Shown piece by piece: positions 1 to 64,000 of a DNA stretch of 64,000 bases. The stretch covers positions 3,116-67,115 of the forward strand of contig NZ_LMNA01000001.1 in assembly GCF_001422445.1 (NCBI RefSeq). Reading direction: 5' to 3'. A program made the position numbers and the translations under genes. Under the pieces are notes generated by a model. That model made no database searches. It was not told where the DNA came from and saw only the letters and a program-made list of their open reading frames with translations. This DNA comes from Pseudorhodoferax sp. Leaf274 (GTDB taxonomy: Bacteria > Pseudomonadota > Gammaproteobacteria > Burkholderiales > Burkholderiaceae_C). Position 1 is the first letter of the stretch. Each line of letters starts with the position of its first letter.

Positions 1-60
1 CTCGGCGCGCTTGGCCGGGCCGAGGCCCCGACCTTCACTGAGGGCTACGGTAGTGTCCAT
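1..60 (-). CDS. 5' end of an unidentified gene, cut by the window edge
   Basis: Reading leftward from an ATG at 60, twenty codons run open to the window edge (MDTTVALSEGRGLGPAKRAE). The sequence GGTGGAGAA lies immediately before the ATG and is a convincing ribosome binding site, which is the main reason to call a gene here. The same nine bases are one arm of a perfect inverted repeat (61-86). Twenty residues are too few for a family assignment. Confidence 0.5.
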   Translation of the reverse strand, partial: MDTTVALSEGRGLGPAKRAE

Positions 61-86
61 TTCTCCACCAAGAATTAGGTGGAGAA
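61..86 (-). promoter_or_regulatory. 9-bp perfect inverted repeat that covers a ribosome binding site
   Basis: TTCTCCACC (61-69) and GGTGGAGAA (78-86) are exact reverse complements around an 8-nt loop. In the leftward transcript the arm next to the start codon at 60 is the second TTCTCCACC complement, so the purine-rich GGTGGAGAA ribosome site can pair in the stem. No T-run follows on either strand, so this is more likely a translational hairpin or element end than a terminator. Confidence 0.5.
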
Positions 87-111
87 GAGCATCCTTCGCT
101 TCTCACAGGAA

Positions 112-930
112 TCAAGGTGGGCAGACTGGACGCTCACGATAGATGTACTCGGCCGCAACATAAGCTGTTCCAAGTATCGAGATGACCCACAAGCGCGTGA
201 ACAAGCCGCTAAGTGACACTTCACGATAGACCCAAGGAACCAGGATGAGTGCAATCACACCGCGCTGCACGGCCGACCATGCCTGCACGGCAGCCAGGTC
301 CATCCCCAACCGGGCAACGACGTGCTTGTCATAAAGCGCTGTCGCCGAGGAGAGAATGGTTGCCCCGACCATGCACAGCACCCATCCGTTGCGGTGGAAA
401 CGGATGCCTTCCTTCTGTCCGATGAGCGAGAACAGGTAGTAGGCGACCATCGAGACCGCAAGCCCCGCCCACTGCCACCAGCCCAAGCTTTCACCCAGGA
501 ACACGATGGCGCCGATGGCAGTCCAAAGCGGACCCGAGGCTCGAACGCCTGCCGATATTGATAGCGGCAATGCCTTGATCGCGTAGTACGACAGAACCCA
601 GTTTGCAACCATCATGGCCGACTTGAGCAGCAGGACGCAATGCTCGGTCCAGCGCAAGCTCGCTGGAAACAAGCCCAGCGGGCGCAGCACACTGGCGGCA
701 GAGTTTGGCACTGCTAGCAGCGGCATCCAGAGCAAGGCGCCGACAGCCGACGAGAGGACGATGACGGCAAGAACGCTTCTGTCATGCAGCGCGAGCTTCG
801 TCAGGAAGTCATAGGTACCGAGCAAAAGCCCGGCAAGCAGACCCAGTGCAACCCAGGTCATCGGATCCGGTGAATGTGGAGGACGAAAAAAGACGGGGAT
901 GCAAGGCGCAGCGGCACGCAGATCCTTCAT
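112..930 (-). pseudogene. EamA/DMT-family transporter, C-terminally truncated
   Basis: Encodes a 272-aa EamA-type drug/metabolite exporter of the inner membrane. The first five-helix repeat is recognisable (residues about 25-170, ending in helix WQWAGLAVSMVAYYLFSLIG), followed by the start of the second repeat (about 180-265). The protein stops after YVAAEYIYRERPVCPP, where family members continue with two further helices; they are usually about 290-300 aa. The loss falls beside the inverted repeat at 61-86 and a new leftward gene, suggesting that a rearrangement or frameshift removed the tail. The substrate is unknown. The first 20 or so residues are not hydrophobic and the start may lie nearer residue 23 (PMTWVALG). 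Activity is doubtful without helices 9 and 10. Confidence 0.65.
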
Positions 931-1276
931 GATGGCCAGAAACCATCTAGCTTAGGAGTGCGCCGACAGGCCATTCATGAGAGATCGACAAGGGTTGTTC
1001 GGTTCTCGCCAGCAATGCCCGCCAGTGCTCCTCGCTTGAGGCCAGCACCGGCACGCAGGATCCGTACGGAGCGTCGCAAACTGAAACCAAGTCACTAGCG
1101 ACTGCGCGAGATCACAACGCAATGTTGCTGAGCATTGGCTCTTTCCACAGTCATGGCGTGTGGTGCCTGCAGGGACCGATCGATCTCCGGTTCACCAGTC
1201 GGCGCACTCCGAGCAAGGCATGCGGAACGTGTGTGGCCCTGTATCACGCCCCGCCCTCCAGCGAGAGCTGAGTTGC
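931..1276. other. 346-bp gap with no recognisable gene
   Basis: The stretch lies between two leftward genes. The open frames in it are short, lack ribosome sites and show no family motif. I see no tRNA, repeat or convincing terminator. It should carry the promoter of the truncated EamA gene. Confidence 0.5.
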
Positions 1277-1903
1277 CTACTTGCCTGCCAGAAGTTTCAC
1301 GCCGAAGAGAGCCAACAAGCCCCCAGTCACTCTGTCGATGGCCGGCTTCGCATCGCCGTACTTTCGCCTGGCGACTTCGGCTGAGAAGACACTCGCAATG
1401 AGCAGGTTCAAGGTGATCGAGATCATCGCCACCACCAGCACCGCGGCCGCTTTGGCCCACAGGGCCAGATCCGGCGTGAACAGCGTTGCAAACGCGCTGC
1501 TGAAGAAGACCAGCGTCTTGGGGTTCGTGAGGTTGGTCACCAAACCGTAGCGGTAGGCCTGCCATGTGCTTCGAACCACGAGGTCCGGTGCACGCCGAAC
1601 CACAGGTCGATCTGCCGCGCGGAACATCTTGACGCCGATGTAGATCAGGTAGGTGCCGCCGACCACCCGCAGCGCTTGCTGGGCCCACTGATACTGCCCG
1701 ATCACCACGCCCAGGCCCACTGCAGCGAGGCTGGCCCACAGCACGCTGGCAGTGGAAACACCGAGACCGACGCCAACAGCCTGGAGCCGGGACTGGCTGA
1801 TTGCCGTCGCCGTGATCACCAAGAAGTTGGGGCCTGGACTGATTGCAAGCATCAGGTAGAGGCTTGCGATGCTTCCCAAGAAGATGAGTTCACTGGTCGC
1901 CAT
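1277..1903 (-). CDS. LysE/RhtB-family amino-acid exporter
   Basis: A 208-aa inner-membrane exporter of the LysE/RhtB superfamily, whose members export amino acids or their derivatives by proton antiport. It has the family signature near the N terminus (ISPGPNFLVI, about residues 22-31), the central NLTNPKTLVFFSSAF motif (about 124-138), and about six hydrophobic segments, with the usual length of about 205-210 aa. The start ATG at 1903 begins directly in the first membrane helix, as in relatives. The next leftward gene is the truncated EamA exporter. The LysR gene at 2108-3043, on the same strand about 200 bp upstream, is a possible regulator. The substrate cannot be told from sequence. Confidence 0.9.
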   Translation of the reverse strand: MATSELIFLGSIASLYLMLAISPGPNFLVITATAISQSRLQAVGVGLGVSTASVLWASLAAVGLGVVIGQYQWAQQALRVVGGTYLIYIGVKMFRAADRPVVRRAPDLVVRSTWQAYRYGLVTNLTNPKTLVFFSSAFATLFTPDLALWAKAAAVLVVAMISITLNLLIASVFSAEVARRKYGDAKPAIDRVTGGLLALFGVKLLAGK

Positions 1904-2107
1904 GAAAGTCCCAAGTTGTTCGAAGGAGTTTAGTCGGCGCTTCTCCTTCTCCGTGCTGCATGCCCAGTCCCGCGGTCATTGTTGATCGTCCACGCGTACT
2001 TGCGCAGGCTGTTGCCCCTGAAGAGAACGACGGGCGCGCCATCCTCCTGCCTCGCCAACCGGCGCTTGCGCGCTGCTGCAGGCCATGAGCCGGGCACTTC
2101 TGCTTCA

Positions 2108-3043
2108 TCATGCCCCTGACGCGCGTGTCGCAGCCTCCCCCGCCTTCACGACGGCGTCGAAAACGGCCCGAAGCGCGTGGGTCATCGGCTTGTCGTTGCG
2201 CGCGAGGATGGCGAGCGTTCGGTACAGCCGCGGCGACAGCGTCTGCAGAGCAAGCTCTGCATCGTGTCCGCGGCCGGTGACCGCCATCCGCGGCACGATG
2301 GCACATCCCAAGCCGGCAGCCACCACCGCCTTGATCGCCTCCACACTGTCGAGCTCCATCACCGGCTGCGGCACTGGGCCTCGCTTGCGAAGCCATTGGT
2401 CGACGATGCCCTGGGTGGTGGTACCGCGACCAAACTTCACCAGCCGAAGCGTGCCCAAGGCTTCCTGGGTCAGTCGCTTTGGCCACGCGCACGTGTTCAC
2501 ACGTCCAATGGCAACGAACTCATCCTTGAAAATCGGTGTCGTCGACAGGGAACGTGAGGACACTGGCAGCGTGACCAAGGCCAGGTCCAGCGTGTTGGAC
2601 TCGATTGCCCGAACGAGCTCCTCGGTGTTGCCCGTGCTGACCACTATGCGCAGTGCAGGGAATGCATCTCTCAGCTGCCGCAGAGCCTGTGGCAAAAGGT
2701 ACAGACACGTCGTCACGCTCGCCCCCAGCCTTACGCACCCGTTGACACCCGATGCGTAAGGAGAAACCGCGCTGAGCGCCGCCTCGACGGCTGTGGCGAT
2801 GCGGGGGACGTGCAGCATCAGTTCTGCACCCGCGGCCGTGGCGTTGACGCCGCGACCGACACGCTCCAGCAGCCGGACCGCGAGCCGCCTTTCCAACTGC
2901 CTGACCTGCATGCTGACCGCTGGCTGCGTCAGGCCGAGCTGCTCCGCCGCGGCCGAGAAGCTCCCGGTCTGCGCCACGAGAGAGAACGTCCGCAGTTGCT
3001 CCAGCTGAAGCGTGGACTCCAAAGAATTCTTGATGGATTGCAT
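2108..3043 (-). CDS. LysR-family transcriptional regulator
   Basis: A 311-aa LysR regulator. The winged helix-turn-helix covers about residues 15-75 (LRTFSLVAQTGSFSAAAEQL, then QPAVSMQVRQLE), and a two-lobed effector-binding domain fills about 100-300. It is divergent from the carbamoyl-amino-acid hydrolase gene, with 87 bp between the starts; this is the standard LysR arrangement and suggests it controls that gene and itself. It may also read into the LysE exporter downstream on its own strand. The effector is unknown, but N-carbamoyl amino acids, hydantoins or related ureides are reasonable guesses. Confidence 0.9.
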   Translation of the reverse strand: MQSIKNSLESTLQLEQLRTFSLVAQTGSFSAAAEQLGLTQPAVSMQVRQLERRLAVRLLERVGRGVNATAAGAELMLHVPRIATAVEAALSAVSPYASGVNGCVRLGASVTTCLYLLPQALRQLRDAFPALRIVVSTGNTEELVRAIESNTLDLALVTLPVSSRSLSTTPIFKDEFVAIGRVNTCAWPKRLTQEALGTLRLVKFGRGTTTQGIVDQWLRKRGPVPQPVMELDSVEAIKAVVAAGLGCAIVPRMAVTGRGHDAELALQTLSPRLYRTLAILARNDKPMTHALRAVFDAVVKAGEAATRASGA

Positions 3044-3130
3044 AAGAAACCAAATCTTCCCTTATGTCGATTCCTTCATCAACATGGCAGATCCCCACAT
3101 GTTCGACTGTCGTCCCTACAACTGCATTCC

Positions 3131-4384
3131 ATGCACAACGTTCCCCCCATCAACGCCGAACGTCTCTGGCATCGCCTGATGACGCTGTCCAGCTTCACCC
3201 GATCCGACGTCCCGTGGACGCGGCGCGCGTTCTCGACCGAGTTCTTGCAGGCGCGTGCATGGCTGCAGGCCGAGTTCGCAACCGCAGGATTGAAGGTCGC
3301 ACTGGACGCTGGAGGCAACCTGACAGGTCGTTGCGAGGGCACGCAGGCGGCGCTCCAGCCCCTGGTGACGGGGTCGCATTGCGACACCGTTGCCGGAGGC
3401 GGTCGCTTCGACGGAATCCTGGGCGTGATCGCCGGCCTGGAAGTCATGCAGTCGCTGCGTGAAGCCGGTTGCAGGCTGCGCCACCCCGTGGAGCTGATCG
3501 ACTTCCTTTCCGAAGAGCCAAGCGACTTTGGCATCTCGTGCGTTGGCAGTCGCGCGTTCTCGGGACAGCTCGACCCCAGCATGCTGACAACAACCGACGG
3601 CGCGGGCGAAACCCTGGCCGATGCGATGCTGCGCATTGGCGCGCGGCCGCAGGCACTTGTCCAGGAGCGGCGAGGCCCCGGTGACATCGCCGCCTTCGTC
3701 GAGTTGCACATCGAACAGGGGCCCGTGCTGGAACACGAACGCCTCCCGATCGGGGTGGTGAGCCACATCGTGGGAATTCGACGCGTGGAGCTGACGGTCA
3801 CCGGCCAACCGGACCATGCCGGCACCACGCCGATGGACATGCGGCGCGACGCGCTCTTGGGCGCTGCCCTTCTGATCGCGGCGGCACAGCGCCAGGCCAG
3901 TGCAATGAATGGTGGACCACACTATCTGGTCGCGACCATTGGTCGCCTTGGGTTGACGCCCAACGCCGCGAACGCGGTGCCCGGCACGGTCGTGATGACG
4001 CTGGAAGTGCGCAGCGATTGCGAGAGGGTCTTGCTGGACTTTCCGGAACGCCTGTTGACATCGTGCCGCAACGAACTCGATGCGCTGCGCGTGCATGCCA
4101 GTGCCGCGCCGCTCACGACCACGCGACCCACGCGCTGCGCGCCATTGGTGATGGAGGCGATCGAGCGGGCATCGGATCGGCTTGGACTGGCACACCGCCG
4201 GCTGCCGAGCGGCGCGGGCCACGACGCCATGTACCTGGCATCCACCGGGCCGATGGGAATGATCTTCGTCCCTTGCCGCGGCGGGCGCAGCCACTGCCCG
4301 GAAGAGTGGATCGCACCCGATCAGGCCGCCGCAGGTGCTCGGGTGCTGGCCGCAACCATCCTGGAACTGGATGACGCATGCTAG
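3131..4384 (+). CDS. Zn-dependent N-carbamoyl-amino-acid hydrolase/allantoate amidohydrolase family (M20)
   Basis: A 417-aa M20-family amidase of the hydantoinase/carbamoylase group, which hydrolyses N-carbamoyl-L-amino acids, allantoate or ureidoglycine-type substrates. The metal ligands are visible: His83 and Asp85 (GSHCDT), Asp94 (RFDGILG), Glu128-Glu129 (LSEEPSDFG) and His193 (HIEQGP). The dimerisation lid contains VTGQPDHAGTTPMDMR. The open frame extends upstream through the LysR gene, but homology begins at the ATG at 3131 and the length then matches the family (410-420 aa). The ribosome site is weak. A LysE exporter lies downstream on the opposite strand. The exact substrate is undecided. 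Confidence 0.9.
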   Translation: MHNVPPINAERLWHRLMTLSSFTRSDVPWTRRAFSTEFLQARAWLQAEFATAGLKVALDAGGNLTGRCEGTQAALQPLVTGSHCDTVAGGGRFDGILGVIAGLEVMQSLREAGCRLRHPVELIDFLSEEPSDFGISCVGSRAFSGQLDPSMLTTTDGAGETLADAMLRIGARPQALVQERRGPGDIAAFVELHIEQGPVLEHERLPIGVVSHIVGIRRVELTVTGQPDHAGTTPMDMRRDALLGAALLIAAAQRQASAMNGGPHYLVATIGRLGLTPNAANAVPGTVVMTLEVRSDCERVLLDFPERLLTSCRNELDALRVHASAAPLTTTRPTRCAPLVMEAIERASDRLGLAHRRLPSGAGHDAMYLASTGPMGMIFVPCRGGRSHCPEEWIAPDQAAAGARVLAATILELDDAC

Positions 4385-4436
4385 GTCGACAACTGCAAGG
4401 ACCGCTTCCGCTCCCTGGGCTCGCCTCGCTGCGGCG

Positions 4437-5057
4437 CTACGCCAGGCCCAGAGCCATCCAGGCCGCCATCCCCAGCATCGCCAGCGCAACACCGAGATCC
4501 AACAGCCGCCAGTTCCGGGGGTTGCCCATCCAGCGTCGCGCATGGCGGGCGCCAGTGACCCATGCCGTGAACCACACCAGCGAAGCACCCACCGCGCCTG
4601 CGGCATAGCCGAGCCGCAAACCAGCAGGCAAGGCGGCGCCGACCGTTCCGATCACCAGCACGGTGTCGAGCCAGGCAGCGGGGTTCAACAAGGAGACGAG
4701 CAGAAGCTGGCGCAGGCCCCGGGAACTGGAAACCCCGGCCGGCGCCACAACGGCCAGCACGGTTGGGCTGACTACCAGCGCACTGCGGGCGGCCTGCGCC
4801 CCGTGCAGCAGCAACAGCGCGATGCCAAGAAGCTGTGCTGCGAGCTGCAACCCGGGTGCAGCGTGCAAGGCCGCGGACAGGCCAAGGATGCCCAGCGCAA
4901 TCAATACCAAGTCGCTACCCGTGCCGATGCCGACCAGCTGCACGGGGGAACGCCCGGACAAGGCCTCGCGGAGGATCAGAACATCCTTGGGACCGGGGCA
5001 CACGAACATGCCTAGTCCGAGGACAAAGCCTTGCAGCAATGCAGAGAGGTCGATCAT
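4437..5057 (-). CDS. LysE/ArgO-type amino-acid exporter
   Basis: A 206-aa membrane protein with six hydrophobic segments and the LysE signature MFVCPGPKDVLILREAL near residues 17-33, followed by SLLNPAAWLDTVLVIGT in the middle helix region. These match the LysE/ArgO branch, whose members export basic amino acids, more closely than the RhtB branch. It converges with the amidase gene (stops about 50 bp apart). The LysR gene at 5248-6195 lies upstream on the same strand, separated by about 190 bp, and could regulate it as ArgP/LysG does in other bacteria; that link is inference. Confidence 0.85.
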   Translation of the reverse strand: MIDLSALLQGFVLGLGMFVCPGPKDVLILREALSGRSPVQLVGIGTGSDLVLIALGILGLSAALHAAPGLQLAAQLLGIALLLLHGAQAARSALVVSPTVLAVVAPAGVSSSRGLRQLLLVSLLNPAAWLDTVLVIGTVGAALPAGLRLGYAAGAVGASLVWFTAWVTGARHARRWMGNPRNWRLLDLGVALAMLGMAAWMALGLA

Positions 5058-5247
5058 GTCGGTGCGCTACCGACAACCTCTCAAGCTGGACCGGATTCAA
5101 CGGGATAGGCAGCAATCATAAGCCGCCCGACAACGCACGCGAGGCTCTGCGCCTGTGCAACGCATTGCACCGTCACGCACGCCAGACCTTTGAGGGCCGG
5201 TCTGGCTCCGATCCGGCCACAGGATCCGCTGCGCCCGGGTGGGTTCC

Positions 5248-6195
5248 TCATCGGCCCTGTTCGCACACTTCGCGCAGCGCCTGCGCGAACATCGCATCGG
5301 CCTCGCGCAGCGATTCCTCCGCGCGGCGGAACAGCGTGACGGGCGGCAGCGTCCACCCGAAGCGATGGGCCACCACGCCCACCCCGGTGAGCCGTGCCAG
5401 TTCTTCCGCAATGTCGGCCGGCACGATGGACACCGCCCTTTCGTTGGCCGCGATCAGCTCGCCGATCACCTTGGCCGACAGGCTCTCCACGATGGGCGCG
5501 GGCGGTGCAACGCCGGCGCGCAGGAAGAAGTCGGTGATCTGCTCGCGCATCGGCGTGTTGCGCTGGCCGAGCACCCAGTCCAGCTGCGCCAGTTCGGGCC
5601 AGGACAGCGGCTTGCGCCCCAGTCGCGCCGCCAGGCGCCGGTGCGCGACCAGGCGCGGCTCCTGCTCGTAGAGCACCTCGTGCACCAGGCCATCCATCGC
5701 CAGCACGGCCGAGGTGCGCCCGATCACACAGTCCAGCTCGTGGCTGCGCAGCCGCGCAAGCAGATGGTCGCTTGTGCCTTCGTGGATCGTAACGGTGATC
5801 CCCCGGTCCTGGGGCCGCGTGTGGCCGATCGCAGCGGCCAGCAAGCGGCCCGGAATGAACGGGATGACCCCCACCTGCAGATGGGCCACGCGACCTGCGC
5901 CCGCCGCCTCCATGTCGCGCACCCAGTGGCCCAGGTCCTGCAGCATCGCCCGGGCGCGCTTCAGTGCCACCTCGCCCAGGGCGGTCGCGGTCATGCCCCG
6001 CGTCGAGCGCGTGAACAGTGGCGCACCGAACATGGCCTCCAGCTCGGCCAAGGCATGCGTCACAGCCGGCTGGCTGGTCGACATGTGTTCGGCCACCCGC
6101 GTGAGCGAGCCATGCTGCGCAATCAGGCACAGCAGCGACAGGTGGCGCATCTTCAGCCTGGAAGCCAGGCGGGCCTGAAGCTCATCTGCGGACAT
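5248..6195 (-). CDS. LysR-family transcriptional regulator
   Basis: A 315-aa LysR protein. The DNA-binding domain is at about residues 17-76 (LSLLCLIAQHGSLTRVAEHM, SQPAVTHALAELEAMFGAPLF), and the substrate-binding fold follows. The spacing and wording of the HTH resemble the GbpR/Cbl-like subgroup that acts on aromatic or sugar-acid catabolism. It is divergent from the TSUP permease at 6292, with 96 bp between start codons, so the likely target is that permease. A second LysR gene follows the permease, so the permease is bracketed by two LysR regulators. Confidence 0.9.
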   Translation of the reverse strand: MSADELQARLASRLKMRHLSLLCLIAQHGSLTRVAEHMSTSQPAVTHALAELEAMFGAPLFTRSTRGMTATALGEVALKRARAMLQDLGHWVRDMEAAGAGRVAHLQVGVIPFIPGRLLAAAIGHTRPQDRGITVTIHEGTSDHLLARLRSHELDCVIGRTSAVLAMDGLVHEVLYEQEPRLVAHRRLAARLGRKPLSWPELAQLDWVLGQRNTPMREQITDFFLRAGVAPPAPIVESLSAKVIGELIAANERAVSIVPADIAEELARLTGVGVVAHRFGWTLPPVTLFRRAEESLREADAMFAQALREVCEQGR

Positions 6196-6291
6196 CAGTG
6201 ATGCATGAGGAAATCATGATGCCCCAATACTAAAACCGAATGATCGCCTTATGCCTTCTCTTCACAATCCAGAGAAGGAAGGACAAGAGGC

Positions 6292-7047
6292 ATGGATTCG
6301 ATCTATCTCGTCGTGGCGCTGGGCGCCGTGGTCGCAGGCTTCGTGCAGGGCCTGTCAGACTTCGCGTTCGGGTTGGTCGCCATGTCCTTGTGGGCCTGGA
6401 CGCTGGAGCCCCGGCTTGCCGCCGTGCTGGCGGTGTTCGGTGCGCTGACGGGTCAGGTCATCGCCGCCGTCTCGGTGCGGCGCGGCTTCGATGCGCAGCG
6501 GCTGCTGCCGTTTGTGCTGGGCGGCCTGCTGGGCGTGCCGTTGGGGGTGCTGCTGCTGCCACGCCTGGATGTGGAATGGTTCAAGGTGGTGCTGGGTACT
6601 TTGCTGGTGCTGTGGTGCCCCGCGATGCTGATGGCCAAGAACCTGCCGCGCATCACGCGCGGCGGCCGGCTGGCAGACGGCGCCGTGGGCCTGGCCGGTG
6701 GCGTGATGGGCGGCATCGGCGGCTTCACCGGCACGCTACCCACGCTGTGGTGCACATTGCGCGGTTTCGACAAGGATGCACAGCGCGCAGTGATCCAGAA
6801 CTTCAACCTGTCGATGCTGGCGGTGACGATGAGCACCTACGTCGCCACCGGCCTCGTCACCCGAAAGATGCTGCCGCTGTTCGCCATCGTGGCGCCCGCG
6901 ATGCTCGTGCCTACATTGCTGGGCGCGAGGCTCTACATCGGTATCAGCGAAGCCCGGTTCCGGCAGATCGTCCTGGGACTGCTGACGATGTCCGGCATCG
7001 TCCTGCTGGCATCGGCGTTGCCGCGACTCGCGACCCGATGGGCTTGA
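6292..7047 (+). CDS. TSUP-family (TauE/SafE) permease
   Basis: A 251-aa integral membrane protein with about eight hydrophobic segments. It has the duplicated TSUP layout: GAVVAGFVQGLSDFAFGLVAM in repeat one and GLAGGVMGGIGGFTGTLPTLW in repeat two. TSUP proteins move sulfonates, sulfite, thiosulfate or organic acid anions across the inner membrane. An AAGGA ribosome site lies 8 nt before the ATG. It is divergent from one LysR gene and followed by another after 15 bp, so it is probably co-transcribed with the downstream regulator. The anion carried is unknown. Confidence 0.88.
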   Translation: MDSIYLVVALGAVVAGFVQGLSDFAFGLVAMSLWAWTLEPRLAAVLAVFGALTGQVIAAVSVRRGFDAQRLLPFVLGGLLGVPLGVLLLPRLDVEWFKVVLGTLLVLWCPAMLMAKNLPRITRGGRLADGAVGLAGGVMGGIGGFTGTLPTLWCTLRGFDKDAQRAVIQNFNLSMLAVTMSTYVATGLVTRKMLPLFAIVAPAMLVPTLLGARLYIGISEARFRQIVLGLLTMSGIVLLASALPRLATRWA

Positions 7048-7062
7048 GCGCCTGGGGCTGCG

Positions 7063-7989
7063 ATGGGACGCACCGTTCTGGAAGGCATCACGCTCCAGCA
7101 ATTGCGGGCGCTCGCGGCCGTGGCGGAGTCCGGCAGCTTCACACGCGCTGCCGATGCATTGAAGATGACGCAGCCGGCCATCAGCCATCTGGTCAAGCGC
7201 ATGGAGGACGAACTGGGCCAGCCACTGCTGTCACGCGGCAGGAAGCTGGCACTGACGGCGGCAGGCCGCCTGATGGTGGACACGGCCATTCGCACGGTGC
7301 GTCTGGTCGATGAATCCGTGGAAGCCTGCCTCTCCAGTTCGCAACTGCGCGAAGGCCGCGTGGTGCTTGCGGTGGCGCACCTGACGGCCGCTGCATTGCT
7401 CCCCCCGCTGCTGCGTCGCTTCCAGGGCGAGCACCCGCAGCTCGTGGTCACGCTGCTCGACAGCACCGCCGAGCAGATGAAACAGCGGCTGGCATCGCAG
7501 GAAGCGGATCTGGCTTTCGGCGCCGACATCGGACAGAAGCGTTCCGAGTTTGCGGTAGAGCAGCTGTTCCTCGAGCCGATGGGCCTGTTCGTACGCTGCG
7601 ACCATGTGCTGGCTTCCCACGCCAGCGTCGATGCGCGACACCTGGGTGATCTGCCGTTCATCCATGTCAACCCGGAAGCCAACGTTTGGCGCACGGTGAG
7701 CCGTCAGCTCCTGCAGACAGCCAACGTCTACCCGCATGTGGTCCACCACGTCTCGCTGCTCTCGACAGCTTTCGGGCTGATCCAGGCGGGAGTGGGCGTG
7801 GCGCTGTTGCCGCGCTACGTCCAGGCGCTGATGCCCAGCGATCTGCGCTGCACACCCGTGTCGCAGCCGGTGGTCGAGTGGCCCGTTGTCGCAGTCCGGC
7901 TGGCGAAGACGCCGCTCAGCCCTGCGGCCATGGCGTTCCTGGCCATGGCACGCCAGCACATGCGCTCGGAGCACGGCCGGCGCGGCTGA
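7063..7989 (+). CDS. LysR-family transcriptional regulator
   Basis: A 308-aa LysR regulator of the CysB/CynR-like type. The HTH covers about residues 7-66 (LQQLRALAAVAESGSFTRAA, QPAISHLVKRMEDELGQPLL), and the C-terminal domain fits the co-inducer-binding fold. It starts 15 bp after the TSUP permease stop on the same strand, so the two are likely one transcript. The Bug receptor operon begins 400 bp downstream and is another possible target. Confidence 0.9.
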   Translation: MGRTVLEGITLQQLRALAAVAESGSFTRAADALKMTQPAISHLVKRMEDELGQPLLSRGRKLALTAAGRLMVDTAIRTVRLVDESVEACLSSSQLREGRVVLAVAHLTAAALLPPLLRRFQGEHPQLVVTLLDSTAEQMKQRLASQEADLAFGADIGQKRSEFAVEQLFLEPMGLFVRCDHVLASHASVDARHLGDLPFIHVNPEANVWRTVSRQLLQTANVYPHVVHHVSLLSTAFGLIQAGVGVALLPRYVQALMPSDLRCTPVSQPVVEWPVVAVRLAKTPLSPAAMAFLAMARQHMRSEHGRRG

Positions 7990-8390
7990 CCCCCGGTCTG
8001 GCGTGCCAGCGCACCGCCGCCAGAGCGCGCTCTCCACTGTCGCGACGCAACAGCTCGGCCAGCCCAGCGCCTCGGCACGGCGCAGACGGGCGCCTATCGC
8101 GCAAGGTTCGCGCACGCCTCTGCGCGCCGACCGGCGATGGATAAACGCATTTGATGTCTGAATAAACCAGATGAACTGTTCCTGTGCGTGGGCAATTTTT
8201 TAACATGGATCCATCGCGCAGTTGAACCATGGCAACCACCGCCCAAAAGGCGGTTCGAACGCGGCACAGGTCATGCATCACGACACCTTCCTAAGGTGGT
8301 CGGTGGAGGAAGACATCGCCAGAAGACGCCAGACCTCCTCGCATTCGAGAAGGTCGGCGTTCGAGCCCTGCAACCCGCTTTGGAATGTCC
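7990..8390. other. 400-bp upstream region of the Bug/GGT operon
   Basis: No gene is supported here. The stretch around 8150-8210 is locally AT-rich (gcaattttttaac) against a GC-rich background, as expected for the promoter of the operon starting at 8391. No clear operator palindrome or terminator was found. Confidence 0.4.
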
Positions 8391-9365
8391 ATGAAACTCA
8401 TCTCGAACCTGCTCGCCATCGCGCTGCTCCTGCCCCTGACGCAAGTCTGGGCCGTGGACAGCGGCTACCCCAGCAAACCTGTCACGCTGATCGTTCCCCT
8501 TGCCGCAGGCAGCACGAACGACGTGCTCGCGCGTGCCATCCAGCCCGAACTGGGCAGAAGGCTGGGACAGCCTGTCGTGGTGGAGAACAAGACCGGAGCC
8601 GGCGGCCAGATCGGCATGCAGGCGGTCGCACGTGCCGCGCCCGACGGCTACACCCTGATCCTTGCCGCTTCGAACACCTGGGCCATCAACGTCGGGCTGT
8701 TCAAGAAACTGTCCTATGACCCGATCAAGGACTTCACACCAGTGGCTTACCTGGCCACCGCTTCCAACGCGCTGATCGTCAGGGGCGACAGTCCCTGGAA
8801 CAGCGTCAAGGACATGGTGGACGCGCTGCGTGCACAGCCTGGGAGGTTCAACTTCTCGAGCGGAGGCAACGGAACCTCGCAGCACCTGGGCGGAGAACTC
8901 CTCAAGGCAATCACGAACACGCATGCCGTCCATATTCCGTTCGGCGGCGCCCCGCAGGGCGTGACCGCGGTGACGGCGGGTCAAGTCGATTTCGGCTTCT
9001 ACAACACCCCGAGCGTGCTGCCGCTGGTTCAGGACGGCCGCCTCAAGGCGCTGGCCGTCACCTCGCGCGATCGGTCGGTGCTGCTGCCGGGCGTACCCAC
9101 GATGGCCGAAGCAGGTTTCAAGGACTACCAGATGGGCGTCGCCATCGGCGTGCTCGCACCGGCCGGCACGCCGCCACCGGTGATCGCCAAGCTCCATGCG
9201 GCACTCGAAGCCATCGTCGCGGACCGCGACTTTCGCGCCCGCCTTGAAAGCAGAGGCTACGACACGTTCAAGAGCATGACACCCGGTCAGCTTGGCTCAT
9301 TTATCCAGCAGGAGATCGCTTGGTGGAGTCCTCTCGTCAAACGCTCCGGCGCATCCATCGACTGA
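8391..9365 (+). CDS. Bug-family (TctC-like) tripartite tricarboxylate transporter receptor
   Basis: A 324-aa periplasmic solute-binding protein of the Bug family, the receptor component of TctABC-like uptake systems. A Sec signal peptide is clear (MKLISNLLAIALLLPLTQVWA). The mature part carries the family hallmarks YPSKPVTLIVPLAAGSTND, VENKTGAGGQIG and LSYDPIKDFTPVAYL. An ATG two codons earlier (8385) is also possible. No TctA or TctB membrane genes are nearby, as is common for Bug genes. It heads a same-strand cluster with a gamma-glutamyltransferase-like enzyme, RidA and a flavoprotein, so a gamma-glutamyl or similar amide-type ligand is plausible but unproven. Confidence 0.92.
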   Translation: MKLISNLLAIALLLPLTQVWAVDSGYPSKPVTLIVPLAAGSTNDVLARAIQPELGRRLGQPVVVENKTGAGGQIGMQAVARAAPDGYTLILAASNTWAINVGLFKKLSYDPIKDFTPVAYLATASNALIVRGDSPWNSVKDMVDALRAQPGRFNFSSGGNGTSQHLGGELLKAITNTHAVHIPFGGAPQGVTAVTAGQVDFGFYNTPSVLPLVQDGRLKALAVTSRDRSVLLPGVPTMAEAGFKDYQMGVAIGVLAPAGTPPPVIAKLHAALEAIVADRDFRARLESRGYDTFKSMTPGQLGSFIQQEIAWWSPLVKRSGASID

Positions 9366-9395
9366 TCTTCTGCTTTCATCCAACGAGAAATCCAC

Positions 9396-11234
9396 ATGTC
9401 TGAGTTCACCACGAGACCGGAGATCACCGGCACCTTCGGCGTCGCATCATCCACGCACTGGCTTGCGTCGCAGACGGCGATGGGTGTTTTGGAACGCGGT
9501 GGCAACGCCTTCGATGCGGCTGTCGCCGGAGGCTTCGTGCTGCAGGTGGCCGAGCCGCACCTGAACGGTCCGGGCGGCGAGGTCCCGCTGCTGATCTGGA
9601 GCGAGCGGGAGCAGTGTGCCAGCGTGCTGTGCGGCCAGGGGCCTGCGCCTGCGCTCGCATCGCCCGCGCAGTTCCGGGCGTTGGGTGTGGAGCAGGTGCC
9701 CGGCATCGGGCTGTTGCCAGCAACCGTCCCCGGTGCCTTCGGCGCCTGGCTCACGATGCTGCGCGACCACGGTACATGGACGCTTGCACAGGTGCTGCAG
9801 CCGGCGATCCGCTACGCGCGCGATGGCCTGCCTTTGGTCGCCCGGGGCGTGCAGGCCATCCTCGCCGTCGAGCAGCTCTTCCGCAGCGAGTGGCACAGCT
9901 CGGCCAGGGTGTGGCTGCCGGGCGGGCAGGTGCCACAGCCTGGCGCGCTGTTCTCCAACCCGGCGGTCGCCGCCACCTACGAGCGCATCCTGGCCGAAGC
10001 CGAAGCACAAGGTCGCGGCACCAGGGAGCGCGAGATAGATGCCGCACTCGACGTCTGGTACCGCGGCTTCGTGGCGCGGGAGATCGATGCGTTTTACACA
10101 CACGAGGCTGTCATGGACACGACGGGTCGCCGCAACACGGGCCTGCTGCGCTACGCCGACATGGCGCAGTGGCAGCCGACCTATGAGGCGCCGGCCACCA
10201 CCGACTTCGGGCGCTACACGGTGGCCAAGTGCGGTGCCTGGTCGCAAGGCCCGGTGTTCCTGCAGCAGATGGCGATGCTGCGGCATGCCGACCTCGGCAA
10301 AACAGGCAGCAACGCCCCTGCATTCGTGCACGCCGTCGTGGAGTCCGCCAAGCTTGCGCTCGCCGATCGCCTGGCCTGGTACGGCGACCCGCGCGTCGCA
10401 GACGTGCCGCTGCAGGCCTTGCTTTCAGACGACTACGCCCGCCAGCGGCTTGCGCTTGTGACAGCACAGGCATCGACCCAACTGCGGCCCGGCGCGCCCG
10501 GCGGACGCGTACCACGGCTTCCCGATCTCGGCGTGGCCGATCGCACCCTGGCCGTGTCCGAGACCCGCTTCGGCATCGGCGAGCCCACCTTTGCAGCGCT
10601 GCCCCCGGTGGGTGAATGGATCGCGCGTGAAGTCTTCGTGGGCGACACCTGCCACCTCAGCGTCATCGACCGCCAGGGCAACATGGTCGCGGCCACACCG
10701 TCCGGTGGCTGGCTTTCGTCGAGCCCGGTCATCCCCGCGCTGGGCTTCTCGCTCAACACGCGCCTGCAGATGACGTGGCTGGACGATGGCGTGCCGGGGC
10801 AACTGCAGCCCGGCAAACGGCCGTCCACCACGCTTTCACCGGGCATGGTGCTCCGCGACGGCAAGCCGTACATGGTGTTCGGCACGCCCGGCGGCGACCA
10901 GCAGGACCAATGGACCGTGACCTTCCTGCTGCGCCACATACTGTTCGGGCTGAACCTCCAGGAAGCCATCGATGCGCCGTCCTGGCACGTGGACCATTCA
11001 CCGGCGTCGTTCTGGCCACGCTCGGTCAAGCTCAACGAATTGGCCGTGGAGTCCAGACTGGGCGCCGAGACCATTGCCGCACTGCGCGCTGCCGGTCACA
11101 ACGTGAAGGTCGGCGAAGCCTGGTCGGAAGGTCGCATTTCCGCATGCACACAGCAGCTCGATGGAACGGGGCGTCGCGTGCTGCGCGCCGCCGCCAACCC
11201 GCGAGGCATGCAGGGCTATGCCGTCGGCAGGTAA
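9396..11234 (+). CDS. Gamma-glutamyltransferase-family Ntn-hydrolase
   Basis: A 612-aa member of the gamma-glutamyltranspeptidase family, which self-cleaves to expose a threonine nucleophile and cleaves or transfers gamma-glutamyl or acyl groups. The large-subunit opening motif is present (ASSTHWLASQTAMGVLERGGNAFDAAV). The processing site is GDTCHLSVID with Thr418 aligned to the E. coli nucleophile, and the small subunit continues with GNMVAATPSGGW and the glycine-rich FGTPGGDQQ. No N-terminal signal peptide is evident, so it is probably cytoplasmic, unlike classical periplasmic GGT. It lies 30 bp after the Bug receptor. Cephalosporin-acylase-like or oxamate-amidohydrolase-like activity is also possible. 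Confidence 0.88.
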   Translation: MSEFTTRPEITGTFGVASSTHWLASQTAMGVLERGGNAFDAAVAGGFVLQVAEPHLNGPGGEVPLLIWSEREQCASVLCGQGPAPALASPAQFRALGVEQVPGIGLLPATVPGAFGAWLTMLRDHGTWTLAQVLQPAIRYARDGLPLVARGVQAILAVEQLFRSEWHSSARVWLPGGQVPQPGALFSNPAVAATYERILAEAEAQGRGTREREIDAALDVWYRGFVAREIDAFYTHEAVMDTTGRRNTGLLRYADMAQWQPTYEAPATTDFGRYTVAKCGAWSQGPVFLQQMAMLRHADLGKTGSNAPAFVHAVVESAKLALADRLAWYGDPRVADVPLQALLSDDYARQRLALVTAQASTQLRPGAPGGRVPRLPDLGVADRTLAVSETRFGIGEPTFAALPPVGEWIAREVFVGDTCHLSVIDRQGNMVAATPSGGWLSSSPVIPALGFSLNTRLQMTWLDDGVPGQLQPGKRPSTTLSPGMVLRDGKPYMVFGTPGGDQQDQWTVTFLLRHILFGLNLQEAIDAPSWHVDHSPASFWPRSVKLNELAVESRLGAETIAALRAAGHNVKVGEAWSEGRISACTQQLDGTGRRVLRAAANPRGMQGYAVGR

Positions 11235-11332
11235 GCCCACGACACCGCCAACCGGACAGCTGTTCGCTTCCCCTGCTCCGCTGCCACCTCCAATACCTCA
11301 ACCACCCTTTGACATTCACACCACTACCCACC

Positions 11333-11797
11333 ATGTCGATAGAAGAACGCATCGCCCGCGCGGGCATCGAGATCCCCCACCTGGACATTCCGGCGGCCGC
11401 CTACAGGCCATATGTGTTGCACGGCGGTCTACTTGCGATTTCAGGACAGCTGCCACTGCACCAGGCGAAACCAACTGCGACTGGCGCTGTGCCGAGCATG
11501 GTGTCGGTGGCCGAGGCCAAGCACGCAGCGCGGCAATGTGCCATCAACGTATTGGCCTGGGCACGTCACGCATGTCAAGGCGATTGGGACCGCATCGAGC
11601 GGGTCTTGCGCGTCGGGGGATACGTGGTCACGTCCGAGGGCTACTTCAATGCACCCGAGATCATCAACGCCGCGTCCGAACTGATCACAGAGGTTCTCGG
11701 CGAGCGAGGTACGCATGCCCGCGTCGCGATGGGCGTGGCCAGCCTGCCCATGAATGTCTCCGTTGAGGTCGAGGCCATGCTGGCGGTACGCGCATGA
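11333..11797 (+). CDS. RidA/YjgF-family protein
   Basis: A 154-aa protein of the RidA/YjgF/YER057c family; members deaminate reactive enamine/imine intermediates or act in degradation pathways. Diagnostic segments are LLAISGQLP near residue 35, WDRIERVLRVGGYVVTSEGYF in the middle, and the C-terminal THARVAMGVASLPMNVSVEVEAML, which holds the active-site arginine region. The open frame runs far upstream but homology begins at the ATG at 11333. It follows the GGT-like gene by about 100 bp and overlaps the next gene by ATGA. The length fits the longer RidA branch rather than the 128-aa archetype. Confidence 0.9.
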   Translation: MSIEERIARAGIEIPHLDIPAAAYRPYVLHGGLLAISGQLPLHQAKPTATGAVPSMVSVAEAKHAARQCAINVLAWARHACQGDWDRIERVLRVGGYVVTSEGYFNAPEIINAASELITEVLGERGTHARVAMGVASLPMNVSVEVEAMLAVRA

Positions 11798-12438
11798 GCC
11801 ATCAAACTCCGCCTGATGGTGCGGCTGCACCCGCATTCCTGAACAACACCATGCGCCGCACGGATTTGGCCTGGTCGGACTGGCCAGCGATCCGCGCATT
11901 CCTGCGTGACGAGATGATCTGCCGCGTCGCGATCCATGACGACCCGTTTCCTTACGTGGTAGCCCAAAGCTTCACGTTCCTCGAGGATCGCTTCCTGATC
12001 CACTGCTCCAGGTTTGGGAAGATGGCAGAACTGCTGCGCGCCAATCCGAATGTGACCATCGAGGTGGACCGGCCGGTCGCTTTGCTGAAGGCCCCCAAGG
12101 GACAGAACACCAGCCTGGAGTATTACAGCGTCATCGCGCGCTGCGAGCTGAGGACGAAGCAACAGATCGATGAGATTCGTCCGCACCAGTACCTTGCACT
12201 CGACAAGTTTCGCCCCGAGAAGGACTACACGCCGCTGGAGGATGGCGCGCTGCAGCAGATCGTCGCATTCGAAGGCCAGGTCAAGCACATGTCGGCGAAG
12301 AAGCGGATCCTGTCGGACGGCCAGTATTCGCCGCCGGGGCAACCTCGCGCGCCTTACCTGCGCTACGCCTTTGCCGAGGGAGCCGTCATGTCCGCCCTGC
12401 CTGATGACGCTTTCGACCGGGATCGCTTCAAGAAGTGA
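11794..12438 (+). CDS. PNPOx-like flavin-binding split-barrel protein
   Basis: A 214-aa protein of the pyridoxamine-5'-phosphate-oxidase-like split-barrel superfamily. These proteins usually bind FMN, F420 or heme and reduce or oxidise small molecules. Visible features are an N-terminal RAFLRDEMICRVAIHDDPFPYVV strand pair, the FLIHCSRFGKMAELLRANPNVTIEV core typical of the NimA-like group, and a basic C-terminal end. Its start overlaps the RidA stop by 4 bp (ATGA), so the two are translationally coupled. It closes the Bug-GGT-RidA cluster. The substrate is unknown. Confidence 0.75.
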   Translation: MSHQTPPDGAAAPAFLNNTMRRTDLAWSDWPAIRAFLRDEMICRVAIHDDPFPYVVAQSFTFLEDRFLIHCSRFGKMAELLRANPNVTIEVDRPVALLKAPKGQNTSLEYYSVIARCELRTKQQIDEIRPHQYLALDKFRPEKDYTPLEDGALQQIVAFEGQVKHMSAKKRILSDGQYSPPGQPRAPYLRYAFAEGAVMSALPDDAFDRDRFKK

Positions 12439-12793
12439 CAGCGATGCGCAACCATGTACATGCCGCAAACAAGACTCGCAGGTGATTGGAGCCACCTATC
12501 TGCATCCGACTTGTCGCCGCATCCGGCCGCAAGGAGGCCCTGCGTCTGCGAACAGTTGGAAGCCCGGAACCTGCCTGTGACCAGAGATTCGTCCTCGCCG
12601 GCTCCAGCCGATCGGAGCGTTGGCGGCGTCAGACAGCTACGGGCACGAATCCAAGCAAGGCGATTCGGCGACCGGCGACCATTTGAAAGGTCGTGGTCCT
12701 CGGTCTCGATGGATACCAAATGCCCTGGGCGCAGAGGCGTTGCTCGAGGACGTCCTCGTAGAAGCTTAACCCCGCACCCTCATGATGGTGCCG
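12439..12793. other. 355-bp gap without a supported gene
   Basis: This lies between the convergent flavoprotein and H-NS-like genes. Open frames here are short, without motif or ribosome site. It marks the left edge of the region I read as a mobile-element scar. Confidence 0.4.
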
Positions 12794-13246
12794 TCAGGCC
12801 TTCAGCTCATCAAGCGTCTTCCCACCGGCCAGTGCCTCGGTAAACCATCGTGGCTTCGGGCCGAATCCCGACCAGCTGTTGCCGGCATCATCCTTGAATT
12901 TGATACCTCCCGCTCCAGCGCGAGTCTTCTTGGCTGGCGCGGCAGCTGCTGAAGAAACTTCTGCCGGATCACCGATGGCCTGGTCGGAGGTTCCCTTGGC
13001 GGGTCGACCTGCCTTGGGCGACTTGCCACGTTTCCCCGCCGGCCCTTGTGCACCGAGACCGAGTTCGGCGGCCGTCAGGCTGTAATAGGCGATCGCCTCC
13101 TTGATCCTTTCGACGACCCCGGCCTTCTCGCTGGCGATGATCGAAGCAGCGCGCTCTTTGAGTTTTGCGATCTCCTGATCGATCTCTTTGAGGGTCTGCG
13201 TGGGTTCGACCATCGAAGGCTTGGCGGAAGTGCGGCGGTTCTTCAT
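12794..13246 (-). CDS. H-NS-family nucleoid-associated protein
   Basis: A 150-aa H-NS/BpH3-like DNA-binding protein. The N-terminal half is a charged helix suited to oligomerisation (TLKEIDQEIAKLKERAASII). A basic Lys/Ala/Pro linker follows, and the C terminus has the H-NS DNA-binding signature FKDDAGNSWSGFGPKPRWF, equivalent to the YRD-GNTWSGRG-PRWL consensus. Such proteins silence AT-rich or foreign DNA. It is about 50 aa longer than the smallest family members because of the linker. The start at 13246 (MKNRRTSAKP) is chosen over 13213 without strong ribosome-site support. It sits next to plasmid-partition-type genes, consistent with a mobile-element origin. Confidence 0.85.
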   Translation of the reverse strand: MKNRRTSAKPSMVEPTQTLKEIDQEIAKLKERAASIIASEKAGVVERIKEAIAYYSLTAAELGLGAQGPAGKRGKSPKAGRPAKGTSDQAIGDPAEVSSAAAAPAKKTRAGAGGIKFKDDAGNSWSGFGPKPRWFTEALAGGKTLDELKA

Positions 13247-13398
13247 AGGCGTGAATCCAGTAGCGAGTGAGGCACCCAGTCTAATGGACGACGAGGTCGG
13301 TGGTGCCATGGACACTGACCGGCCCGTGCGACTCCTGCTGAAGTGCCACCTCTTCATCGGCCAATGAGTGCCAGGCGAAGCAGAATATCCCGTCAAAC

Positions 13399-13701
13399 TC
13401 ACGAGACCAGTGGTGGCTCGAACAGGGCACGCGTCACCGCCGGTGGGACTTTCGCAAGCTCGCCCCGCTCGACCGGCTCCTTCTCGGCAGTTGCCACACC
13501 GACAGAGGCCACCGCAACCAGCCCCAGGTTCGTTGCAAGTCCATCGTGCGCAAGCGTTCGCAGGCGGGCCACCCTCCTTCGCCCCTTCGCCAGAGCTGCC
13601 AGCGCGTCGTACAACAAGGGATCATCACTTCTGCAAACATCCAACGTCACGCGGATCCGCTCGGCGTTGCCCTGGCCCGACCCATCACTGCTGCGAAGCA
13701 T
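13399..13701 (-). CDS. Small putative partner of the ParM-like protein (StbB/ParR-like position)
   Basis: A 100-aa protein whose start overlaps the end of the actin-like gene by 17 bp, so it is co-translated with it. Residues 16-50 (IRVTLDVCRSDDPLLYDALAALAKGRRRVARLRTL, split here in description as a beta strand followed by a helix and a basic KGRRR turn) resemble ribbon-helix-helix adaptors encoded after StbA/ParM genes. The resemblance is by layout and not a firm family match. It would bind a centromere-like site and link it to the filament. Confidence 0.55.
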   Translation of the reverse strand: MLRSSDGSGQGNAERIRVTLDVCRSDDPLLYDALAALAKGRRRVARLRTLAHDGLATNLGLVAVASVGVATAEKEPVERGELAKVPPAVTRALFEPPLVS

Positions 13702-14704
13702 CGCGTCGGCTTTCCTGAGACTCAGCTTCCACCAGGTTGCTCCCAGCGATCTGGAAGCCTTTCACGTTCGCATACAAGGGCTCCCTGACCACCTGGATCT
13801 TGTGGTTCGGGAACGCCGCCTTGATGGCATCCTTGAACATGAAGGCGCCTCCACCGACGAGGATCACGTTCTGGATGCTGTAGTCCTCGGTGACCCACTC
13901 CATCATCGACGAGACAGCCCGACGCGCGACTGCCCGTGCGGTCGGAAGGATGGGCGTGAGGTCGAACGGCTTCTGGTAGATCAACAGCGACTTGCCGGTA
14001 CGCAACGCCGTGTCGATCGCGGGCAGGTCGCTATACGGTCGTCCGATCTCGCTGCTGATCTCCTGCGCAATGGTCTTGAGCACGTCGGACATTCCCCGGT
14101 TCACGGAGTTGCTGACCTTCATGACCAGGCGCATTCCGCGCGACAGCAGCCAGTCGAAAGTGCGCGAGCCCGGATCGACGATGAGACTCTGCTCATGCTC
14201 GATGGTCCGTTGCTTGTGGTACGCGGCGGTGTAGTACACGAGAGCGCCTTGCGGCTGTGCGAGTGCGATCGCCCTCTTCACCTCTACCGTCTTGCCACCG
14301 CCAAGCTCGTGTACGCCAGTCATCAACCGCTCCAGGAATGCCTTGCGGGCCTGGAACGAAGAGACCGGCAGACCCACCACAAGCAGATCGATCACATCGG
14401 CCTTCATGTAGCTCAGTGCCCCACGGGCCAGCGCCAGATACTCCGGGGTCTCTACGTACTGGTCATGGAGTTGGGTCGCCCGGAAGTTGTCCGCCGCCAG
14501 ATGGACGTCCGGACCGACCTCGTAGTACAGGCCGTCGATCGGAATGGCCACGGTCCTTCGACGTTCCGCCGAGGGCCGGCTGAATGGATCTTTCGCACTG
14601 GTGTAAGCCAGTGAGGGGAAGCACGCGCACCTGATTTCGTTCTCCGAATGCCCCACCACGTACTTCGTGTTTCCGAAACCCACATCGATGGATCTGACGA
14701 CCAT
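13685..14704 (-). CDS. ParM/StbA-like actin homologue (plasmid segregation ATPase)
   Basis: A 339-aa actin-like ATPase of the ParM/StbA (ALP_N) group, which forms filaments that separate plasmid copies. Phosphate-1 is IDVGFGNTKYVVG at the N terminus, phosphate-2 is VDPGSRTFDWLL in the middle, and the adenosine motif is ILVGGGAFMFKDAI near residue 290. The start at 14704 is preceded by AAGGAG at 12 nt; an in-frame ATG at 14800 would add 32 residues without homology. A small overlapping gene follows, as in parMR/stbAB operons. I found no replication or conjugation genes beside it, so it is probably a remnant of an integrated plasmid or ICE. Confidence 0.85.
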   Translation of the reverse strand: MVVRSIDVGFGNTKYVVGHSENEIRCACFPSLAYTSAKDPFSRPSAERRRTVAIPIDGLYYEVGPDVHLAADNFRATQLHDQYVETPEYLALARGALSYMKADVIDLLVVGLPVSSFQARKAFLERLMTGVHELGGGKTVEVKRAIALAQPQGALVYYTAAYHKQRTIEHEQSLIVDPGSRTFDWLLSRGMRLVMKVSNSVNRGMSDVLKTIAQEISSEIGRPYSDLPAIDTALRTGKSLLIYQKPFDLTPILPTARAVARRAVSSMMEWVTEDYSIQNVILVGGGAFMFKDAIKAAFPNHKIQVVREPLYANVKGFQIAGSNLVEAESQESRRDASQQ

Positions 14705-15154
14705 GCTCACGGCGATCTCCTTGTTCAGGACCTGATGTGGAGAGAGTCCGTGACGGCGCCGAGAGATGCAACGGCGAAGACTACCGAAGTTCGCGGCCAT
14801 TTCGGGAGCAGGTCACATGGTGTACGCCAGCGTTCGTCCGCTGCGGACGAGAAACCGGCGAACGCGGCGCTGCAGTTCGAGAGACGTCTTGGCCAAGCTG
14901 TCCACGCCAATGACCTTGGACGGCGCTGCTGTAGTTCAAGAACCCTCCAACCCACGCCCCGGACGGCCGTGTGCTGCGTGGCCACTTCAACATGGCTTCG
15001 AATGCATCGATCGGATCAGGAAGTTCCACCCGGCTTCACAACAGCCTCGTCTAGGTCGCATCTACAACCAGAGGCCGATTGGTCAACTGTCAACCCCCTC
15101 TCAGGCATGGTAGCCAAACATGAGGATGAGGCCTAGAGCGCGCGTGTAGCAAGG

Positions 15155-15173
15155 CTGCGCCGCCACACCGAAA
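15155..15173 (+). repeat. 19-bp direct repeat, copy 1
   Basis: CTGCGCCGCCACACCGAAA occurs here in non-coding DNA and again, in the same orientation, at 16645-16663 exactly at the integrase/KamA fusion point. The flanks differ on both sides of both copies. Confidence 0.7.
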
Positions 15174-15315
15174 GCCCCGCATGCGTCTTGACGCCATATT
15201 CCAGGCGTAGTCCACTCAAGTCTCCCGAAGGCTCCTGGCCTTGGCTCCCGTCGGTGGAGCCCACTCAGGCGTTGCGGTCGTTACCCGCCCTTCAAGTCCC
15301 GGCCCTGAGCCGTGT

Positions 15316-15341
15316 TGAGCACTGCCATCGAGCAGTGCTCA
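15316..15341. repeat. 10-bp perfect inverted repeat
   Basis: TGAGCACTGC (15316-15325) and GCAGTGCTCA (15332-15341) flank a 6-nt loop. There is no T-run on either side, so it is not a standard terminator. It may be a protein-binding palindrome or a structured RNA hairpin in the region between the partition and integrase genes. Confidence 0.6.
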
Positions 15342-15855
15342 GGAGAGTTCATTCGTAGTGAATGCCTGCGACTACCAGCCCACGCGGCTGGGCGATCTTC
15401 CAGGTCGTGCGCAGTGCACGCAGAGCCAATTGCAGGGCACGCGATGCCCATGCCAATGTTCCCGCCACCCTTCGAGCACGCCCTATGCGCGGTACACGGT
15501 TGTGTTTGCCCTGTCGGGCTCCACGTGTGCCTCCGCTCGGACATCTGACGCTCCCTGGCCACGGTCAGGGGAGCTACCCGGCAGATGGGTGGCGCTACGA
15601 AACAAGCACTGATCCTGCAGATGTGCCCCGGCGAGACCGAGGCGCAGCGCACAGACCCCAGAGGCTGTGGCGCACCAACCCTGTCCGGTGCGGAAACGTA
15701 CCAACAGGACGGATCAAACCGTTTTCATTTTTAAGAACGACCGAGCCGTCGCGATGCGCCGGCAATTCCGGGTGGGCACCGTGCGATGTGGCCGCGCACG
15801 GTAAGCGCTTGAAACGGCTGCAGCCGAAGCTGGCAAGGGAACCGCCAGCCCTGGT

Positions 15856-17493
15856 ATGTCCAAAGGTGCCCACCCCGCAACCACTGCGCAGTCGGGAACT
15901 GCGCCGCCGAACATGGAGTTCAAGATGCCTTCCATCTTCCACATGGCCTCTGCCACCAAGTCCCGCCCAGCCACCAAGCGCTCCATTGCGGCAGACCGGC
16001 CCAGCTCACGCCGCGCGGCCTGGGCAGGCTTGAGCGCCATCGACATCCTCAGGCGCCATCCCCCTGGCTCCATGGCACCGGAGCGCGTGCTGGAGATGCT
16101 GCTGGACTTGTTCAACGGGCAGCACACCGCCAAGCACAAAAGCGTGTCCCACAAGACGCGGCACGACCGCGCAGTATTCCTGCGCCGCTTCCTGCGAGAA
16201 CTGCGAAGCAAGGGTGGTTTCGCCACTCTTCCCGATCCGCGCAACATCGGCGGTCGGCACATCCAGGCCACCGTGGACCTGTGGCGCAAGGACGGTCTGG
16301 CGGCAGCCACCATCCAGACTTACTTCAGCTTCCTGCGCGGCCTGGCCCAATGGGTTGGCAAGCCCGGCATGGTGCTACAGCCGGCCGCGTACGGGCTGGC
16401 TCCGCAGCAGTACCAGCGCCGGGAGACCGCGCAGCGGGACCGGACCTGGACCGGAGCGGGCATCGACATCGACCCGCTGATCGATGAGGTCTGCGCCCGC
16501 GATCAGCATGTGGGGGCGGCGCTGCGCTTGATCCGCGCGTTCGGGCTGCGCCGCAAGGAAGCAGTGATGATGCGCCCGCACGCCTGTGTCGTGCCGTTCG
16601 AAGCCACTGGGTTGCCCCTGGATCGCAAGAAGGCGGACACCTACCTGCGCCGCCACACCGAAACCACCGACCTTCTGGTCACCGGCGGCGATCCGCTCGT
16701 GATGAATGCGCGCTCGCTGGCCGAGTACCTCGATCCCGTGCTGGCACCAGACCTGGCCCACGTGCAGAGCATCCGCATCGGCACCAAGTCTGTCGCCTAC
16801 TGGCCACAGCGCTTCGTCTCGGATAAAGACGCCGACGAACTGCTGCGCCTGTTCGAGCGCACCGTCGCCGCAGGCCGCAACCTGGCGCTGATGGCGCACT
16901 ACAGCCATCCCCGTGAGCTGCAGCAGCCGGTCGCGCAGCAAGCCCTTCGCCGCATCATCGCCACGGGGGCGACGGTGCGCATCCAGGCGCCACTCATCCG
17001 CCATGTCAACGAGGACCCTGCGTGCTGGTCGGAGTTGTGGACCACCGGAGTCCGCCTGGGAGCAACGCCCTACTACATGTTCGTCGAGCGTGACACCGGG
17101 CCGAGCAGCTACTTCAAGCTACCGCTCGTAAAAGCCTACGAGGTGTTCCAGCAAGCCTACCGCTCGGTGTCGGGACTGGCGCGCACGGTCCGCGGGCCCT
17201 CCATGAGCGCCTTCCCGGGCAAGGTCATGGTGGATGGCATCGTCGAGTTGGGCGGCGAGAAGCTCCTTGCCCTCCAGTTCCTGCAGGCACGCAACCCGCT
17301 CTGGGTGCGCCGCCCCTTCTACGCCAAGTTCGATGCCGGCGCGAGCTGGCTGGACGAACTGCGCCCCGCCTTCGGCGAGCAATTCTTCTTCGAGCAGGAA
17401 ATGCAAGCGGAGTTGCCCGACGTCGCCCAGCCCATCGCGTTCCACACGAGCACGCGGTCGGCCCACAGCGCAACCGACCGGCATCCCTGCTGA
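15856..17493 (+). pseudogene. Chimera: N-terminal half of a tyrosine-recombinase-like integrase fused in frame to the C-terminal half of a KamA-family enzyme
   Basis: The frame is 545 codons; the ATG at 15925, preceded by GGAG at 6 nt, is the best start (522 aa). Residues up to about 262 (numbering from 15856) are integrase-like: a core-binding region with TYFSFLRGLAQWVGKP, then RLIRAFGLRRKEAVMMRPH, the first catalytic-arginine region. The H-x-x-R box and tyrosine that should follow are absent. From about residue 268 the sequence is KamA (lysine-2,3-aminomutase-like): LLVTGGDPLVM, IRIGTKSVAYWPQRF, MAHYSHPRELQQ, TPYYMFVERDTGPSSYF and the C-terminal MSAFPGKVMVDG. The radical-SAM CxxxCxxC segment, which lies ahead of the GGDPL motif in KamA proteins, is missing. 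Both halves therefore appear inactive as their original enzymes. Confidence 0.8.
16645..16663 (+). repeat. 19-bp direct repeat, copy 2, at the fusion junction
   Basis: The same CTGCGCCGCCACACCGAAA as at 15155-15173. Here it encodes LRRHTE, exactly where integrase-like sequence (DRKKADTY) gives way to KamA-like sequence (TTDLLVTGGDPL). It is either the crossover core or chance microhomology. Confidence 0.65.
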
Positions 17494-17570
17494 CGTCAGT
17501 CGCCACCGATCACCCCGCACGGCGCAACGACCGACGCCGCACACCATCGGCCGCACCGCAGGAGCCAAGC

Positions 17571-19400
17571 ATGGATGCAACAAGAATCGCCATTGTCGGC
17601 CTCGGGCCGCGCGGCCTCACGGTCCTGGAGCGCGTGCTGGAGCACGCGCATCGCCTGCCTGTCGGTACCCGCGTGCAGATCGACGTCTACGACGACGGCG
17701 ATGCAGGAGAGGGTTGCCATCGCGCCCGACAGCCGGCGCATCTGCTGATCAACACGGTGGCATCCCAGGTCACCATCTTCCCGCCGGCCAGCCTGGCTGG
17801 AGGCGATGGCGGAATCTCCCTCGTCGACTGGGCCCATGCCGCGGGCTACCGCCGACACGGCGATCGGTTCTTGCGCGACGCCACGAGGCATGGCAACCCC
17901 ATCACGCAGGACGACCACCTGCCCCGCGCCATGCTCGGGGAGTATCTCGGGTGGGCCTATCGGCGCGTCGTGGACATGCTGCCGCACCATGTGACGGTGG
18001 ACCATCACCGCCAACGCGTGATCGACCTGCTCTCTAAGGGCGCCGCCTACGAAGTCTGCACGCTCGATGGCCAGGCGCGCGGAGCGGACTACGTGTTCCT
18101 GACAACCGGCCATGGCAGACGGAACCCCACCGGGCAGGACCGCGCATTCGACCGCTTCGTGGCCGACCACTTCCAGCGCAATCCGCGCCTGGCCTACTTC
18201 GCCTCCCCCTATCCGATCGAGACGCTGGACGCCATCGACCCTGGGGCCACCGTCGCCATCCAGGGTCTGGGCCTGACATCCCATGACGTCGTGTCAGCGC
18301 TCACCCTCGGTCGGGGTGGGCGTTACATCCAGGACCAGGGGCGCCTGCGTTACCAGCCGTCCGGCCATGAGCCGCGCATGCTGCTCTTCTCCCGCAAGAG
18401 CCTTCCGTTCGCCGCTCGTGGCATCAACCAGAAAGGTTTGACCGGTCGCCACCAAGCCAGGATCTTCACTGTCGAGGCCGTCAACCTCAAACGGCAAGCG
18501 AGGCTCGCGGCCACGGGCGATTCGCGCATCGACTTCCAGGCGGACGTGTTGCCGCTCGTCCTCTCGGAAATGGCCTGCGCTTACCGCAATGCCAGCAAGC
18601 GATCGCCCTGCACGGGCGGCGACTTGGCGACGACGGAAGACGAGCGTCTTGCCATCGAGGCCATCCTCTGGCCGCTCAGACAACGCCGCTTCAACTCCTT
18701 CCAGCAGTTCCACGACTTCGTCCACGCCCTGATCGAGAGCGACCTCTTGGAGGCCGAAAAAGGCAACCAGTCCAGCCCGATCAAGGCAGCCACGGACGTG
18801 TTGCGCGACACGCGCGAGGCCCTGCGTGCGGCCGTCGAATACGCTGGCCTGACGCCGGCATCGCACCGCTTTTTCTTGGAAGACTTCAATGCAGCGGCCA
18901 ACCGGGTCTCGTTCGGGCCACCACGGCAGCGCAATGCGGAGTACCTGGCGCTGCGCAGGGCCGGCCTGATCGACATCACTGGCGGTCCAGGTGCCGGCGT
19001 GGTGGGCGACACCCAAATGGCGCGCTTCAGGATCGACGCAAGCTACCCCGAAAGCGATCACAGCACCGCGGCCGATGTGCTGGTGGTGGCCCGCCTGGAT
19101 GCCTACTCGCCGCTCACCGACGCATCGTCCCTGACCCGCAATCTGCTGGACCACGGCATCATCCGGTCTTTCTGCAACGGCAACTACCACCCCTGCGGCA
19201 TCGACATCGACAGAGAGATGCATCCCATCGATGCCAGCGGCAGAAGCCGCGCGAACATCTGGGTTCTGGGGTATCCGGCGGAAGGCGCGCACTTCTACAC
19301 CCATGCGCTGCCGCGGCCCCAAATTCTTTCGCGCCAGACGATGGATGCGCAGCATTGCGTGCTGGAGATGTTCGCTGCTATTGCCGAACGTGCGTCCTAG
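17571..19400 (+). CDS. FAD/NAD(P)-binding protein (NAD_binding_9 type)
   Basis: A 609-aa flavin-dependent oxidoreductase-like protein. The N terminus holds the dinucleotide fold IAIVGLGPRGLTVLERVL, followed by DVYDDGDAGEGCHR, and a second glycine motif VAIQGLGLTSHDVVSAL lies near residue 230. These are typical of the large FAD-NAD(P)-binding proteins of Pfam type NAD_binding_9, often found in amino-acid-derived metabolite clusters. It starts 77 bp after the KamA tail on the same strand; the two were probably one biosynthetic operon before the upstream half was replaced. The substrate is unknown. Confidence 0.8.
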   Translation: MDATRIAIVGLGPRGLTVLERVLEHAHRLPVGTRVQIDVYDDGDAGEGCHRARQPAHLLINTVASQVTIFPPASLAGGDGGISLVDWAHAAGYRRHGDRFLRDATRHGNPITQDDHLPRAMLGEYLGWAYRRVVDMLPHHVTVDHHRQRVIDLLSKGAAYEVCTLDGQARGADYVFLTTGHGRRNPTGQDRAFDRFVADHFQRNPRLAYFASPYPIETLDAIDPGATVAIQGLGLTSHDVVSALTLGRGGRYIQDQGRLRYQPSGHEPRMLLFSRKSLPFAARGINQKGLTGRHQARIFTVEAVNLKRQARLAATGDSRIDFQADVLPLVLSEMACAYRNASKRSPCTGGDLATTEDERLAIEAILWPLRQRRFNSFQQFHDFVHALIESDLLEAEKGNQSSPIKAATDVLRDTREALRAAVEYAGLTPASHRFFLEDFNAAANRVSFGPPRQRNAEYLALRRAGLIDITGGPGAGVVGDTQMARFRIDASYPESDHSTAADVLVVARLDAYSPLTDASSLTRNLLDHGIIRSFCNGNYHPCGIDIDREMHPIDASGRSRANIWVLGYPAEGAHFYTHALPRPQILSRQTMDAQHCVLEMFAAIAERAS

Positions 19401-19549
19401 GGATCCGGATGAGGACGTAGGCCGGGGATCACACGGGTTGGCAAAGCCAATGCCCACTCCAGGCGCCGAACCATCCCGTGCCGATGGCTGCGAACCTGCC
19501 CCATCCTGTGCGGCCGAGCCCTGACGTTCAACTACCTGGTGACTTCGGA

Positions 19550-22500
19550 TTAGTGAAAGTCCCGCGAGACTGTCGAAAGCTTTCCCAGTAGCGGCGTCAG
19601 GTCTGCCAACTTGTGCGCGACGAGATTCTTCACCTCCCCCTGCCGCTGCCATTGCCCGTAGACCGCCAGCAGCCGAGCACGCAGCACCTCCGGCCGCTGC
19701 CGCTCCTTCAGCGTCCGCCACACGATGACCTGCACGTTGCCGGTCTCGTCTTCGAGCGAGATGAACACCGTGCCCTTGGCCGTCTCCGGCTGCTGGCGCA
19801 CCGTCACGATGCCCGCATAGCGCACCCAGCGGCCGTTGGGGACCCGGTCCAGGTCGCTGGCCTTGGCCAGCTTGCGTTCGCTCAGCGCTGGCCGCAGCAA
19901 CAACATCGGGTGGCTGCGCAGCGTGAGGCCCACGGTCTCGTAGTCGTGCACGACCTCCTCGCCTTCCAGCGCCGCCGGAAGATCCAGGAAGTCCTCGTCG
20001 ACCGTTGCGTCTTGCAACAGCTTGGGCGGGCGGCGCAAGGCCGATGCCTGCCACACCTGCTGGCGCCGGTGTCCCGACAGGCTCTTGAGCGCGTCCGCCC
20101 CCGCGAGCAGCTGCATCTCGTGCTGTTCCAGTCCTGCGCGCCGGGCCAGGTCCTCGGGGTCGTCGAACGGCGCCTGCGACCGCGCTTCCATGAGCCGCGC
20201 CACCGAAGCCTCCTTCAACCCGCTGACCAGGCGCAACCCCAACCGCACTGCGGGTGGGTCGGGCAAGTCTTCCAGTGTGCAGTCCCAGTCGCTGGACATG
20301 ACATCGACCGAACGGACCTCCACATCGTGGCGTTGGGCGTCCTGCACGAGCTGCGAAGGCGAGTAAAAGCCCAAAGGCTGCGCGTTCAGCATCGCCGCGA
20401 GGAATTCCGCTGGATGGTGGCGCTTGAGCCAGCAGCTTGCGTAGACCAAGAGCGCAAAACTGGCCGCGTGGCTCTCGGGGAACCCATACTCCGAGAAGCC
20501 CTTGATTTGCTCGAAGATCTGGTTAGCGAACGCCTCATCGTAGCCGCGCGCCGTCATGCCGTTGACGATTTTGTCGTAGTACTTCTGCAGCCCGCCCTTG
20601 CGCTTCCAGGCGGCCATCGAGCGGCGCAGCTGGTCGGCCTCGCCTGCGGTGAAGCCCGCTGCCAGAATGGCCACTTGCATGACCTGTTCCTGGAAGATGG
20701 GCACGCCCAGCGTGCGTCCAAGCGCTTCCTTCAACGCGTCGCTCGGGTAGTCCACTGGCTCCTTTCCCTGGCGCCGGTTCAGGTATGGGTGGACCATCTG
20801 CCCTTGGATGGGCCCAGGCCGCACAATGGCCACCTCGATGACCAGGTCGTAGAAGCATTTGGGCTGGAGCCGCGGCAGCATGGACATCTGCGCCCGGCTC
20901 TCGATTTGGAACACCCCCACGGTGTCCGCCTTGCAGATCATCTGGTATGTGGCTGCGTCTTCTGCAGGAATGTCCTGCATGGAGAACGCGTAGCCCTTGC
21001 GCAGGCTCACGAACTCCAGCGACCGCCGGATAGCCGACAGCATCCCCAGGGCCAGCACATCCACCTTCAGGAGACCCAGGGCGTCCAGGTCGTCCTTGTC
21101 CCACTCGACGATGGTGCGGTCGTCCATCGCAGCGTTCTCTATCGGTACCAGCCGCTCGAGCGGCCCCTTGGTCAGCACGAAGCCGCCCGGGTGCTGGCTC
21201 ATGTGGCGCGGCATGCCGATGAGCTGCGCGGTCAGCTGCATCAGGTGCTGGACCACCAGCTCCTGCATGTCCAGGCCTGCCTCGGCCACGCGCTGGTTCA
21301 TCACGTCGGCGCCGTCCCACCAGGCCAGGTTGGACGCCAGGGACTCCAGCCGCGGCAATGCGATGCCCAAGGCCTTGCCCACGTCCTTGAACGCGGACTT
21401 GGCCCGGTACTTGATGACGACCGAGGTCAGCGCAGCCCGGTCGCGGCCGTACTTGCGGTACAGGTATTGGATGACCTCCTCGCGCCGCTGGTGCTCGAAG
21501 TCCACGTCGATGTCCGGCGGCTCGTTGCGCTCCTTGGAGATGAACCGCTCGAACAGCACGGACATACGGGCGGGGTCGACCTCGGTCACGCCGATGCAGT
21601 AGCAAACCACGCTGTTGGCGGCGCTTCCACGCCCCTGGCACAGAATGCCTTGCGACTGCGCGAAGCGCACGATGTCGGCGACGGTCAGGAAGTAGTGCTC
21701 GTAGCCGAGGTCCGCGATGAGTACGAGCTCGTGCTCGATCTGCGTCTGAACCCTGGGCGTGATGCCCTCTGGCCAGCGCCGGCCGGCGCCTTCGTAGGTG
21801 AGCTGGCGCAGATAGCTCGTGGGCGTGTAGCCCTGCGGCACCACTTCGGCGGGATACTGGTAGCGCAGCTCGTCCAAAGAAAACGTGCAGCGGGCGGCGA
21901 CGTTCAAGGTCTCCACCATCAGCTCTTGCGGGAACCGCTGTGCCAGCTGCACCCGGCTGCGCATGTGCTGCTCGCTGTTGAGTTCCAGGTCCAGGCCGCA
22001 ATCTGTCAGGGGGCGGCCGACGCGCGTGGCCGTCATCACGTCGTGCAGTGGCTTGCGCGAGCGCACATGCATGCGCACGTCGCCGCTGGCCACGAGCGGG
22101 ATGGCAGTCAGCACGCTGACCGTCTCCATGCGATAGCACCACATCTCGTCATCCAGCATCTGCTGCATCTCCACCGCCAGCCAGCAGCGGCCCGTGAAGC
22201 TCGCCAAAAGCCAGCGCGCGATGGTCTCGAGCTGGGCGTCGGTGGACTCACGGTCTGGTGAGACCAGCACGACGCACTCGGCCAACGCCGCGGGGTCGAT
22301 GGCGTCCAGCCCCAGGCGGTAGGTGCCGTTCTTGGCTGTGCGCCGCAGGCCAGTGATGAATTGGCACAGGTTGCCGTAGCCATCCAGATCGCAAGCGAGA
22401 ACGACGAGCGTGAACGGCGCGTCGCAGGTGACCGTGAATTGGCTGCCGTGGATGACCTTGAGGCCCTGCTCCTTGCCTTCCACATGCGCGCGAACCGCAC

Positions 22501-22663
22501 CGGCCATGGAACATTCATCGCAGACGGCGATGGCGCTGTAGCCCAGTTTCTTCGCGCGCTCGACCAGCTCCTCCGGCCAGCTGGCGCCCTTCAGAAAACT
22601 GAAATTGGACAGTGCGCGCAGCTCGGCGTAGGGCGGGATGCCGACACGGCCGTCCTCATTCAT
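19550..22663 (-). CDS. dnaE2: Error-prone DNA polymerase DnaE2 (ImuC)
   Basis: A 1037-aa C-family polymerase alpha subunit of the DnaE2/ImuC type, the catalytic translesion polymerase of the ImuABC mutasome. The PHP domain opens at YAELRALSNFSFLKGAS (residues about 10-26). The palm acidic motif PDIDVDF gives Asp384, Asp386 and Asp388. RGSAANSVVCYCIG and GFPESHAASFALLVYASCWLK mark palm and fingers, and an OB fold is near the C terminus (GIVTVRQQPETAKGTVFISLED). The start at 22663 (MNEDGRVGIPPYAELR) overlaps the imuB stop by ATGA; the longer upstream frame lies inside imuB. It is the last gene of the LexA-boxed operon. Confidence 0.97.
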   Translation of the reverse strand: MNEDGRVGIPPYAELRALSNFSFLKGASWPEELVERAKKLGYSAIAVCDECSMAGAVRAHVEGKEQGLKVIHGSQFTVTCDAPFTLVVLACDLDGYGNLCQFITGLRRTAKNGTYRLGLDAIDPAALAECVVLVSPDRESTDAQLETIARWLLASFTGRCWLAVEMQQMLDDEMWCYRMETVSVLTAIPLVASGDVRMHVRSRKPLHDVMTATRVGRPLTDCGLDLELNSEQHMRSRVQLAQRFPQELMVETLNVAARCTFSLDELRYQYPAEVVPQGYTPTSYLRQLTYEGAGRRWPEGITPRVQTQIEHELVLIADLGYEHYFLTVADIVRFAQSQGILCQGRGSAANSVVCYCIGVTEVDPARMSVLFERFISKERNEPPDIDVDFEHQRREEVIQYLYRKYGRDRAALTSVVIKYRAKSAFKDVGKALGIALPRLESLASNLAWWDGADVMNQRVAEAGLDMQELVVQHLMQLTAQLIGMPRHMSQHPGGFVLTKGPLERLVPIENAAMDDRTIVEWDKDDLDALGLLKVDVLALGMLSAIRRSLEFVSLRKGYAFSMQDIPAEDAATYQMICKADTVGVFQIESRAQMSMLPRLQPKCFYDLVIEVAIVRPGPIQGQMVHPYLNRRQGKEPVDYPSDALKEALGRTLGVPIFQEQVMQVAILAAGFTAGEADQLRRSMAAWKRKGGLQKYYDKIVNGMTARGYDEAFANQIFEQIKGFSEYGFPESHAASFALLVYASCWLKRHHPAEFLAAMLNAQPLGFYSPSQLVQDAQRHDVEVRSVDVMSSDWDCTLEDLPDPPAVRLGLRLVSGLKEASVARLMEARSQAPFDDPEDLARRAGLEQHEMQLLAGADALKSLSGHRRQQVWQASALRRPPKLLQDATVDEDFLDLPAALEGEEVVHDYETVGLTLRSHPMLLLRPALSERKLAKASDLDRVPNGRWVRYAGIVTVRQQPETAKGTVFISLEDETGNVQVIVWRTLKERQRPEVLRARLLAVYGQWQRQGEVKNLVAHKLADLTPLLGKLSTVSRDFH

Positions 22664-23970
22664 GCAAAGGCCCCATGCAGGTACCAGGCTGTCTGGTCGC
22701 GCCCAAGGTGCTCGTGGAAGATCCACAGCACCCCGCAGTGCGGACTCTGCGCAACCCAGTAGTCCCGCACCACCACAGCAGTGGACTCGTCGTCGCCTTC
22801 GCGCACACGGTGCCACCAGCCGCCTTCGATCCGGTGCGGGCCGGTCAGCATCTGCAGCACGCCCTGGTACATCGGCTTATCGCCCCGCATGGCAAGGCGC
22901 AGGGGCTTTGCGAGGATGAAGCTGGGTTGTGGGAATCGGCTGCGACGCACCCGCTTCTTCGGGAGAGCTTCTGGAGCGGGCTGCCAGTGGGTCTGCCATT
23001 CAAGGCGATGGTCCTCGACGACGACCGGTCGAAGCACCTTCTGCGGTCCCAGGCGCGCCGCAATGCGCTCGAGCACGAGCGTGAGGGATTCGCCCTGATG
23101 GGCGGCGTCTGGCAGCAGGGACTTGCTGTTCTCCTCCAACGAGTGCACGTCGAGCGCCTCGAGCTCGATATCGCCTGCTGGGGCCTGCAATTCCACCTTG
23201 GCCAAGTTCTCCGCCAGAAGCCGGCTGAGATGGTCGACGTCGCGCATTGGGGCTGCCGTCCGGACGGTCAGTTCTCCACCGGCGTCGGAGCCGCGGGGTC
23301 GCATGGCGTCGTGCATCCACCGCAGCACGAAGGCGGTGGTGCCGGCATGGCGCGCCGCGAGCCACCCGCACAACTGCATGAGAAGCCTGCGCGCGCCGAA
23401 AAGCAGCGCCGGCGCGTTGTCGACCCGCGACATCAGTTCGAGCCGCATCCTGAATGTCTGCGGCGCGTCGACCCATTCATGGGCCTCGGGCCGCAGGCCA
23501 TAGGCCTGGTCCAGCGCGGTGAGCAGCTGCTTGTCGAAGCGACGGCTGATGCCACCACGCGGCAGTGCGCGCATGTCGCCAAGCGTCTTGCAACCGAGCT
23601 GCGACAGCGTGGTGAGGTGCGGCCGGACCGCCACCAAGGTGTCCATGGGCAGCGCGTCGAGCGCCGATGTCAAAGGGCCGCGGATGCCGTTCTCCCTGCC
23701 GGCCCGTGCGAAGGCCACTGCCGCGAGGCTGTTGGGAGCCCAGGCCACGTTGCCCACGCCGAACTCGGGCACCTCGGCCACGATCCGGTCACGCAGTGCG
23801 CGGCGCCCACCGAACAGCCTGGTGCTCGCTTCGACCTCGACGACGACCGCGTCCTCCACGATGGCGGTGCGCGGCGAGAACTGCAGCGCGTACATCGAGA
23901 GGCCACGAAGCTTGTCGTCATCAGACGGCGTGCTGGGGTCGGACCGTGTCAACAGGGCGACCCACAGCAT
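22660..23970 (-). CDS. imuB: ImuB, inactive Y-family polymerase-like mutasome subunit
   Basis: A 436-aa Y-family polymerase homologue. ImuB proteins do not polymerise but bring DnaE2 and ImuA to the beta clamp. The start MLWVALLTR lacks the catalytic D-x-D of DinB. The position of the second acidic motif reads VEVEASTRLFGG, giving the known ImuB pattern with lost carboxylates, and the helix-hairpin-helix LSQLGCKTLGDMRALPRGGISRRF follows. The C terminus ends in the family-typical WYLHGAFA. It overlaps imuA by 50 bp at its start and dnaE2 by 4 bp at its end, so the three are tightly coupled. Confidence 0.95.
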   Translation of the reverse strand: MLWVALLTRSDPSTPSDDDKLRGLSMYALQFSPRTAIVEDAVVVEVEASTRLFGGRRALRDRIVAEVPEFGVGNVAWAPNSLAAVAFARAGRENGIRGPLTSALDALPMDTLVAVRPHLTTLSQLGCKTLGDMRALPRGGISRRFDKQLLTALDQAYGLRPEAHEWVDAPQTFRMRLELMSRVDNAPALLFGARRLLMQLCGWLAARHAGTTAFVLRWMHDAMRPRGSDAGGELTVRTAAPMRDVDHLSRLLAENLAKVELQAPAGDIELEALDVHSLEENSKSLLPDAAHQGESLTLVLERIAARLGPQKVLRPVVVEDHRLEWQTHWQPAPEALPKKRVRRSRFPQPSFILAKPLRLAMRGDKPMYQGVLQMLTGPHRIEGGWWHRVREGDDESTAVVVRDYWVAQSPHCGVLWIFHEHLGRDQTAWYLHGAFA

Positions 23971-24712
23971 GGGAGACCTCAGCGGCAGGACGGTTGAGCC
24001 GGCGGGCCCGTGGTGTCAGGACCGACGCCAGCCCTCCTGGAATCGAAGGCAGCACGAGCGGCCGCTCGTGCGTGGGACCACGTCGCTTCAGAATATGGAC
24101 GTCCAACGTCCAGTCCAGTCCAACCGAGGCATGGACACGCAAGGGCGCGGCCGAGGACTCGTGCCGGGCGGCTTCGGGCCGGCACAGGAAGACCAGGCTC
24201 TCACAGCCCTGCGCGCAGACCTGCAGCCGGCGTATCTGCTCCGTCCGAGCCTTGGGAAGCCATGCGACGACCGCACCCGCCGCTTTGGATTTGATGAGTT
24301 GCTCCGTGGTCCACAGGCGCTCTGCAGGCTGGTCGGCCTGCACCCACACGAATTGCCGCTCGCTCACACCCATGTACTGCAGGCCCGGCAGGTGCGGCTG
24401 GCGTGGCGGCCCGACGACCACGACCTGGCCGCCGTTCTGGACGACTGTCTTCAGGGCCGGCGACAGCAGCCTCCACTCCAGCACCGCCGGTTGGGTCGCC
24501 AGCACTTCCACGACGGACTGCTCGGGCCAACCGCCACCTGGCAGCTCGGCGTCCAGCTCTGCCCATCCGGTCGGGCGCGCTGCGGCGGTGCGGTGTTCCA
24601 GTTCCGTGCCCCGCCAGACCACTTCCGCCACGCGCGCGCCCAGTACGTGCACCAACGGCACGCAGGCGTCATTGGCCGCGGCAGGTGGGGGGAAGGCAGG
24701 AACGGCAGACAT
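23921..24712 (-). CDS. imuA: ImuA, RecA-like mutasome subunit
   Basis: A 263-aa protein of the ImuA/SulA-like family, a RecA-fold accessory that supports DnaE2-dependent damage tolerance. Recognisable stretches are RPTGWAELDAELPGGGWPEQSVVEVL (about 46-71), in the place of the RecA Walker A region but without a canonical GxxxxGKT, then LKTVVQNGGQVVVVGPP and TTEQLIKSKAAGAVVAWLP. The Arg/Pro-rich C-terminal part is typical. It heads the imuA-imuB-dnaE2 operon, with a LexA box 10-29 bp upstream of its ATG. Confidence 0.92.
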   Translation of the reverse strand: MSAVPAFPPPAAANDACVPLVHVLGARVAEVVWRGTELEHRTAAARPTGWAELDAELPGGGWPEQSVVEVLATQPAVLEWRLLSPALKTVVQNGGQVVVVGPPRQPHLPGLQYMGVSERQFVWVQADQPAERLWTTEQLIKSKAAGAVVAWLPKARTEQIRRLQVCAQGCESLVFLCRPEAARHESSAAPLRVHASVGLDWTLDVHILKRRGPTHERPLVLPSIPGGLASVLTPRARRLNRPAAEVSHAVGRPVDTVRPQHAV

Positions 24713-24721
24713 GGTCTAGAT

Positions 24722-24741
24722 TACTGTACATCGATACAGTA
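24722..24741 (-). promoter_or_regulatory. LexA (SOS) box of the imuABC operon
   Basis: TACTGTACATCGATACAGTA is a near-perfect palindrome with the CTGT-N8-ACAG core, matching the proteobacterial LexA consensus in all core bases. It lies 10-29 bp before the imuA start, where bound LexA would block transcription. DNA damage should therefore induce imuA-imuB-dnaE2. Confidence 0.93.
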
Positions 24742-24919
24742 TCACGAACTTCTTGGCTTGTCTGCCTGCGACATCAGTTTTTGGAGGTCGATGGCACCTT
24801 CTACTCCGCGCGACGCCATCAGGTGCATCTTTCAAGCACTGCCGACACCGCCAGACATCGAAGGCGTGGCGGGTTGGCCGACCCGGTGAAAATGCGCGGA
24901 GCAATGAGCCTTTTTCCCG

Positions 24920-25369
24920 ATGCCTACACTGAATGAATTGAAGTCCGAGCTGGCCGCGCTGGACCAGCTTCTGTATGCGACTTGGCTGCAAGAACGAGAA
25001 GGCGCCAGGAAGCGGATTGCCGACATGGCTGTCGAGTTCCAACTCAGCCCTGCGACGGTCATGTGCGATGTGGAGGCTGCTCACCTGAACGCCCAGCCTT
25101 CAATAGCAGTGTTGCGGCCGCCCAAAGTTGAATTGCCTCTTCGCAGCCCAGGCGCGCCGTTCCACAGTGCGGTCAAGTACCGGCACCCTGCGACCGGCGA
25201 CTCCTGGAATGGACGCGGTCCTCACCCTCGATGGCTCCGCGCGGCTCTGAGCGCAGGCAGGCAGTTGGAGGATTTCCTGGTCAAGGAACCCTCCGCTGCC
25301 GCTTCGCTCGGCGACCCGCTGCGCGAGTTCGAGGAAGCGGCCCGTCGGCCCTCTTGGCGGACCGCATGA
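24920..25369 (+). CDS. H-NS-family DNA-binding protein (second copy)
   Basis: A 149-aa H-NS-like protein. The N terminus predicts a short coiled helix (LNELKSELAALDQLLYATWL) and the DNA-binding signature is YRHPATGDSWNGRGPHPRWLRAAL at about residues 93-116, followed by an acidic tail not seen in short H-NS forms. It is divergent from imuA, with the SOS box between, and could shape its expression. Its stop overlaps the next start by ATGA. It differs clearly from the H-NS-like protein at 12794-13246, so the two are not a recent duplication. Confidence 0.82.
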   Translation: MPTLNELKSELAALDQLLYATWLQEREGARKRIADMAVEFQLSPATVMCDVEAAHLNAQPSIAVLRPPKVELPLRSPGAPFHSAVKYRHPATGDSWNGRGPHPRWLRAALSAGRQLEDFLVKEPSAAASLGDPLREFEEAARRPSWRTA

Positions 25370-25800
25370 GTACCGCGGTGCTCAGGGACGGGTTCTGGCC
25401 TGTTGCCGCGGGGTTCGGTGTAGCCTGCGTGGCGCTGGTGACACTGCAGGCCGCCAAGACCATCACGCCGCCATCGATGTATGTGGCCTGGTTCAACAGC
25501 AACGGAGCATTCCACATCGGTCGAATGGTGTGGGACCTTCTCGTCGTCGGCAGCCTTGGGCTCGGATTCCCTGCCTTTGTGGGCGCCATCGCCGCGTTCC
25601 GGCTTGGTCGCCCAGTGCTTTTGCACTGGGCGCTTTTCGCCATGGCGGCCTTGCTCTGCACGCTCGTTCTCCTGCCTTGGCTCCATGACGGTGTCCGATT
25701 CGGCCGAGCCGTGGAGTCGATTGCCCGGCCGTGGTGGCGTTACGGCGCGGAGCTCTCCTTGCTGTTGGCGTCGCTTGCCGCTTTGAGATGGTCTCGCTAG
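25366..25800 (+). CDS. Small integral membrane protein, unknown function
   Basis: A 144-aa protein with about four hydrophobic segments (FWPVAAGFGVACVALVTLQ, the MVWDLLVVGSLGLGFPAFVG region, LLHWALFAMAALLCTLVLLP and a C-terminal LSLLLASLAAL). Its ATG overlaps the stop of the H-NS-like gene (ATGA), so translation is coupled. The longer open frame upstream is inside the H-NS gene. I do not recognise the family. Confidence 0.65.
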   Translation: MSTAVLRDGFWPVAAGFGVACVALVTLQAAKTITPPSMYVAWFNSNGAFHIGRMVWDLLVVGSLGLGFPAFVGAIAAFRLGRPVLLHWALFAMAALLCTLVLLPWLHDGVRFGRAVESIARPWWRYGAELSLLLASLAALRWSR

Positions 25801-25868
25801 ATGCTGCAGATGGCACCCGGTGACTAAGCGGTGCAAGCACGTGCCTGCACCGCGCGCCTGTGAGCTGG

Positions 25869-26285
25869 TCAGTCCTTGAGTTCGGCCGGAACCTTGCCGC
25901 CGTTAGCTGCCACCTTGTTCATGACCTGCCGGTGCAGCCACATGTTCATCGACGCGGAATCGTTGGTATCGCCCGTGTAGTGCAGCTCCTTCGCCAAGTC
26001 CTTGCGCGATGCGAGCGAGCTGTCGAGCTGCAGCAGCTTGAGCAGGTCGACGATGGATGTCTTCCAGTTCAGCTGCTCGTTGGACTTGGCGGCCATACCG
26101 TCCAGCAGCTGCCCGACATCGAGCTCGGTCATGGCCTGGGAAGCACTGGGTGCCTGCGTCGATGCCGGTGGCGCGGTGTTGGCGGAGACCGGCGCGGCAG
26201 AGGCAGCGGGCGCTGCCGGCGCTTGCGCGTTCGCGGCGTGCGAGGAGGGAAAAAGTTTTCCGAAGATGGTGCTGAGGATGCTCAT
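25869..26285 (-). CDS. DUF3597-family protein
   Basis: A 138-aa protein of the DUF3597 family. An Ala/Pro-rich low-complexity N-terminal segment (residues about 18-52) precedes the conserved domain (DVGQLLDGMAAKSNEQLNWKTSIVDLLKLLQLDSSLASRKDLAKEL, described here by its ends), and the C terminus is MNKVAANGGKVPAELKD. The opening MSILSTIFGKLFPS is the typical start of the family. The function is unknown; such genes often sit among stress and repair genes. The upstream extension of the frame is not homologous. Confidence 0.8.
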   Translation of the reverse strand: MSILSTIFGKLFPSSHAANAQAPAAPAASAAPVSANTAPPASTQAPSASQAMTELDVGQLLDGMAAKSNEQLNWKTSIVDLLKLLQLDSSLASRKDLAKELHYTGDTNDSASMNMWLHRQVMNKVAANGGKVPAELKD

Positions 26286-26397
26286 GGAGGCCTTCGTGTG
26301 GTGAGGGGTGGAGTCTGGTTGGAGCTTGGGCTGCGGGCGTGGGACGCGAGCCATGGCACGTCGTCTAGCGGCCCGACGTGCCCGGACGCGCCAATGT

Positions 26398-26649
26398 TCA
26401 CCGCGACGGGTCTTGATTGGATTGCGGATGTTGGTCGCCATGCAGTCCGAACGGAACCGCGTCGTCGTGCTCGGCCGCCTCGGCGTCGCCGCGTTTGTCC
26501 TGCATGCGCTCAGGATGTGCCGGCCCGTTGTTCGGCTCGCCGGTTGCCGAATGTCCAACATCGAGGGCGCCGCCAGCTCCGATGTTGGCAACGCCTCCGT
26601 CTGTGGTGGGACGGGAACCGTCTCCGCTGTTTGTGGGGGTTGCTGACAT
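26398..26649 (-). CDS. Hypothetical low-complexity hydrophilic protein
   Basis: An 83-aa frame starting at MSATPTNSGDG (ATG at 26649), rich in Gly, Ser, Asp, Pro and His with no hydrophobic core; it would be intrinsically disordered. A weak AAAGG ribosome site lies upstream. It lies behind the DUF3597 gene on the same strand and resembles in composition the small disordered proteins common beside stress genes. The longer frame to 26784 has no better start. Confidence 0.35.
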   Translation of the reverse strand: MSATPTNSGDGSRPTTDGGVANIGAGGALDVGHSATGEPNNGPAHPERMQDKRGDAEAAEHDDAVPFGLHGDQHPQSNQDPSR

Positions 26650-27029
26650 GGCGTGCCTTTCGTGGGATGGAGAAACGAACTCGAAGACGGGACGCGACAT
26701 GGGCGCGATCTCGGTTCGCAGACTGATCTTGCGCGTGCCCGTTGGCGCATGGGTCAGCCGTCGGCACCGCCCGCGGTAGTCCAACAGAGCGGTCGCGCAG
26801 AGCGCCGCAATCGACTTCGGGGTTCCTGAGAGCGAAAGACACGGGCGGCGCGCGTTCGATGGCGCGCGGAGACATCGAAGCAGCGCACAAGCGCCGCGCC
26901 ACCCCGAATCCTGGACCCGCTATCCCGGCCAGGCGGGCCATCTGCCCACATGACGACGGGCGCTTCGATTCCGTAGATGGCGCGCATCAACCCGTCCACT
27001 GGTGTCTTCCATCCATGCAAGGGACCACC

Positions 27030-27314
27030 ATGACAGAGCAATTGACCACACAGAGCGCAATGCCTGCGCCGCAGGGGACGCCGCATTCCCCGGAACAGGC
27101 GCCGAGCACTGGCGCGCAGCCCGGCGTGCCACAGCAAACGGCGGTGCCTGGTCCGCGCGATGCGAATCGACCTGCGGACATGGCGCCCCAAGGTCCGAGC
27201 ACCGCGTACGAGTACCCTCGAGGAGACCGGGGAGCGGCCGCCACGGAGCATGAGCGGCAAGTGCGTGAATCCCTGGCCGGACCGTCGCGCGACGACACGG
27301 CGCGCGAGAACTGA
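27030..27314 (+). CDS. Hypothetical disordered protein, Pro/Gln/Arg-rich
   Basis: A 94-aa frame from an ATG at 27030 with AAGGGA 5 nt upstream. The composition (PAPQGTPHSPEQAPSTG, then DRGAAATEHERQVRESL) predicts an unfolded N terminus and a short charged helix at the C terminus. No family is recognised. It is followed 38 bp later by a conserved small protein on the same strand. Confidence 0.4.
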   Translation: MTEQLTTQSAMPAPQGTPHSPEQAPSTGAQPGVPQQTAVPGPRDANRPADMAPQGPSTAYEYPRGDRGAAATEHERQVRESLAGPSRDDTAREN

Positions 27315-27352
27315 CCGCACAGGTTGAGCTTATCCGGACACGTTGAGGCCAA

Positions 27353-27697
27353 ATGGCAATTGCCGCCGACGCCGCACTCAGGACGCCTGATCGTCGCTAT
27401 CTGGTCGTGCGCGGACGCCTGTGGCGAGCGTCCAATCCGGGGCTTTCTGCCGACAGAAGGGAGGCGCTGGTCAGACAGTTGATGGATGCCCGCCGGGCAC
27501 TGCGCCGTGATGCCACCGAGCAAGGCCGGGTCGCCGCACGTCAGCAGGTCGACGAGGCGAAACGCGGCCTGGGCGAACGCGGGCCCGTGTGGTGGACCGA
27601 TGGCGCCCCCGACTACAACCGCAAGTTGGTGAAGAACACTCCCTACGCCGGATGGTTTGCAAGTTCGACACCTGCGCACGAGCCACCAGCTCGGTGA
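27353..27697 (+). CDS. Small conserved protein of unknown function
   Basis: A 114-aa protein with a well-defined layout: RYLVVRGRLWRASNPGLS, a basic helix LVRQLMDARRALRRD, then the strongly patterned GERGPVWWTDGAPDYNRKLVKNTPYAGWF. I recognise this layout as that of small uncharacterised proteins found in Burkholderiales and other proteobacteria, but know no function. Composition and codon use match the surrounding genes, supporting a real CDS. It lies upstream of ku. Confidence 0.6.
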   Translation: MAIAADAALRTPDRRYLVVRGRLWRASNPGLSADRREALVRQLMDARRALRRDATEQGRVAARQQVDEAKRGLGERGPVWWTDGAPDYNRKLVKNTPYAGWFASSTPAHEPPAR

Positions 27698-28032
27698 TGG
27701 CGCCGGAGCGCAATCTGCGGCACCATCAACGCCGTCAAGAAGAGTTCTATGTCTGGGCCAACAACTGCTCTAGCCCCTCGATTCGCGGCCGTTGGGTCGA
27801 GATTGATCGGGCGAATGCGCGTAAACCTCAACGCCTGCGGTGTAGCCGTCCAGCGAATTCGTCATGACCTGGATCTACGTGGCACGCGTTCTTGTGGTCA
27901 CGTGCTCGCACCGCTTCGCCATCGAGCGCCGTCTGCAGGTTTTGTCCTACGAGGCGTTGCTGTTCGCCGTCCGCTTGACGCGGCATCGTGGCGAGCTAAC
28001 GTAGTCGAACATCCACCTCACTGGAGGTCCCC
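27698..28032. other. 335-bp upstream region of the first ku gene
   Basis: No supported gene; a 46-codon frame at 27864-28004 has no ribosome site. A GGAGGT ribosome site sits just before ku at 28033. No LexA-type CTGT-N8-ACAG box was seen, so this ku is probably not under direct SOS control. Confidence 0.4.
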
Positions 28033-28944
28033 ATGGCAGTTGCCCGTTCCATAGCGTCTCTGACCTTGAGCTTCGGGCTCGTCAGCATCCCAGTACGCCT
28101 GTACTCCGCCAGCGAGTCGGGGGCGGCCATCAGCTTCAACCTGCTCGACAAGGGCGGTGGTCGGCTCAAGCAGCAATACGTGTCCGAGAAGACCCAGAAG
28201 GTCGTGCCCCGCGCCGAGATGATCAAGGGCTACGAGGTCGAGAAGGACCATTTTGTGCTGTTCAGCACGGACGAGCTGAAGGCTCTTGAAGAAGCCAGCA
28301 GCCATGTCGTCGAGATCGTCTCATTCATCCCTGAGAAGTCGGTTGACCCGCTGTATTACGACAAGGCCTACCTTCTTGCTCCCGACAAGCGGGGCGGTAA
28401 GCCGTACCAGCTTCTCATGGCCGCGATGCGCAAGAGCGGCCGGTGCGCCTTGGCCAAGTGGGCTTGGAAGGCCAAGCAGTACGTTGTCCAGATTCGGCCG
28501 GCGGAAGACGGCCTGGTGCTTCAGCAGTTGCGTTACGCCGACGAGGTGCGCATGCCCAGTGCGCTTGGCATTGAGAAGGCGGATGTCAGCGGCAGCGAGT
28601 TGCAGCTGGCTTTGCAGCTCATCGAACAGATTGCCGAGGAGGGCTACGACCCCAACCAGTTCGAGGACGAAGAGAAGCAGCGTGTGCTGGCTGCCATCGA
28701 CAAGAAGATTGCTGGCAAGCAGATCGTCGCCTCGGCACATCCCGAGGACGCTGTACCGGGCGGCCAGGTGGTGGACCTGATGGCTGCGCTGCAGGCAAGC
28801 CTGGGCAAGCGCGCGCCTGGTAGCAAAGTCCCCTCGGCCGGATCAAAGGTAACCGCGTTGGCGGATGCCAAGGAACGCAAGGCCGTCAAGCGGCCAGCCA
28901 AGGCTGCGGCCCCGGCATCCCCACGGAGCCGGGCACGCAAGTGA
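28033..28944 (+). CDS. ku: Ku-type DNA end-binding protein (copy 1)
   Basis: A 303-aa bacterial Ku, the homodimeric ring that binds double-strand ends and recruits LigD in non-homologous end joining. The core begins ARSIASLTLSFGLVSIPVRLYSA and includes VDPLYYDKAYLLAPDKRGGKPYQLL and RYADEVRMPS. The C-terminal tail (residues about 260-303) is Lys/Ala/Pro-rich (KRPAKAAAPASPRSRARK), as in Ku proteins with an extended DNA-binding tail. Its stop overlaps a GTG start of the MerR/TPR gene (GTGA). It differs from the second Ku at 30338-31261 throughout, so the two are old paralogues. Confidence 0.96.
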   Translation: MAVARSIASLTLSFGLVSIPVRLYSASESGAAISFNLLDKGGGRLKQQYVSEKTQKVVPRAEMIKGYEVEKDHFVLFSTDELKALEEASSHVVEIVSFIPEKSVDPLYYDKAYLLAPDKRGGKPYQLLMAAMRKSGRCALAKWAWKAKQYVVQIRPAEDGLVLQQLRYADEVRMPSALGIEKADVSGSELQLALQLIEQIAEEGYDPNQFEDEEKQRVLAAIDKKIAGKQIVASAHPEDAVPGGQVVDLMAALQASLGKRAPGSKVPSAGSKVTALADAKERKAVKRPAKAAAPASPRSRARK

Positions 28945-29795
28945 CCTCTTCGCCAACGACTGCCGTGTGGTCCATGCGGCGGGTCCAGGACACACTGGGG
29001 CTGTCGAGGCACACCCTGACTGGCCTCATCGCGCACGAGTTCGTGCGGCCTGAGCGTGGCCCACGCAACGAGATGCGCTTCAGCTTCCAGGACCTTGTGC
29101 TGTTGCGCACGGCCTTCGAGCTTCGGCGCGCCCGCGTTCCGCCGCGCACCATCTTGCAGGCATTGACCAATCTGAGGGATGACCTACCCTCTGAGCTGCC
29201 GTTGACTGGTCTGCGCATCACCGCCGCAGGAGCCCACGTGGTGGTGCGCGACGCCGGGTTACCCAGGGATGCCGTCACCGGTCAGCTCTTGATGGACTTC
29301 GAGATGGTCGCCGCCGACGACGGCGGCATGGCGGTCCTGAGCGGGCGTTCGGACGCGCTTGTTGACCCAGGCGCACAGGCCGCCCGAATGCACTTGGAGC
29401 ACGGCGACGCGCTGGAAGCCGAAGACCGCCATGCGGCGATGCAGGCATACCGACAGGCCATCGCGCTGGATGCCTCGCTGTTGCCTGCGTATGTGTCCCT
29501 TGGTGCGATGCTGTGCGAGGACGGTGCATGCGCCGACGCAGCGGCAGTCTTCGAGCAGGCCCTGTCCAACGGGGTTGCAGACGCGTATCTGCACTTCAAC
29601 CACGCCATCGCCCTCGAAGACACGGGCCAGCCCACGGCAGCGATGGAAAGCTACCAAGCGGCCCTACTGCTCGATCCGCAGTTCGCCGATGCCCATTTCA
29701 ACCTCGCAAGGCTCCTTCAGGAGGCTGGGAACGTACAGGGAGCCCTGCGACATTGGAGCGCCTACCGGCGCATCCAGCGCGATCTGGAGCGGTGA
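28941..29795 (+). CDS. MerR-like HTH protein with TPR repeats
   Basis: A 284-aa two-part protein. Residues about 10-75 form a MerR-type winged helix (WSMRRVQDTLGLSRHTLTGL, FSFQDLVLLRTAFELRRARVPPRTI). Residues about 145-280 contain tetratricopeptide repeats (GDALEAEDRHAAMQAYRQAIALD, SLGAMLCEDGACADAAAVFEQAL, HFNHAIALEDTGQPTAAMESYQAAL, AHFNLARLLQEAGNVQGALRHW). It starts at GTG 28941 overlapping the ku stop by 4 bp, so it is translated with Ku. It may be a regulator or scaffold of the repair genes; that role is inference. Confidence 0.8.
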   Translation: MTSSPTTAVWSMRRVQDTLGLSRHTLTGLIAHEFVRPERGPRNEMRFSFQDLVLLRTAFELRRARVPPRTILQALTNLRDDLPSELPLTGLRITAAGAHVVVRDAGLPRDAVTGQLLMDFEMVAADDGGMAVLSGRSDALVDPGAQAARMHLEHGDALEAEDRHAAMQAYRQAIALDASLLPAYVSLGAMLCEDGACADAAAVFEQALSNGVADAYLHFNHAIALEDTGQPTAAMESYQAALLLDPQFADAHFNLARLLQEAGNVQGALRHWSAYRRIQRDLER

Positions 29796-29871
29796 GCCGA
29801 CAGCGGGTGCTGCCTTGACAGTGCGGCGGCAGTTCGCGATGTTGAGGTCGCGTTGCTGCTTCGGCAAGGCA

Positions 29872-30060
29872 TCAGAAGCCGGGATGCGGCGCAGTCTCCG
29901 GCGGCGTCGGTTGCGGCATGACAGGCGGGTTGCCTGGAAGAGGATTCTGCGGCCGATCCACGTGGCCAGGCTGTGGCGACAGTGCCGGGCTCGGCACGGG
30001 GCTGTTGGGCTGCTGCTGTTGCTGTTGCTGCACCCGCAGCAAGACGGAGATGTTTGCCAT
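29872..30060 (-). CDS. Small Gln/Pro-rich hypothetical protein
   Basis: A 62-aa frame starting MANISVLLRV at 30060 with an AAAGGA ribosome site 7 nt upstream, followed by a run of seven glutamines and a proline-rich tail. The frame stays open upstream to an ATG at 30267 (131 aa, MELAVTDRTTFVIPTDRF), so the longer form is possible. No family is recognised. The glutamine run is coded by mixed CAG/CAA, so slippage should be limited. Confidence 0.4.
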   Translation of the reverse strand: MANISVLLRVQQQQQQQPNSPVPSPALSPQPGHVDRPQNPLPGNPPVMPQPTPPETAPHPGF

Positions 30061-30337
30061 GGTCCATTCCTTTCCAGTCTTTTGATTCGTTCGATCCATC
30101 CACGGTGCCGGGCTCGAATTGCGAGGCGCTTCGCCCTCGCGGGGGTCGAGCAAACGCATCGCGTGCTCGACCGCAGGCGCGGAAACAGGCGAAGGGAAAG
30201 TGACGTCAGCCAGGAAGCGGTCGGTCGGAATCACGAAAGTGGTTCTATCAGTCACGGCAAGCTCCATCCCATTGTTGCTGAAAGGCCGCGGCTCGAAGTG
30301 CGACTGGGCACCACAGCGCGGCGGACGGCGGCCTCGT

Positions 30338-31261
30338 TCAAGCGGCCTTCTTCTGCGGTGCAGGCCTCTTGGCGGTGGTCTTCGTGGCCGCGGTCTTCGT
30401 TGCGGCCTTCTTCGCCGGAGCCTTCTTGCCGGCAGCAGTAGTCGCCGGGGCCTTGCCTGCGGGCTTGCGCCCACCCTTCAAGCTGCGCTGAAGCAATGCC
30501 GTGAGGTCGAGCACATTGGCCGCTTCGGGCACTTCTTCCTCTGGCTGGATCACGGTCTCGGTCTTGCCCGCTTTGACCTTCTTGTCGACCAGCTTCATGA
30601 CCTGGTGGCGGAATTCGTCCTTGAAGTCCTCGGGGTCCCAGTCGCCCGACATCTCGGCCACCAGTTGCTTGGCCATCTTCATCTCTGCGGGAGTGATGCT
30701 CTTTCGGCCGGCGGCCGGCAGGTCCAGTGCGTCCAGGGTCTTGACCTCGTCGCCCCAGCGCAGCAGGTTCAGCACCAGCGCGGGGCCAGATGGCACGAGC
30801 GCGGCAAGATGCTGTTTGGTGGCGATCACCACCTTGGCCAGCGCGATCTTGCCGGTGTCCACCAAAGCCTCGCGCAGCAAGGCGTAGACCTTCTCGCTCT
30901 TGTTGATCGGAGCGACGTAATACGGCCGCTCCAGGAAGATGAACGGCATCTGGCCCGCGTCGATGAAGCGCTCGATCTCAATGGTCTGGGTCGTCTTCGG
31001 GAACACCGCCTCGATCTCGTCCGGGCTGATGATGACGTACTTGCCGTCCTCGTACTGGACGCCCTTGACGATGTTCTCCTTGGTGATTTCCTTGCCGGTG
31101 CGCTTGTTGATGCGCTTGTAGCCCACCGGGTCCATCGAGCGCTTGTCCAGCCAGTCGAAGTCCACGCCTTGTTCGGTCGCGGCCGTGTGCAGCCCCACCG
31201 GGATATGGACGAGGCCAAAGGTGATTGCCCCCTTCCAAAGCGTGCGCGATCCTGTTGCCAT
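30338..31261 (-). CDS. ku: Ku-type DNA end-binding protein (copy 2)
   Basis: A 307-aa Ku beginning MATGSRTLWKGAITFGLVHIPVGLHTA, the form most often paired with LigD in proteobacteria. Core motifs include FLERPYYVAPINKSEKVYALLREAL and LLRWGDEVKTLDAL. The C-terminal 45 residues are repeats of Lys/Ala/Thr/Pro (KKAPAKKAATKTAATKTTAK), an H1-like basic tail expected to bind DNA. A GGAG ribosome site lies 6 nt before the ATG at 31261; the frame upstream to 31363 lacks homology. It is transcribed away from ligD. Confidence 0.96.
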   Translation of the reverse strand: MATGSRTLWKGAITFGLVHIPVGLHTAATEQGVDFDWLDKRSMDPVGYKRINKRTGKEITKENIVKGVQYEDGKYVIISPDEIEAVFPKTTQTIEIERFIDAGQMPFIFLERPYYVAPINKSEKVYALLREALVDTGKIALAKVVIATKQHLAALVPSGPALVLNLLRWGDEVKTLDALDLPAAGRKSITPAEMKMAKQLVAEMSGDWDPEDFKDEFRHQVMKLVDKKVKAGKTETVIQPEEEVPEAANVLDLTALLQRSLKGGRKPAGKAPATTAAGKKAPAKKAATKTAATKTTAKRPAPQKKAA

Positions 31262-31404
31262 GCTGAGCTCCGTCGTCACGGGATACCCCGCACTGTGTAG
31301 TCTGCGGCTCCCAGTCCGGGGGCACGTAGGCGGGCGCTGTGGCCCGCCGTGGGATGGCCACACTTTCGTGCAGGCCGCGGCCGTGCAGCGGCTAAGCTAT
31401 CGCC

Positions 31405-31755
31405 ATGGCGCGTCTCCGTCACATTGCTGTCCACGTCGAGGAGCCGAAACCTGGGCGTTTCGCCTGGGTGCTGAGCGAGCGCGGCGTTCACGACTGGGAG
31501 GAGTTGGACCGGTCCGCTGCGCTTTCCGAGAGGTACCAACAGGCCATGGCGGAGGGCCTGCTGGCGTTGCAGGCAATGGTTCCTGACCTTGACATCGGCC
31601 CGCGCAGCGTGGATGAGCTGGCCTTGGCCTCCATGCACGACGATGCAAGACCGGCCGAGAAGCAGGTTGACCATGCTGCGAAGGGACAGAAACGTGGCGG
31701 GAGGGCCGCGCCGGCAGCTGGCAAGTCGTACTTCGGCTTCGGACCGGCGCGCTGA
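31405..31755 (+). CDS. Small conserved hypothetical protein in the NHEJ cluster
   Basis: A 116-aa protein, divergent from the second ku (144 bp between starts). The N-terminal half is ordered (RHIAVHVEEPKPGRFAWVLSE, then a helical SERYQQAMAEGLLALQAM); the C-terminal 40 residues are a Lys/Gly/Ala-rich linker ending KSYFGFGPAR. I do not recognise a family. Its place between ku and ligD suggests a part in the same stress response. Confidence 0.55.
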   Translation: MARLRHIAVHVEEPKPGRFAWVLSERGVHDWEELDRSAALSERYQQAMAEGLLALQAMVPDLDIGPRSVDELALASMHDDARPAEKQVDHAAKGQKRGGRAAPAAGKSYFGFGPAR

Positions 31756-32367
31756 CGGCCTGCTACGTCTTCTTCACCTTTCACTCGCTGGCCTTCGCTG
31801 CCTGCACGATGTCGATCAGATGGGGATACGGCCGACCTGAAGCCTTGGCACGCCGATTGGCGGAAGCTTCTGCGCCGCGCTCAGGTGCTTGTTGTCATGG
31901 CCACGGGCGGCGCGGGTTCTCGCGTTCCCATGGTTTCTTGCTTGCGCTGGGCGCGTCTTGCGCGGCAGCCATGGTCACTTGCCCGCGCGGAGATGCCTCT
32001 CCACGGTTTCGGCGCTCGTGCCAACCTCATGGACGGCCTCCTTGAGCTTGTCAGGTATTGAACTTCTTGGACCAGTCTTGCCGCTCGTAGTCTTCGTGGA
32101 TATCGATGCGCTTGCGGTCCGCACCCCCGGTTTGGGTCTTGACGTCGGACATGGTTGTTTCCTGAGGCTGGCAGAACATCCCGCTGGATACCAGCATGGC
32201 CTGCAACGCTGTTGCCGCCGACCAGACCGTGCTGCTTGTGCCTGCCGTAAAGGGCCGACGCCTTAGCCGCCAACATGCTCATGTGGCCGACAGTCTTTGG
32301 CCACCAGCACCTACATCACTGGTCGTTCACGCAGGGGGAAGCTCCGCTAACCAACTGGCAGGAAACG
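31756..32367. other. 612-bp region with gene remnants between ku and ligD
   Basis: It holds a frameshifted DUF3606 gene (31975-32152, listed separately). A second leftward remnant at about 31781-31890 reads ANRRAKASGRPYPHLIDIV before a stop and resembles small Burkholderiales stress proteins, but it has no usable start. The right part (32160-32367) carries the upstream region of the microprotein-ligD unit; no LexA box was seen. Confidence 0.45.
31975..32152 (-). pseudogene. DUF3606-family small protein, frameshifted
   Basis: From an ATG at 32152 the frame reads MSDVKTQTGGADRKRIDIH and continues EDYERQDWSKKFNT before a stop, which is the start of a DUF3606 protein. One base out of frame it continues as DKLKEAVHEVGTSAETVER then HLRAGK and a stop at 31975, the expected second half. 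The total of 178 nt is not divisible by three, so a single-base indel near 32062-32070 has split a protein of about 58 aa. A sequencing error is possible. Confidence 0.7.
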
Positions 32368-32469
32368 ATGAAAAAAATGATTCCGATGGCCGTGGCAGTG
32401 TTCCTGTGGAGTAAGTTCAAGGCGCACCAGGCCACCAAGACGGTGGGCACTCGGCACCTCCGCTACTGA
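32368..32469 (+). CDS. 33-aa membrane microprotein coupled to ligD
   Basis: A 33-codon frame starting MKKMIPMAVAVFLWSKFKAH with a strong AGGAAACG ribosome site just before the ATG. Residues 4-14 are hydrophobic and are followed by basic residues, suggesting one short inner-membrane segment. Its TGA at 32467-32469 shares its last base with the ATG of the LigD fusion at 32469 (TGATG), so ribosomes finishing here can restart on ligD. No function is known. Confidence 0.6.
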   Translation: MKKMIPMAVAVFLWSKFKAHQATKTVGTRHLRY

Positions 32470-35400
32470 TGGCGGGTTTTGGCCCGCCCCTGCCCGCTCC
32501 TGGCGTGATGCGTGTCGCAACTTGGAACATCAACAACGTCGTCAAGCGGCTGGACCTGCTGCTCGGCTGGCTCAAGCGCACCCAGCCGTCGGTGGTGGCG
32601 CTGCAGGAGCTCAAGACGCCGACTGCGGCCTTCCCGGCTGAGGCGCTGGCGGCCGCGGGCTACCACAGCCTGGTGGTCGGCCAGCGCGCTTGGAATGGCG
32701 TGGCGCTGCTTGCCCGCGGGCATGAACCGCTGCCCGTGGTGACCTCGCTCCCCGGTGATCCGAAGGACAAGGAGGCGCGGTACGTGGAGGCGGCCATCAA
32801 CGGCGTCCTGTTCGCTGGCCTCTACCTGCCCAACGGAAATCCGCAGCCGGGGCCCAAGTTCGACTACAAGCTGCGCTGGTTCGAGCGCATGCGCCAGCGA
32901 GCGGAAGCGCTGTGGAGCTCGGGCCAGCCCGTCGTACTCATGGGCGACTGGAACGTCGTGCCCACGGACGCCGACATCTACAAGCCCGACACCTGGCGCG
33001 ACAACGCGCTGCTGCAACCAGCGCCGCGCGAGGCTTATGCGGCAATCCTGTCCCAGGGCTGGGCCGACGCGGTCCAGGCAGTCCACCCGGACGAGAAGCT
33101 GTTCACGTTCTGGGACTACCGCCGCAAGCGCTGGGAGCGCAATGCAGGCCTGCGCATCGACCACATCCTGGTCAGCGCATCGCTGCAGGTCGTCGATGCC
33201 GGCGTGGACCGCGAGGAGCGTGGGCGGGAGGGCGCGAGCGACCATGCGCCGGTGTGGGCTGAGCTCCGAGCAGCGCCGCCCAAGCGCGCAAGGCGTACGG
33301 CTGCCAAGACCGTGCAAGCGCCGTTCAGCGAGACGCCCGGCCGCGTGGTCGCAAAGACCAAAGGGCAGGCAGCAGCAAAGCCAGGCGACCAGCCCCTCGC
33401 CCGCTACAACGCCAAGCGCAACTTCACGAAGACCGCCGAACCGGCTGGCGCGGTGCAGCCCGGCACTGCAAATCGGGACCAGGGGCTGCACTTCGTCATC
33501 CAGAAGCACTGGGCATCGCGGCTGCACTATGACGTGCGTCTTGAACTGGACGGCGTGATGGTGTCCTGGGCCGTCCCCAAGGGGCCTTCGTTCGACCCTG
33601 CCCGCAAGCAGATGGCCATCCACGTCGAGGACCACCCCGTCGACTACAACACTTTCGAAGGCGCCATTCCCAAGGGCGAGTACGGCGGTGGCAAGGTCAT
33701 CGTCTGGGACCAGGGCACCTGGGAGCCGGTGGGTGACCCGCGCGAGGGCTTGGCCTCGGGCAAGCTCGTTCTGCACTTCCATGGCCAGAAGCTGGCCGGC
33801 CTGTGGGAGTTCGTTCGCATCTCCAAGCCTGGCGCCAAGAAGCAGGACCAGTGGATCTTCTTCAAGAAGCGTGGCGACGCCTGGGCCCGGCCCAGCACCG
33901 ACTACGACGTCATCGCGGCTCTGCCAGACAGTGTTTTGGCGCAGCCGCTCGGGCTGGTCGAAGAGCGCGAGCCGCACCGGGTTCGCGCTGCACGGCCTGC
34001 TGCCACTGCGGCCGACATGCAGCAGGCTCGCAAAGCCCCGCTACCGGCAAAGCTGGTGCCGCAACTGGCGACACTGGTGTCCTCGGTACCCTCCGGGAAC
34101 TGGGTGGTCGAGTCCAAGTTCGATGGATACCGCCTGCTGGCCCGCATCGACGGGCGTGAGGTCCGGCTCTTCACGCGCAACGGCCACGATTGGACCGACA
34201 AGCTTGCGCCCATCGCACAGGCCCTCGCGGAATTGGGTCTGGACAGCGCTTGGCTGGACGGTGAAATCGTGGTCTTGAACGATGCAGGCCTGCCGGACTT
34301 CAACCGCCTGCAGAACGCCATCGACAACGCGCGAACCCAGGACATCGAGATGTTCGTGTTCGATGTGCCCTACCTGGGCGGCATGGACCTGCGTGAGGTT
34401 CCCCTGGTCAGCCGCCGCGCGGCGCTCAAGCAGTTGTTCGACGCGCGTGAGGAAGGAATCGTCCGGTTCAGCCAGTCGTTCGAAGTACTGCCAGGCCAAC
34501 TCCTCGAAGCGGCCTGTCAGATGGGCATGGAAGGGGTCATGGTCAAGGCCGCGGACGCACCCTATGCCGCGGGACGGTCAGAATCCTGGCTCAAGCTCAA
34601 GTGCCAGCACCACCAGGAGTTCGTGGTGGTCGGCTTCACCGACCGCGCAGGCTCACCCAAGGAGGTGGGCAGCCTGCTGCTCGGCTACCACGAAGGGCCG
34701 GAGCTGCGCTTTGCGGGCTCTGTCGGGACGGGTTGGGGGTCGGCGACCGCGCGCGAGCTGAAGGCGACGCTGACCAAGCTGTTGGTCAAGCAGCCGGCCA
34801 TCGCACTGGAGGATGCCAAGCCGGGGCGGTGGTCGAAGCGCGCTGCCGGCTCGGAGCGCTGGGTGACGCCCACGGTGGTCGTGGAGGTTGCATTTTCCGA
34901 ATGGACACCCGACCGGCGAGTCCGTCACGGCGTCTTCCGTGGCGTGCGCACGGACAAGCCGGCCGCGCTCATCGTGCGCGAGCGCGCGAAGGCCTTGGGT
35001 GGCGGGGTTCCTGCGAAGGCTGCGCCGAAGACCCCTGGCCTCAAGGTCACCAATCCCGAACGCGTCATCGACCCTTCCACCGGTCTGCGCAAGGTCGACC
35101 TGGTGCGGTACTACGAGAGCGTGGCCGAGTGGATGCTTCCGCATTTGAAGGGGCGTCCCACCTCGCTGGTCCGGGGCCCGACCGGCGTGACTGGCGAGCT
35201 GTTTTTTCAGAAGCATGACGACAAGCTGTCCATCCCGCACGTGCGCAAGCTCCCCCCGGACCTGTGGCCAGACCATGCGGAGCTGCTGGAAGTGCCCAGT
35301 GCGCAGGCGCTCGTTGCGTGCGCGCAGATGAATGTCATCGAGTTCCACACCTGGAACTCACTGGCGAAGAACATCAACAAACCGGACCGCATCGTTTTTG

Positions 35401-35918
35401 ACCTGGACCCTGGAGAAGGAACGCCTTGGCAGCACGTGCAGGAGGCCGCTGCCCTTGTCAGGGCGATGCTGCAACAGCTGGAGCTCGAGTGCTGGCTGAA
35501 GACATCAGGCGGCAAGGGGCTGCACGTCGTCGTGCCGCTGGCGCCGCGGCTGGACTACGAGACGGTCAAGGACTTCTCGCAATCGGTCGTACAGCACCTG
35601 GCGCGCACCATCCCGTCGCGCTTCGTGGCCAAGAGCGGCCCCAAGAACCGGGTCGGCAAGCTCTTCGTGGACTACCTGCGCAACGGCCATGGCGCGACCA
35701 CTGCGACGGCGTTCTCGGCGCGTTCGCGACCGGGCTTGGGTGTTTCGATGCCGATTGCCTGGGAGCAACTGGGAGAGTTGAAAAGCGGCGCGCAGTGGAC
35801 CATCGCGACCGCACGTGAGTACCTCAGTTTTCAGCAAGCCGATCCGTGGTCGGGCTACTGGAAGAAGCGGCAGGCTCTGGCCGCCGCCATACGCCTTTTG
35901 GGTCGAGCTGGCGGCTGA
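32469..35918 (+). CDS. ligD: Four-domain LigD: exonuclease III + phosphoesterase + ATP-dependent ligase + polymerase/primase
   Basis: A 1149-aa NHEJ enzyme. Residues 14-270 are an ExoIII/AP-endonuclease fold with its key residues: Asn20 (TWNIN), Glu47 (LQELK), Asp160 and Asn162 (GDWNVVP), Asp258-His259 (SDHAPVW). A basic Ala/Lys linker (270-339) leads to the 3'-phosphoesterase domain (340 to about 480, FVIQKHWASRLHYDVRLELDG). The ligase follows with catalytic Lys550 (ESKFDGYR), then the OB part. The polymerase domain begins near 858 and has Asp978/Asp980 (FDLDPGEG). PE-LIG-POL is the usual proteobacterial LigD; the leading ExoIII domain is extra. The start at 32469 overlaps the microprotein stop; an in-frame ATG at 32508 is the alternative and would leave the ExoIII domain whole. 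Confidence 0.95.
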   Translation: MAGFGPPLPAPGVMRVATWNINNVVKRLDLLLGWLKRTQPSVVALQELKTPTAAFPAEALAAAGYHSLVVGQRAWNGVALLARGHEPLPVVTSLPGDPKDKEARYVEAAINGVLFAGLYLPNGNPQPGPKFDYKLRWFERMRQRAEALWSSGQPVVLMGDWNVVPTDADIYKPDTWRDNALLQPAPREAYAAILSQGWADAVQAVHPDEKLFTFWDYRRKRWERNAGLRIDHILVSASLQVVDAGVDREERGREGASDHAPVWAELRAAPPKRARRTAAKTVQAPFSETPGRVVAKTKGQAAAKPGDQPLARYNAKRNFTKTAEPAGAVQPGTANRDQGLHFVIQKHWASRLHYDVRLELDGVMVSWAVPKGPSFDPARKQMAIHVEDHPVDYNTFEGAIPKGEYGGGKVIVWDQGTWEPVGDPREGLASGKLVLHFHGQKLAGLWEFVRISKPGAKKQDQWIFFKKRGDAWARPSTDYDVIAALPDSVLAQPLGLVEEREPHRVRAARPAATAADMQQARKAPLPAKLVPQLATLVSSVPSGNWVVESKFDGYRLLARIDGREVRLFTRNGHDWTDKLAPIAQALAELGLDSAWLDGEIVVLNDAGLPDFNRLQNAIDNARTQDIEMFVFDVPYLGGMDLREVPLVSRRAALKQLFDAREEGIVRFSQSFEVLPGQLLEAACQMGMEGVMVKAADAPYAAGRSESWLKLKCQHHQEFVVVGFTDRAGSPKEVGSLLLGYHEGPELRFAGSVGTGWGSATARELKATLTKLLVKQPAIALEDAKPGRWSKRAAGSERWVTPTVVVEVAFSEWTPDRRVRHGVFRGVRTDKPAALIVRERAKALGGGVPAKAAPKTPGLKVTNPERVIDPSTGLRKVDLVRYYESVAEWMLPHLKGRPTSLVRGPTGVTGELFFQKHDDKLSIPHVRKLPPDLWPDHAELLEVPSAQALVACAQMNVIEFHTWNSLAKNINKPDRIVFDLDPGEGTPWQHVQEAAALVRAMLQQLELECWLKTSGGKGLHVVVPLAPRLDYETVKDFSQSVVQHLARTIPSRFVAKSGPKNRVGKLFVDYLRNGHGATTATAFSARSRPGLGVSMPIAWEQLGELKSGAQWTIATAREYLSFQQADPWSGYWKKRQALAAAIRLLGRAGG

Positions 35919-35961
35919 CTTGCGCGCGTGGGCCTGCGTTGGCTCCCACGGTTGGCACGGA

Positions 35962-36393
35962 TCAGTTGGCGAGCTCGATCCCATGTCGGCGCATGACAGC
36001 GACCAACTGCTCTCTGTCAGGCGGGCCGCCCGCGCCCAGTACGCCGGCCACATCTTCAAAGTAGGCTGGGCCGATGTTGGCCGGGGAGAACACGATCAGG
36101 GCCCGGGCCGGAACGTCGCCTGGATTGGAGAAGTGGTGCACGCTGCCGCGCGGCGAGAAGCAGTGGTCGCCGGCCTGCAGCACACGGACTTCGTCATCGA
36201 CCCGGTAGGTCAGGCAGCCTTCGAGCACACGGATCGTCTCATCGACATCGGCGTGTCGGTGCGGCGGAGGGACTTTCGCCTGGGGCTGAACGATCATCTC
36301 AGCCATCGCCATGTGGCCGGCAGTGTCCTCACCAGCGACCAGGAACTGCATCGACAACGAACCAATGGGAATAAGGGAGCGAGAAGAGCGCAT
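35962..36393 (-). CDS. Cupin-domain protein
   Basis: A 143-aa single-domain cupin. The first metal-binding motif is PPPHRHADVDETIRVLEG (about residues 42-59) and the second is CFSPRGSVHHFSNPGDVPARAL (about 77-98), supplying His and Glu ligands for one metal ion. Single cupins of this kind act as dioxygenases, isomerases or small-molecule sensors; the substrate is unknown. It is divergent from a MarR regulator with a palindrome between them, so MarR probably represses it. Confidence 0.85.
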   Translation of the reverse strand: MRSSRSLIPIGSLSMQFLVAGEDTAGHMAMAEMIVQPQAKVPPPHRHADVDETIRVLEGCLTYRVDDEVRVLQAGDHCFSPRGSVHHFSNPGDVPARALIVFSPANIGPAYFEDVAGVLGAGGPPDREQLVAVMRRHGIELAN

Positions 36394-36415
36394 TGCGTGG
36401 ACCCTTGGGCTTGAA

Positions 36416-36430
36416 GTAAAGTCACTTTAC
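36416..36430. promoter_or_regulatory. Palindromic operator between cupin and MarR genes
   Basis: GTAAAGTCACTTTAC is a perfect 7-bp inverted repeat around one central base. It lies 23 bp from the cupin start and 4 bp before the MarR start, in the 40-bp divergent gap. The size and symmetry fit a MarR-dimer site, where binding would repress both genes. Confidence 0.7.
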
Positions 36431-36433
36431 CTT

Positions 36434-36937
36434 ATGGCCAGAGCTCGTCAATCCCCCCCCTCCCGGTTCCCAGGCGACTCCAATCCCGAGGACCCCCTCA
36501 TCGGTGCGAGGCTGCGGTACCTGTTGACGGCGGTGGAGGCGCGCATCGAACAGGCGCTCTGGGACGCAGGCTTTGACGACCTCCACCGCGCCCATTTCAA
36601 GGTGCTTCGGTTCCCTCCCCCTGAGAACGAGCGACCGGTCGACCTTGCCAGCCGCGCCGGGATGACCAAACAGGCCATGAACTACCTGCTCGCACAGCTC
36701 GAACGCCTGGGCTACATCGATCGCGAAGCCGCCGCACAGGGCCTATCCAGGCGCATTTCGCTGACCGGAAAGGGGTGGCAGGTGGCGCGCATTCAGCGCG
36801 AGACGGTACACGCCATAGAGAGCGAGTGGAGCACCACAGTTGGCGTCAATAGGTATGCGGCGTTTTACGAGGTGGTGAGCGAACTTGCCGATGAGCATTG
36901 CAGGGCTGCCTCAGCCCCTGTCCCATCCAAGCCATAG
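36434..36937 (+). CDS. MarR-family transcriptional regulator
   Basis: A 167-aa MarR-type winged-helix repressor. The recognition region is VDLASRAGMTKQAMNYLLAQLERLGYIDREA with the wing SRRISLTGKGWQVARI. The ATG at 36434 is taken because homology starts there and the operator palindrome lies directly upstream; the frame continues upstream through the cupin gene by chance. It should sense a small aromatic or oxidised ligand and control the divergent cupin gene. Confidence 0.88.
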   Translation: MARARQSPPSRFPGDSNPEDPLIGARLRYLLTAVEARIEQALWDAGFDDLHRAHFKVLRFPPPENERPVDLASRAGMTKQAMNYLLAQLERLGYIDREAAAQGLSRRISLTGKGWQVARIQRETVHAIESEWSTTVGVNRYAAFYEVVSELADEHCRAASAPVPSKP

Positions 36938-37375
36938 CGTCAGCATCAGGCAAACACATCGTAGACGCACGCCGCGCCGGCCTGGCGCCCGATTCGCGCC
37001 GCCCCTCCCCGTGCCAGCGTGAGAACCCACGCTGCCGCTCGGATTTGTTTGCAAGCCGCTGCCGAACTTTCTGCAGTTTTGCGCCATGCACTCCCCGGCC
37101 ACCCGCGCAACCCTTGAGCACTGCGGCAACCTCGTGGCCGATGCGGACGTGAGCGACGAGTTCCGAATGCTGACGCGCAACCTGCTCGACCATCTCCTGG
37201 AGATGCACGATGCACATCGCATGCGTGCTTCATTGCTTCTGCTTGCCATGAACTCTCTGGATCTGGTGCCCGGTCCAGGTGCCGCTACCGTTGCTTACAA
37301 CGCGTCCTCGCTTGCGGTGGTGCGCTCCGTTGCTCGGTGTGCGACAGCTGTGCGCACTCGCAATGCCGCACGCAT
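36938..37375. other. 438-bp gap with one doubtful frame
   Basis: An open frame from 37086 on the plus strand (MHSPATRATLEHCGNLVADA) lacks a ribosome site and runs antisense into the MFS gene, so I do not call it. No structural RNA or repeat stands out. Confidence 0.35.
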
Positions 37376-38599
37376 TCAGCGGACGGTGGACGCTCCTGGC
37401 CACCGCCGCAACCAGCGACTTAGTGCAACCGCGGCGACGGCTGCCATCACCGCAATCGCCGCGCCGATGAGGGCGACGCTTTGGCTTCCCCACGATGCGA
37501 TGCTGGCACCGCCGATCACCGCGCCCAACGCGATTCCGCCATTGGCGGCAGACACGTTGATCGTCCCCGCCAGGGCCTGCGCCTGGGGCGCAGACTTCAT
37601 CACCCGAATCTGACAGATGGGATACAGCGCCGTGTTCGCAATTCCCCACACGCCCAACGCGATGGCCAAGCCTGCGTGCTGTTTTGCGAGTGCCGCGGTA
37701 GCCAGCATGCCGACCGCCAGCACCACGCTGAAAACAGCAGTCGTCGCCAACGGCTTGTGATCCACCCAACGGCCACCCAGCCAGTTGCCGAACAGTCCAA
37801 CGGCACCAAAGCCCATCAGCCACCAGCCCACATGCGCTGAGGGTACGTTGGCAACCCGCTCCAGCAGATCGGCCAGGTAGGTGTAGCCGGTGAACATCGC
37901 GGTGAAGACGGCCACCGACAGCAGCACGTTGGCAATGAAAGCCGGGTCCCGCAGGATTCGGGCTTGCTGGCCCAAGGCGACCCGCTTGCCGACAGCCATC
38001 GTCGGCATGAAGAAGTGCAGCAGCACGGCGATGAGCACCGACAGGAGAGAGAGCGCCCAGAAGGCACCGCGCCATCCCACTGCATCGCCGGCCACCGTGC
38101 CGAGCGGGATGCCGAAAAGCATTGCAGCAGAGATGCCGAGGTACACCGTCGAGACCGCGCGGCCGGCGCGTTCAGGTCCAGCCATTTGCGCCGCAGTCTC
38201 GCTCGCGGTGCCCCAAAACACGGGCAATGCCAGCGCCGGAACGATGCGAGCCACGGCCAGCACCCAGAAGTTTGGAGCCATTGCAGCCAGGGCGTTTGAC
38301 ACTGCGAACAGGACAAGCACACAGAGGAACATGCGCTTGCGTTCCACGTTTGCCAACCAAGCGGTCAACGGCGGCCCGAACACCATGACCACCACAGCGA
38401 ACAAGGTGACGAGTTGGCCCGCTGTCACTACGGAAACAGACAGGTCTCTAGCCAGGGCAGGCAGCAGGCCGACCATCAGGAACTCTGTCGTGACGATCAC
38501 GAACGCGGCTACTGCCAGGATGATGGTCGAAGTTGACCCGCTATCTGCGTGCGGCAGTTCAGGCGCGGTCGCGGTGGGAAGGGAAGACATGTTCGGCAA
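37376..38599 (-). CDS. MFS efflux transporter (AraJ/NepI-like)
   Basis: A 407-aa twelve-helix major-facilitator transporter of the DHA1 group. The first helices read ILAVAAFVIVTTEFLMVGLLPALARDLSVSVVTAGQLVTLFAVVVMVFGPPLTAW (shown by its run of helices 1-2) with the family motif ANVERKRMFL after helix 2 and the antiporter motif near ARIVPALALPVFWGTAS. Relatives export sugars, nucleosides or drugs. The LysR gene at 38690-39598, upstream on the same strand, is the likely regulator; the gap is 90 bp. Confidence 0.9.
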   Translation of the reverse strand: MPNMSSLPTATAPELPHADSGSTSTIILAVAAFVIVTTEFLMVGLLPALARDLSVSVVTAGQLVTLFAVVVMVFGPPLTAWLANVERKRMFLCVLVLFAVSNALAAMAPNFWVLAVARIVPALALPVFWGTASETAAQMAGPERAGRAVSTVYLGISAAMLFGIPLGTVAGDAVGWRGAFWALSLLSVLIAVLLHFFMPTMAVGKRVALGQQARILRDPAFIANVLLSVAVFTAMFTGYTYLADLLERVANVPSAHVGWWLMGFGAVGLFGNWLGGRWVDHKPLATTAVFSVVLAVGMLATAALAKQHAGLAIALGVWGIANTALYPICQIRVMKSAPQAQALAGTINVSAANGGIALGAVIGGASIASWGSQSVALIGAAIAVMAAVAAVALSRWLRRWPGASTVR

Positions 38600-38689
38600 G
38601 GAGGGGTTGACAGCCTCCGAGCTTATTGAATCCTCATATTCCCATGTTGGATGGAATTTCCGATCACTCTATCCATCGATTCCACAATA

Positions 38690-39598
38690 TCAGACGTGCA
38701 GACCGGCTCCGAGGTGGTGCAACAGTGCATCCACCTTGGGCAGCAACTGGCGGCTGCGCTGCCACAACAGGTACAGCGGCAGGCCATCCACCGCCAGCGA
38801 CGGCAACACCTCCACCAGTTCGCCGGAAGCAAGCCGCTTCTCAATGAGCCACGTGGACAACTGCCCGACACCGAACCCCTGCAGCACCGCATCGACCCAC
38901 GAATCCGCGTTGCCAACCTCCAGACGGGCGGCCGGATGGCAATGCTCGACCGGCGCATCACCACGCTGGATGAGCCAAGGGCTGGGCGTCCCGTCCGGGC
39001 GCCGGTACAGCACAGAGTCCAGTTGAGCCAAGGCCTCGAACTGGTCGGCGATGGGGCCCATCCGTTTGAGGTAGCTCGGCGCGCAGCAGAAGATGCGTCG
39101 CTCCCGTCCAAGGAAGCGGTTGCCAATGGGGGCCGGCCAGGTCTCGCCGCCGCCGATGCGCACAGCCACATCAATGCCGTCTTCCACCAGGTCAACGAGA
39201 CGGTCGGTGAACGAGACCTGCGGTTGCACGCCTGGGTAGGCTTTCAAGAACCCGAAAAGCAGCGGCATCACGTGCATTCGGCCGTAAGTCGCAGGCAGGT
39301 CAATGCGCAGCTTGCCGACAGGTACGGTGTCCTCGGCCTTCAAAACATGCTCGGCTTCTTCCAGCTCCCCAAGCACCCGCTGGCACGTGCGGTAGAAGGC
39401 CTGTCCTGCATCCGTCAGCGACTGCCGACGCGTGGTGCGCTCGAAGAGCCGCACCCCCAAGCGCGCCTCCAGTCGGCCCACCGCTTTGCCCACGGCGGAA
39501 TTGGTCAGGTTCAGACGCTGGGCCGCTGCGGTGAAGCTGCCGGCATCGACGGCGCACACGAACACGTCGATGCCCTTGAGGCGTTCGGATGAGTACAT
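38690..39598 (-). CDS. LysR-family transcriptional regulator
   Basis: A 302-aa LysR protein of the DsdC/AaeR-like branch whose members often control the next exporter. The HTH is at residues about 6-65 (LKGIDVFVCAVDAGSFTAAA, NSAVGKAVGRLEARLGVRLFER). The start at 39598 (MYSSERLKG) is preferred over 39655 because the extra 19 residues lack homology. It precedes the MFS exporter on the same strand by 90 bp. Confidence 0.9.
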   Translation of the reverse strand: MYSSERLKGIDVFVCAVDAGSFTAAAQRLNLTNSAVGKAVGRLEARLGVRLFERTTRRQSLTDAGQAFYRTCQRVLGELEEAEHVLKAEDTVPVGKLRIDLPATYGRMHVMPLLFGFLKAYPGVQPQVSFTDRLVDLVEDGIDVAVRIGGGETWPAPIGNRFLGRERRIFCCAPSYLKRMGPIADQFEALAQLDSVLYRRPDGTPSPWLIQRGDAPVEHCHPAARLEVGNADSWVDAVLQGFGVGQLSTWLIEKRLASGELVEVLPSLAVDGLPLYLLWQRSRQLLPKVDALLHHLGAGLHV

Positions 39599-40015
39599 GG
39601 ATACTGGAATTTCATTCCGGAGCGACGATGGATGGTATCCACACTCATCCCTCACTTGATGTCGGCAAGTCCGCCGCGGTCCCGGACTGGCACCTTCCCG
39701 TCTTGTGCGCGGGCGAAGACTGCGGGCGCCGCGCGATGTGAAACTGCGCCAGCGCCGCTTCGATGTCTGGCCGGCGGGAAGCCTGCGCCAGCCATTCGGC
39801 CTGCCCCACCGAACCGGTGGAACTCACGGCGGCGAGCCCTGCCCAGCTCCCCTCATCAAGGATGCAAAGTCCGCCGTAGCCGTACTGGCCGGCGCCCCGC
39901 AGGGCCGCGGCGCAATGCTCGGCAGGGCGCGAGGCGCTTGCGGCACAAGTCCGATGCTGGTCATCGAAGCTCCAGCTGGGGGGACAGTCAGCGTGCCGGC
40001 ATGAAGAGGTGCGTC
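39599..40015. other. 417-bp gap between LysR and molybdenum-protein genes
   Basis: A leftward frame at 39645-40076 overlaps the molybdoprotein gene end and has no motif or good start; I do not call it. The stretch follows the stop of the molybdoprotein operon and precedes the LysR gene, so it should hold a terminator, but no clean hairpin with a T-run was found. Confidence 0.4.
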
Positions 40016-40795
40016 TCAGATGCCCGCATACCACTCGTAGCCTCGGTCTTCCCAGTAGCCTCCATTGCCGCCCCACAGGCCGCTGTAGGCATCGACGACC
40101 TCGATGCGCATCAGGTACTTCGCCTGCTTGTAGCCGAGCTGCCGCTCTACCCGCAGCCGCAGCGGCGCCCCGTGGGCCACCGGCAGGTCCTTGCCGTTCA
40201 TGCCGTAGGCCAGGATGGTCTGCGGGTGGTAGGCATCGATAAGGTCGATGCTCTCGTAATAGCGGCCACTGCCGTCCAGCGTGCGCTCCAACTCATCCGC
40301 GCAATGGAAGACGACATAGCGTGCGCCGGGCTTGAGCCCGGCGGCGTCGAGCACGAGACTCAGCGGCACGCCCTGCCATTGGCCGATGGCGCTCCATCCC
40401 TCGACACAGTCATGCCGAGTGATCTGCGTGCGGGACGCGAAGCCCCGTAGCTCGGCCAGGGACAAGCGCTGTGGACGTTGCACCAAGCCGTCGACCTGCA
40501 GGCGCCAGTCCGCGAACCCATGCTCCAGCAAACGCGCATAGTGGTCGGAATCCGGCATCTGCGTGCCGTTGGCACGGAACACCGGGGAGAGATCGGCTGC
40601 GCTGAACTCCTGCGCCAGAGCTTGCCGGCCGAGCAGCAGGCGCTGGCCGCGCAGTGTCAGCTTCTCCGTCTGCCGCAATACGCTGTCCACCTGCGCATTC
40701 TGGGCCAGGCCGTCGCAGCCCGCGAGCGCCAATGCGCCCGCCCCGGAGGCTAGCCCTATCAACAGGCGGCGGCGCGAAACGTGTGGTGCGTTCAT
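40016..40795 (-). CDS. YedY/MsrP-like molybdopterin-dependent oxidoreductase
   Basis: A 259-aa protein of the sulfite-oxidase/YedY fold, a periplasmic molybdenum enzyme. The N terminus has a twin-arginine-type start (SRRRLLIGLASGAGALALAGC), which also reads as a possible lipoprotein signal. The cofactor cysteine lies in ITRHDCVEGWSAIGQWQG, and the C terminus has RVERQLGYKQAKYLMRIEVVD. Relatives such as MsrP repair oxidised methionine using electrons from a haem b partner. Its start overlaps the cytochrome b stop by ATGA, so the two form one enzyme system. Confidence 0.88.
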   Translation of the reverse strand: MNAPHVSRRRLLIGLASGAGALALAGCDGLAQNAQVDSVLRQTEKLTLRGQRLLLGRQALAQEFSAADLSPVFRANGTQMPDSDHYARLLEHGFADWRLQVDGLVQRPQRLSLAELRGFASRTQITRHDCVEGWSAIGQWQGVPLSLVLDAAGLKPGARYVVFHCADELERTLDGSGRYYESIDLIDAYHPQTILAYGMNGKDLPVAHGAPLRLRVERQLGYKQAKYLMRIEVVDAYSGLWGGNGGYWEDRGYEWYAGI

Positions 40796-41655
40796 TTCTT
40801 CTCTCCGTCGTGCGTGATCGCGTAGCGGCCACTGAGCATGGACCGCAGGTTGTTCCAGAGCCCCGAGGCGATGACCATCGCCACGTGTACGGCGACGAAC
40901 AGCACCAGCAGCGAGGCGCTGATGAAGTGCAGGCTGCGCGCGGAGGCACGGCCACCGAACAGGTCGGCCAGGAACGGGAAGGCCGCGTTGAGGCCCGGCG
41001 ACATCGTCAGACCGGTGAGCACCATCATCGGCAGCAGCCCGAACACCACCGCCAGGTAGCTGAGCTTTTGCAGCGCGTTGTAGCGCCGCGCTGCGTCGCC
41101 CTGGGCGAAGCGCAGACGCGCGTGGTCGCGCACCTCCTGCCACAGGTGACATGGCGTGAGCTGGTCGCGGCTGGGCAGCAGGTCGCGCCGAAAGTGTCGC
41201 CGCCAGAACCCGTGCACCAGATAGACCAGGCCATTGAGCACCAGCAGCCAGGCGAAGAAGAAATGCCAGCGGCGGCCGGCCCCCAAATCCTGGTAGGACG
41301 GTACCGTGAGCCAGGCCGGGAAGGCCCGGGCGGTCTCCGTGCCGTTCTCGTCGGAGACGCCGAGCACGCCCGTGGTCTCGATGCGCAGCGGGCCGATCTC
41401 GAAGAAGCCCTGCGCGGCATCGCCTTGCTGCCTGGAGCCGATGGCGATCCATGACGCGTCCGCGTCTGCGCCGTACTTGCCCCAGTACAGGCGCGGGTGC
41501 GCGTTGAAGATCTGCAGCCCGCTCATCAGCAGAAACGACAGGCACAGCACGTTGAGCCAGTGGGTGATGCGCACGGTCAGCCCATGCCGCCGGATGAACT
41601 GGGGCCCGGCTGGCCGCGCGTGCGCAGCGGCGTGGGGCGTTGAAGGACCTTGCAT
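40792..41655 (-). CDS. Cytochrome b (b561-type) partner of the molybdenum protein
   Basis: A 287-aa haem b membrane protein of the cytochrome b561/Ni-hydrogenase b-subunit type, presumed to pass electrons from quinol to the periplasmic molybdoprotein. Haem-ligand histidines sit in the helix regions RITHWLNVLCLSFLLMSG, WHFFFAWLLVLNGLVYLVHGFW and LHFISASLLVLFVAVHVAMVI. It is longer than MsrQ (about 210 aa) because of an extra loop after helix 1. The start at 41655 follows homology; the preceding membrane-protein gene ends 26 bp before it. Confidence 0.88.
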   Translation of the reverse strand: MQGPSTPHAAAHARPAGPQFIRRHGLTVRITHWLNVLCLSFLLMSGLQIFNAHPRLYWGKYGADADASWIAIGSRQQGDAAQGFFEIGPLRIETTGVLGVSDENGTETARAFPAWLTVPSYQDLGAGRRWHFFFAWLLVLNGLVYLVHGFWRRHFRRDLLPSRDQLTPCHLWQEVRDHARLRFAQGDAARRYNALQKLSYLAVVFGLLPMMVLTGLTMSPGLNAAFPFLADLFGGRASARSLHFISASLLVLFVAVHVAMVIASGLWNNLRSMLSGRYAITHDGEKK

Positions 41656-41681
41656 GGCAGTGGCCTTGACGTGGCTGCGGC

Positions 41682-42167
41682 CTACCGGCGCGTGCGGATC
41701 ACCCAGGCCTGCAGCGCCGACCCGATCAAGAACAGCACCGTCCACCCCAACAGCGTGGCGCGCACCACAGGCGATTCCGGCCCCTGCGCCAAGGGCTGCG
41801 TGGCCGGCAGGCGTGTCAGGGTTTCGGCGATGCCGGGCACCAGCAGCAGGAAGTAGCTGAAGCTGCGCCCCAGCGTCGCCAGGTAGGGCCGCAGGGCCCC
41901 GAGGAAGCGCAGGCGCGGCACCAGCAGGCTGGCCCCCACGGCCACCAGCGCCAGGATGCCCAAGGCATGGCCCGGATTGAACCCGCCCGTGCTCGACAAG
42001 CCGAACGATGTGAGGACCGACAGCACGAGCCCCGCCAGGTAGATCCTGCCGGAATCGGTGGATGGCTCGATCGAACCGTGCCGCACGAAGCTGTACAGGC
42101 CGGCGGCGACTGGCACCAGGCTGATGGCGGTGTGCACAGTGCCCAGGAGTGAGAGATGCGAAGTCAT
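41682..42167 (-). CDS. Membrane protein of the redox operon, unknown function
   Basis: A 161-aa protein with four hydrophobic helices and conserved-looking turns (SLLGTVHTAISLVPVAAGLYSF, SSTGGFNPGHALGILALVAVG, FSYFLLLVPGIAETLTRLP). His12 and His70, within or beside helices, could bind haem or a metal, but the fold is not assigned. Its start overlaps the truncated SDR stop by ATGA, and it precedes cytochrome b in the same operon, so a role in membrane electron transfer is likely. Confidence 0.7.
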   Translation of the reverse strand: MTSHLSLLGTVHTAISLVPVAAGLYSFVRHGSIEPSTDSGRIYLAGLVLSVLTSFGLSSTGGFNPGHALGILALVAVGASLLVPRLRFLGALRPYLATLGRSFSYFLLLVPGIAETLTRLPATQPLAQGPESPVVRATLLGWTVLFLIGSALQAWVIRTRR

Positions 42168-42547
42168 GAGAGTGAATGGGTCGGGTGGGTTGGAAGCTGC
42201 GCTGGCAGTGCTGCGGAGCGACGGCCGATGCCAGCGCGCCCGGCCAGCACCTGCCTGGGCCGTGCACCGAGGTTCAGCAGCAAATCGATGCGGCCATAGG
42301 CATCCCGGGTGTGGGCCACCAGCATGTCGGTGCTGGCCTGGCGCGCCGGGTCTGCCGCTCGGTACTGGACACGGCCGCCCTCCTCTGCGATCTCTGCCGC
42401 CAGCGCCTGCAGCTCGGACAGGTTTCGGTCCCCCAGCATCAGCCAGGCGCCCTGGCTGGCAAGCGACCGTGCAGTGGACGCGCCGGCACGGCTGCACGCG
42501 CCCGAGATGGCCACGACCTTGCCGTGCATGTCTGGGTTCAAAAGCAT
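42164..42547 (-). pseudogene. Truncated short-chain dehydrogenase fragment
   Basis: A 127-aa frame holding only the N-terminal NAD(P)-binding half of an SDR: VVAISGACSRAGASTARSLAS in place of the TGxxxGxG motif, DRNLSELQALAAEI, and DLLLNLGARP where NNAG is expected. The catalytic Ser-Tyr-Lys part is missing, and the last 30 residues (GIGRRSAALPAQLPTHPTHSLS) look out of frame. It still overlaps the next gene by ATGA. It is either a decayed SDR or a short protein kept for coupling. Confidence 0.6.
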
Positions 42548-42611
42548 GGTTCGACAGTTGGATTGCGTTGGAGGGAAGGAGCGGTGCTGCGCCGCAGGCC
42601 GGCCGGTGCGG

Positions 42612-43256
42612 TCACATCGGCGGGACGACGCCGTTCTTGCCCACGATCACCTGGCTGGAACTGATGGCACCGCCCGCGGCCTTCTCGGCGGAGACGAAGA
42701 CCACGGCGCCGGGCTTGAGGTCCTCGGCCGTGGCCGGCGCCAGCGTGACGACTGGTGTGTCCTGCTGGATGGAAATCTTCTTGTCCTGGCCGTGGTAGCT
42801 GACGGTCACCACGCTGCCCTGCACCGACTTGACCGCATCGGCCACGGTGGCGTTGGTCATGGAGCTGTTGGGCTTGAGGTCCCAGCCGAAACTGCCTTCG
42901 CCCAGGCCCTTCATCTGCGGCGGAAAGATCAGCACTTCCAGGGCGCCGTCGCCGCCCTCTGACCTGGGCAGCGAGGCGATGCCCACGTAGTCGCCCTGCT
43001 TGATGTCGTTGACGCTGGCCTTGGCCACCGCCGCGACCGACCAGCCGGGCTTGAGCGCGATGTTGACGGTGTTGCCCTCGCGCGCCTTGACCTGCAGCTG
43101 CTCGCCGGCCAGCGCGACGACGGTGCCGCGCACGCGGATCTTCTGCGCGGCCGGCTCGGCGGCGACGGCAGTGCCGAGGCTGCCGAAGGTGCCGAGGGCG
43201 AGCAGCGCACCGGCGAGCACGCGGTGGAGGGACTTGGTGTGGCGTTCGATGTGCAT
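42612..43256 (-). CDS. Periplasmic DUF5666-like protein
   Basis: A 214-aa exported protein with a Sec signal (HRVLAGALLALGTFGSLGTAVA). The mature part is beta-rich, with repeated OB/SH3-like stretches (IRVRGTVVALAGEQLQVKARE, SVVTVSYHGQDKKISIQQDT, AVVFVSAEKAAGGAISSSQVIVG) typical of DUF5666-type proteins. The frame upstream to 43370 is non-coding. It is the first gene after the response-regulator box array at 43386-43422 and leads the redox operon; it may protect or assemble periplasmic redox proteins. Confidence 0.7.
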   Translation of the reverse strand: MHIERHTKSLHRVLAGALLALGTFGSLGTAVAAEPAAQKIRVRGTVVALAGEQLQVKAREGNTVNIALKPGWSVAAVAKASVNDIKQGDYVGIASLPRSEGGDGALEVLIFPPQMKGLGEGSFGWDLKPNSSMTNATVADAVKSVQGSVVTVSYHGQDKKISIQQDTPVVTLAPATAEDLKPGAVVFVSAEKAAGGAISSSQVIVGKNGVVPPM

Positions 43257-43385
43257 GGGCTTTCTCCTGTGCGACCGGGGTCGCGGATGGGTGAGGCGCG
43301 GCGCCACCAGGCCATGGCGTCGATGGCACCGCGGTGCGGCGATGCGGGTCTGCATCACCGTGGTTCTCACTGTAGGGAGCGCCCT

Positions 43386-43422
43386 TTAGCGGACGCTTAG
43401 GGATTTCTTAGCCCGGCGTTAG
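43386..43422 (-). promoter_or_regulatory. Four CTAA boxes at exact 11-bp spacing, response-regulator operator
   Basis: TTAG occurs at 43386, 43397, 43408 and 43419, each exactly 11 bp apart; read in the direction of the downstream genes this is (CTAA-N7)x4. Direct repeats at one helical turn are the known binding pattern of OmpR/PhoB-family regulators such as QseB and PmrA. The array lies 130 bp before the DUF5666-like gene and just after the histidine-kinase stop. Confidence 0.75.
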
Positions 43423-43430
43423 CCGGAACA

Positions 43431-44774
43431 TCAGCCAGCAGATTCGAGCCGCGCGATGAGTCCGCTGCGGTCGTCCCGGTTGTGCAGGCTCAGCTGCAGG
43501 CCGCAGCGCTGCGCTGCGGCCTGTGCGATGGCCAGGCCCAGGCCGCTGCCGCCCGGGGCGCTGCCGGGCACGCGGTAGAAGCGGTCGAACACCCGGCCCA
43601 GCAGCTCCGGTGCGATGCCAGGGCCGGTGTCCACCACCTCCACCACGGTGCGGCCCGGTGTGTCCACCAGGCGCACGTCCACCACACCGCCTTCGGGCGT
43701 GTACCGCAGCGCGTTCTCGATGAGGTTGTCCAGCGCGCTGCGCAGGTCGCCAGCGCTGCAGCCCAGCCGCAGCGGCCCCAGACTCTCGGGCGCGACCAGG
43801 CCCAGGTCGATGCGGCGCTGGTCCGCCAGCGCGATCAGCGTGTGGATGCTCTCGCGTACATGTGCCTGCACGTCCACGCTGGCGCCGCTGTCCGCCGCGG
43901 CCGCCTCCTGGCGTGACATCTTGAGCAACTGGTCCACGAGCCGCTTGGCGCGGCCGACACCGGCCTCCAGCTGCTGGAAGTGCTGCGCCGCCGGCCCCGC
44001 GGCCAGGTCTTCGCGCAGGTTCTCCAGCTGCAGCCCGACGGCGGCGATCGGCGTGCGCAACTCGTGCGCTGCGTCCTGCACGAACAGGCGCTGCGCGGCG
44101 AAGCTGTCACGCAGCCGCGCCAGCAGGTGGTTGAAGGACACGACCAGCGGGCGGATCTCTTCGGGCACGCGCTCCAGCGGCAACTCGGCGATGCTCTGCG
44201 CGTCCTGCTGGGCCGCCTGCTGGCCGATGCTGCGCAGCCGGCCGGAGATGGCACGCACCACGCCCCACAGCACCAGCATCGACAGTGGCAACAGCAGCAG
44301 CACCGGCAAGGCGGCTTCGCCGGCGCGGCCGAAGGCCAGACCGGCGCGGAAGCTGGCGCTCTGCAGCACCTGGACCATCTGGCCATCCCGCGTCGCGGCG
44401 GCGTAGACGCGCCAGTGCTGCCCGCTGTCCTCGAGGTCCTGCAGGCCAGGGTGCGGCATGCGCCGCGCCACCACACCGTCCCAGGACGCCATCAGGGGCT
44501 GCCCATCGGCGCCGAAGAATTGCAGCACGTACAGGCCGCGTCCATGCACGCCTTCGGCGCTCAACTCCGGCGCCTGGCCGGGATGGCCCTGCCGGGCCAT
44601 CGCATCGCCCAGTTGCACCATCTGGTCGTCCAGGAAGCCGGCCGCCATGTGCGTGACCATGCGGTACGACAGCCCCGCGGAGGCCAGCGCCACCGCCAGG
44701 AAGGTGGGCACCAGCCACGCCATCAGGGTGCCGCGGATCGAGCGCATGCGGCCGGCGCCGAACAGCCAGCTCAT
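43431..44774 (-). CDS. Sensor histidine kinase (QseC/TctE-like)
   Basis: A 447-aa membrane-bound histidine kinase. There are two transmembrane helices (about 17-36 and 155-176) around a periplasmic sensor of about 120 residues, a HAMP linker, then His237 in AAHELRTPIAAVGLQLENL. The ATP domain has N (ALDNLIENALRYTPEGG), G1 (VVDTGPGIAP) and G2 (SGLGLAIAQAAAQRCG) boxes. Its start overlaps the response-regulator stop by ATGA. Together they resemble QseBC, TctDE and HprSR; the neighbouring molybdenum-protein operon favours an oxidative or reactive-chlorine signal as in HprSR-MsrPQ. Confidence 0.93.
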   Translation of the reverse strand: MSWLFGAGRMRSIRGTLMAWLVPTFLAVALASAGLSYRMVTHMAAGFLDDQMVQLGDAMARQGHPGQAPELSAEGVHGRGLYVLQFFGADGQPLMASWDGVVARRMPHPGLQDLEDSGQHWRVYAAATRDGQMVQVLQSASFRAGLAFGRAGEAALPVLLLLPLSMLVLWGVVRAISGRLRSIGQQAAQQDAQSIAELPLERVPEEIRPLVVSFNHLLARLRDSFAAQRLFVQDAAHELRTPIAAVGLQLENLREDLAAGPAAQHFQQLEAGVGRAKRLVDQLLKMSRQEAAAADSGASVDVQAHVRESIHTLIALADQRRIDLGLVAPESLGPLRLGCSAGDLRSALDNLIENALRYTPEGGVVDVRLVDTPGRTVVEVVDTGPGIAPELLGRVFDRFYRVPGSAPGGSGLGLAIAQAAAQRCGLQLSLHNRDDRSGLIARLESAG

Positions 44775-45439
44775 GGCGAGGGCGCGACCACGCGCCAGCC
44801 CAGGCCGCGCACATTGCGGATGGTGTCCGGCCCGAGCTTGCGGCGCATGCCATGGATCAGCACGTCCACGGCGTTGCTGCTGACCTCCTCGCCCCAGCCG
44901 TAGATGCGGTTCTCCAGCTGTTCGCGCGACAGGATGGCGCCGGAGCGCTCCATCAGCGCGTGCAGCAGCGCGAACTCGCGGGCAGAAAGTTGCGAGCGCA
45001 CACCGCCGACAAGCACTTCGCGCGTGCCCAGGTCCAGCTGCAGCACGCCCTCCTCGCCGATCAGCGACTGCGCCGCGCCATCGCGGCGCCGGATCACGGC
45101 GCGCATGCGGGCCAGCAGCTCGCGCAGTTCGTAGGGCTTGACCAGGTAGTCGTCGGCGCCCAGGTCCAGGCCGTCGACGCGGTCGTCAAGTCCATCGCGC
45201 GCCGTCAGCACCAGCACCGGCGTGGTCTCGCCGGCCGCGCGGGCGCGGCGCAACACCTCTACGCCATCGCGCTGGGGCAGGCCCAGGTCCAGCAGCACGC
45301 AGGCATAGCCGCCGTCGGCCAGGGCACTCTGGGCCAGCAGGCCGTCCTTGACCCAGTCCACCGACCAGCCCTGGCGCGTCAGGGCCTCGCGCAGGCTTTG
45401 CCCGATCATCTCGTCGTCCTCGACCAGCAATACACGCAT
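44771..45439 (-). CDS. OmpR-family response regulator (QseB/TctD-like)
   Basis: A 222-aa OmpR/PhoB-type regulator. The receiver has the acidic pair Glu7/Asp8/Asp9 (LLVEDDE), phospho-acceptor Asp51 (ACVLLDLGLPQRDGVEVL) and a conserved LVKPYELRELLAR lysine. The C-terminal winged helix covers about 125-220 (LSAREFALLHALMERSGAILSREQLENRIYG). It is the first gene of the two-component pair, and CTAA boxes lie just upstream of its start, indicating autoregulation. Confidence 0.94.
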   Translation of the reverse strand: MRVLLVEDDEMIGQSLREALTRQGWSVDWVKDGLLAQSALADGGYACVLLDLGLPQRDGVEVLRRARAAGETTPVLVLTARDGLDDRVDGLDLGADDYLVKPYELRELLARMRAVIRRRDGAAQSLIGEEGVLQLDLGTREVLVGGVRSQLSAREFALLHALMERSGAILSREQLENRIYGWGEEVSSNAVDVLIHGMRRKLGPDTIRNVRGLGWRVVAPSP

Positions 45440-45449
45440 GGGCTGCAGC

Positions 45450-45478
45450 TTAGCGGGCCTGAGTTAGGCGGGCATTAG
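45450..45478 (-). promoter_or_regulatory. CTAA boxes in front of the response-regulator gene
   Basis: TTAG occurs at 45450, 45464 and 45475; the last two are 11 bp apart, as in the array at 43386-43422, and all have the same orientation relative to the downstream gene. They lie 11-39 bp before the regulator start, a position fit for autoregulation of the two-component pair. Confidence 0.6.
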
Positions 45479-45487
45479 CCTGGGGCC

Positions 45488-46321
45488 TCAGCCATCGGTG
45501 GACCGCGTCACCGCCTCCCAGGCCTGCAGCTCCTGGGCCAGCGCCGACATCTTGTCGCGCACCAGCGTGAGCGCATCGCTGCCGAGCAGCAGATGCGCCG
45601 GCGGGGCGTCGCTCGCAATCACCGCCAGCATGGCCCGGGCCGCCTTGGCCGGATCGCCGAGCTGCTTGCCGCTCTTTTCGGTGCGCGCCGCGCGGATCGG
45701 GTCGAACAGCGCGTCGTAGTCGGGGATGGAGCGCGCGGTGCGCGCCATCGAGCGGCCCGCCCAATCGGTGCGGAACGAGCCCGGCGCCACGGCGGTGACA
45801 TGGATGCCGAAGGGCTTGACCTCCTTGCCCAGCGCTTCGGAGATGCCTTCCAGCGCGAACTTGCTGCCGCAGTAGTAGGCGATGCCCGGCATGGTGATGA
45901 AGCCGCCCATCGAGGTGATGTTGAGGATGTGGCCGCGCCGGCGCTGGCGCATGTGGGGCAGCACCGCCTTGGTCATGGCCACCGCGCCGAACACGTTCAC
46001 GTCGAACTGGCGACGCATCTCGGTCAGCGGCGACTCCTCCAGCACGCCCTCGTGCCCGTAGCCCGCGTTGTTCACCAGCACATCGATCGGCCCGACGGTG
46101 GCCTCGATGTTCGCCACCACACCGTCGATGGCGTCGAAGTCCGTCACGTCCAGCACGCGCCCGATGGCCTGCCCTGGCGCGAGGCGCTCGAAGTCCTGCT
46201 GCGCGTCTGTACTGCGCACGGTGCCGACCACGCGGTGGCCGGCCTGCAGCGCTTCCTGCGCCAGGGCGCGGCCGAAGCCGCTGCTGACGCCGGTGATGCA
46301 CAAGCTGGTTGGAAAGGTCAT
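45488..46321 (-). CDS. Short-chain dehydrogenase/reductase
   Basis: A 277-aa SDR with cofactor motif TGVSSGFG (about residue 10), NNAGYG, the ITSMGGF serine and the catalytic YYCGSK tyrosine-lysine. The long C-terminal part (GDPAKAARAMLAVI, DPP-like segment SDAPPAHLLLGSDAL) matches the oxidoreductase group common beside AraC regulators. An ATG at 46336 (MGANDM) is also possible. It is divergent from the AraC gene at 46416, which is likely its regulator. The substrate is unknown. Confidence 0.9.
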   Translation of the reverse strand: MTFPTSLCITGVSSGFGRALAQEALQAGHRVVGTVRSTDAQQDFERLAPGQAIGRVLDVTDFDAIDGVVANIEATVGPIDVLVNNAGYGHEGVLEESPLTEMRRQFDVNVFGAVAMTKAVLPHMRQRRRGHILNITSMGGFITMPGIAYYCGSKFALEGISEALGKEVKPFGIHVTAVAPGSFRTDWAGRSMARTARSIPDYDALFDPIRAARTEKSGKQLGDPAKAARAMLAVIASDAPPAHLLLGSDALTLVRDKMSALAQELQAWEAVTRSTDG

Positions 46322-46415
46322 GTCGTTGGCTCCCAATGAAGATGAAGAGCGCGTACGATATTCTGATGAACCGCGATCTTTAAGTCCGTTTTTTCTGATT
46401 TTCTTGCCTATTTCT

Positions 46416-47390
46416 ATGAAGACAGTCGGTCACGCACACGAGGCCAGTCCCGCCTCGCCCCCATCGCGGCAGCAGCGCATGGTGGCCTTGCTGCGCGCGT
46501 TGGCGCCGAACGAGGGCTACAACCTGACGGTGCTGCCCGACGTGCGCATCCTGCGCTCCGACCGTCCGCTGGCGCGCACGCCCGTGCTGTACGACCCGGG
46601 CATCGTGATCGTGTGCCAGGGGCGCAAGCGCGGCTACTTCGGCTCCCAGGTCTACCTGTACGACGAGCAGCACTACCTGGCGGTGGCGGTGCCGGTGCCC
46701 TTCACGATGGAGACCGAGGCCTCGCCGGAGCGCCCCTTGCTGGCGATCTACATGCACCTGGACTTCCAGGTCGCCTCCGACCTGATGGCCCGGATCGCAC
46801 ACCATGGTGCAGCGCTGGTGGACGAGGCGCCGCAGAGCATGGTGTCCAGCCCCATGGACGCTGCGCTGCACACCTCGGTGCTGCGCTTCCTCGAAGCCAT
46901 GAGCCGGCCGCTGGACGCGGCCATCCTCGGCCCGGCCCTGGTGCGGGAGCTGTACTTCCGGGTGCTGACCGGCGCGCAGGGCAACGCCATGCGCGCGGCC
47001 CTGGCCATGCAGGGCCAGTTCGGCCGCATCGGCAAGGCCCTGCGCCGCATCCACGGCACCTACGCCCAACCGCTGCAGCTGCCGCAGCTGGCGCATGAAG
47101 CCGGCATGAGCGTGCCGAGCTTCCACAGCCACTTCAAGGCCATCACGAACACCTCGCCGATGCAGTACCTGAAGTCCACGCGATTGCACCAGGCGCGGCT
47201 GCTGATGCTGCGCGAGGGCATGACGTCGGAGGCGGCTTCCCATGCCGTCGGCTATGCGAGCCCATCGCAGTTCAGCCGGGAGTTCAAGCGGCTGTTCGGG
47301 CTGACGCCGGCGGCCGAGACGAAGCGGATGCGGGCCAGCTTCGCGCTGCCTCCGGGGTTCGCGGCGTCGGAGTTCGTCTCGTCGCACTAG
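46416..47390 (+). CDS. AraC-family transcriptional regulator
   Basis: A 324-aa AraC regulator. The N-terminal domain belongs to the AraC_N type seen in regulators of SDR genes (LYDPGIVIVCQGRKRGYFG, YLAVAVPVPFTMETEA). The C-terminal double HTH has LPQLAHEAGMSVPSFHSHFK, then TSEAASHAVGYASPSQFSREFKRLFGLTP. The start ATG at 46416 (MKTVGHAHE) fits the usual length; the frame upstream runs antisense through the SDR. It is divergent from the SDR with about 95 bp between starts. Confidence 0.92.
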   Translation: MKTVGHAHEASPASPPSRQQRMVALLRALAPNEGYNLTVLPDVRILRSDRPLARTPVLYDPGIVIVCQGRKRGYFGSQVYLYDEQHYLAVAVPVPFTMETEASPERPLLAIYMHLDFQVASDLMARIAHHGAALVDEAPQSMVSSPMDAALHTSVLRFLEAMSRPLDAAILGPALVRELYFRVLTGAQGNAMRAALAMQGQFGRIGKALRRIHGTYAQPLQLPQLAHEAGMSVPSFHSHFKAITNTSPMQYLKSTRLHQARLLMLREGMTSEAASHAVGYASPSQFSREFKRLFGLTPAAETKRMRASFALPPGFAASEFVSSH

Positions 47391-47458
47391 GGCTGGCGCT
47401 GCGGGCGGATCGCTCAAGCGGCCATGGCGCAATGCAGGCCGGCATGCGCCATCCCATG

Positions 47459-48205
47459 TCAACGCATACCGCCCGACCCCAGGATCACCTCGCCGGTCAC
47501 CCAGCCCGCATCGTCCGACGCGAGAAATGCAACGATTGGCGCGATGTCCTGCACCTGGCCGATGCGGCCCAGCGGCGTCTGCGCCTCGTTCCAGGCCTGG
47601 AAGGCTGAGCCGACGACGCCAGCCGCATGGGTGCCTTCGGTCTCGACCAGGCCGGGACTCACCGCGTTGACGCGAATGCCTCGGGGGCCCAGTTCGCGCG
47701 ACAGCACGCCCGTGATGGCATCGATCGCGCCTTTCGTGCCGGTGTAGGTGGCGCTCTCGGCCGGCAGCACGCGCGTGACGTTGGAGCTGATGTTGATGAT
47801 GCTGCCGCCCTGGCCCAGATGCGGCGCGGCGGCTCCGGCGACCAGCAGAGGGCCGAGGACGTTGATGTCGAACTGCTGGCGGTACAGCGCTTCGGTCGTC
47901 TCCTCGATCCGGGCGAACTGGTAGATCCCCGCGTTGTTCACGACGATGTCCAGGCGTCCGAAACGGTCGATGGCTGCCTGCACAAGCGACTCGACCTGCG
48001 CACGCTTGGTGACGTCCGCGCCCACCGCCACGGCGCTCCCGCCAGCGGCCTCGATGCCGGCGACCACCGTGTCCGCATCGTTCTTGTTCGAAGCGTAGTT
48101 GACGACCACCTTTGCACCCTCTGCTGCGAGTCTGCGGGCGATGCCCGCCCCGATGCCTTTGGACGCGCCCGTGACGATCGCGACCTTGTCCTTCAATCTG
48201 CCCAT
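47459..48205 (-). CDS. Short-chain dehydrogenase (glucose-1-dehydrogenase-like)
   Basis: A 248-aa classical SDR. It has TGASKGIGAGIARRL, NNAGIY, the serine stretch INISSNVT and the YTGTK active site. The C terminus VTGEVILGSGGMR is the family-typical tail. The start at 48205 (MGRLKDKV) has GGGGA upstream; 48220 is an alternative. The promoter side contains overlapping palindromes (48302-48329), so it may be under a TetR-type repressor not seen here. Glucose or 3-oxoacyl-type substrates are possible. Confidence 0.9.
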   Translation of the reverse strand: MGRLKDKVAIVTGASKGIGAGIARRLAAEGAKVVVNYASNKNDADTVVAGIEAAGGSAVAVGADVTKRAQVESLVQAAIDRFGRLDIVVNNAGIYQFARIEETTEALYRQQFDINVLGPLLVAGAAAPHLGQGGSIINISSNVTRVLPAESATYTGTKGAIDAITGVLSRELGPRGIRVNAVSPGLVETEGTHAAGVVGSAFQAWNEAQTPLGRIGQVQDIAPIVAFLASDDAGWVTGEVILGSGGMR

Positions 48206-48301
48206 CGATGAGTTCCCCATGACGCTGGTCCGGCATGGCCCAGCAAGGGCGCCAATGTTGGTGCCTGCGCTGGCGTTTGGACACTGCCATTCCTGCACCT
48301 T

Positions 48302-48329
48302 GTCCGTACGTTTTTGAACGGACGGTCCG
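48302..48329. promoter_or_regulatory. Overlapping palindromes upstream of the SDR gene
   Basis: GTCCGT (48302-48307) and ACGGAC (48318-48323) form a 6-bp inverted repeat around 10 bp, and CGGACGGTCCG (48319-48329) is a second perfect palindrome sharing its left arm. The size is that of a TetR-type operator. It sits between the LysR stop at 48339 and the SDR start. Confidence 0.5.
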
Positions 48330-48338
48330 CGCAGGAAC

Positions 48339-49199
48339 TCAGCCCTGCAGGTTCGCGATGTGGTCGTTGGCGGTGGCGATGAAGGCGCGCAACCGGTTCA
48401 GCCGCCGCAGATCGCGGTGGTAGCCCATCCAGATGTCCCGGGTAGGCGGCTCTTCCGGCAACTGCAGCCGACGCAGGCCGCCCACCTGGTTGCCCACCAC
48501 CTGCGGCAGCACGGCGATGCCGATCCCCTGGCCGCACATGCGCGCCTGCACGTTGCGGTTATTGGACGCCAGCAGCGGCCTGGCGCTCGGGAAGCTGGCC
48601 TGCAGCCACGCGATGTCGGGGAACTGGCCGGTCGAAGTGTCGTGCGTGATGAGCCGAAAACCGGCGCCATCGCCGAACACCGGATCGGGCGAGCCCGCCG
48701 CGATATAGACCCCATAGGGAAGGCGTACCAATCGGCGCTGCACCACGTCCTGCGCGTTGAAGGGCACGATGCGGAACGCGATGTCGGCCTCGCGCTGCGC
48801 TAGGTTGAACAGACGGGTGCCCGTCAACACCTCGACGTCGACATGCGGGTAGGACCTGGCGTAGTCCGCGACGATGGGCGGCAGGACGTAGGCACCGAAC
48901 CAGTCGGCCGACGAGATCCGCAGGCTGCCTTGCAGCTTCTCTTCCCGACCCGCCAGGCGCCGCTCCATCGCGAGCGCGCCTTCCTCCATCTGCTCGGCGA
49001 GCGCGACGATGCCGGCGCCCTCGTCGGTGGGAACGAAGCCGTCTGCGGTGCGCTGGAACAGCGTGTGCCCCACGGCCTGCTCCAGTGCCCGCAGACGGCG
49101 CCCGATCGTCGGATGGCTCAGCTGCAAGGCGCGCGCAGCGCCGCCCAGGGTGCCCGCCCGCACGACGGCCAGGAAGATGCGCACATCGCTCCACTCCAC
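48339..49199 (-). CDS. LysR-family transcriptional regulator
   Basis: A 286-aa LysR protein of the short, GcvA/DsdC-unlike branch that begins directly with its HTH (MEWSDVRIFLAVVRAGTLGGAARALQ in two parts, then SHPTIGRRLRALEQAVGHTLFQR). It is divergent from the SDR at 49356 with 156 bp between them, and is on the same strand as the preceding SDR. It may control the SDR-dehydrogenase-MFS group to its right. Confidence 0.9.
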   Translation of the reverse strand: MEWSDVRIFLAVVRAGTLGGAARALQLSHPTIGRRLRALEQAVGHTLFQRTADGFVPTDEGAGIVALAEQMEEGALAMERRLAGREEKLQGSLRISSADWFGAYVLPPIVADYARSYPHVDVEVLTGTRLFNLAQREADIAFRIVPFNAQDVVQRRLVRLPYGVYIAAGSPDPVFGDGAGFRLITHDTSTGQFPDIAWLQASFPSARPLLASNNRNVQARMCGQGIGIAVLPQVVGNQVGGLRRLQLPEEPPTRDIWMGYHRDLRRLNRLRAFIATANDHIANLQG

Positions 49200-49355
49200 G
49201 CCCTGCCCCTTTCAAAAATGAACGGCGAGCGTACAGCATTGGCAGTTGTCGAACAGATTCAGATCGCTAGATTCGCTGCATGCCGGTGCCACACCGGACA
49301 CACCCCGGTCAGCCCGCGCACCGCGCCTGGCCCCACACCGCATCGGAAGGAAGAC

Positions 49356-50210
49356 ATGGGCAAGACTTGGTTGATCACGGGCTGTTCGACGGGCCTGGGC
49401 AGAGCATTGGCCGAAGCCGTCGCCGCGCGCGGCGACCGCCTGGTCGCCACCGCACGGTCCGCCGCAGCGCTGCACGACCTGCGCGAGCGCTACCAGGACA
49501 CCGTGCAGGCGGTCTCGCTCGACGTCACGCGGCCTGGCGACGCCGCGCGGGCGGTGGCTCTGGCCGAGAGCAGGTTCGGCGGCCTGGACGTTCTCGTCAA
49601 CAACGCAGGCATCGGCTTCATCGGGGCCATCGAGGAAGGCGAGCCCGGCGAGTACCGGCCGATATTCGAGACCAACGTGTTCGGCCTGATCGAGACCACC
49701 CGCGCCGCCTTGCCGGCCCTGCGCCGGCGCCAGGGGGCGCGCATCGTGAACCTGTCGTCCGGTGCCGGGATCGCGGGCTCGGCCGGCTCCGGCTTCTACA
49801 ACGCGACCAAGTTCGCGGTGGAAGGTCTCTCCGAAGCGCTGGCCGAGGAACTCGCGCCTCTGGGCGTGCGGGTCATCATCGTCGAGCCCGGGGCCTTCCG
49901 CACCGATTTCCTGGGGCGCTCGATCGCCTCGGCGGCCCGCCAGATCCACGCCTACGCGCAGACCGCGCACGCACGGCGCCGCTACCGCGAACGCAACGAT
50001 GGCAGGCAGGCCGGTGACCCGGCCAAAGCCGTCGCCGTGATGCTGCAGGCCATCGATGCCGACGACCCACCGCTGCATCTGCCCTTGGGTCCAGGGGCCC
50101 ACCGGACCGCCGCACGCAAGCTGGATGCCTTCCGCGCGGACATCGCCGCGTGGCGCGACATCTCCATCGCGACCGACTTCGATGTGCACGCGACCGCTGG
50201 AGGGAGGTGA
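49356..50210 (+). CDS. Short-chain dehydrogenase/reductase
   Basis: A 284-aa SDR with TGCSTGLGRALAEAV, NNAGIGFIGAIEE, LSSGAGIAG and YNATK. A GGAAGGAAG ribosome site precedes the ATG at 49356. The overall design is the same as the SDR at 45488-46321 (extended C-terminal DDPP-L-LGPGA segment), but the sequences differ. It heads a three-gene run with a beta-hydroxyacid-dehydrogenase-like enzyme (3 bp gap) and an MFS exporter. Confidence 0.92.
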   Translation: MGKTWLITGCSTGLGRALAEAVAARGDRLVATARSAAALHDLRERYQDTVQAVSLDVTRPGDAARAVALAESRFGGLDVLVNNAGIGFIGAIEEGEPGEYRPIFETNVFGLIETTRAALPALRRRQGARIVNLSSGAGIAGSAGSGFYNATKFAVEGLSEALAEELAPLGVRVIIVEPGAFRTDFLGRSIASAARQIHAYAQTAHARRRYRERNDGRQAGDPAKAVAVMLQAIDADDPPLHLPLGPGAHRTAARKLDAFRADIAAWRDISIATDFDVHATAGGR

Positions 50211-50213
50211 ACC

Positions 50214-51074
50214 ATGGACATCGGCATCCTCGGTCTGGGCGCGATGGGCACCGCGATGGCGAAGAACCTAGCCGCCGCTGGCCACCAGGTACGCGCATGG
50301 AACCGCTCCGGTGGCGCCGTCGAAGGCGTCACGCTGCTGGACGATCCGCGCGACGTCTTCGATGCAGATGCAGTCCTCACCATGCTCGCCGACGACGCAG
50401 CGGTCCGCAGCGTCGTGCTGGACGCAGGGCTGCTGGCGTCCGCACGTCCCGGGCTTGTCCATGTCGTGTCGTCGACCATCTCGCTCGCCTTCGCGGCCGA
50501 GCTGGCCGTCGTCCACGCCCAGGCCGGGATCGGCTTCGTGTCGGCGCCCGTGCTCGGGCGGCCGGACGTGGCCGCGCGCGGTGAACTGAACGTGCTGGCC
50601 GCCGGCGCGCCGGCCGCGATCGACCGGGTGCAGCCCGTGCTGCAGGCCATCGGCGCACGCGTCTGGCCCCTGGGCGAGCACCCGCCCGCGGCGAACGCGG
50701 CCAAGATCGCCTGCAACATGATGATCGCCATGGCCATCGAGGCCATGGCCGAGGCCGTGGTGCTGACGGAGGCCAGCGGCGTGCCGCACGAGCGCTTCTT
50801 CGAACTCATGCTCGGCACGCTGTTCGACAGCCGCCCCTATCGGACCTACTCGGCCACCATCGCGGCGGGAACCTACACGCCAGGCTTCAAGGCCCGTCTG
50901 GGCCTGAAGGACCTGCGCCTGGCGAGCGAGGCAGCCGGTGCGTCGTCGCGCACGCTGCCAATGCTCGAGGCCGCTCGCCACCGCATGGCGCAGGCCGTCC
51001 AGGCCGGCTGGGGCGAGCAGGACTGGTCGGCCATGGCGCGCTTCACGATCGAAGACGGGAGGCAACCTTCATGA
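50214..51074 (+). CDS. NAD(P)-dependent beta-hydroxyacid-dehydrogenase-family enzyme
   Basis: A 286-aa member of the 3-hydroxyisobutyrate/6-phosphogluconate dehydrogenase superfamily. The dinucleotide fold is GILGLGAMGTAMAKNLAAAGH, the substrate stretch FVSAPVLGRPDVA takes the place of the D-A-P-V-S-G motif, and the catalytic lysine lies in NAAKIACNMMI. Imine-reductase-like and reductase-like members share this pattern. It starts 3 bp after the SDR stop, and its stop overlaps the MFS start (ATGA). Confidence 0.9.
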   Translation: MDIGILGLGAMGTAMAKNLAAAGHQVRAWNRSGGAVEGVTLLDDPRDVFDADAVLTMLADDAAVRSVVLDAGLLASARPGLVHVVSSTISLAFAAELAVVHAQAGIGFVSAPVLGRPDVAARGELNVLAAGAPAAIDRVQPVLQAIGARVWPLGEHPPAANAAKIACNMMIAMAIEAMAEAVVLTEASGVPHERFFELMLGTLFDSRPYRTYSATIAAGTYTPGFKARLGLKDLRLASEAAGASSRTLPMLEAARHRMAQAVQAGWGEQDWSAMARFTIEDGRQPS

Positions 51075-52489
51075 AGGCGGCCATGACCTTCTCGACGCCC
51101 GAGCGCGCCGCGGCCGATCCCCGCCGCTGGCTGGCCTTGTGCGTGCTGCTGGCCGGCACGCTGCTGCCACCACTGGACTTCTTCATCGTCAATGTCGCCC
51201 TGCCCGCCATCCAGGCAGACCTGCAGGCCACGCCTTCGCTGGCCCAACTGGTCGTGTCCGTCTACGCGGCAGCCTATGCCGTCACGCTGATCCTCGGCGG
51301 GCGCCTGGGCGACCTCTATGGGCGCAAGCGCATGTTCATCGTCGGGATGCTGGGGTTCGGCGTCGCATCGGCTCTGTGCGGCTGCGCGCCCTCGCCGAGC
51401 GTTCTGGTCGCGGGCCGGCTGCTGCAGGGCATCAGCGCTGCGGTCATGGCGCCGCAGTCGCTGGCGTCCATCCATGCCATCTTCCCCGCCCAGGAGAAGT
51501 CACGTGCGCTGGGCATGTACGGCGCCACCTTCGGCGCGGCTTCGGTGGCCGGCCAATTGCTGGGCGGTCTGCTGGTGTCGGTCGATCTGTTCGGACTCGG
51601 GTGGCGCGCGGTTTTTCTGATCAACCTGCCAGTCATTGCCCTGGCTGTTCCGGCGGCGATCTGCTGGGTGCGCGACAGCCGCTCCGAGCAGGCGGGGCGC
51701 CTGGACATCGTGGGCGCGCTGCTGCTGGCAGCAGGCTTGCTGGCGCTGGTGGTGCCGCTCATCGAAGGGCGCGAGCGCGGCTGGCCGTGGTGGTGCGTCG
51801 GCCTGCTGGCCCTGAGCCCGCCGCTGCTTCTCGCATTCTGGCGCTCCGAGCAGCGGCAAGAGCGTGGGCACGGCACGCCGTTGGTGCCACCGTCCGTGCT
51901 GGCGTCACCGGGCTTGCGGCGCAGTCTGGCCGCCACGTTTTTCTTCTACACCATCGCGCCCTTCTTTCTGCTGTTCGCGGTCTACGAACAGATGGGGCTG
52001 GGCCACGGGGCGCTGACCGCGGGGCTGGCGATCCTGCCGCTTGGCATCGGCTTCCTGCTCGGACCACTGTGCAGTGCGACCGTGGCACGACGGCTGAAAG
52101 CCAACACGGCAGCGTTCGGCATGGGCCTGGAGGTGGTGGGCATGCTGTCCGCCGCCGGCCTGGCCTGGGCCGACACGCCGGCGTGGCTGCCGGCACCCTT
52201 GCTCCTCATCGGGCTGGGCCAAGGCATCGCGCTGCCCGCGCTGGTGCGGCTGAATGTGGACCAGGTGGATGCACGCTGGGCCGGGCTGGCGGCGGGCCTG
52301 GTGAACGCCACCCTGCAGGTCAGCGCGGCCGTGTCGACCGCGACCATCGGCGGCCTGTTCTTCGCGCTGTCGCCGCGTGGCGCCGGCCCGGCCGCAGTGA
52401 AAACGGCCTTCGCGGTCGCGCTGCTCGCCATCGGTACGGGCCTGGCGCTGGCGGTGGTCTTGAGCCGAAAACCCCAGGTGATCCGTTGA
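51071..52489 (+). CDS. DHA2-family MFS exporter (14 helices)
   Basis: A 472-aa MFS transporter of the drug:H+ antiporter-2 type. It has motif A after helix 2 (GGRLGDLYGRKRMF), the motif D1-like PPLDFFIVNVALPAIQADL at the first helix, and motif C in the fifth helix region (GATFGAASVAGQLLGGLL). The length suits fourteen helices. The ATG at 51071 overlaps the preceding stop. It probably exports a product or toxic substrate of the two upstream oxidoreductases. Confidence 0.9.
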   Translation: MKAAMTFSTPERAAADPRRWLALCVLLAGTLLPPLDFFIVNVALPAIQADLQATPSLAQLVVSVYAAAYAVTLILGGRLGDLYGRKRMFIVGMLGFGVASALCGCAPSPSVLVAGRLLQGISAAVMAPQSLASIHAIFPAQEKSRALGMYGATFGAASVAGQLLGGLLVSVDLFGLGWRAVFLINLPVIALAVPAAICWVRDSRSEQAGRLDIVGALLLAAGLLALVVPLIEGRERGWPWWCVGLLALSPPLLLAFWRSEQRQERGHGTPLVPPSVLASPGLRRSLAATFFFYTIAPFFLLFAVYEQMGLGHGALTAGLAILPLGIGFLLGPLCSATVARRLKANTAAFGMGLEVVGMLSAAGLAWADTPAWLPAPLLLIGLGQGIALPALVRLNVDQVDARWAGLAAGLVNATLQVSAAVSTATIGGLFFALSPRGAGPAAVKTAFAVALLAIGTGLALAVVLSRKPQVIR

Positions 52490-52691
52490 GATCTGCTGCG
52501 GGCAGCCCGGTCGGCCATCCGTTCAGCGGCAGCATCTCGCATTGGAGCTGGCCTGGCAGCGTTGCAGAGGCGACCTGCGCTTCGGGCTTCAAGACTGTCC
52601 CGGCCTGCAGGACCTGCGTGCGGGACGATGCTGCTGCGCATGGACGCAACACGGAAGGACCAGGTGCTCGGTCACCGTAGACTGCGGCGCC

Positions 52692-53579
52692 ATGCACCCG
52701 CTTCCTCCGCTCAATCCCCTGAAGGCCTTCGAAGCCGCGGGCCGCCTGCAGAGCGTCTCCAAGGCCGCGGACGAGCTGGCGGTGACGCCGGCCGCGGTGA
52801 GCCGCCAGATCAAGGCGTTGGAAGAGTTTCTGAGGGCGCCGCTGTTCGAGCGCCTGCCAGGCGGCGTGCGGCTCACGCCGGCGGGCGCGCGCTACCTGGC
52901 CGAGGTCGGTCCGCTGCTGGTCGGCCTGCGCGAGGCGACCAACGTGGTCATGGGTGGCAGCTACCGGCGCCGGGTGCTCAAGATCCGCTCGCCGGCCACC
53001 TTCGCCGTGCGCTGGCTGATTCCGCGCCTGGCCGGCTTTCACAGCCGGCACCCCTCGATCGACGTGCAGGTGGCCACCTCGCCCGCCCCGCTGGACTTCG
53101 ACCGTGAGGCCATCGACGCCGGCATCCAGCTCGGTAACGGCGAGTGGGCGGGCCTGCGCTCCGAGCGGCTGATGCCCAACGTGCTCGTGCCGGTCGTCTC
53201 GCCGCGCTACGCCGTGGACCATGTGCTGCAGGCGCCACGCGCGCTCGCGCAGCAGACCCTGCTGCATTCCATGGCGCGGCCGGACGACTGGTCGCTGTGG
53301 CTCAAGTCCGTTGGCGACACCGAGGTCAACCCCTACCGCGGCATGAAGTACGAGACTTCGCTGCTGGCCTACCAGGCAGCGCTGGAAGGCCATGGCGTGG
53401 CCATCGCGCAGCGCGCCCTGGTCGAAAAGGAACTGGCCTCGGGCGCCCTGGTCGCGCCCTTCGGCCACGCGCTGGACTGCGGCGCCTTCACCTACTACTT
53501 CGCCGTGCCCGCGGCGCGCGCCGAGTCGCCGGCCCTGCGCGCTTTCCGCACCTGGCTGGACGAGGCGTTGGGCGACTGA
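52692..53579 (+). CDS. LysR-family regulator, GcvA-like
   Basis: A 295-aa LysR protein of the GcvA branch: PPLNPLKAFEAAGRLQSVSKAADEL, then TPAAVSRQIKALEEFLRAPLFERL. The start at 52692 (MHPLPPLN) is chosen because GcvA-like proteins begin this way; the frame upstream to 52542 is not homologous. It precedes the CoA-transferase gene by 122 bp on the same strand and may control the acyl-CoA group that follows. Confidence 0.9.
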   Translation: MHPLPPLNPLKAFEAAGRLQSVSKAADELAVTPAAVSRQIKALEEFLRAPLFERLPGGVRLTPAGARYLAEVGPLLVGLREATNVVMGGSYRRRVLKIRSPATFAVRWLIPRLAGFHSRHPSIDVQVATSPAPLDFDREAIDAGIQLGNGEWAGLRSERLMPNVLVPVVSPRYAVDHVLQAPRALAQQTLLHSMARPDDWSLWLKSVGDTEVNPYRGMKYETSLLAYQAALEGHGVAIAQRALVEKELASGALVAPFGHALDCGAFTYYFAVPAARAESPALRAFRTWLDEALGD

Positions 53580-53701
53580 GCAGCGCGCGAAGGCCTTGAC
53601 CAAAAGTCAAGCGCCCCACCCATAAAGTCGTTTGCCCCGAACCGGGCCGCTTCCTATTCTCCCGACCAGTCGATGCAAGGCATCGCGAGGAGAAGGAAAT
53701 C

Positions 53702-54907
53702 ATGCTCACCGACAGCCTCAACGGCATCCAGGTACTCGATCTGTCCCACGTGGTGGCCGGCCCCGTCTGCGGCATGCTGCTGGGCGACATGGGCGCCGAC
53801 GTGGTCAAGATCGAGCCCATCGGCGGCGAACTCGGCCGCCGCATCGGACCGCCCTACGTGCAGGGAGAGAGCGTGGTGGCTCTGAGCGTGAACCGCAACA
53901 AGCGCGGCCTGGCGATCGACCTCAAGGCCACCGAAGGGCAGCAGGTGCTGCAGCACATGGCGGCCCGCGCGGACGTGCTGATCGAGAGCTTTCGCCCCGG
54001 GGTGATGCAGCGGCTGGGCCTGGACGCACCGGCGCTGCTGCAGTTGCAGCCCAAGCTGGTCTACTGCTCCATCTCTGCTTTCGGCCAGACCGGGCCCTGG
54101 CATGCGCGGGCCGGCGTGGACGGCATCGTGCAGGCCGTCGCCGGCCTCATGAGCGCGATCGGCAGCGAGCACAGCGACCCGCTGAAGGTGTCGGTGCCCG
54201 TGGCCGACATGACGACCGGCTACCTCGCCACCATCGGTATCCTCGGCGCCCTGCACAAGGTGCGCGCCGGCGGCGCCGGCCAGCACCTGGACGTGAGCCT
54301 GTACAACGCCACGCTGATGCTGCAGCAGGTGGGCCTGGCCTTCTTCCTGGCCACTGGCGAGGAGCCGCGCAAGACCGGCAGCGCCGCGCCCTATGCCGCG
54401 CCGAACGAGGCGTTTCCCACGGCCGACGGCTGGATCATGGTCGCCGCCTACCAGCCCGAGCGCTGGAGCGCGCTGTGCAGCGTGCTCGACATGCCGGCGC
54501 TGCGCGACGACCCGCGCTTCGCGGATAACAGCGCCCGCGTGGCGAACCGGCCAGCACTGCAGGAACTGCTGGGCGCCGCCTTGCGCCGGCATGACACCGC
54601 CCACTGGCTCGCGCGGCTCGACGCCGCGGACATCCTGTGCGCGCCCATTGCCGGCTACCGCGAGGTGGCCGCCAGCGCACAGTACCGGCACAGCGGCATC
54701 GAGACCTGCCTGCAACACCCCGTCGCGGGCAGCCTGCGCATGCCCGGCTTCGGCCTGGCCGGCCCCGCCGCCACGGCCGCCCCGGCCGCGCCGCCGCCGC
54801 TCGTGGGCCAGCACTCCGTGCAGGTGCTAGCCGAGTACGGCATCCCCGGCACAACCATCCAGACGCTGCTCGCCCGTGGCGTGGTGGCGGCCGGCGCAGC
54901 GTTCTGA
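53702..54907 (+). CDS. Family III CoA transferase (CaiB/BaiF)
   Basis: A 401-aa family III CoA transferase, which moves CoA between carboxylic acids. The N-terminal glycine-rich HVVAGPVCGMLLGDMGADVVKIE, the NRNKRGLAIDLK stretch and catalytic Asp169 (VPVADMTTGY) are all present. The preceding GAGAAGGAAATC supplies a strong ribosome site. Its TGA overlaps the ATG of the enoyl-CoA hydratase gene (TGATG), so a CoA ester is made and hydrated in sequence. Confidence 0.93.
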   Translation: MLTDSLNGIQVLDLSHVVAGPVCGMLLGDMGADVVKIEPIGGELGRRIGPPYVQGESVVALSVNRNKRGLAIDLKATEGQQVLQHMAARADVLIESFRPGVMQRLGLDAPALLQLQPKLVYCSISAFGQTGPWHARAGVDGIVQAVAGLMSAIGSEHSDPLKVSVPVADMTTGYLATIGILGALHKVRAGGAGQHLDVSLYNATLMLQQVGLAFFLATGEEPRKTGSAAPYAAPNEAFPTADGWIMVAAYQPERWSALCSVLDMPALRDDPRFADNSARVANRPALQELLGAALRRHDTAHWLARLDAADILCAPIAGYREVAASAQYRHSGIETCLQHPVAGSLRMPGFGLAGPAATAAPAAPPPLVGQHSVQVLAEYGIPGTTIQTLLARGVVAAGAAF

Positions 54908-55764
54908 TGCTTTCTTCTTCCATCCCTACCACCATGACCATGACATCCGCCTGGAATCCCCTCGTCTCCACCCACTGCGACCACGGCGTGCTGACCATTT
55001 CGATGGACGCGGCCGACGGCGGCAACGCGCTGACCGTGGCCATGAGCCAGGCCCTGGCCGAAGCCCTGGAGGGCGCGGCCCGCCGCCCCGATGTGCACTG
55101 CGTGGTGCTGCGCTCCTCGGCACGCTACTTCTGCACCGGCGGCAACGTGGACGACATGCGCAGCGGCGCCGACCTGATGCAGGGCAGCCCCGACCGCGTG
55201 CGCGAGCGCCTGGCCGAGGTGCTGCACCGCATCACCCTGGCCACGCAGGCCATCGAGGTGCCGCTCATCGCCGCCGTCAACGGTGCGGCCGTGGGCGCCG
55301 GCTTCGACATCACGCTGATGTGCGACGTGCGCATTGCCGGCCACAGGGCCCGCTTCGCCGAGAGCTTCCTGCGGCTGGGGCTGATCTCGGGCATCGGCGG
55401 CGCCTGGTTCCTGTCGCGCCTGGTCGGCCTGTCCAAGGCCCTGGAGCTGAGCTTCACGAGCGAATTCCTGGACGCGCAGGCCGCGCTGGCCGCTGGCATC
55501 GTCACGCGCGTGGTGCCCGACGAGGACCTGGACACCGAGGTGCAGGCGCTGGCGCGCCGCATCGCCGCCGCACCGCCGCGCGCCCTGCGCATGGCAAAGA
55601 AGCTCGTGCGCGAGTCGGCTACGGCGTCCTTGCCCACCGCGCTGGAGATGGCGGCCTCCATGCAGGCGCTGCTGATGGCGGGCGACGAGCACAAGGCGGC
55701 CGTCGCGGCCTTCCTGCAGCGCCAGGCCCAGTCCCGCGCGCTGGACGGCACCACCACCACCTGA
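54907..55764 (+). CDS. Enoyl-CoA hydratase/isomerase-family protein
   Basis: A 285-aa crotonase-fold enzyme. It has the oxyanion-hole segments LRSSARYFCTGGNVDDM (about 75-91) and NGAAVGAGFDITLMCDVRIAG, and the C-terminal APPRALRMAKKLV. The start at 54907 is suggested by the TGATG overlap with the CoA transferase; in-frame ATGs at 54934 and 54940 are nearer to the homologous region and possible. It acts on the CoA ester made upstream and is followed by a Bug receptor for the likely acid substrate. Confidence 0.9.
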   Translation: MLSSSIPTTMTMTSAWNPLVSTHCDHGVLTISMDAADGGNALTVAMSQALAEALEGAARRPDVHCVVLRSSARYFCTGGNVDDMRSGADLMQGSPDRVRERLAEVLHRITLATQAIEVPLIAAVNGAAVGAGFDITLMCDVRIAGHRARFAESFLRLGLISGIGGAWFLSRLVGLSKALELSFTSEFLDAQAALAAGIVTRVVPDEDLDTEVQALARRIAAAPPRALRMAKKLVRESATASLPTALEMAASMQALLMAGDEHKAAVAAFLQRQAQSRALDGTTTT

Positions 55765-55808
55765 GCCTGGCCGCGCCCACCCCCCACACACACAGACGGA
55801 GACCGACC

Positions 55809-56780
55809 ATGCCCCTGACCCGACGTGCCGCCACGCTCGCCCCGCTGCTGTTGACCGCCCTGGGTGCGGCACGCCCCGCCCGTGCGGCCTACCCCGATAG
55901 GCCGCTGAACTTCGTCGTGCCGTTCGGCGCGGGCAGCGCCACCGACCTGCTGGCACGCGCGCTCGCGGTGGGGGTCACCGAGCAGTCCGGCCAGCCCGTG
56001 GTGGTGGACAACCGCGCCGGCGCCGGCGGCATGCTCGCGGCCCAGCACGTCGCGCGCGCTCCGGCGGACGGTTACACCGTGCTGGTCACGACCAACAGCA
56101 CCCAGACGGCCAACCCCTTCCTCTACCGCAAGCTGCCCTACGACCCGGTCAAGGACTTCCAGCCGCTGACGGCGCTGGGCCGCGGCGGCACGGTGCTGGT
56201 GGTGCGTCCGCAGGCGCCCTACCGCAGCGTGGCCGACGTAGTGGCGCAGGCGCGCCGCAGCCCGGGCCAGTTGAGCTTCGGCAGCGGCAACTCGTCCAGC
56301 CGCATGGCCGGTGAGATGTTCAAGCAGTTGAGCGGAACCGACATCCTGTGGGTGGGCTACAAGAGCAACCCAAACGCGCTGACCGACCTGCTGGGTGGAC
56401 AGATCGACCTGATGTTCATCGACACGGTGACGGGCCTGCCCCACATCCAGTCGGGCAAGCTGCGGCCGCTGGGTGTGTCCATGCCCCAGCGCATCGCGCC
56501 GCTGCCCGAGGTGCCGACCATCGCCGAGGCCGGCGTGGCCGGCTACGACATCGGCTACTGGTTCGGGGCCTATGTGCCGGCCGCCACACCGGCACCGGTG
56601 GCGCAGCGGCTGCGCGCGTGGCTGGTGGCCGCCTCGGCCAGCAGCCAGGCCAAAAGCTTCTACGCGAGCACCAGCACCGAGCCATGGACCACGACGCCGG
56701 AGGTGCTGGCGCGCTTCCAGGAGCTGGACACGCAGAAGTGGGGGCGCGTCATCAAGGCCGCGGGCATCGAGCCGGAGTGA
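55809..56780 (+). CDS. Bug-family (TctC-like) receptor
   Basis: A 323-aa periplasmic binding protein with an N-terminal signal (RRAATLAPLLLTALGAARPARA). Family motifs are YPDRPLNFVVPFGAGSATDLLAR, VVVDNRAGAGGMLAAQHVA and RKLPYDPVKDFQPL. It follows the enoyl-CoA hydratase by 44 bp, so the ligand is probably the acid activated by the CoA transferase. It ends 28 bp before the convergent GntR gene. Confidence 0.93.
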   Translation: MPLTRRAATLAPLLLTALGAARPARAAYPDRPLNFVVPFGAGSATDLLARALAVGVTEQSGQPVVVDNRAGAGGMLAAQHVARAPADGYTVLVTTNSTQTANPFLYRKLPYDPVKDFQPLTALGRGGTVLVVRPQAPYRSVADVVAQARRSPGQLSFGSGNSSSRMAGEMFKQLSGTDILWVGYKSNPNALTDLLGGQIDLMFIDTVTGLPHIQSGKLRPLGVSMPQRIAPLPEVPTIAEAGVAGYDIGYWFGAYVPAATPAPVAQRLRAWLVAASASSQAKSFYASTSTEPWTTTPEVLARFQELDTQKWGRVIKAAGIEPE

Positions 56781-56807
56781 GGCAGCGCCTGCCCATCCGC
56801 CGGCCGC

Positions 56808-57704
56808 TCAGGTTGGCTTCCTGCCGGTTACCTCGTGCACAAAATGGCCGCCGCTCAATGTGTTGACCGTCTCCCCCGGGATGTCCATCAGCATGCGGCT
56901 GCGCTCGGGCGTCATGGTCACGGTGATGTACTCCACGGGGCGCGCCTCGGGATCGTGGATGACGCGCACGATTTTGAGCAGGGCCACGCCCACGTCCGTC
57001 TGCATCAGCTTGGCCTGCAGCGGATCGCTGAGCTCGGCCGTGATCTCCTGGATCACGCGGCCGAACTTCACGCCCTGAGCCAGCAGGATCTCGTAGAGCG
57101 CCTGCTTGCGCAGCGACGTGGCCGTTACCTGCTTGCCCAGCCGGGCCGGCACCCAGGCGTCGGACAGCATGACCGGCGTTCCGCCCACGCTGCGCAGGCG
57201 CAGCGCGTGCACCGCCTTCTCGCCGGGCGCGAGCTGCAGCAGCGCGGCCACGTCCGGTGGCGCCTCGGTCTGCTCGACCCGCAGCACCTGCACCTGCGTC
57301 TCAGCCGCCGTCTTGCGCAGGCTGTCGATCAACGAGAGGCTGGGCCGCGGCCGCGCCAGCGGTAGCTTGTCCTGCAGCACGAAGGTGCCGCGGCCATGGC
57401 GCCGCTCGACGAAGCCCTGCGCCGCCAGATCGGCCAGCGCGCGTCGCACGGTGATGCGAGAGACGTCGAAGCGCTCGCACAAGGACTCTTCCTTGGGCAA
57501 CAGGCCAGAGCCGGCGTACACGCCGCGGACGATCTCGTCGCGCAGCACCACGAAGAGCTGGCGGTGGAGCGAGGTGCCCGGGGAACGGGGCATGGGGCTG
57601 GACGCGGCATCGGCCAGGGCGTTTGCGGACTTCATCGGCGTCGGGCGGGAAAGAGCTGCTGAGGCGACCGAGCATAGCGGGTCGGTCTGTGTTTGTGTCG
57701 TCAT
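56808..57704 (-). CDS. GntR-family regulator, HutC/UTRA type
   Basis: A 298-aa GntR regulator. The winged helix covers about residues 45-110 (SLHRQLFVVLRDEIVRGVYAG, PKEESLCERFDVSRITVRRALADLAAQGFVERRHGRGTFV in two halves), and the UTRA ligand-binding domain fills about 130-290 (VHALRLRSVGGTPVMLSDAWVP). An internal ATG at 57635 (MKSANALAD) would give 275 aa. It is divergent from the Bug receptor at 57818, with an AT-rich stretch (57740-57765) between them that should hold its operator. Confidence 0.92.
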   Translation of the reverse strand: MTTQTQTDPLCSVASAALSRPTPMKSANALADAASSPMPRSPGTSLHRQLFVVLRDEIVRGVYAGSGLLPKEESLCERFDVSRITVRRALADLAAQGFVERRHGRGTFVLQDKLPLARPRPSLSLIDSLRKTAAETQVQVLRVEQTEAPPDVAALLQLAPGEKAVHALRLRSVGGTPVMLSDAWVPARLGKQVTATSLRKQALYEILLAQGVKFGRVIQEITAELSDPLQAKLMQTDVGVALLKIVRVIHDPEARPVEYITVTMTPERSRMLMDIPGETVNTLSGGHFVHEVTGRKPT

Positions 57705-57817
57705 ACCGCCAGGACATGTGCAGGGTCGTTGACTTCGACGTTTGTTGTCATATTATTATTAACACAAGCCCACGATAGAAAGTTGACGTGGGCGACAACA
57801 TGTACATGGAGACAACG

Positions 57818-58807
57818 ATGCCACCCACCCCCCCCACCGCCGCAGCGCTATACCCGGGCTCCTGGTCCCGGCGCGGCTTCCTCGGCAGCGCCGCAGCACT
57901 GGCCTGCGGCACCGCCACCGCCGCCGCACCCGACTGGTCGCCGACGCGGCCGCTCGAGATGCTGGTGAGCTTTCCGGCCGGCGGCACCGCGGACACGCTG
58001 GCGCGGCTGCTGGGCGACCGCCTGGCGAAGTCGCACGGCTGGCAGACCGTCGTCGTCAACCGCCCCGGCGGTGGCGGCCTCATCCTGCAGAACGTGCTGA
58101 AGACCGCCAGGAACGACGGGCATACGGTCGGCTTCGGCGCGAGCTACGAGCTGACCTACCCGGTCGGGGAGCGGCTGCAGACCGACCGCCTGCAGGAGTT
58201 CGATGCTCTGTGCAGCATCGCCGCCCTGCCCGTCTGCATCATGGCGCGCAGCGACGCCAGGCTCGACACAGTGGACGATTGGCGCCGCAAGGCCGCGGCC
58301 GGACAGCCCATCACCTTCGGCGTCTCGCCGCCGTTCGAATGGGTGGGCGAGCGGCTGGGACGGCTGCTGAAGATGGAGATCATCGCGGTGCCGTTCCGTG
58401 GCAGCAGCGAGATCAACCAGCAATTGCTGGGCGGCACGCTGGACCTCGCGATGTCGGCCGGCAGCCATGTGCCGCTGGAACGCGCCCACCGGGCCAAGGT
58501 GGTCTATGCCGTGACGAAGGCACGCATGCCCAGCCATCCCGATGTTCCGACCCTGCGCGAAGCCGGCGCGGACCTGGCCATCCAGTCGCGCTTCATCGTG
58601 TTCGCGAACAAGGAGGTGCCCACCAGGGTGCGCTCGGCGCTGTCGGAGATGTTCACGCAGGTGGCGCAGGAGCGGCCGCTGCAGGACGCCCTGCGCGAGC
58701 GCGGACTCATTGCCGAAGCGCTGAAGGGCGCCCCGCTGCTGCGCGAACTGCAGGAGGAAGTTCAGATCGGCAACACCATCGGCCGCGCGCAGGACGCACG
58801 CAAGTAG
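57818..58807 (+). CDS. Bug-family receptor with a twin-arginine-like signal
   Basis: A 329-aa Bug protein. The N terminus SRRGFLGSAAALACGTATAAA looks like a Tat signal rather than the Sec signals of the other Bug genes here. The core is less typical (TRPLEMLVSFPAGGTADTLARL, VVVNRPGGGGLILQNVLKTA). The start at 57818 has GGAG at 6 nt; the earlier in-frame starts (57788 GTG, 57800 and 57806 ATG) lack a ribosome site, and 57799-57808 is the palindrome CATGTACATG. It is divergent from the GntR gene and likely its target. Confidence 0.88.
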   Translation: MPPTPPTAAALYPGSWSRRGFLGSAAALACGTATAAAPDWSPTRPLEMLVSFPAGGTADTLARLLGDRLAKSHGWQTVVVNRPGGGGLILQNVLKTARNDGHTVGFGASYELTYPVGERLQTDRLQEFDALCSIAALPVCIMARSDARLDTVDDWRRKAAAGQPITFGVSPPFEWVGERLGRLLKMEIIAVPFRGSSEINQQLLGGTLDLAMSAGSHVPLERAHRAKVVYAVTKARMPSHPDVPTLREAGADLAIQSRFIVFANKEVPTRVRSALSEMFTQVAQERPLQDALRERGLIAEALKGAPLLRELQEEVQIGNTIGRAQDARK

Positions 58808-58865
58808 GTCGGGCGGAGCCAGGCACGCTGGCCGGTCGCGGCCAACCAGGCTGCGCCCGGCGCCG

Positions 58866-59852
58866 TCACTGTTCCAGCGAGTAGCGCTGGACGAGCGAAC
58901 CGAGCCGCGCGCTCTCCTGCCGGACCTGGGCCGCGAATTCGGCGGGCGTGTTGACGACCGGCTCTGCACCTGCGGCCGCAATGGTCCGCTGCACGTCGGG
59001 GTCCTGCACCGCTTCGCGCAGCGCGGCGGCGATGGCCTGCGCCACGGGCGCCGGCAGCCCGGCTGGCGCGAAGACGCCGAACCAGTTGATGGAGCGGAAT
59101 GCGCCGAAGCCCGCCTCCTGCGCGGTCGGCACCTCCGGCAGCACCGCTGCGCGCCTGTCGCCCGTCGTCGCCAAGAAGCGCAGCGTGCCCGCCTTGGCAT
59201 GGGGCAGCGCAGCGGCAATGCCGGTGAAGGACATGTTGACGTTGTTGGCGACCAGGTCCGCTACGACGGCACTGGTACCCCGGTAGTTGACGACGACGGC
59301 GTCCGCCAGCTTCGTCTCCGCGACGAACTGGTTCGACATCAGCCGCGACTGGTTGTCGGTCGTGCCGAGCGCGCAGCGCTGTGCCGCACGCCCGCAATAC
59401 GCCACGAACTCGGCCAGGGTCTTCACCGGCATCTTCGCGCTCACGACGATGGCATTGGACGCCTGTGCGACGGCGGTGACCGGCAGCAGCCGCTGCAGCG
59501 GGTCAATGCCGCGCAGCCCCGGGGTATAGCGGGTCAGCGCGATCGATGGCACCTGCAGCAGCAAGGTGCTGCCGTCGGGCGCGGCGTCCATAACGCGGCG
59601 CGTGCCGATCAATCCATCGGCCCCCGGGATGTTCTCGACGATGACCGGCTGCTGCCAGAGGACCGCCAGTTGCCGCGACACGGCGCGGGCGACCGTGTCG
59701 GTGCCGCCGCCCGGGGCATAGGGCACGACGACGGTCACGGGCTTGGCAGGCCGCCACAGCGGGGCCTGCGCCGACGCCGGGCGCGGCGCGATGGCCGCCA
59801 GCGCGACGGCGGACAAGGCGAACAGATGCTTCACACGGAATGTCACGGACAC
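58866..59852 (-). CDS. Bug-family (TctC-like) receptor
   Basis: A 328-aa periplasmic receptor with a signal peptide (FALSAVALAAIAPRPASA). Motifs are RPAKPVTVVVPYAPGGGTDTVARA and VIVENIPGADGLIGTRRVM. It lies 49 bp after a related Bug gene on the same strand (59902-60897); the two are only moderately alike, so this is an old duplication. It forms the end of a leftward operon with acyl-CoA synthetase, YrdC-like and LeuD-like genes. Confidence 0.93.
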   Translation of the reverse strand: MSVTFRVKHLFALSAVALAAIAPRPASAQAPLWRPAKPVTVVVPYAPGGGTDTVARAVSRQLAVLWQQPVIVENIPGADGLIGTRRVMDAAPDGSTLLLQVPSIALTRYTPGLRGIDPLQRLLPVTAVAQASNAIVVSAKMPVKTLAEFVAYCGRAAQRCALGTTDNQSRLMSNQFVAETKLADAVVVNYRGTSAVVADLVANNVNMSFTGIAAALPHAKAGTLRFLATTGDRRAAVLPEVPTAQEAGFGAFRSINWFGVFAPAGLPAPVAQAIAAALREAVQDPDVQRTIAAAGAEPVVNTPAEFAAQVRQESARLGSLVQRYSLEQ

Positions 59853-59901
59853 GATGGTTTCGTCCTTTGCTGCAGTTCCAGGGGCGCCATGGCGGCGCGT
59901 C

Positions 59902-60897
59902 TCAATCGAGCTTGAGCTTGGCCGCCTGGATCAGGTCGCGCCACTTGCCCAGGTCGTCCTCGAACGCCTTGCGGGCCTGTGCCGGCGCGCGGTGGGCGAC
60001 CAGCAGGCCGGTGCCCTCAAGGTTGCGCACGACCTCGGGGTCGGCCAGCACCGCTGCAAGCGCCGCGCTCAGGCGGTCGAACACGGGCGCCGGCAGGTTC
60101 CGCGGTGCGAGCACGCCGCTCATGTAGGTTGCCTGCAGCGTCGGAAACCCGAGTTCCGCCACGGTTGGCACAGCAGGCAGCGCCGCGAGCCGCTGTACTG
60201 TCGTGACCGCCAGCGCCTTCAGTCGCCCGGAGTGCACATGCTGCACGATGCCGGTCGGCGCGAAGAATGCCAGGTCCACGGTGCCGGCGATCAGGTCGGT
60301 GCTGGCCTGCCCCGAGCCCTTGTAGGCCACGTGCGTGATGTTCATGCGCGCCGCCATGCGCAGCATCTCGCCTTCCAGGTGCGGGATGCTTCCGACGCCA
60401 CCCGAGGCATAGGACAGGCCCTGCGGCCTGGCATGCGAGAGCGCCGCCAGTTCGCGGATGTCGCGGGCCGGCACGCCGGGATGCGCCACCAGCACCATCG
60501 GCAACTCGCCGATCCCGCCGATGTAGCTGAAGTCGGCCGGCCGGTAGCCGACAGACCGGTACGCCGGCGTGACCGAGATGGCGCCGTTGTCTGCGAGATA
60601 CAAGGTGTAGCCGTCCGCCGCGGACTGGGCCACCAGTTGCGCCGCGATGGCCCCGCCGGCACCGGGCCGGTAGTCCAGCACCACCGGAACGCCCAGGTTG
60701 CGCTCCAGGCCCAGCGCCAGGGGTCGGCCCACACCGTCGCCACCGCCGCCCGGCGGGTAGCCGATGACGAACTTGATCGGCTGCTGCGGCCAGGCTTTCT
60801 GCGCGCGCACCCAGGGCGCTGCCAGCGCACCAGCAGCCAGCGCGGCCACGGTGCGGCGCGACACGCCGCGACGCGGTTTAGGGGATGGAATGGACAT
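59902..60897 (-). CDS. Bug-family (TctC-like) receptor
   Basis: A 331-aa Bug protein. The start region [32 protein letters not shown] (beginning and end of the signal) contains a twin-arginine pair (SRRT). The core has [31 protein letters not shown] and [19 protein letters not shown]. It follows the acyl-CoA synthetase by 67 bp, so it probably binds the carboxylic acid that enzyme activates. Confidence 0.93.
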
Positions 60898-60964
60898 GCC
60901 TGTCTCCTCGTTGTTCGTTGGGGTGGGCGGCGCGCAGTGCGGCCGGCATCCGCCGTACGCTCTG

Positions 60965-62599
60965 TCAGTACACCGGCGACGTTTGCTGCAGCGGCGGGGC
61001 CGCGAAACGCTCGCGCAGCACGGCCTTCAGCACTTTGCCGGTGGCACCGTGCGGCAGCGCGTTGACGAATTCGACCGCCTCGGGCAGCCACCACTTGGCG
61101 ACCAGGGGCTGCAGGTGCGCCAGCAACTGGGCGCGGTCGAGTGCCTGCCCGGGCCGCAGCACGCAGACCAGCAGCGGCCGCTCGTCCCACTTGGGGTGCG
61201 GGATGCCGATGACGGCGGCCTCCAGCACGGCCGGGTGCGTCATGGCCGCGCTCTCCAGCGCGATGGAGCTGATCCACTCACCGCCGGACTTGACCACATC
61301 CTTGGCGCGGTCGACGATCTGCATGAAGCCGTCCGCGTCGATGGTGGCGATGTCGCCGGTATCGAACCATCCGTCCGCGCGGGCACCGGACACGCCGCCC
61401 TGGTAGGTCTGCACCACCCAGGGCCCGCGCACCAGCAGGCGGCCCGTGCTGGCGCCATCGCGCTCCAGCACGTGTCCGTCCTCCGCTTCAAGCCGCATCT
61501 CCACGCCGAACAGCTCGCGCCCCTGCTTGGTCTGCAGCCGCACGCGTGCGTCGACCGACAGCGCCTGCTGGCGCGGGGTGAATTGGTTGAGCGCAGCGAC
61601 CGGGCTGGTCTCGGTCATGCCCCAGCCATGCAGCACCCGCACGCCGTGCTCCAGTTCGAAGGCCCGCACCATGGCCTCGCCGGCCGCTGCGCCGCCGATC
61701 ACAGTGCGGCGAAGCGAGTTGAAGCGGGCGCCCTGGGCGCGCACATGCTCCAGCAGGCCGAGCCAGATGGTCGGCACGCCGGCGGCCATGGTGACGCGCT
61801 CGGCTTCGCAGAGTTCGTACAGGCTCTTGCCGTCCAGCGCGGGCCCGGGAAACACGATCTTGGCGCCGACCATGGGCAGTGAGAACGGCAGGCCCCATGC
61901 GTTGACGTGGAACATCGGCACCACGGGCAGCACGGTGTCCTGCGCGGACAAGGCCAGCACATCCGGCAGAGCGCTGGCCCAGGCATGCAGCAGCGTGGAG
62001 CGCGGCGTGTAGCACACGCCCTTCGGGTCGCCGGTCGTGCCCGAGGTGTAGCACAGGCCGCAGGGCGCGTTCTCGTCGGGCGTGGGCCAGTCGATGTCGG
62101 CATCGGACTGGCGCGCGAGCAGTTCCTCGTAGTCCAGCACCTCGACCTGCGGGGCCGTCATCGCCGCCGTGCGGCTCAGCAGCACGAAGGTGGTCACGGT
62201 CTGCAGCCCGGGCGCCGCCGCGGCCACCAGCGGCGCGAAGCTCGCATCGAAGCACAGCATGCGGTCGCCGCCGTGGTTGCAGATCCACACGAGCTGGTCC
62301 ACCGTGAGGCGCGGGTTCAGCGTGTGGCACACCGCGCCGATGGCCATGCTGCCGTAGTACAGCTCCAGGTGGCGGTAGGTGTTCCAGGCCAGCGTGGCGA
62401 CCTTGTCGCCGCGCGCGATGCCCAGCGCCTCCAGTGCGCGCGCCAGGCGGCAGACGCGTCGGTAGGTGTCGGCGTAGGTGGTGCGGTGCACGTCGCCTTC
62501 CACGCGGCGCGAGACGATCTCCACCTGCGGGTGGTTGCGGGCGGCGTGTCGCAGCAGGTCGATCACGCGCAGCGGCATGGGCATGGGGTGTCCATCCAC
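60965..62599 (-). CDS. Acyl-CoA synthetase (AMP-dependent, long/medium-chain type)
   Basis: A 544-aa AMP-forming ligase of the ANL superfamily. The P-loop-like motif [11 protein letters not shown] begins at residue 184, the second motif is [10 protein letters not shown], then [15 protein letters not shown] and the hinge region [15 protein letters not shown]; the C-terminal lysine lies in [14 protein letters not shown]. The start is taken as GTG 62599 with AGGAG 7 nt upstream; ATG 62584 and 62578 are inside it. The frame upstream to 63289 is antisense to the next gene. It activates a carboxylate for the pathway also containing the LeuD-like hydratase. Confidence 0.93.
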
Positions 62600-62652
62600 G
62601 GCTTTTCTCCTGGAAGTTGGGGCGGGCGCAGGCGCTGGGCCTGCGCGGGTGC

Positions 62653-63387
62653 TCAGGCGACGTTGCTGAGCGCGAACTCGTTGACGTGGCCCGAGGGCAG
62701 CGCCGCCATGCCGGGATCCTTGGGCAGCTCCACGCGGAACCAGCGCTGCAGCACGTCGGCGATCAGGTCGTAGCACGCGCCGTAGCGGATCACCTGCAGG
62801 GTCTGGAAGTTGATCAGGGTGCCGGAGCGGCCATACGTGTGGTAGCGGCACAGGCCGTGGTCGACCTGGATGTCGGCGATGGCGCGCAATTCGGGCTGGA
62901 CCTCCTCGATCGTGAAGCGCGAGCCCGTGCCCGAGATGTTGGCCGAAGAGCCGAACAGCGGCACCAGTTCCTCGCGCGAGATCCGCGTCAGCTCCTTGTG
63001 CAGCGGACCGGCGTTGAGCAGGTTGCCGATGGTGCCGCCGGCCGAGGAGGCCTTCAGCGCCTCGTCGCCGAGCTTGGCCAGCAGCGGGTGGTCGGGCCGG
63101 AAGGGGCCGATCACGCCGAGAGGCAGGTCGTAGTCGAGCACGATGGCCTCCACCATCTCCTGCGCGCGCTTGTCCAGCGTCATCAGGTCGCGCTGCATCA
63201 GCAGGTCGGCGGCCATGGCGTTGCGCTTGTGGCCGCCGCGCTGCTTGGTGTCGAAAATCTTCTGCAGCGGCGTCATGGACGCGCCACACATGGCGTAGCC
63301 GGTGTGCTGCGGCACGAGGGCGATGCCGCCGTTCTTGACGACGTCGATGATGCGCCGGGCGTCGCCGGCAATGTCGAGGGTGGGCAT
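62653..63387 (-). CDS. YrdC/Sua5-domain protein in a catabolic operon
   Basis: A 244-aa YrdC-fold protein. It has GGIALVPQHTGYAMCG near the start (the nucleotide-binding strand), KRNAMAADLLM, and FGSSANISGTGSRFTIEEV, the conserved S-x-N motif of the Sua5/YrdC/YciO family, which normally makes threonylcarbamoyl-AMP for tRNA t6A. The PTQTCYGL-like lysine motif near the start is replaced by PQHTGYAM. A paralogue in an operon with an acyl-CoA synthetase and LeuD-like protein is more likely a carbamoyl- or nucleotide-binding catabolic protein than the tRNA enzyme. Confidence 0.8.
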   Translation of the reverse strand: MPTLDIAGDARRIIDVVKNGGIALVPQHTGYAMCGASMTPLQKIFDTKQRGGHKRNAMAADLLMQRDLMTLDKRAQEMVEAIVLDYDLPLGVIGPFRPDHPLLAKLGDEALKASSAGGTIGNLLNAGPLHKELTRISREELVPLFGSSANISGTGSRFTIEEVQPELRAIADIQVDHGLCRYHTYGRSGTLINFQTLQVIRYGACYDLIADVLQRWFRVELPKDPGMAALPSGHVNEFALSNVA

Positions 63388-63430
63388 GGTGGGTCTCCTT
63401 GGGGTGGGTTGGAAAACGTTCGGATGAGGG

Positions 63431-64000
63431 TCAGCGGCGCACGGGGCGCCAGGCCCAGGGGCGCTGGACGCGGTCGCGCTCCTGCCACGCGCGAATCGCC
63501 GCGTCGTCGCGCAGTGTCAGACCGATGGCGTCCAGGCCGCTGAGCAGGCCTTCGCGGCGCATCGCATCGATGGCGAAAGGCTGTGCCGCACCGATGCCGG
63601 TATGGATCAGCCGGGACTGCAGGTCGACGGTCAGCGGTGCGCCGTCGGCGCAGTGCGCAGCAAGCGCCTCGATCCGCGCCATCGGCAAGCGGATCGGCAG
63701 CACACCGTTCTGGAAGCAATTGGAAAAGAAGATGTCGCCGTAGCTGGGCGCGATGACGGCCCGGATCCCCAGGCACATCAGGGCCCAGACGGCGCCCTCC
63801 CGCGAAGACCCGCAGCCGAAGTTGTCGCCGGCCAGCAGGAAGGGCGCGTGCTGGAAGCGCGCGGCGTTCAGGATGCAGTCGGGCTCGGGGCTGCCGTCCG
63901 GTCGGTAGCGCAGCGATTCGAATGCGTACGGGCCGAGCTGGTCCTTCGGCAGGCTGGTCAGGCGCTCGATGCGCACGATGAGGTCGGTGTCGACGTTCGC
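63431..64000 (-). CDS. LeuD-like (isopropylmalate dehydratase small subunit) protein, cut by the window end
   Basis: The gene enters from beyond 64000; the reading frame is open to the edge and shows the family start ANVDTDLIVRIERL, so the ATG is outside. The visible 189 residues have the aconitase-swivel motifs FLLAGDNFGCGSSREGAVWAL and VIAPSYGDIFFSNCFQNGVLPI. LeuD is the small subunit that completes isopropylmalate or related dehydratases; a LeuC partner should lie beyond the window. Here it belongs to a catabolic operon, so a citraconate/maleate or methylmalate-type hydratase is more likely than leucine synthesis. Confidence 0.92.
   Translation of the reverse strand, partial: ANVDTDLIVRIERLTSLPKDQLGPYAFESLRYRPDGSPEPDCILNAARFQHAPFLLAGDNFGCGSSREGAVWALMCLGIRAVIAPSYGDIFFSNCFQNGVLPIRLPMARIEALAAHCADGAPLTVDLQSRLIHTGIGAAQPFAIDAMRREGLLSGLDAIGLTLRDDAAIRAWQERDRVQRPWAWRPVRR

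What the first reader, a model, noticed from the sequence alone, without database searches (positions are those of the whole stretch)
32469..35918. LigD with a complete exonuclease III domain fused to its N terminus
The single open frame joins a full ExoIII/AP-endonuclease domain (residues about 14-270, with Asn20, Glu47, Asp160/Asn162 and Asp258/His259 all present) to a standard PE-LIG-POL LigD. Seen directly: one frame, no stop, a basic linker at 270-339. Known: LigD is normally PE-LIG-POL and needs separate nucleases to clean ends and AP sites. Inference: the fusion would give one polypeptide that removes 3' blocks or abasic ends, fills and seals, a one-protein end-joining machine for Ku-bound breaks.
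Basis: partly seen in the sequence, partly recalled or inferred. Interest (0 to 1): 0.88.

Follow-up and report, generated by a model that had tools for sequence, protein, structure and literature searches.

The report
ExoIII nuclease fused to LigD
A soil bacterium and its relatives make one protein that joins a DNA-end-trimming nuclease to the enzyme that fills and seals broken chromosomes; the same joining arose again in another bacterial order, and close relatives of the nuclease part were found in genomes that carry this repair pathway, so it looks like an overlooked partner of bacterial break repair.

Summary
Window 32469-35918 (+) is one intact frame of 1149 aa: exonuclease III domain, short basic linker, complete PE-LIG-POL LigD. 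It is not a sequencing artefact: all 6 genomes of the genus that were searched carry an intact fused gene, and it recurs in records named Variovorax and Acidovorax. A second fused lineage (6 of 199 genomes of one genus, another order) arose separately. One genome has EXO-LIG-POL without PE.

The Exo domain is under purifying selection with its catalytic residues intact. Its closest solved relative is Neisseria NExo, a 3'-phosphatase lacking AP-endonuclease activity; NExo's phosphatase Asn is kept, but its AP-blocking His167 is Leu. That Leu is also usual in Exo genes of Ku-less genomes, so it marks no NHEJ group and AP activity stays open.

In 398 genomes of the phylum, close matches to the Exo domain (E<=1e-88) occur in 49, all with Ku; 40 of the other 349 have Ku. 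Looser matches lose the link (69 of 127 at 1e-62).

Best reading: LigD with a built-in 3'-end nuclease. No description was found in the open library searched; one supplementary table could not be read. Verdict: a real, recurrent new variant of LigD. No activity was tested.

The parts
32469..35918 (+). exo-ligD fusion gene, 1149 aa (start possibly 32508)
   Evidence: single frame; Pfam and NCBIfam; same frame in relatives
32508..33266 (+). exonuclease III (EEP fold) domain, residues 14-266, catalytic residues present
   Evidence: TIGR00195 and TIGR00633; residue table; model pLDDT 88, best PDB match NExo 6fk4, TM 0.93
33273..33395 (+). basic, fast-evolving linker, residues 269-309 (9 Lys/Arg, 2 Asp/Glu)
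   Evidence: no shared internal start
33396..33872 (+). LigD 3'-phosphoesterase (PE) domain, residues 310-468
   Evidence: TIGR02777, PF13298
34053..34982 (+). ATP-dependent DNA ligase (LIG) domain, residues 529-838
   Evidence: TIGR02779 and PF01068/PF04679; match to 1vs0
35043..35858 (+). primase-polymerase (POL) domain, residues 859-1130
   Evidence: TIGR02778, TIGR02776 and PF21686; match to 2fao
28033..28944 (+). Ku homologue 1 (303 aa)
   Evidence: TIGR02772 E 3.8e-79
30338..31363 (-). Ku homologue 2 (341 aa from the GTG listed; the true start may lie further in), 32% identical to Ku 1
   Evidence: TIGR02772 E 2e-86

Best explanation
The gene encodes a LigD of the bacterial NHEJ pathway that carries its own 3'-end-processing nuclease. 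SHOWN by sequence: one polypeptide EXO-PE-LIG-POL; intact catalytic sites; a variable basic linker; two Ku genes within 5 kb; recurrence of the fusion; close association of this branch of ExoIII with Ku. INFERRED: Ku holds the broken ends and brings in LigD. The tethered Exo domain removes 3'-phosphates and other 3' blocks and trims a few 3' nucleotides. The PE domain finishes the 3' end, POL fills, LIG seals. Tethering raises the local nuclease concentration at Ku-held ends. Native AP-site incision is possible but not the preferred prediction.
For: Intact frame and domains. Fused in 6 of 6 genomes of the genus and in other records of the family. A separate fused lineage in 6 of 199 genomes of a genus of another order, apart in the Exo tree (28 fused rows need at least 3 label changes; AU p 7e-116 against one clade) and in the LIG-POL tree (at least 4 label changes forced). 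Exo dN/dS 0.06-0.20, like PE/LIG/POL; linker 0.24-0.66. Catalytic residues intact in 27 of 29 distinct Exo domains from fused frames. xth genes beside ligD/ku in Variovorax, Mycetohabitans, Agrobacterium, Ensifer, Sphingobium. Exo match E<=1e-88 in 49 of 398 genomes, Ku in all 49; Ku in 40 of the other 349. With 20 weaker matches added, the fused, ligD-adjacent and close standalone genes stay together as one branch (SH-aLRT 99, quick tree). NExo is the best sequence and fold match and its phosphatase Asn is kept.
Against: No activity, expression or Ku contact was tested. Leu181 and Phe214 differ from NExo (His, Trp); in NExo H167G lowered the phosphatase rate, so NExo's specificity may not transfer. 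The Leu/Phe(Tyr) pair is shared by 19 of 20 weaker xth matches, 14 of the 20 from genomes without Ku, so it is no NHEJ mark. PE already cleans 3' ends, so the gain is not obvious. Standalone xth genes lie inside the main fused clade (L003, L138-L140). No Ku was seen in the fetched flanks of 10 of 23 fused loci. Of 46 genomes with unfused close members only, 9 have them within 3 kb of ku or ligD by the listed coordinates, 8 of these in one genus. The 49/49 is not corrected for relatedness and its threshold was set after seeing the data: 60 of 64 at 1e-78, 63 of 81 at 1e-70, 69 of 127 at 1e-62. 20 Ku genomes have no Exo match at 1e-62, so NHEJ does not need this branch.
Confidence: 0.54

Rival explanations
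1. The Exo domain is an AP endonuclease: the fusion incises abasic sites near breaks (or in base excision repair) and LigD then fills and seals.
For: The family is class II AP endonuclease; phmmer also matches Archaeoglobus Exo and E. coli ExoIII. The Archaeoglobus enzyme, called an AP endonuclease in its PDB title, has Phe at the Trp212 column and Cys at the His167 column. General xth genes of the phylum carry the same Leu, and some of these may be ordinary AP endonucleases (inference). LigC works with ExoIII/XthA in mycobacterial base excision repair (PMC5663958 passages).
Against: NExo, the nearest solved relative, lacks the activity. The AP-blocking position holds Leu, not Gly or Ser, in the 29 fused-frame and 15 ligD- or ku-adjacent domains of the table (one of the 15, L052, being a broken fused copy). 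Association with Ku points to breaks rather than base excision.
Confidence: 0.26
2. The Exo domain is mainly a 3'-5' resection nuclease: it chews back ends to expose complementary overhangs, making end joining more deletion-prone.
For: NExo has clear 3'-5' exonuclease activity besides phosphatase; POL and LIG could act on resected ends.
Against: NExo removes the 3'-phosphate faster (1.9/s) than it trims nucleotides (0.31/s); no direct evidence either way for the fusion.
Confidence: 0.12
3. The fusion only secures co-expression of two neighbouring genes; the nuclease works independently of LigD.
For: Mycetohabitans B5 shows overlapping xth-ligD genes; fused clades also contain standalone xth genes.
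Against: It does not explain two independent fusions with the same order, the joining of the Exo domain to another LigD with loss of PE, or the association with Ku in genomes where the genes are far apart.
Confidence: 0.07
4. Artefact: a frameshift or sequencing error joins two genes.
For: Mycetohabitans B12 and HKI 454 show a joined frame with a damaged Exo domain, so such decay does occur.
Against: At least 18 main-lineage sequences (window included) and 6 second-lineage sequences share the joined frame with intact catalytic sites, under purifying selection in the 9 pairs tested.
Confidence: 0.01

Closest known systems
LigD of Pseudomonas aeruginosa type (PE-LIG-POL, NHEJ with Ku)
   Same: Same three domains in the same order, above NCBIfam cut-offs; Ku genes nearby.
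   Different: About 300 extra N-terminal residues forming a complete exonuclease III domain plus linker.
NExo of Neisseria meningitidis (3'-phosphatase of the ExoIII/APE1 family)
   Same: Best sequence and fold match; shared catalytic residues and Asn108 equivalent.
   Different: Leu instead of His167, Phe at the ExoIII Trp212 column where NExo has Trp; separate clade from NExo and from the genus' own NExo-type xth; fused to LigD.
RMMBL metallonuclease-LigB fusions (Opitutus, Antarctic metagenomes; PMC10140301, passages seen)
   Same: A nuclease joined to the N terminus of an ATP-dependent DNA ligase.
   Different: Different nuclease fold and a different ligase, without PE or POL.
PolX next to ligD in Alphaproteobacteria (PMC9226535, passages seen)
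   Same: Another exonuclease-bearing protein associated with LigD.
   Different: Different protein family; a separate gene, not a fusion.

Membership tests
LigD (bacterial NHEJ ligase) | PE, LIG and POL domains in one protein | tested here: met
   TIGR02776, TIGR02777, TIGR02778, TIGR02779 above cut-off
LigD (bacterial NHEJ ligase) | works with Ku | tested here: inconclusive
   two Ku genes within 5 kb in the window, three in the genome; no interaction test possible
Exonuclease III / Xth family | family profile over its full length | tested here: met
   TIGR00195 215.1 bits (cut-off 182.55) and TIGR00633 214.8 bits (cut-off 99.05), residues 14-266
Exonuclease III / Xth family | catalytic residues N7, E34, Y109, D151, N153, D229, D258, H259 (ExoIII numbering; the list is partly recalled) | tested here: met
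   N20, E47, Y119, D160, N162, D231, D258, H259
NExo-type 3'-phosphatase | Asn108 that supports 3'-phosphatase activity | tested here: met
   N122; role from PMC6294502 passages
NExo-type 3'-phosphatase | His167 that excludes AP sites | tested here: not met
   Leu181; so not filed as NExo
NExo-type 3'-phosphatase | groups with NExo in a tree | tested here: not met
   NExo and 6 NExo-type xth stand apart from the other 61 family rows (support 100); same
AP endonuclease (ExoIII, NApe, APE1) | small residue (Gly/Ser) at the NExo-167 position | tested here: not met
   Leu181; the criterion itself is weak, since the Archaeoglobus enzyme has Cys in that column
AP endonuclease (ExoIII, NApe, APE1) | cuts AP sites in duplex DNA | not testable with these tools
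   needs purified protein

The most novel reading that the evidence does not exclude
Proteobacterial NHEJ has an overlooked third component: one branch of exonuclease III that is kept where Ku is kept, is encoded beside ku/ligD in several lineages, and has fused to LigD at least twice, once standing where the PE domain would be. It would supply 3'-end processing that Ku and LigD alone do not provide.
Probability: 0.45. Interest if true: 0.78.

Novelty: new variant of a known kind. Interest (0 to 1): 0.62.

Why it matters
Bacterial NHEJ is usually described as a two-protein system (Ku and LigD). A fusion, an independent second fusion and a tight co-occurrence of the close Exo relatives with Ku point to a dedicated 3'-end nuclease. 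This makes the question of how bacteria clean dirty break ends directly testable: the steps sit on one polypeptide, with a natural PE-less variant as a comparison.

Tried and rejected
Sequencing or frame error: rejected. Internal translation start in the linker: 5 of 15 fused genes have no candidate and no position is shared by all. 'Fused Exo is simply NExo': rejected by residues and trees. 'Mycetohabitans is a third functional fusion': rejected, because the Exo part of the joined frames has changes at D151, D229 and D258 and a frame change near its end. Viral copies: 4 pattern matches, none a relative. Full-length AlphaFold model: mean pLDDT 54, not used; the Exo-only model (pLDDT 88) was used. 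Papers on the architecture: nothing in the listings (open-licence library only; long lists were cut, e.g. 20 of 43 shown and 15 of 56) and nothing in the passages of the papers I opened. Sharda et al. 2020 (PMC7719229, passages) mention 20 additional domains in Ku and LigD proteins in a supplementary table that could not be read. A recalled paper on S. meliloti NHEJ was not held.

Rows dropped: L046, L173 and L175 (broken or partial xth) and duplicate records from the residue table; L144 and L176 from the tree; those plus L148 (same gene as L197), AfExo and ExoIII from the trees; loci without a LIG and a POL piece each longer than 150 residues (for example L133).
Full report
WHAT IS THERE. Window 32469-35918 (+) is a single frame of 1149 aa. 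Profile scans place an exonuclease III domain at 14-266, LigD PE at 310-468, NHEJ ligase at about 529-838 and LigD polymerase at 859-1130, all above curated cut-offs. The linker proper is about 269-309, with 9 basic and 2 acidic residues; the next 30 residues belong to LigD itself, with positions invariant also in the five unfused LigDs of the alignment. ATG 32508 may be the true start. Two Ku genes lie at 28033-28944 (+) and 30338-31363 (-) and are 32% identical. The genome also has an unfused LigD with a third Ku on contig 30, a standalone xth 87% identical to the fused domain (L003), and an NExo-type xth at 38%.

IT IS REAL AND SPREAD. All 6 genomes searched in the genus (own included) hold at least one intact fused gene, 10 full-length places in all. 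A scan of genome contigs added records named Variovorax and Acidovorax (the best 80 of 229 relatives were kept); a domain search of the loci shows EXO-PE-LIG-POL in one frame in at least 18 distinct main-lineage sequences, window included (duplicates removed by hand). In 399 genomes of the family, where only 2 candidates per genome were scored so counts are lower bounds, 9 have the full fusion in one frame, 2 a broken or partial one (G061, G150), and G193 an EXO-LIG-POL protein of 945 aa without PE. A plasmid copy (pVarWS11_2, L052) is broken into several frames. In 398 genomes of the phylum one further full fusion appeared, in another order (G629); in its genus 6 of 199 genomes, G629 included, carry it at 80-100% identity (3 candidates scored per genome, so a lower bound).

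SELECTION. Across 9 pairs of fused genes dN/dS is 0.06-0.20 for the Exo domain, in the range of PE (0.06-0.22), LIG (0.06-0.24) and POL (0.04-0.22); the linker is 0.24-0.66. Catalytic residues are intact in 27 of 29 distinct Exo domains from fused frames (22 of 24 rows, plus 6 of 6, one of them the same gene as L148). The two exceptions are Mycetohabitans rhizoxinica HKI 454 and B12. There the related strains B5 and B49 have separate xth and ligD genes, overlapping by 20 bases in B5 and 1 base apart in B49 (whose own xth has one of the three changes), while the long frames carry a degraded Exo end; I read that as decay, not as a working fusion.

ORIGIN. In the careful Exo tree (73 rows) the clade that holds the main fused lineage has support 100/100 and the second fused lineage 99/97, with an unfused xth of its own family as sister (100/94). 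Holding all 28 fused rows together is rejected (AU p 7e-116); part of that comes from standalone genes nested in the main clade, so the number is not a clean test of two origins. In the LIG-POL tree (137 rows, quick method) starred branches force at least 4 gains or losses of the fused label. The G629 protein sits among unfused LigDs of its own family and of Mycetohabitans, and the PE-less G193 protein pairs with an unfused LigD (97). The main fused LigDs themselves are mixed with a few unfused ones (for example L047), which may be losses. So the domain joined LigD at least twice, and G193 is probably a third event. Unfused xth genes lie beside ligD or ku in Variovorax (same strand upstream, downstream, and opposite strand), Mycetohabitans, Agrobacterium rubi, Ensifer canadensis and Sphingobium.

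LINK TO KU. In one draw of 398 genomes of the phylum, a match at E<=1e-88 to the Exo domain occurs in 49 genomes and Ku in all 49; Ku occurs in 40 of the other 349 (Fisher p 2e-38, descriptive only). The threshold was set after seeing the list and relatedness is not corrected. With looser cut-offs the link fades: 60 of 64 at 1e-78, 63 of 81 at 1e-70, 69 of 127 at 1e-62; 20 Ku genomes have no match at 1e-62. The Ku-less exceptions down to 2e-78 (G608, G641, G692, G720, G783) all belong to one family. To see what the weaker matches are, I fetched 20 of them, 14 from Ku-less genomes. In the tree (93 rows, quick method) the fused, ligD-adjacent and close standalone genes form one branch (SH-aLRT 99); 19 of the 20 weaker ones, with L192 and L195, fall outside it but still apart from NExo, and one (G540) sits with NExo. 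The Leu/Phe(Tyr) pair is shared by those 19, so it is a trait of a wider group and not an NHEJ mark, as I had first thought. Physical linkage is weaker than co-occurrence: by the coordinates listed (place lists capped, most compared by eye), 9 of 46 genomes with unfused close members only have them within 3 kb of ku or ligD, 8 of them in one genus (distances of the nine). In 13 of 23 distinct fused loci, window included, a Ku gene lies within the fetched flank (the shortest flank was 1.7 kb).

HOW IT LIKELY WORKS. The best sequence and fold match is Neisseria NExo (E 9e-53, TM 0.93, Exo-only model pLDDT 88). NExo removes 3'-phosphates and trims 3' ends but does not cut native AP sites; His167 blocks them and Asn108 supports phosphatase activity (PMC6294502, abstract and passages). 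The fusion has the Asn (N122) but Leu181 and Phe214. I predict 3'-phosphatase/3'-block removal and limited 3'-5' trimming at Ku-held ends, handing the end to PE, POL and LIG in the same chain. Because the same Leu is usual among general xth genes of the phylum, AP-site incision remains a serious rival. The PE-less EXO-LIG-POL protein suggests that Exo can take over end cleaning, but it is one case, and that genome also has an ordinary LigD beside a Ku. None of this is shown biochemically, and the full-length model was too poor (pLDDT 54) to say anything on domain contacts.

WHAT IS KNOWN. Nine searches of the open library listed no paper whose title or abstract start describes ExoIII joined to LigD (long lists were cut), and the passages I saw in seven opened papers do not mention it (in PMC8656161 the terms searched for did not occur). 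Sharda et al. 2020 note 20 additional domains in Ku and LigD proteins in a supplementary table that I could not read, so a bare listing may exist. The record of Mycetohabitans B12 annotates its joined frame simply as DNA ligase D. Subscription journals and preprints were not searched. Filed as a new variant of a known kind.

Noticed in passing
L132:6015-8852 (G193:C1): EXO-LIG-POL protein of 945 aa with no PE domain; its LigD part groups with an unfused LigD while its Exo belongs to the main fused clade.
   Followed up: partly
L144:6001-9531, L176:2842-6345, L145:6001-9511, L174:2992-6532 (Mycetohabitans megaplasmids): xth and ligD overlap or abut in two strains; two other strains have one long frame whose Exo part has lost catalytic residues.
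   Followed up: partly
L052:5989-9318 (Variovorax sp. WS11 plasmid pVarWS11_2): a plasmid-borne fused copy split over several frames.
   Followed up: no
L146:4842-10424 and L147:4860-10367: ligD, two ku genes and xth clustered on rhizobial plasmids; in 8 genomes of one genus (f51 g248) xth lies 2.0-2.5 kb from ku/ligD.
   Followed up: partly
window 28941-29795 (+): gene with a TPR tail overlapping the 3' end of Ku 1 by 4 bases; its N-terminal part looks MerR-like by eye (not scored), possibly co-transcribed with ku.
   Followed up: no
L003:1522-2328 (G000:C1:141262-142068): standalone xth 87% identical to the fused Exo domain in the same genome, about 102 kb from the fusion and with no ku or ligD found within the stretch fetched around it.
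   Followed up: partly
L062:9978-11174: a lone ligase-like ORF (29% identity to the LIG domain) between ligD and xth in Variovorax boronicumulans PgBe293.
   Followed up: no
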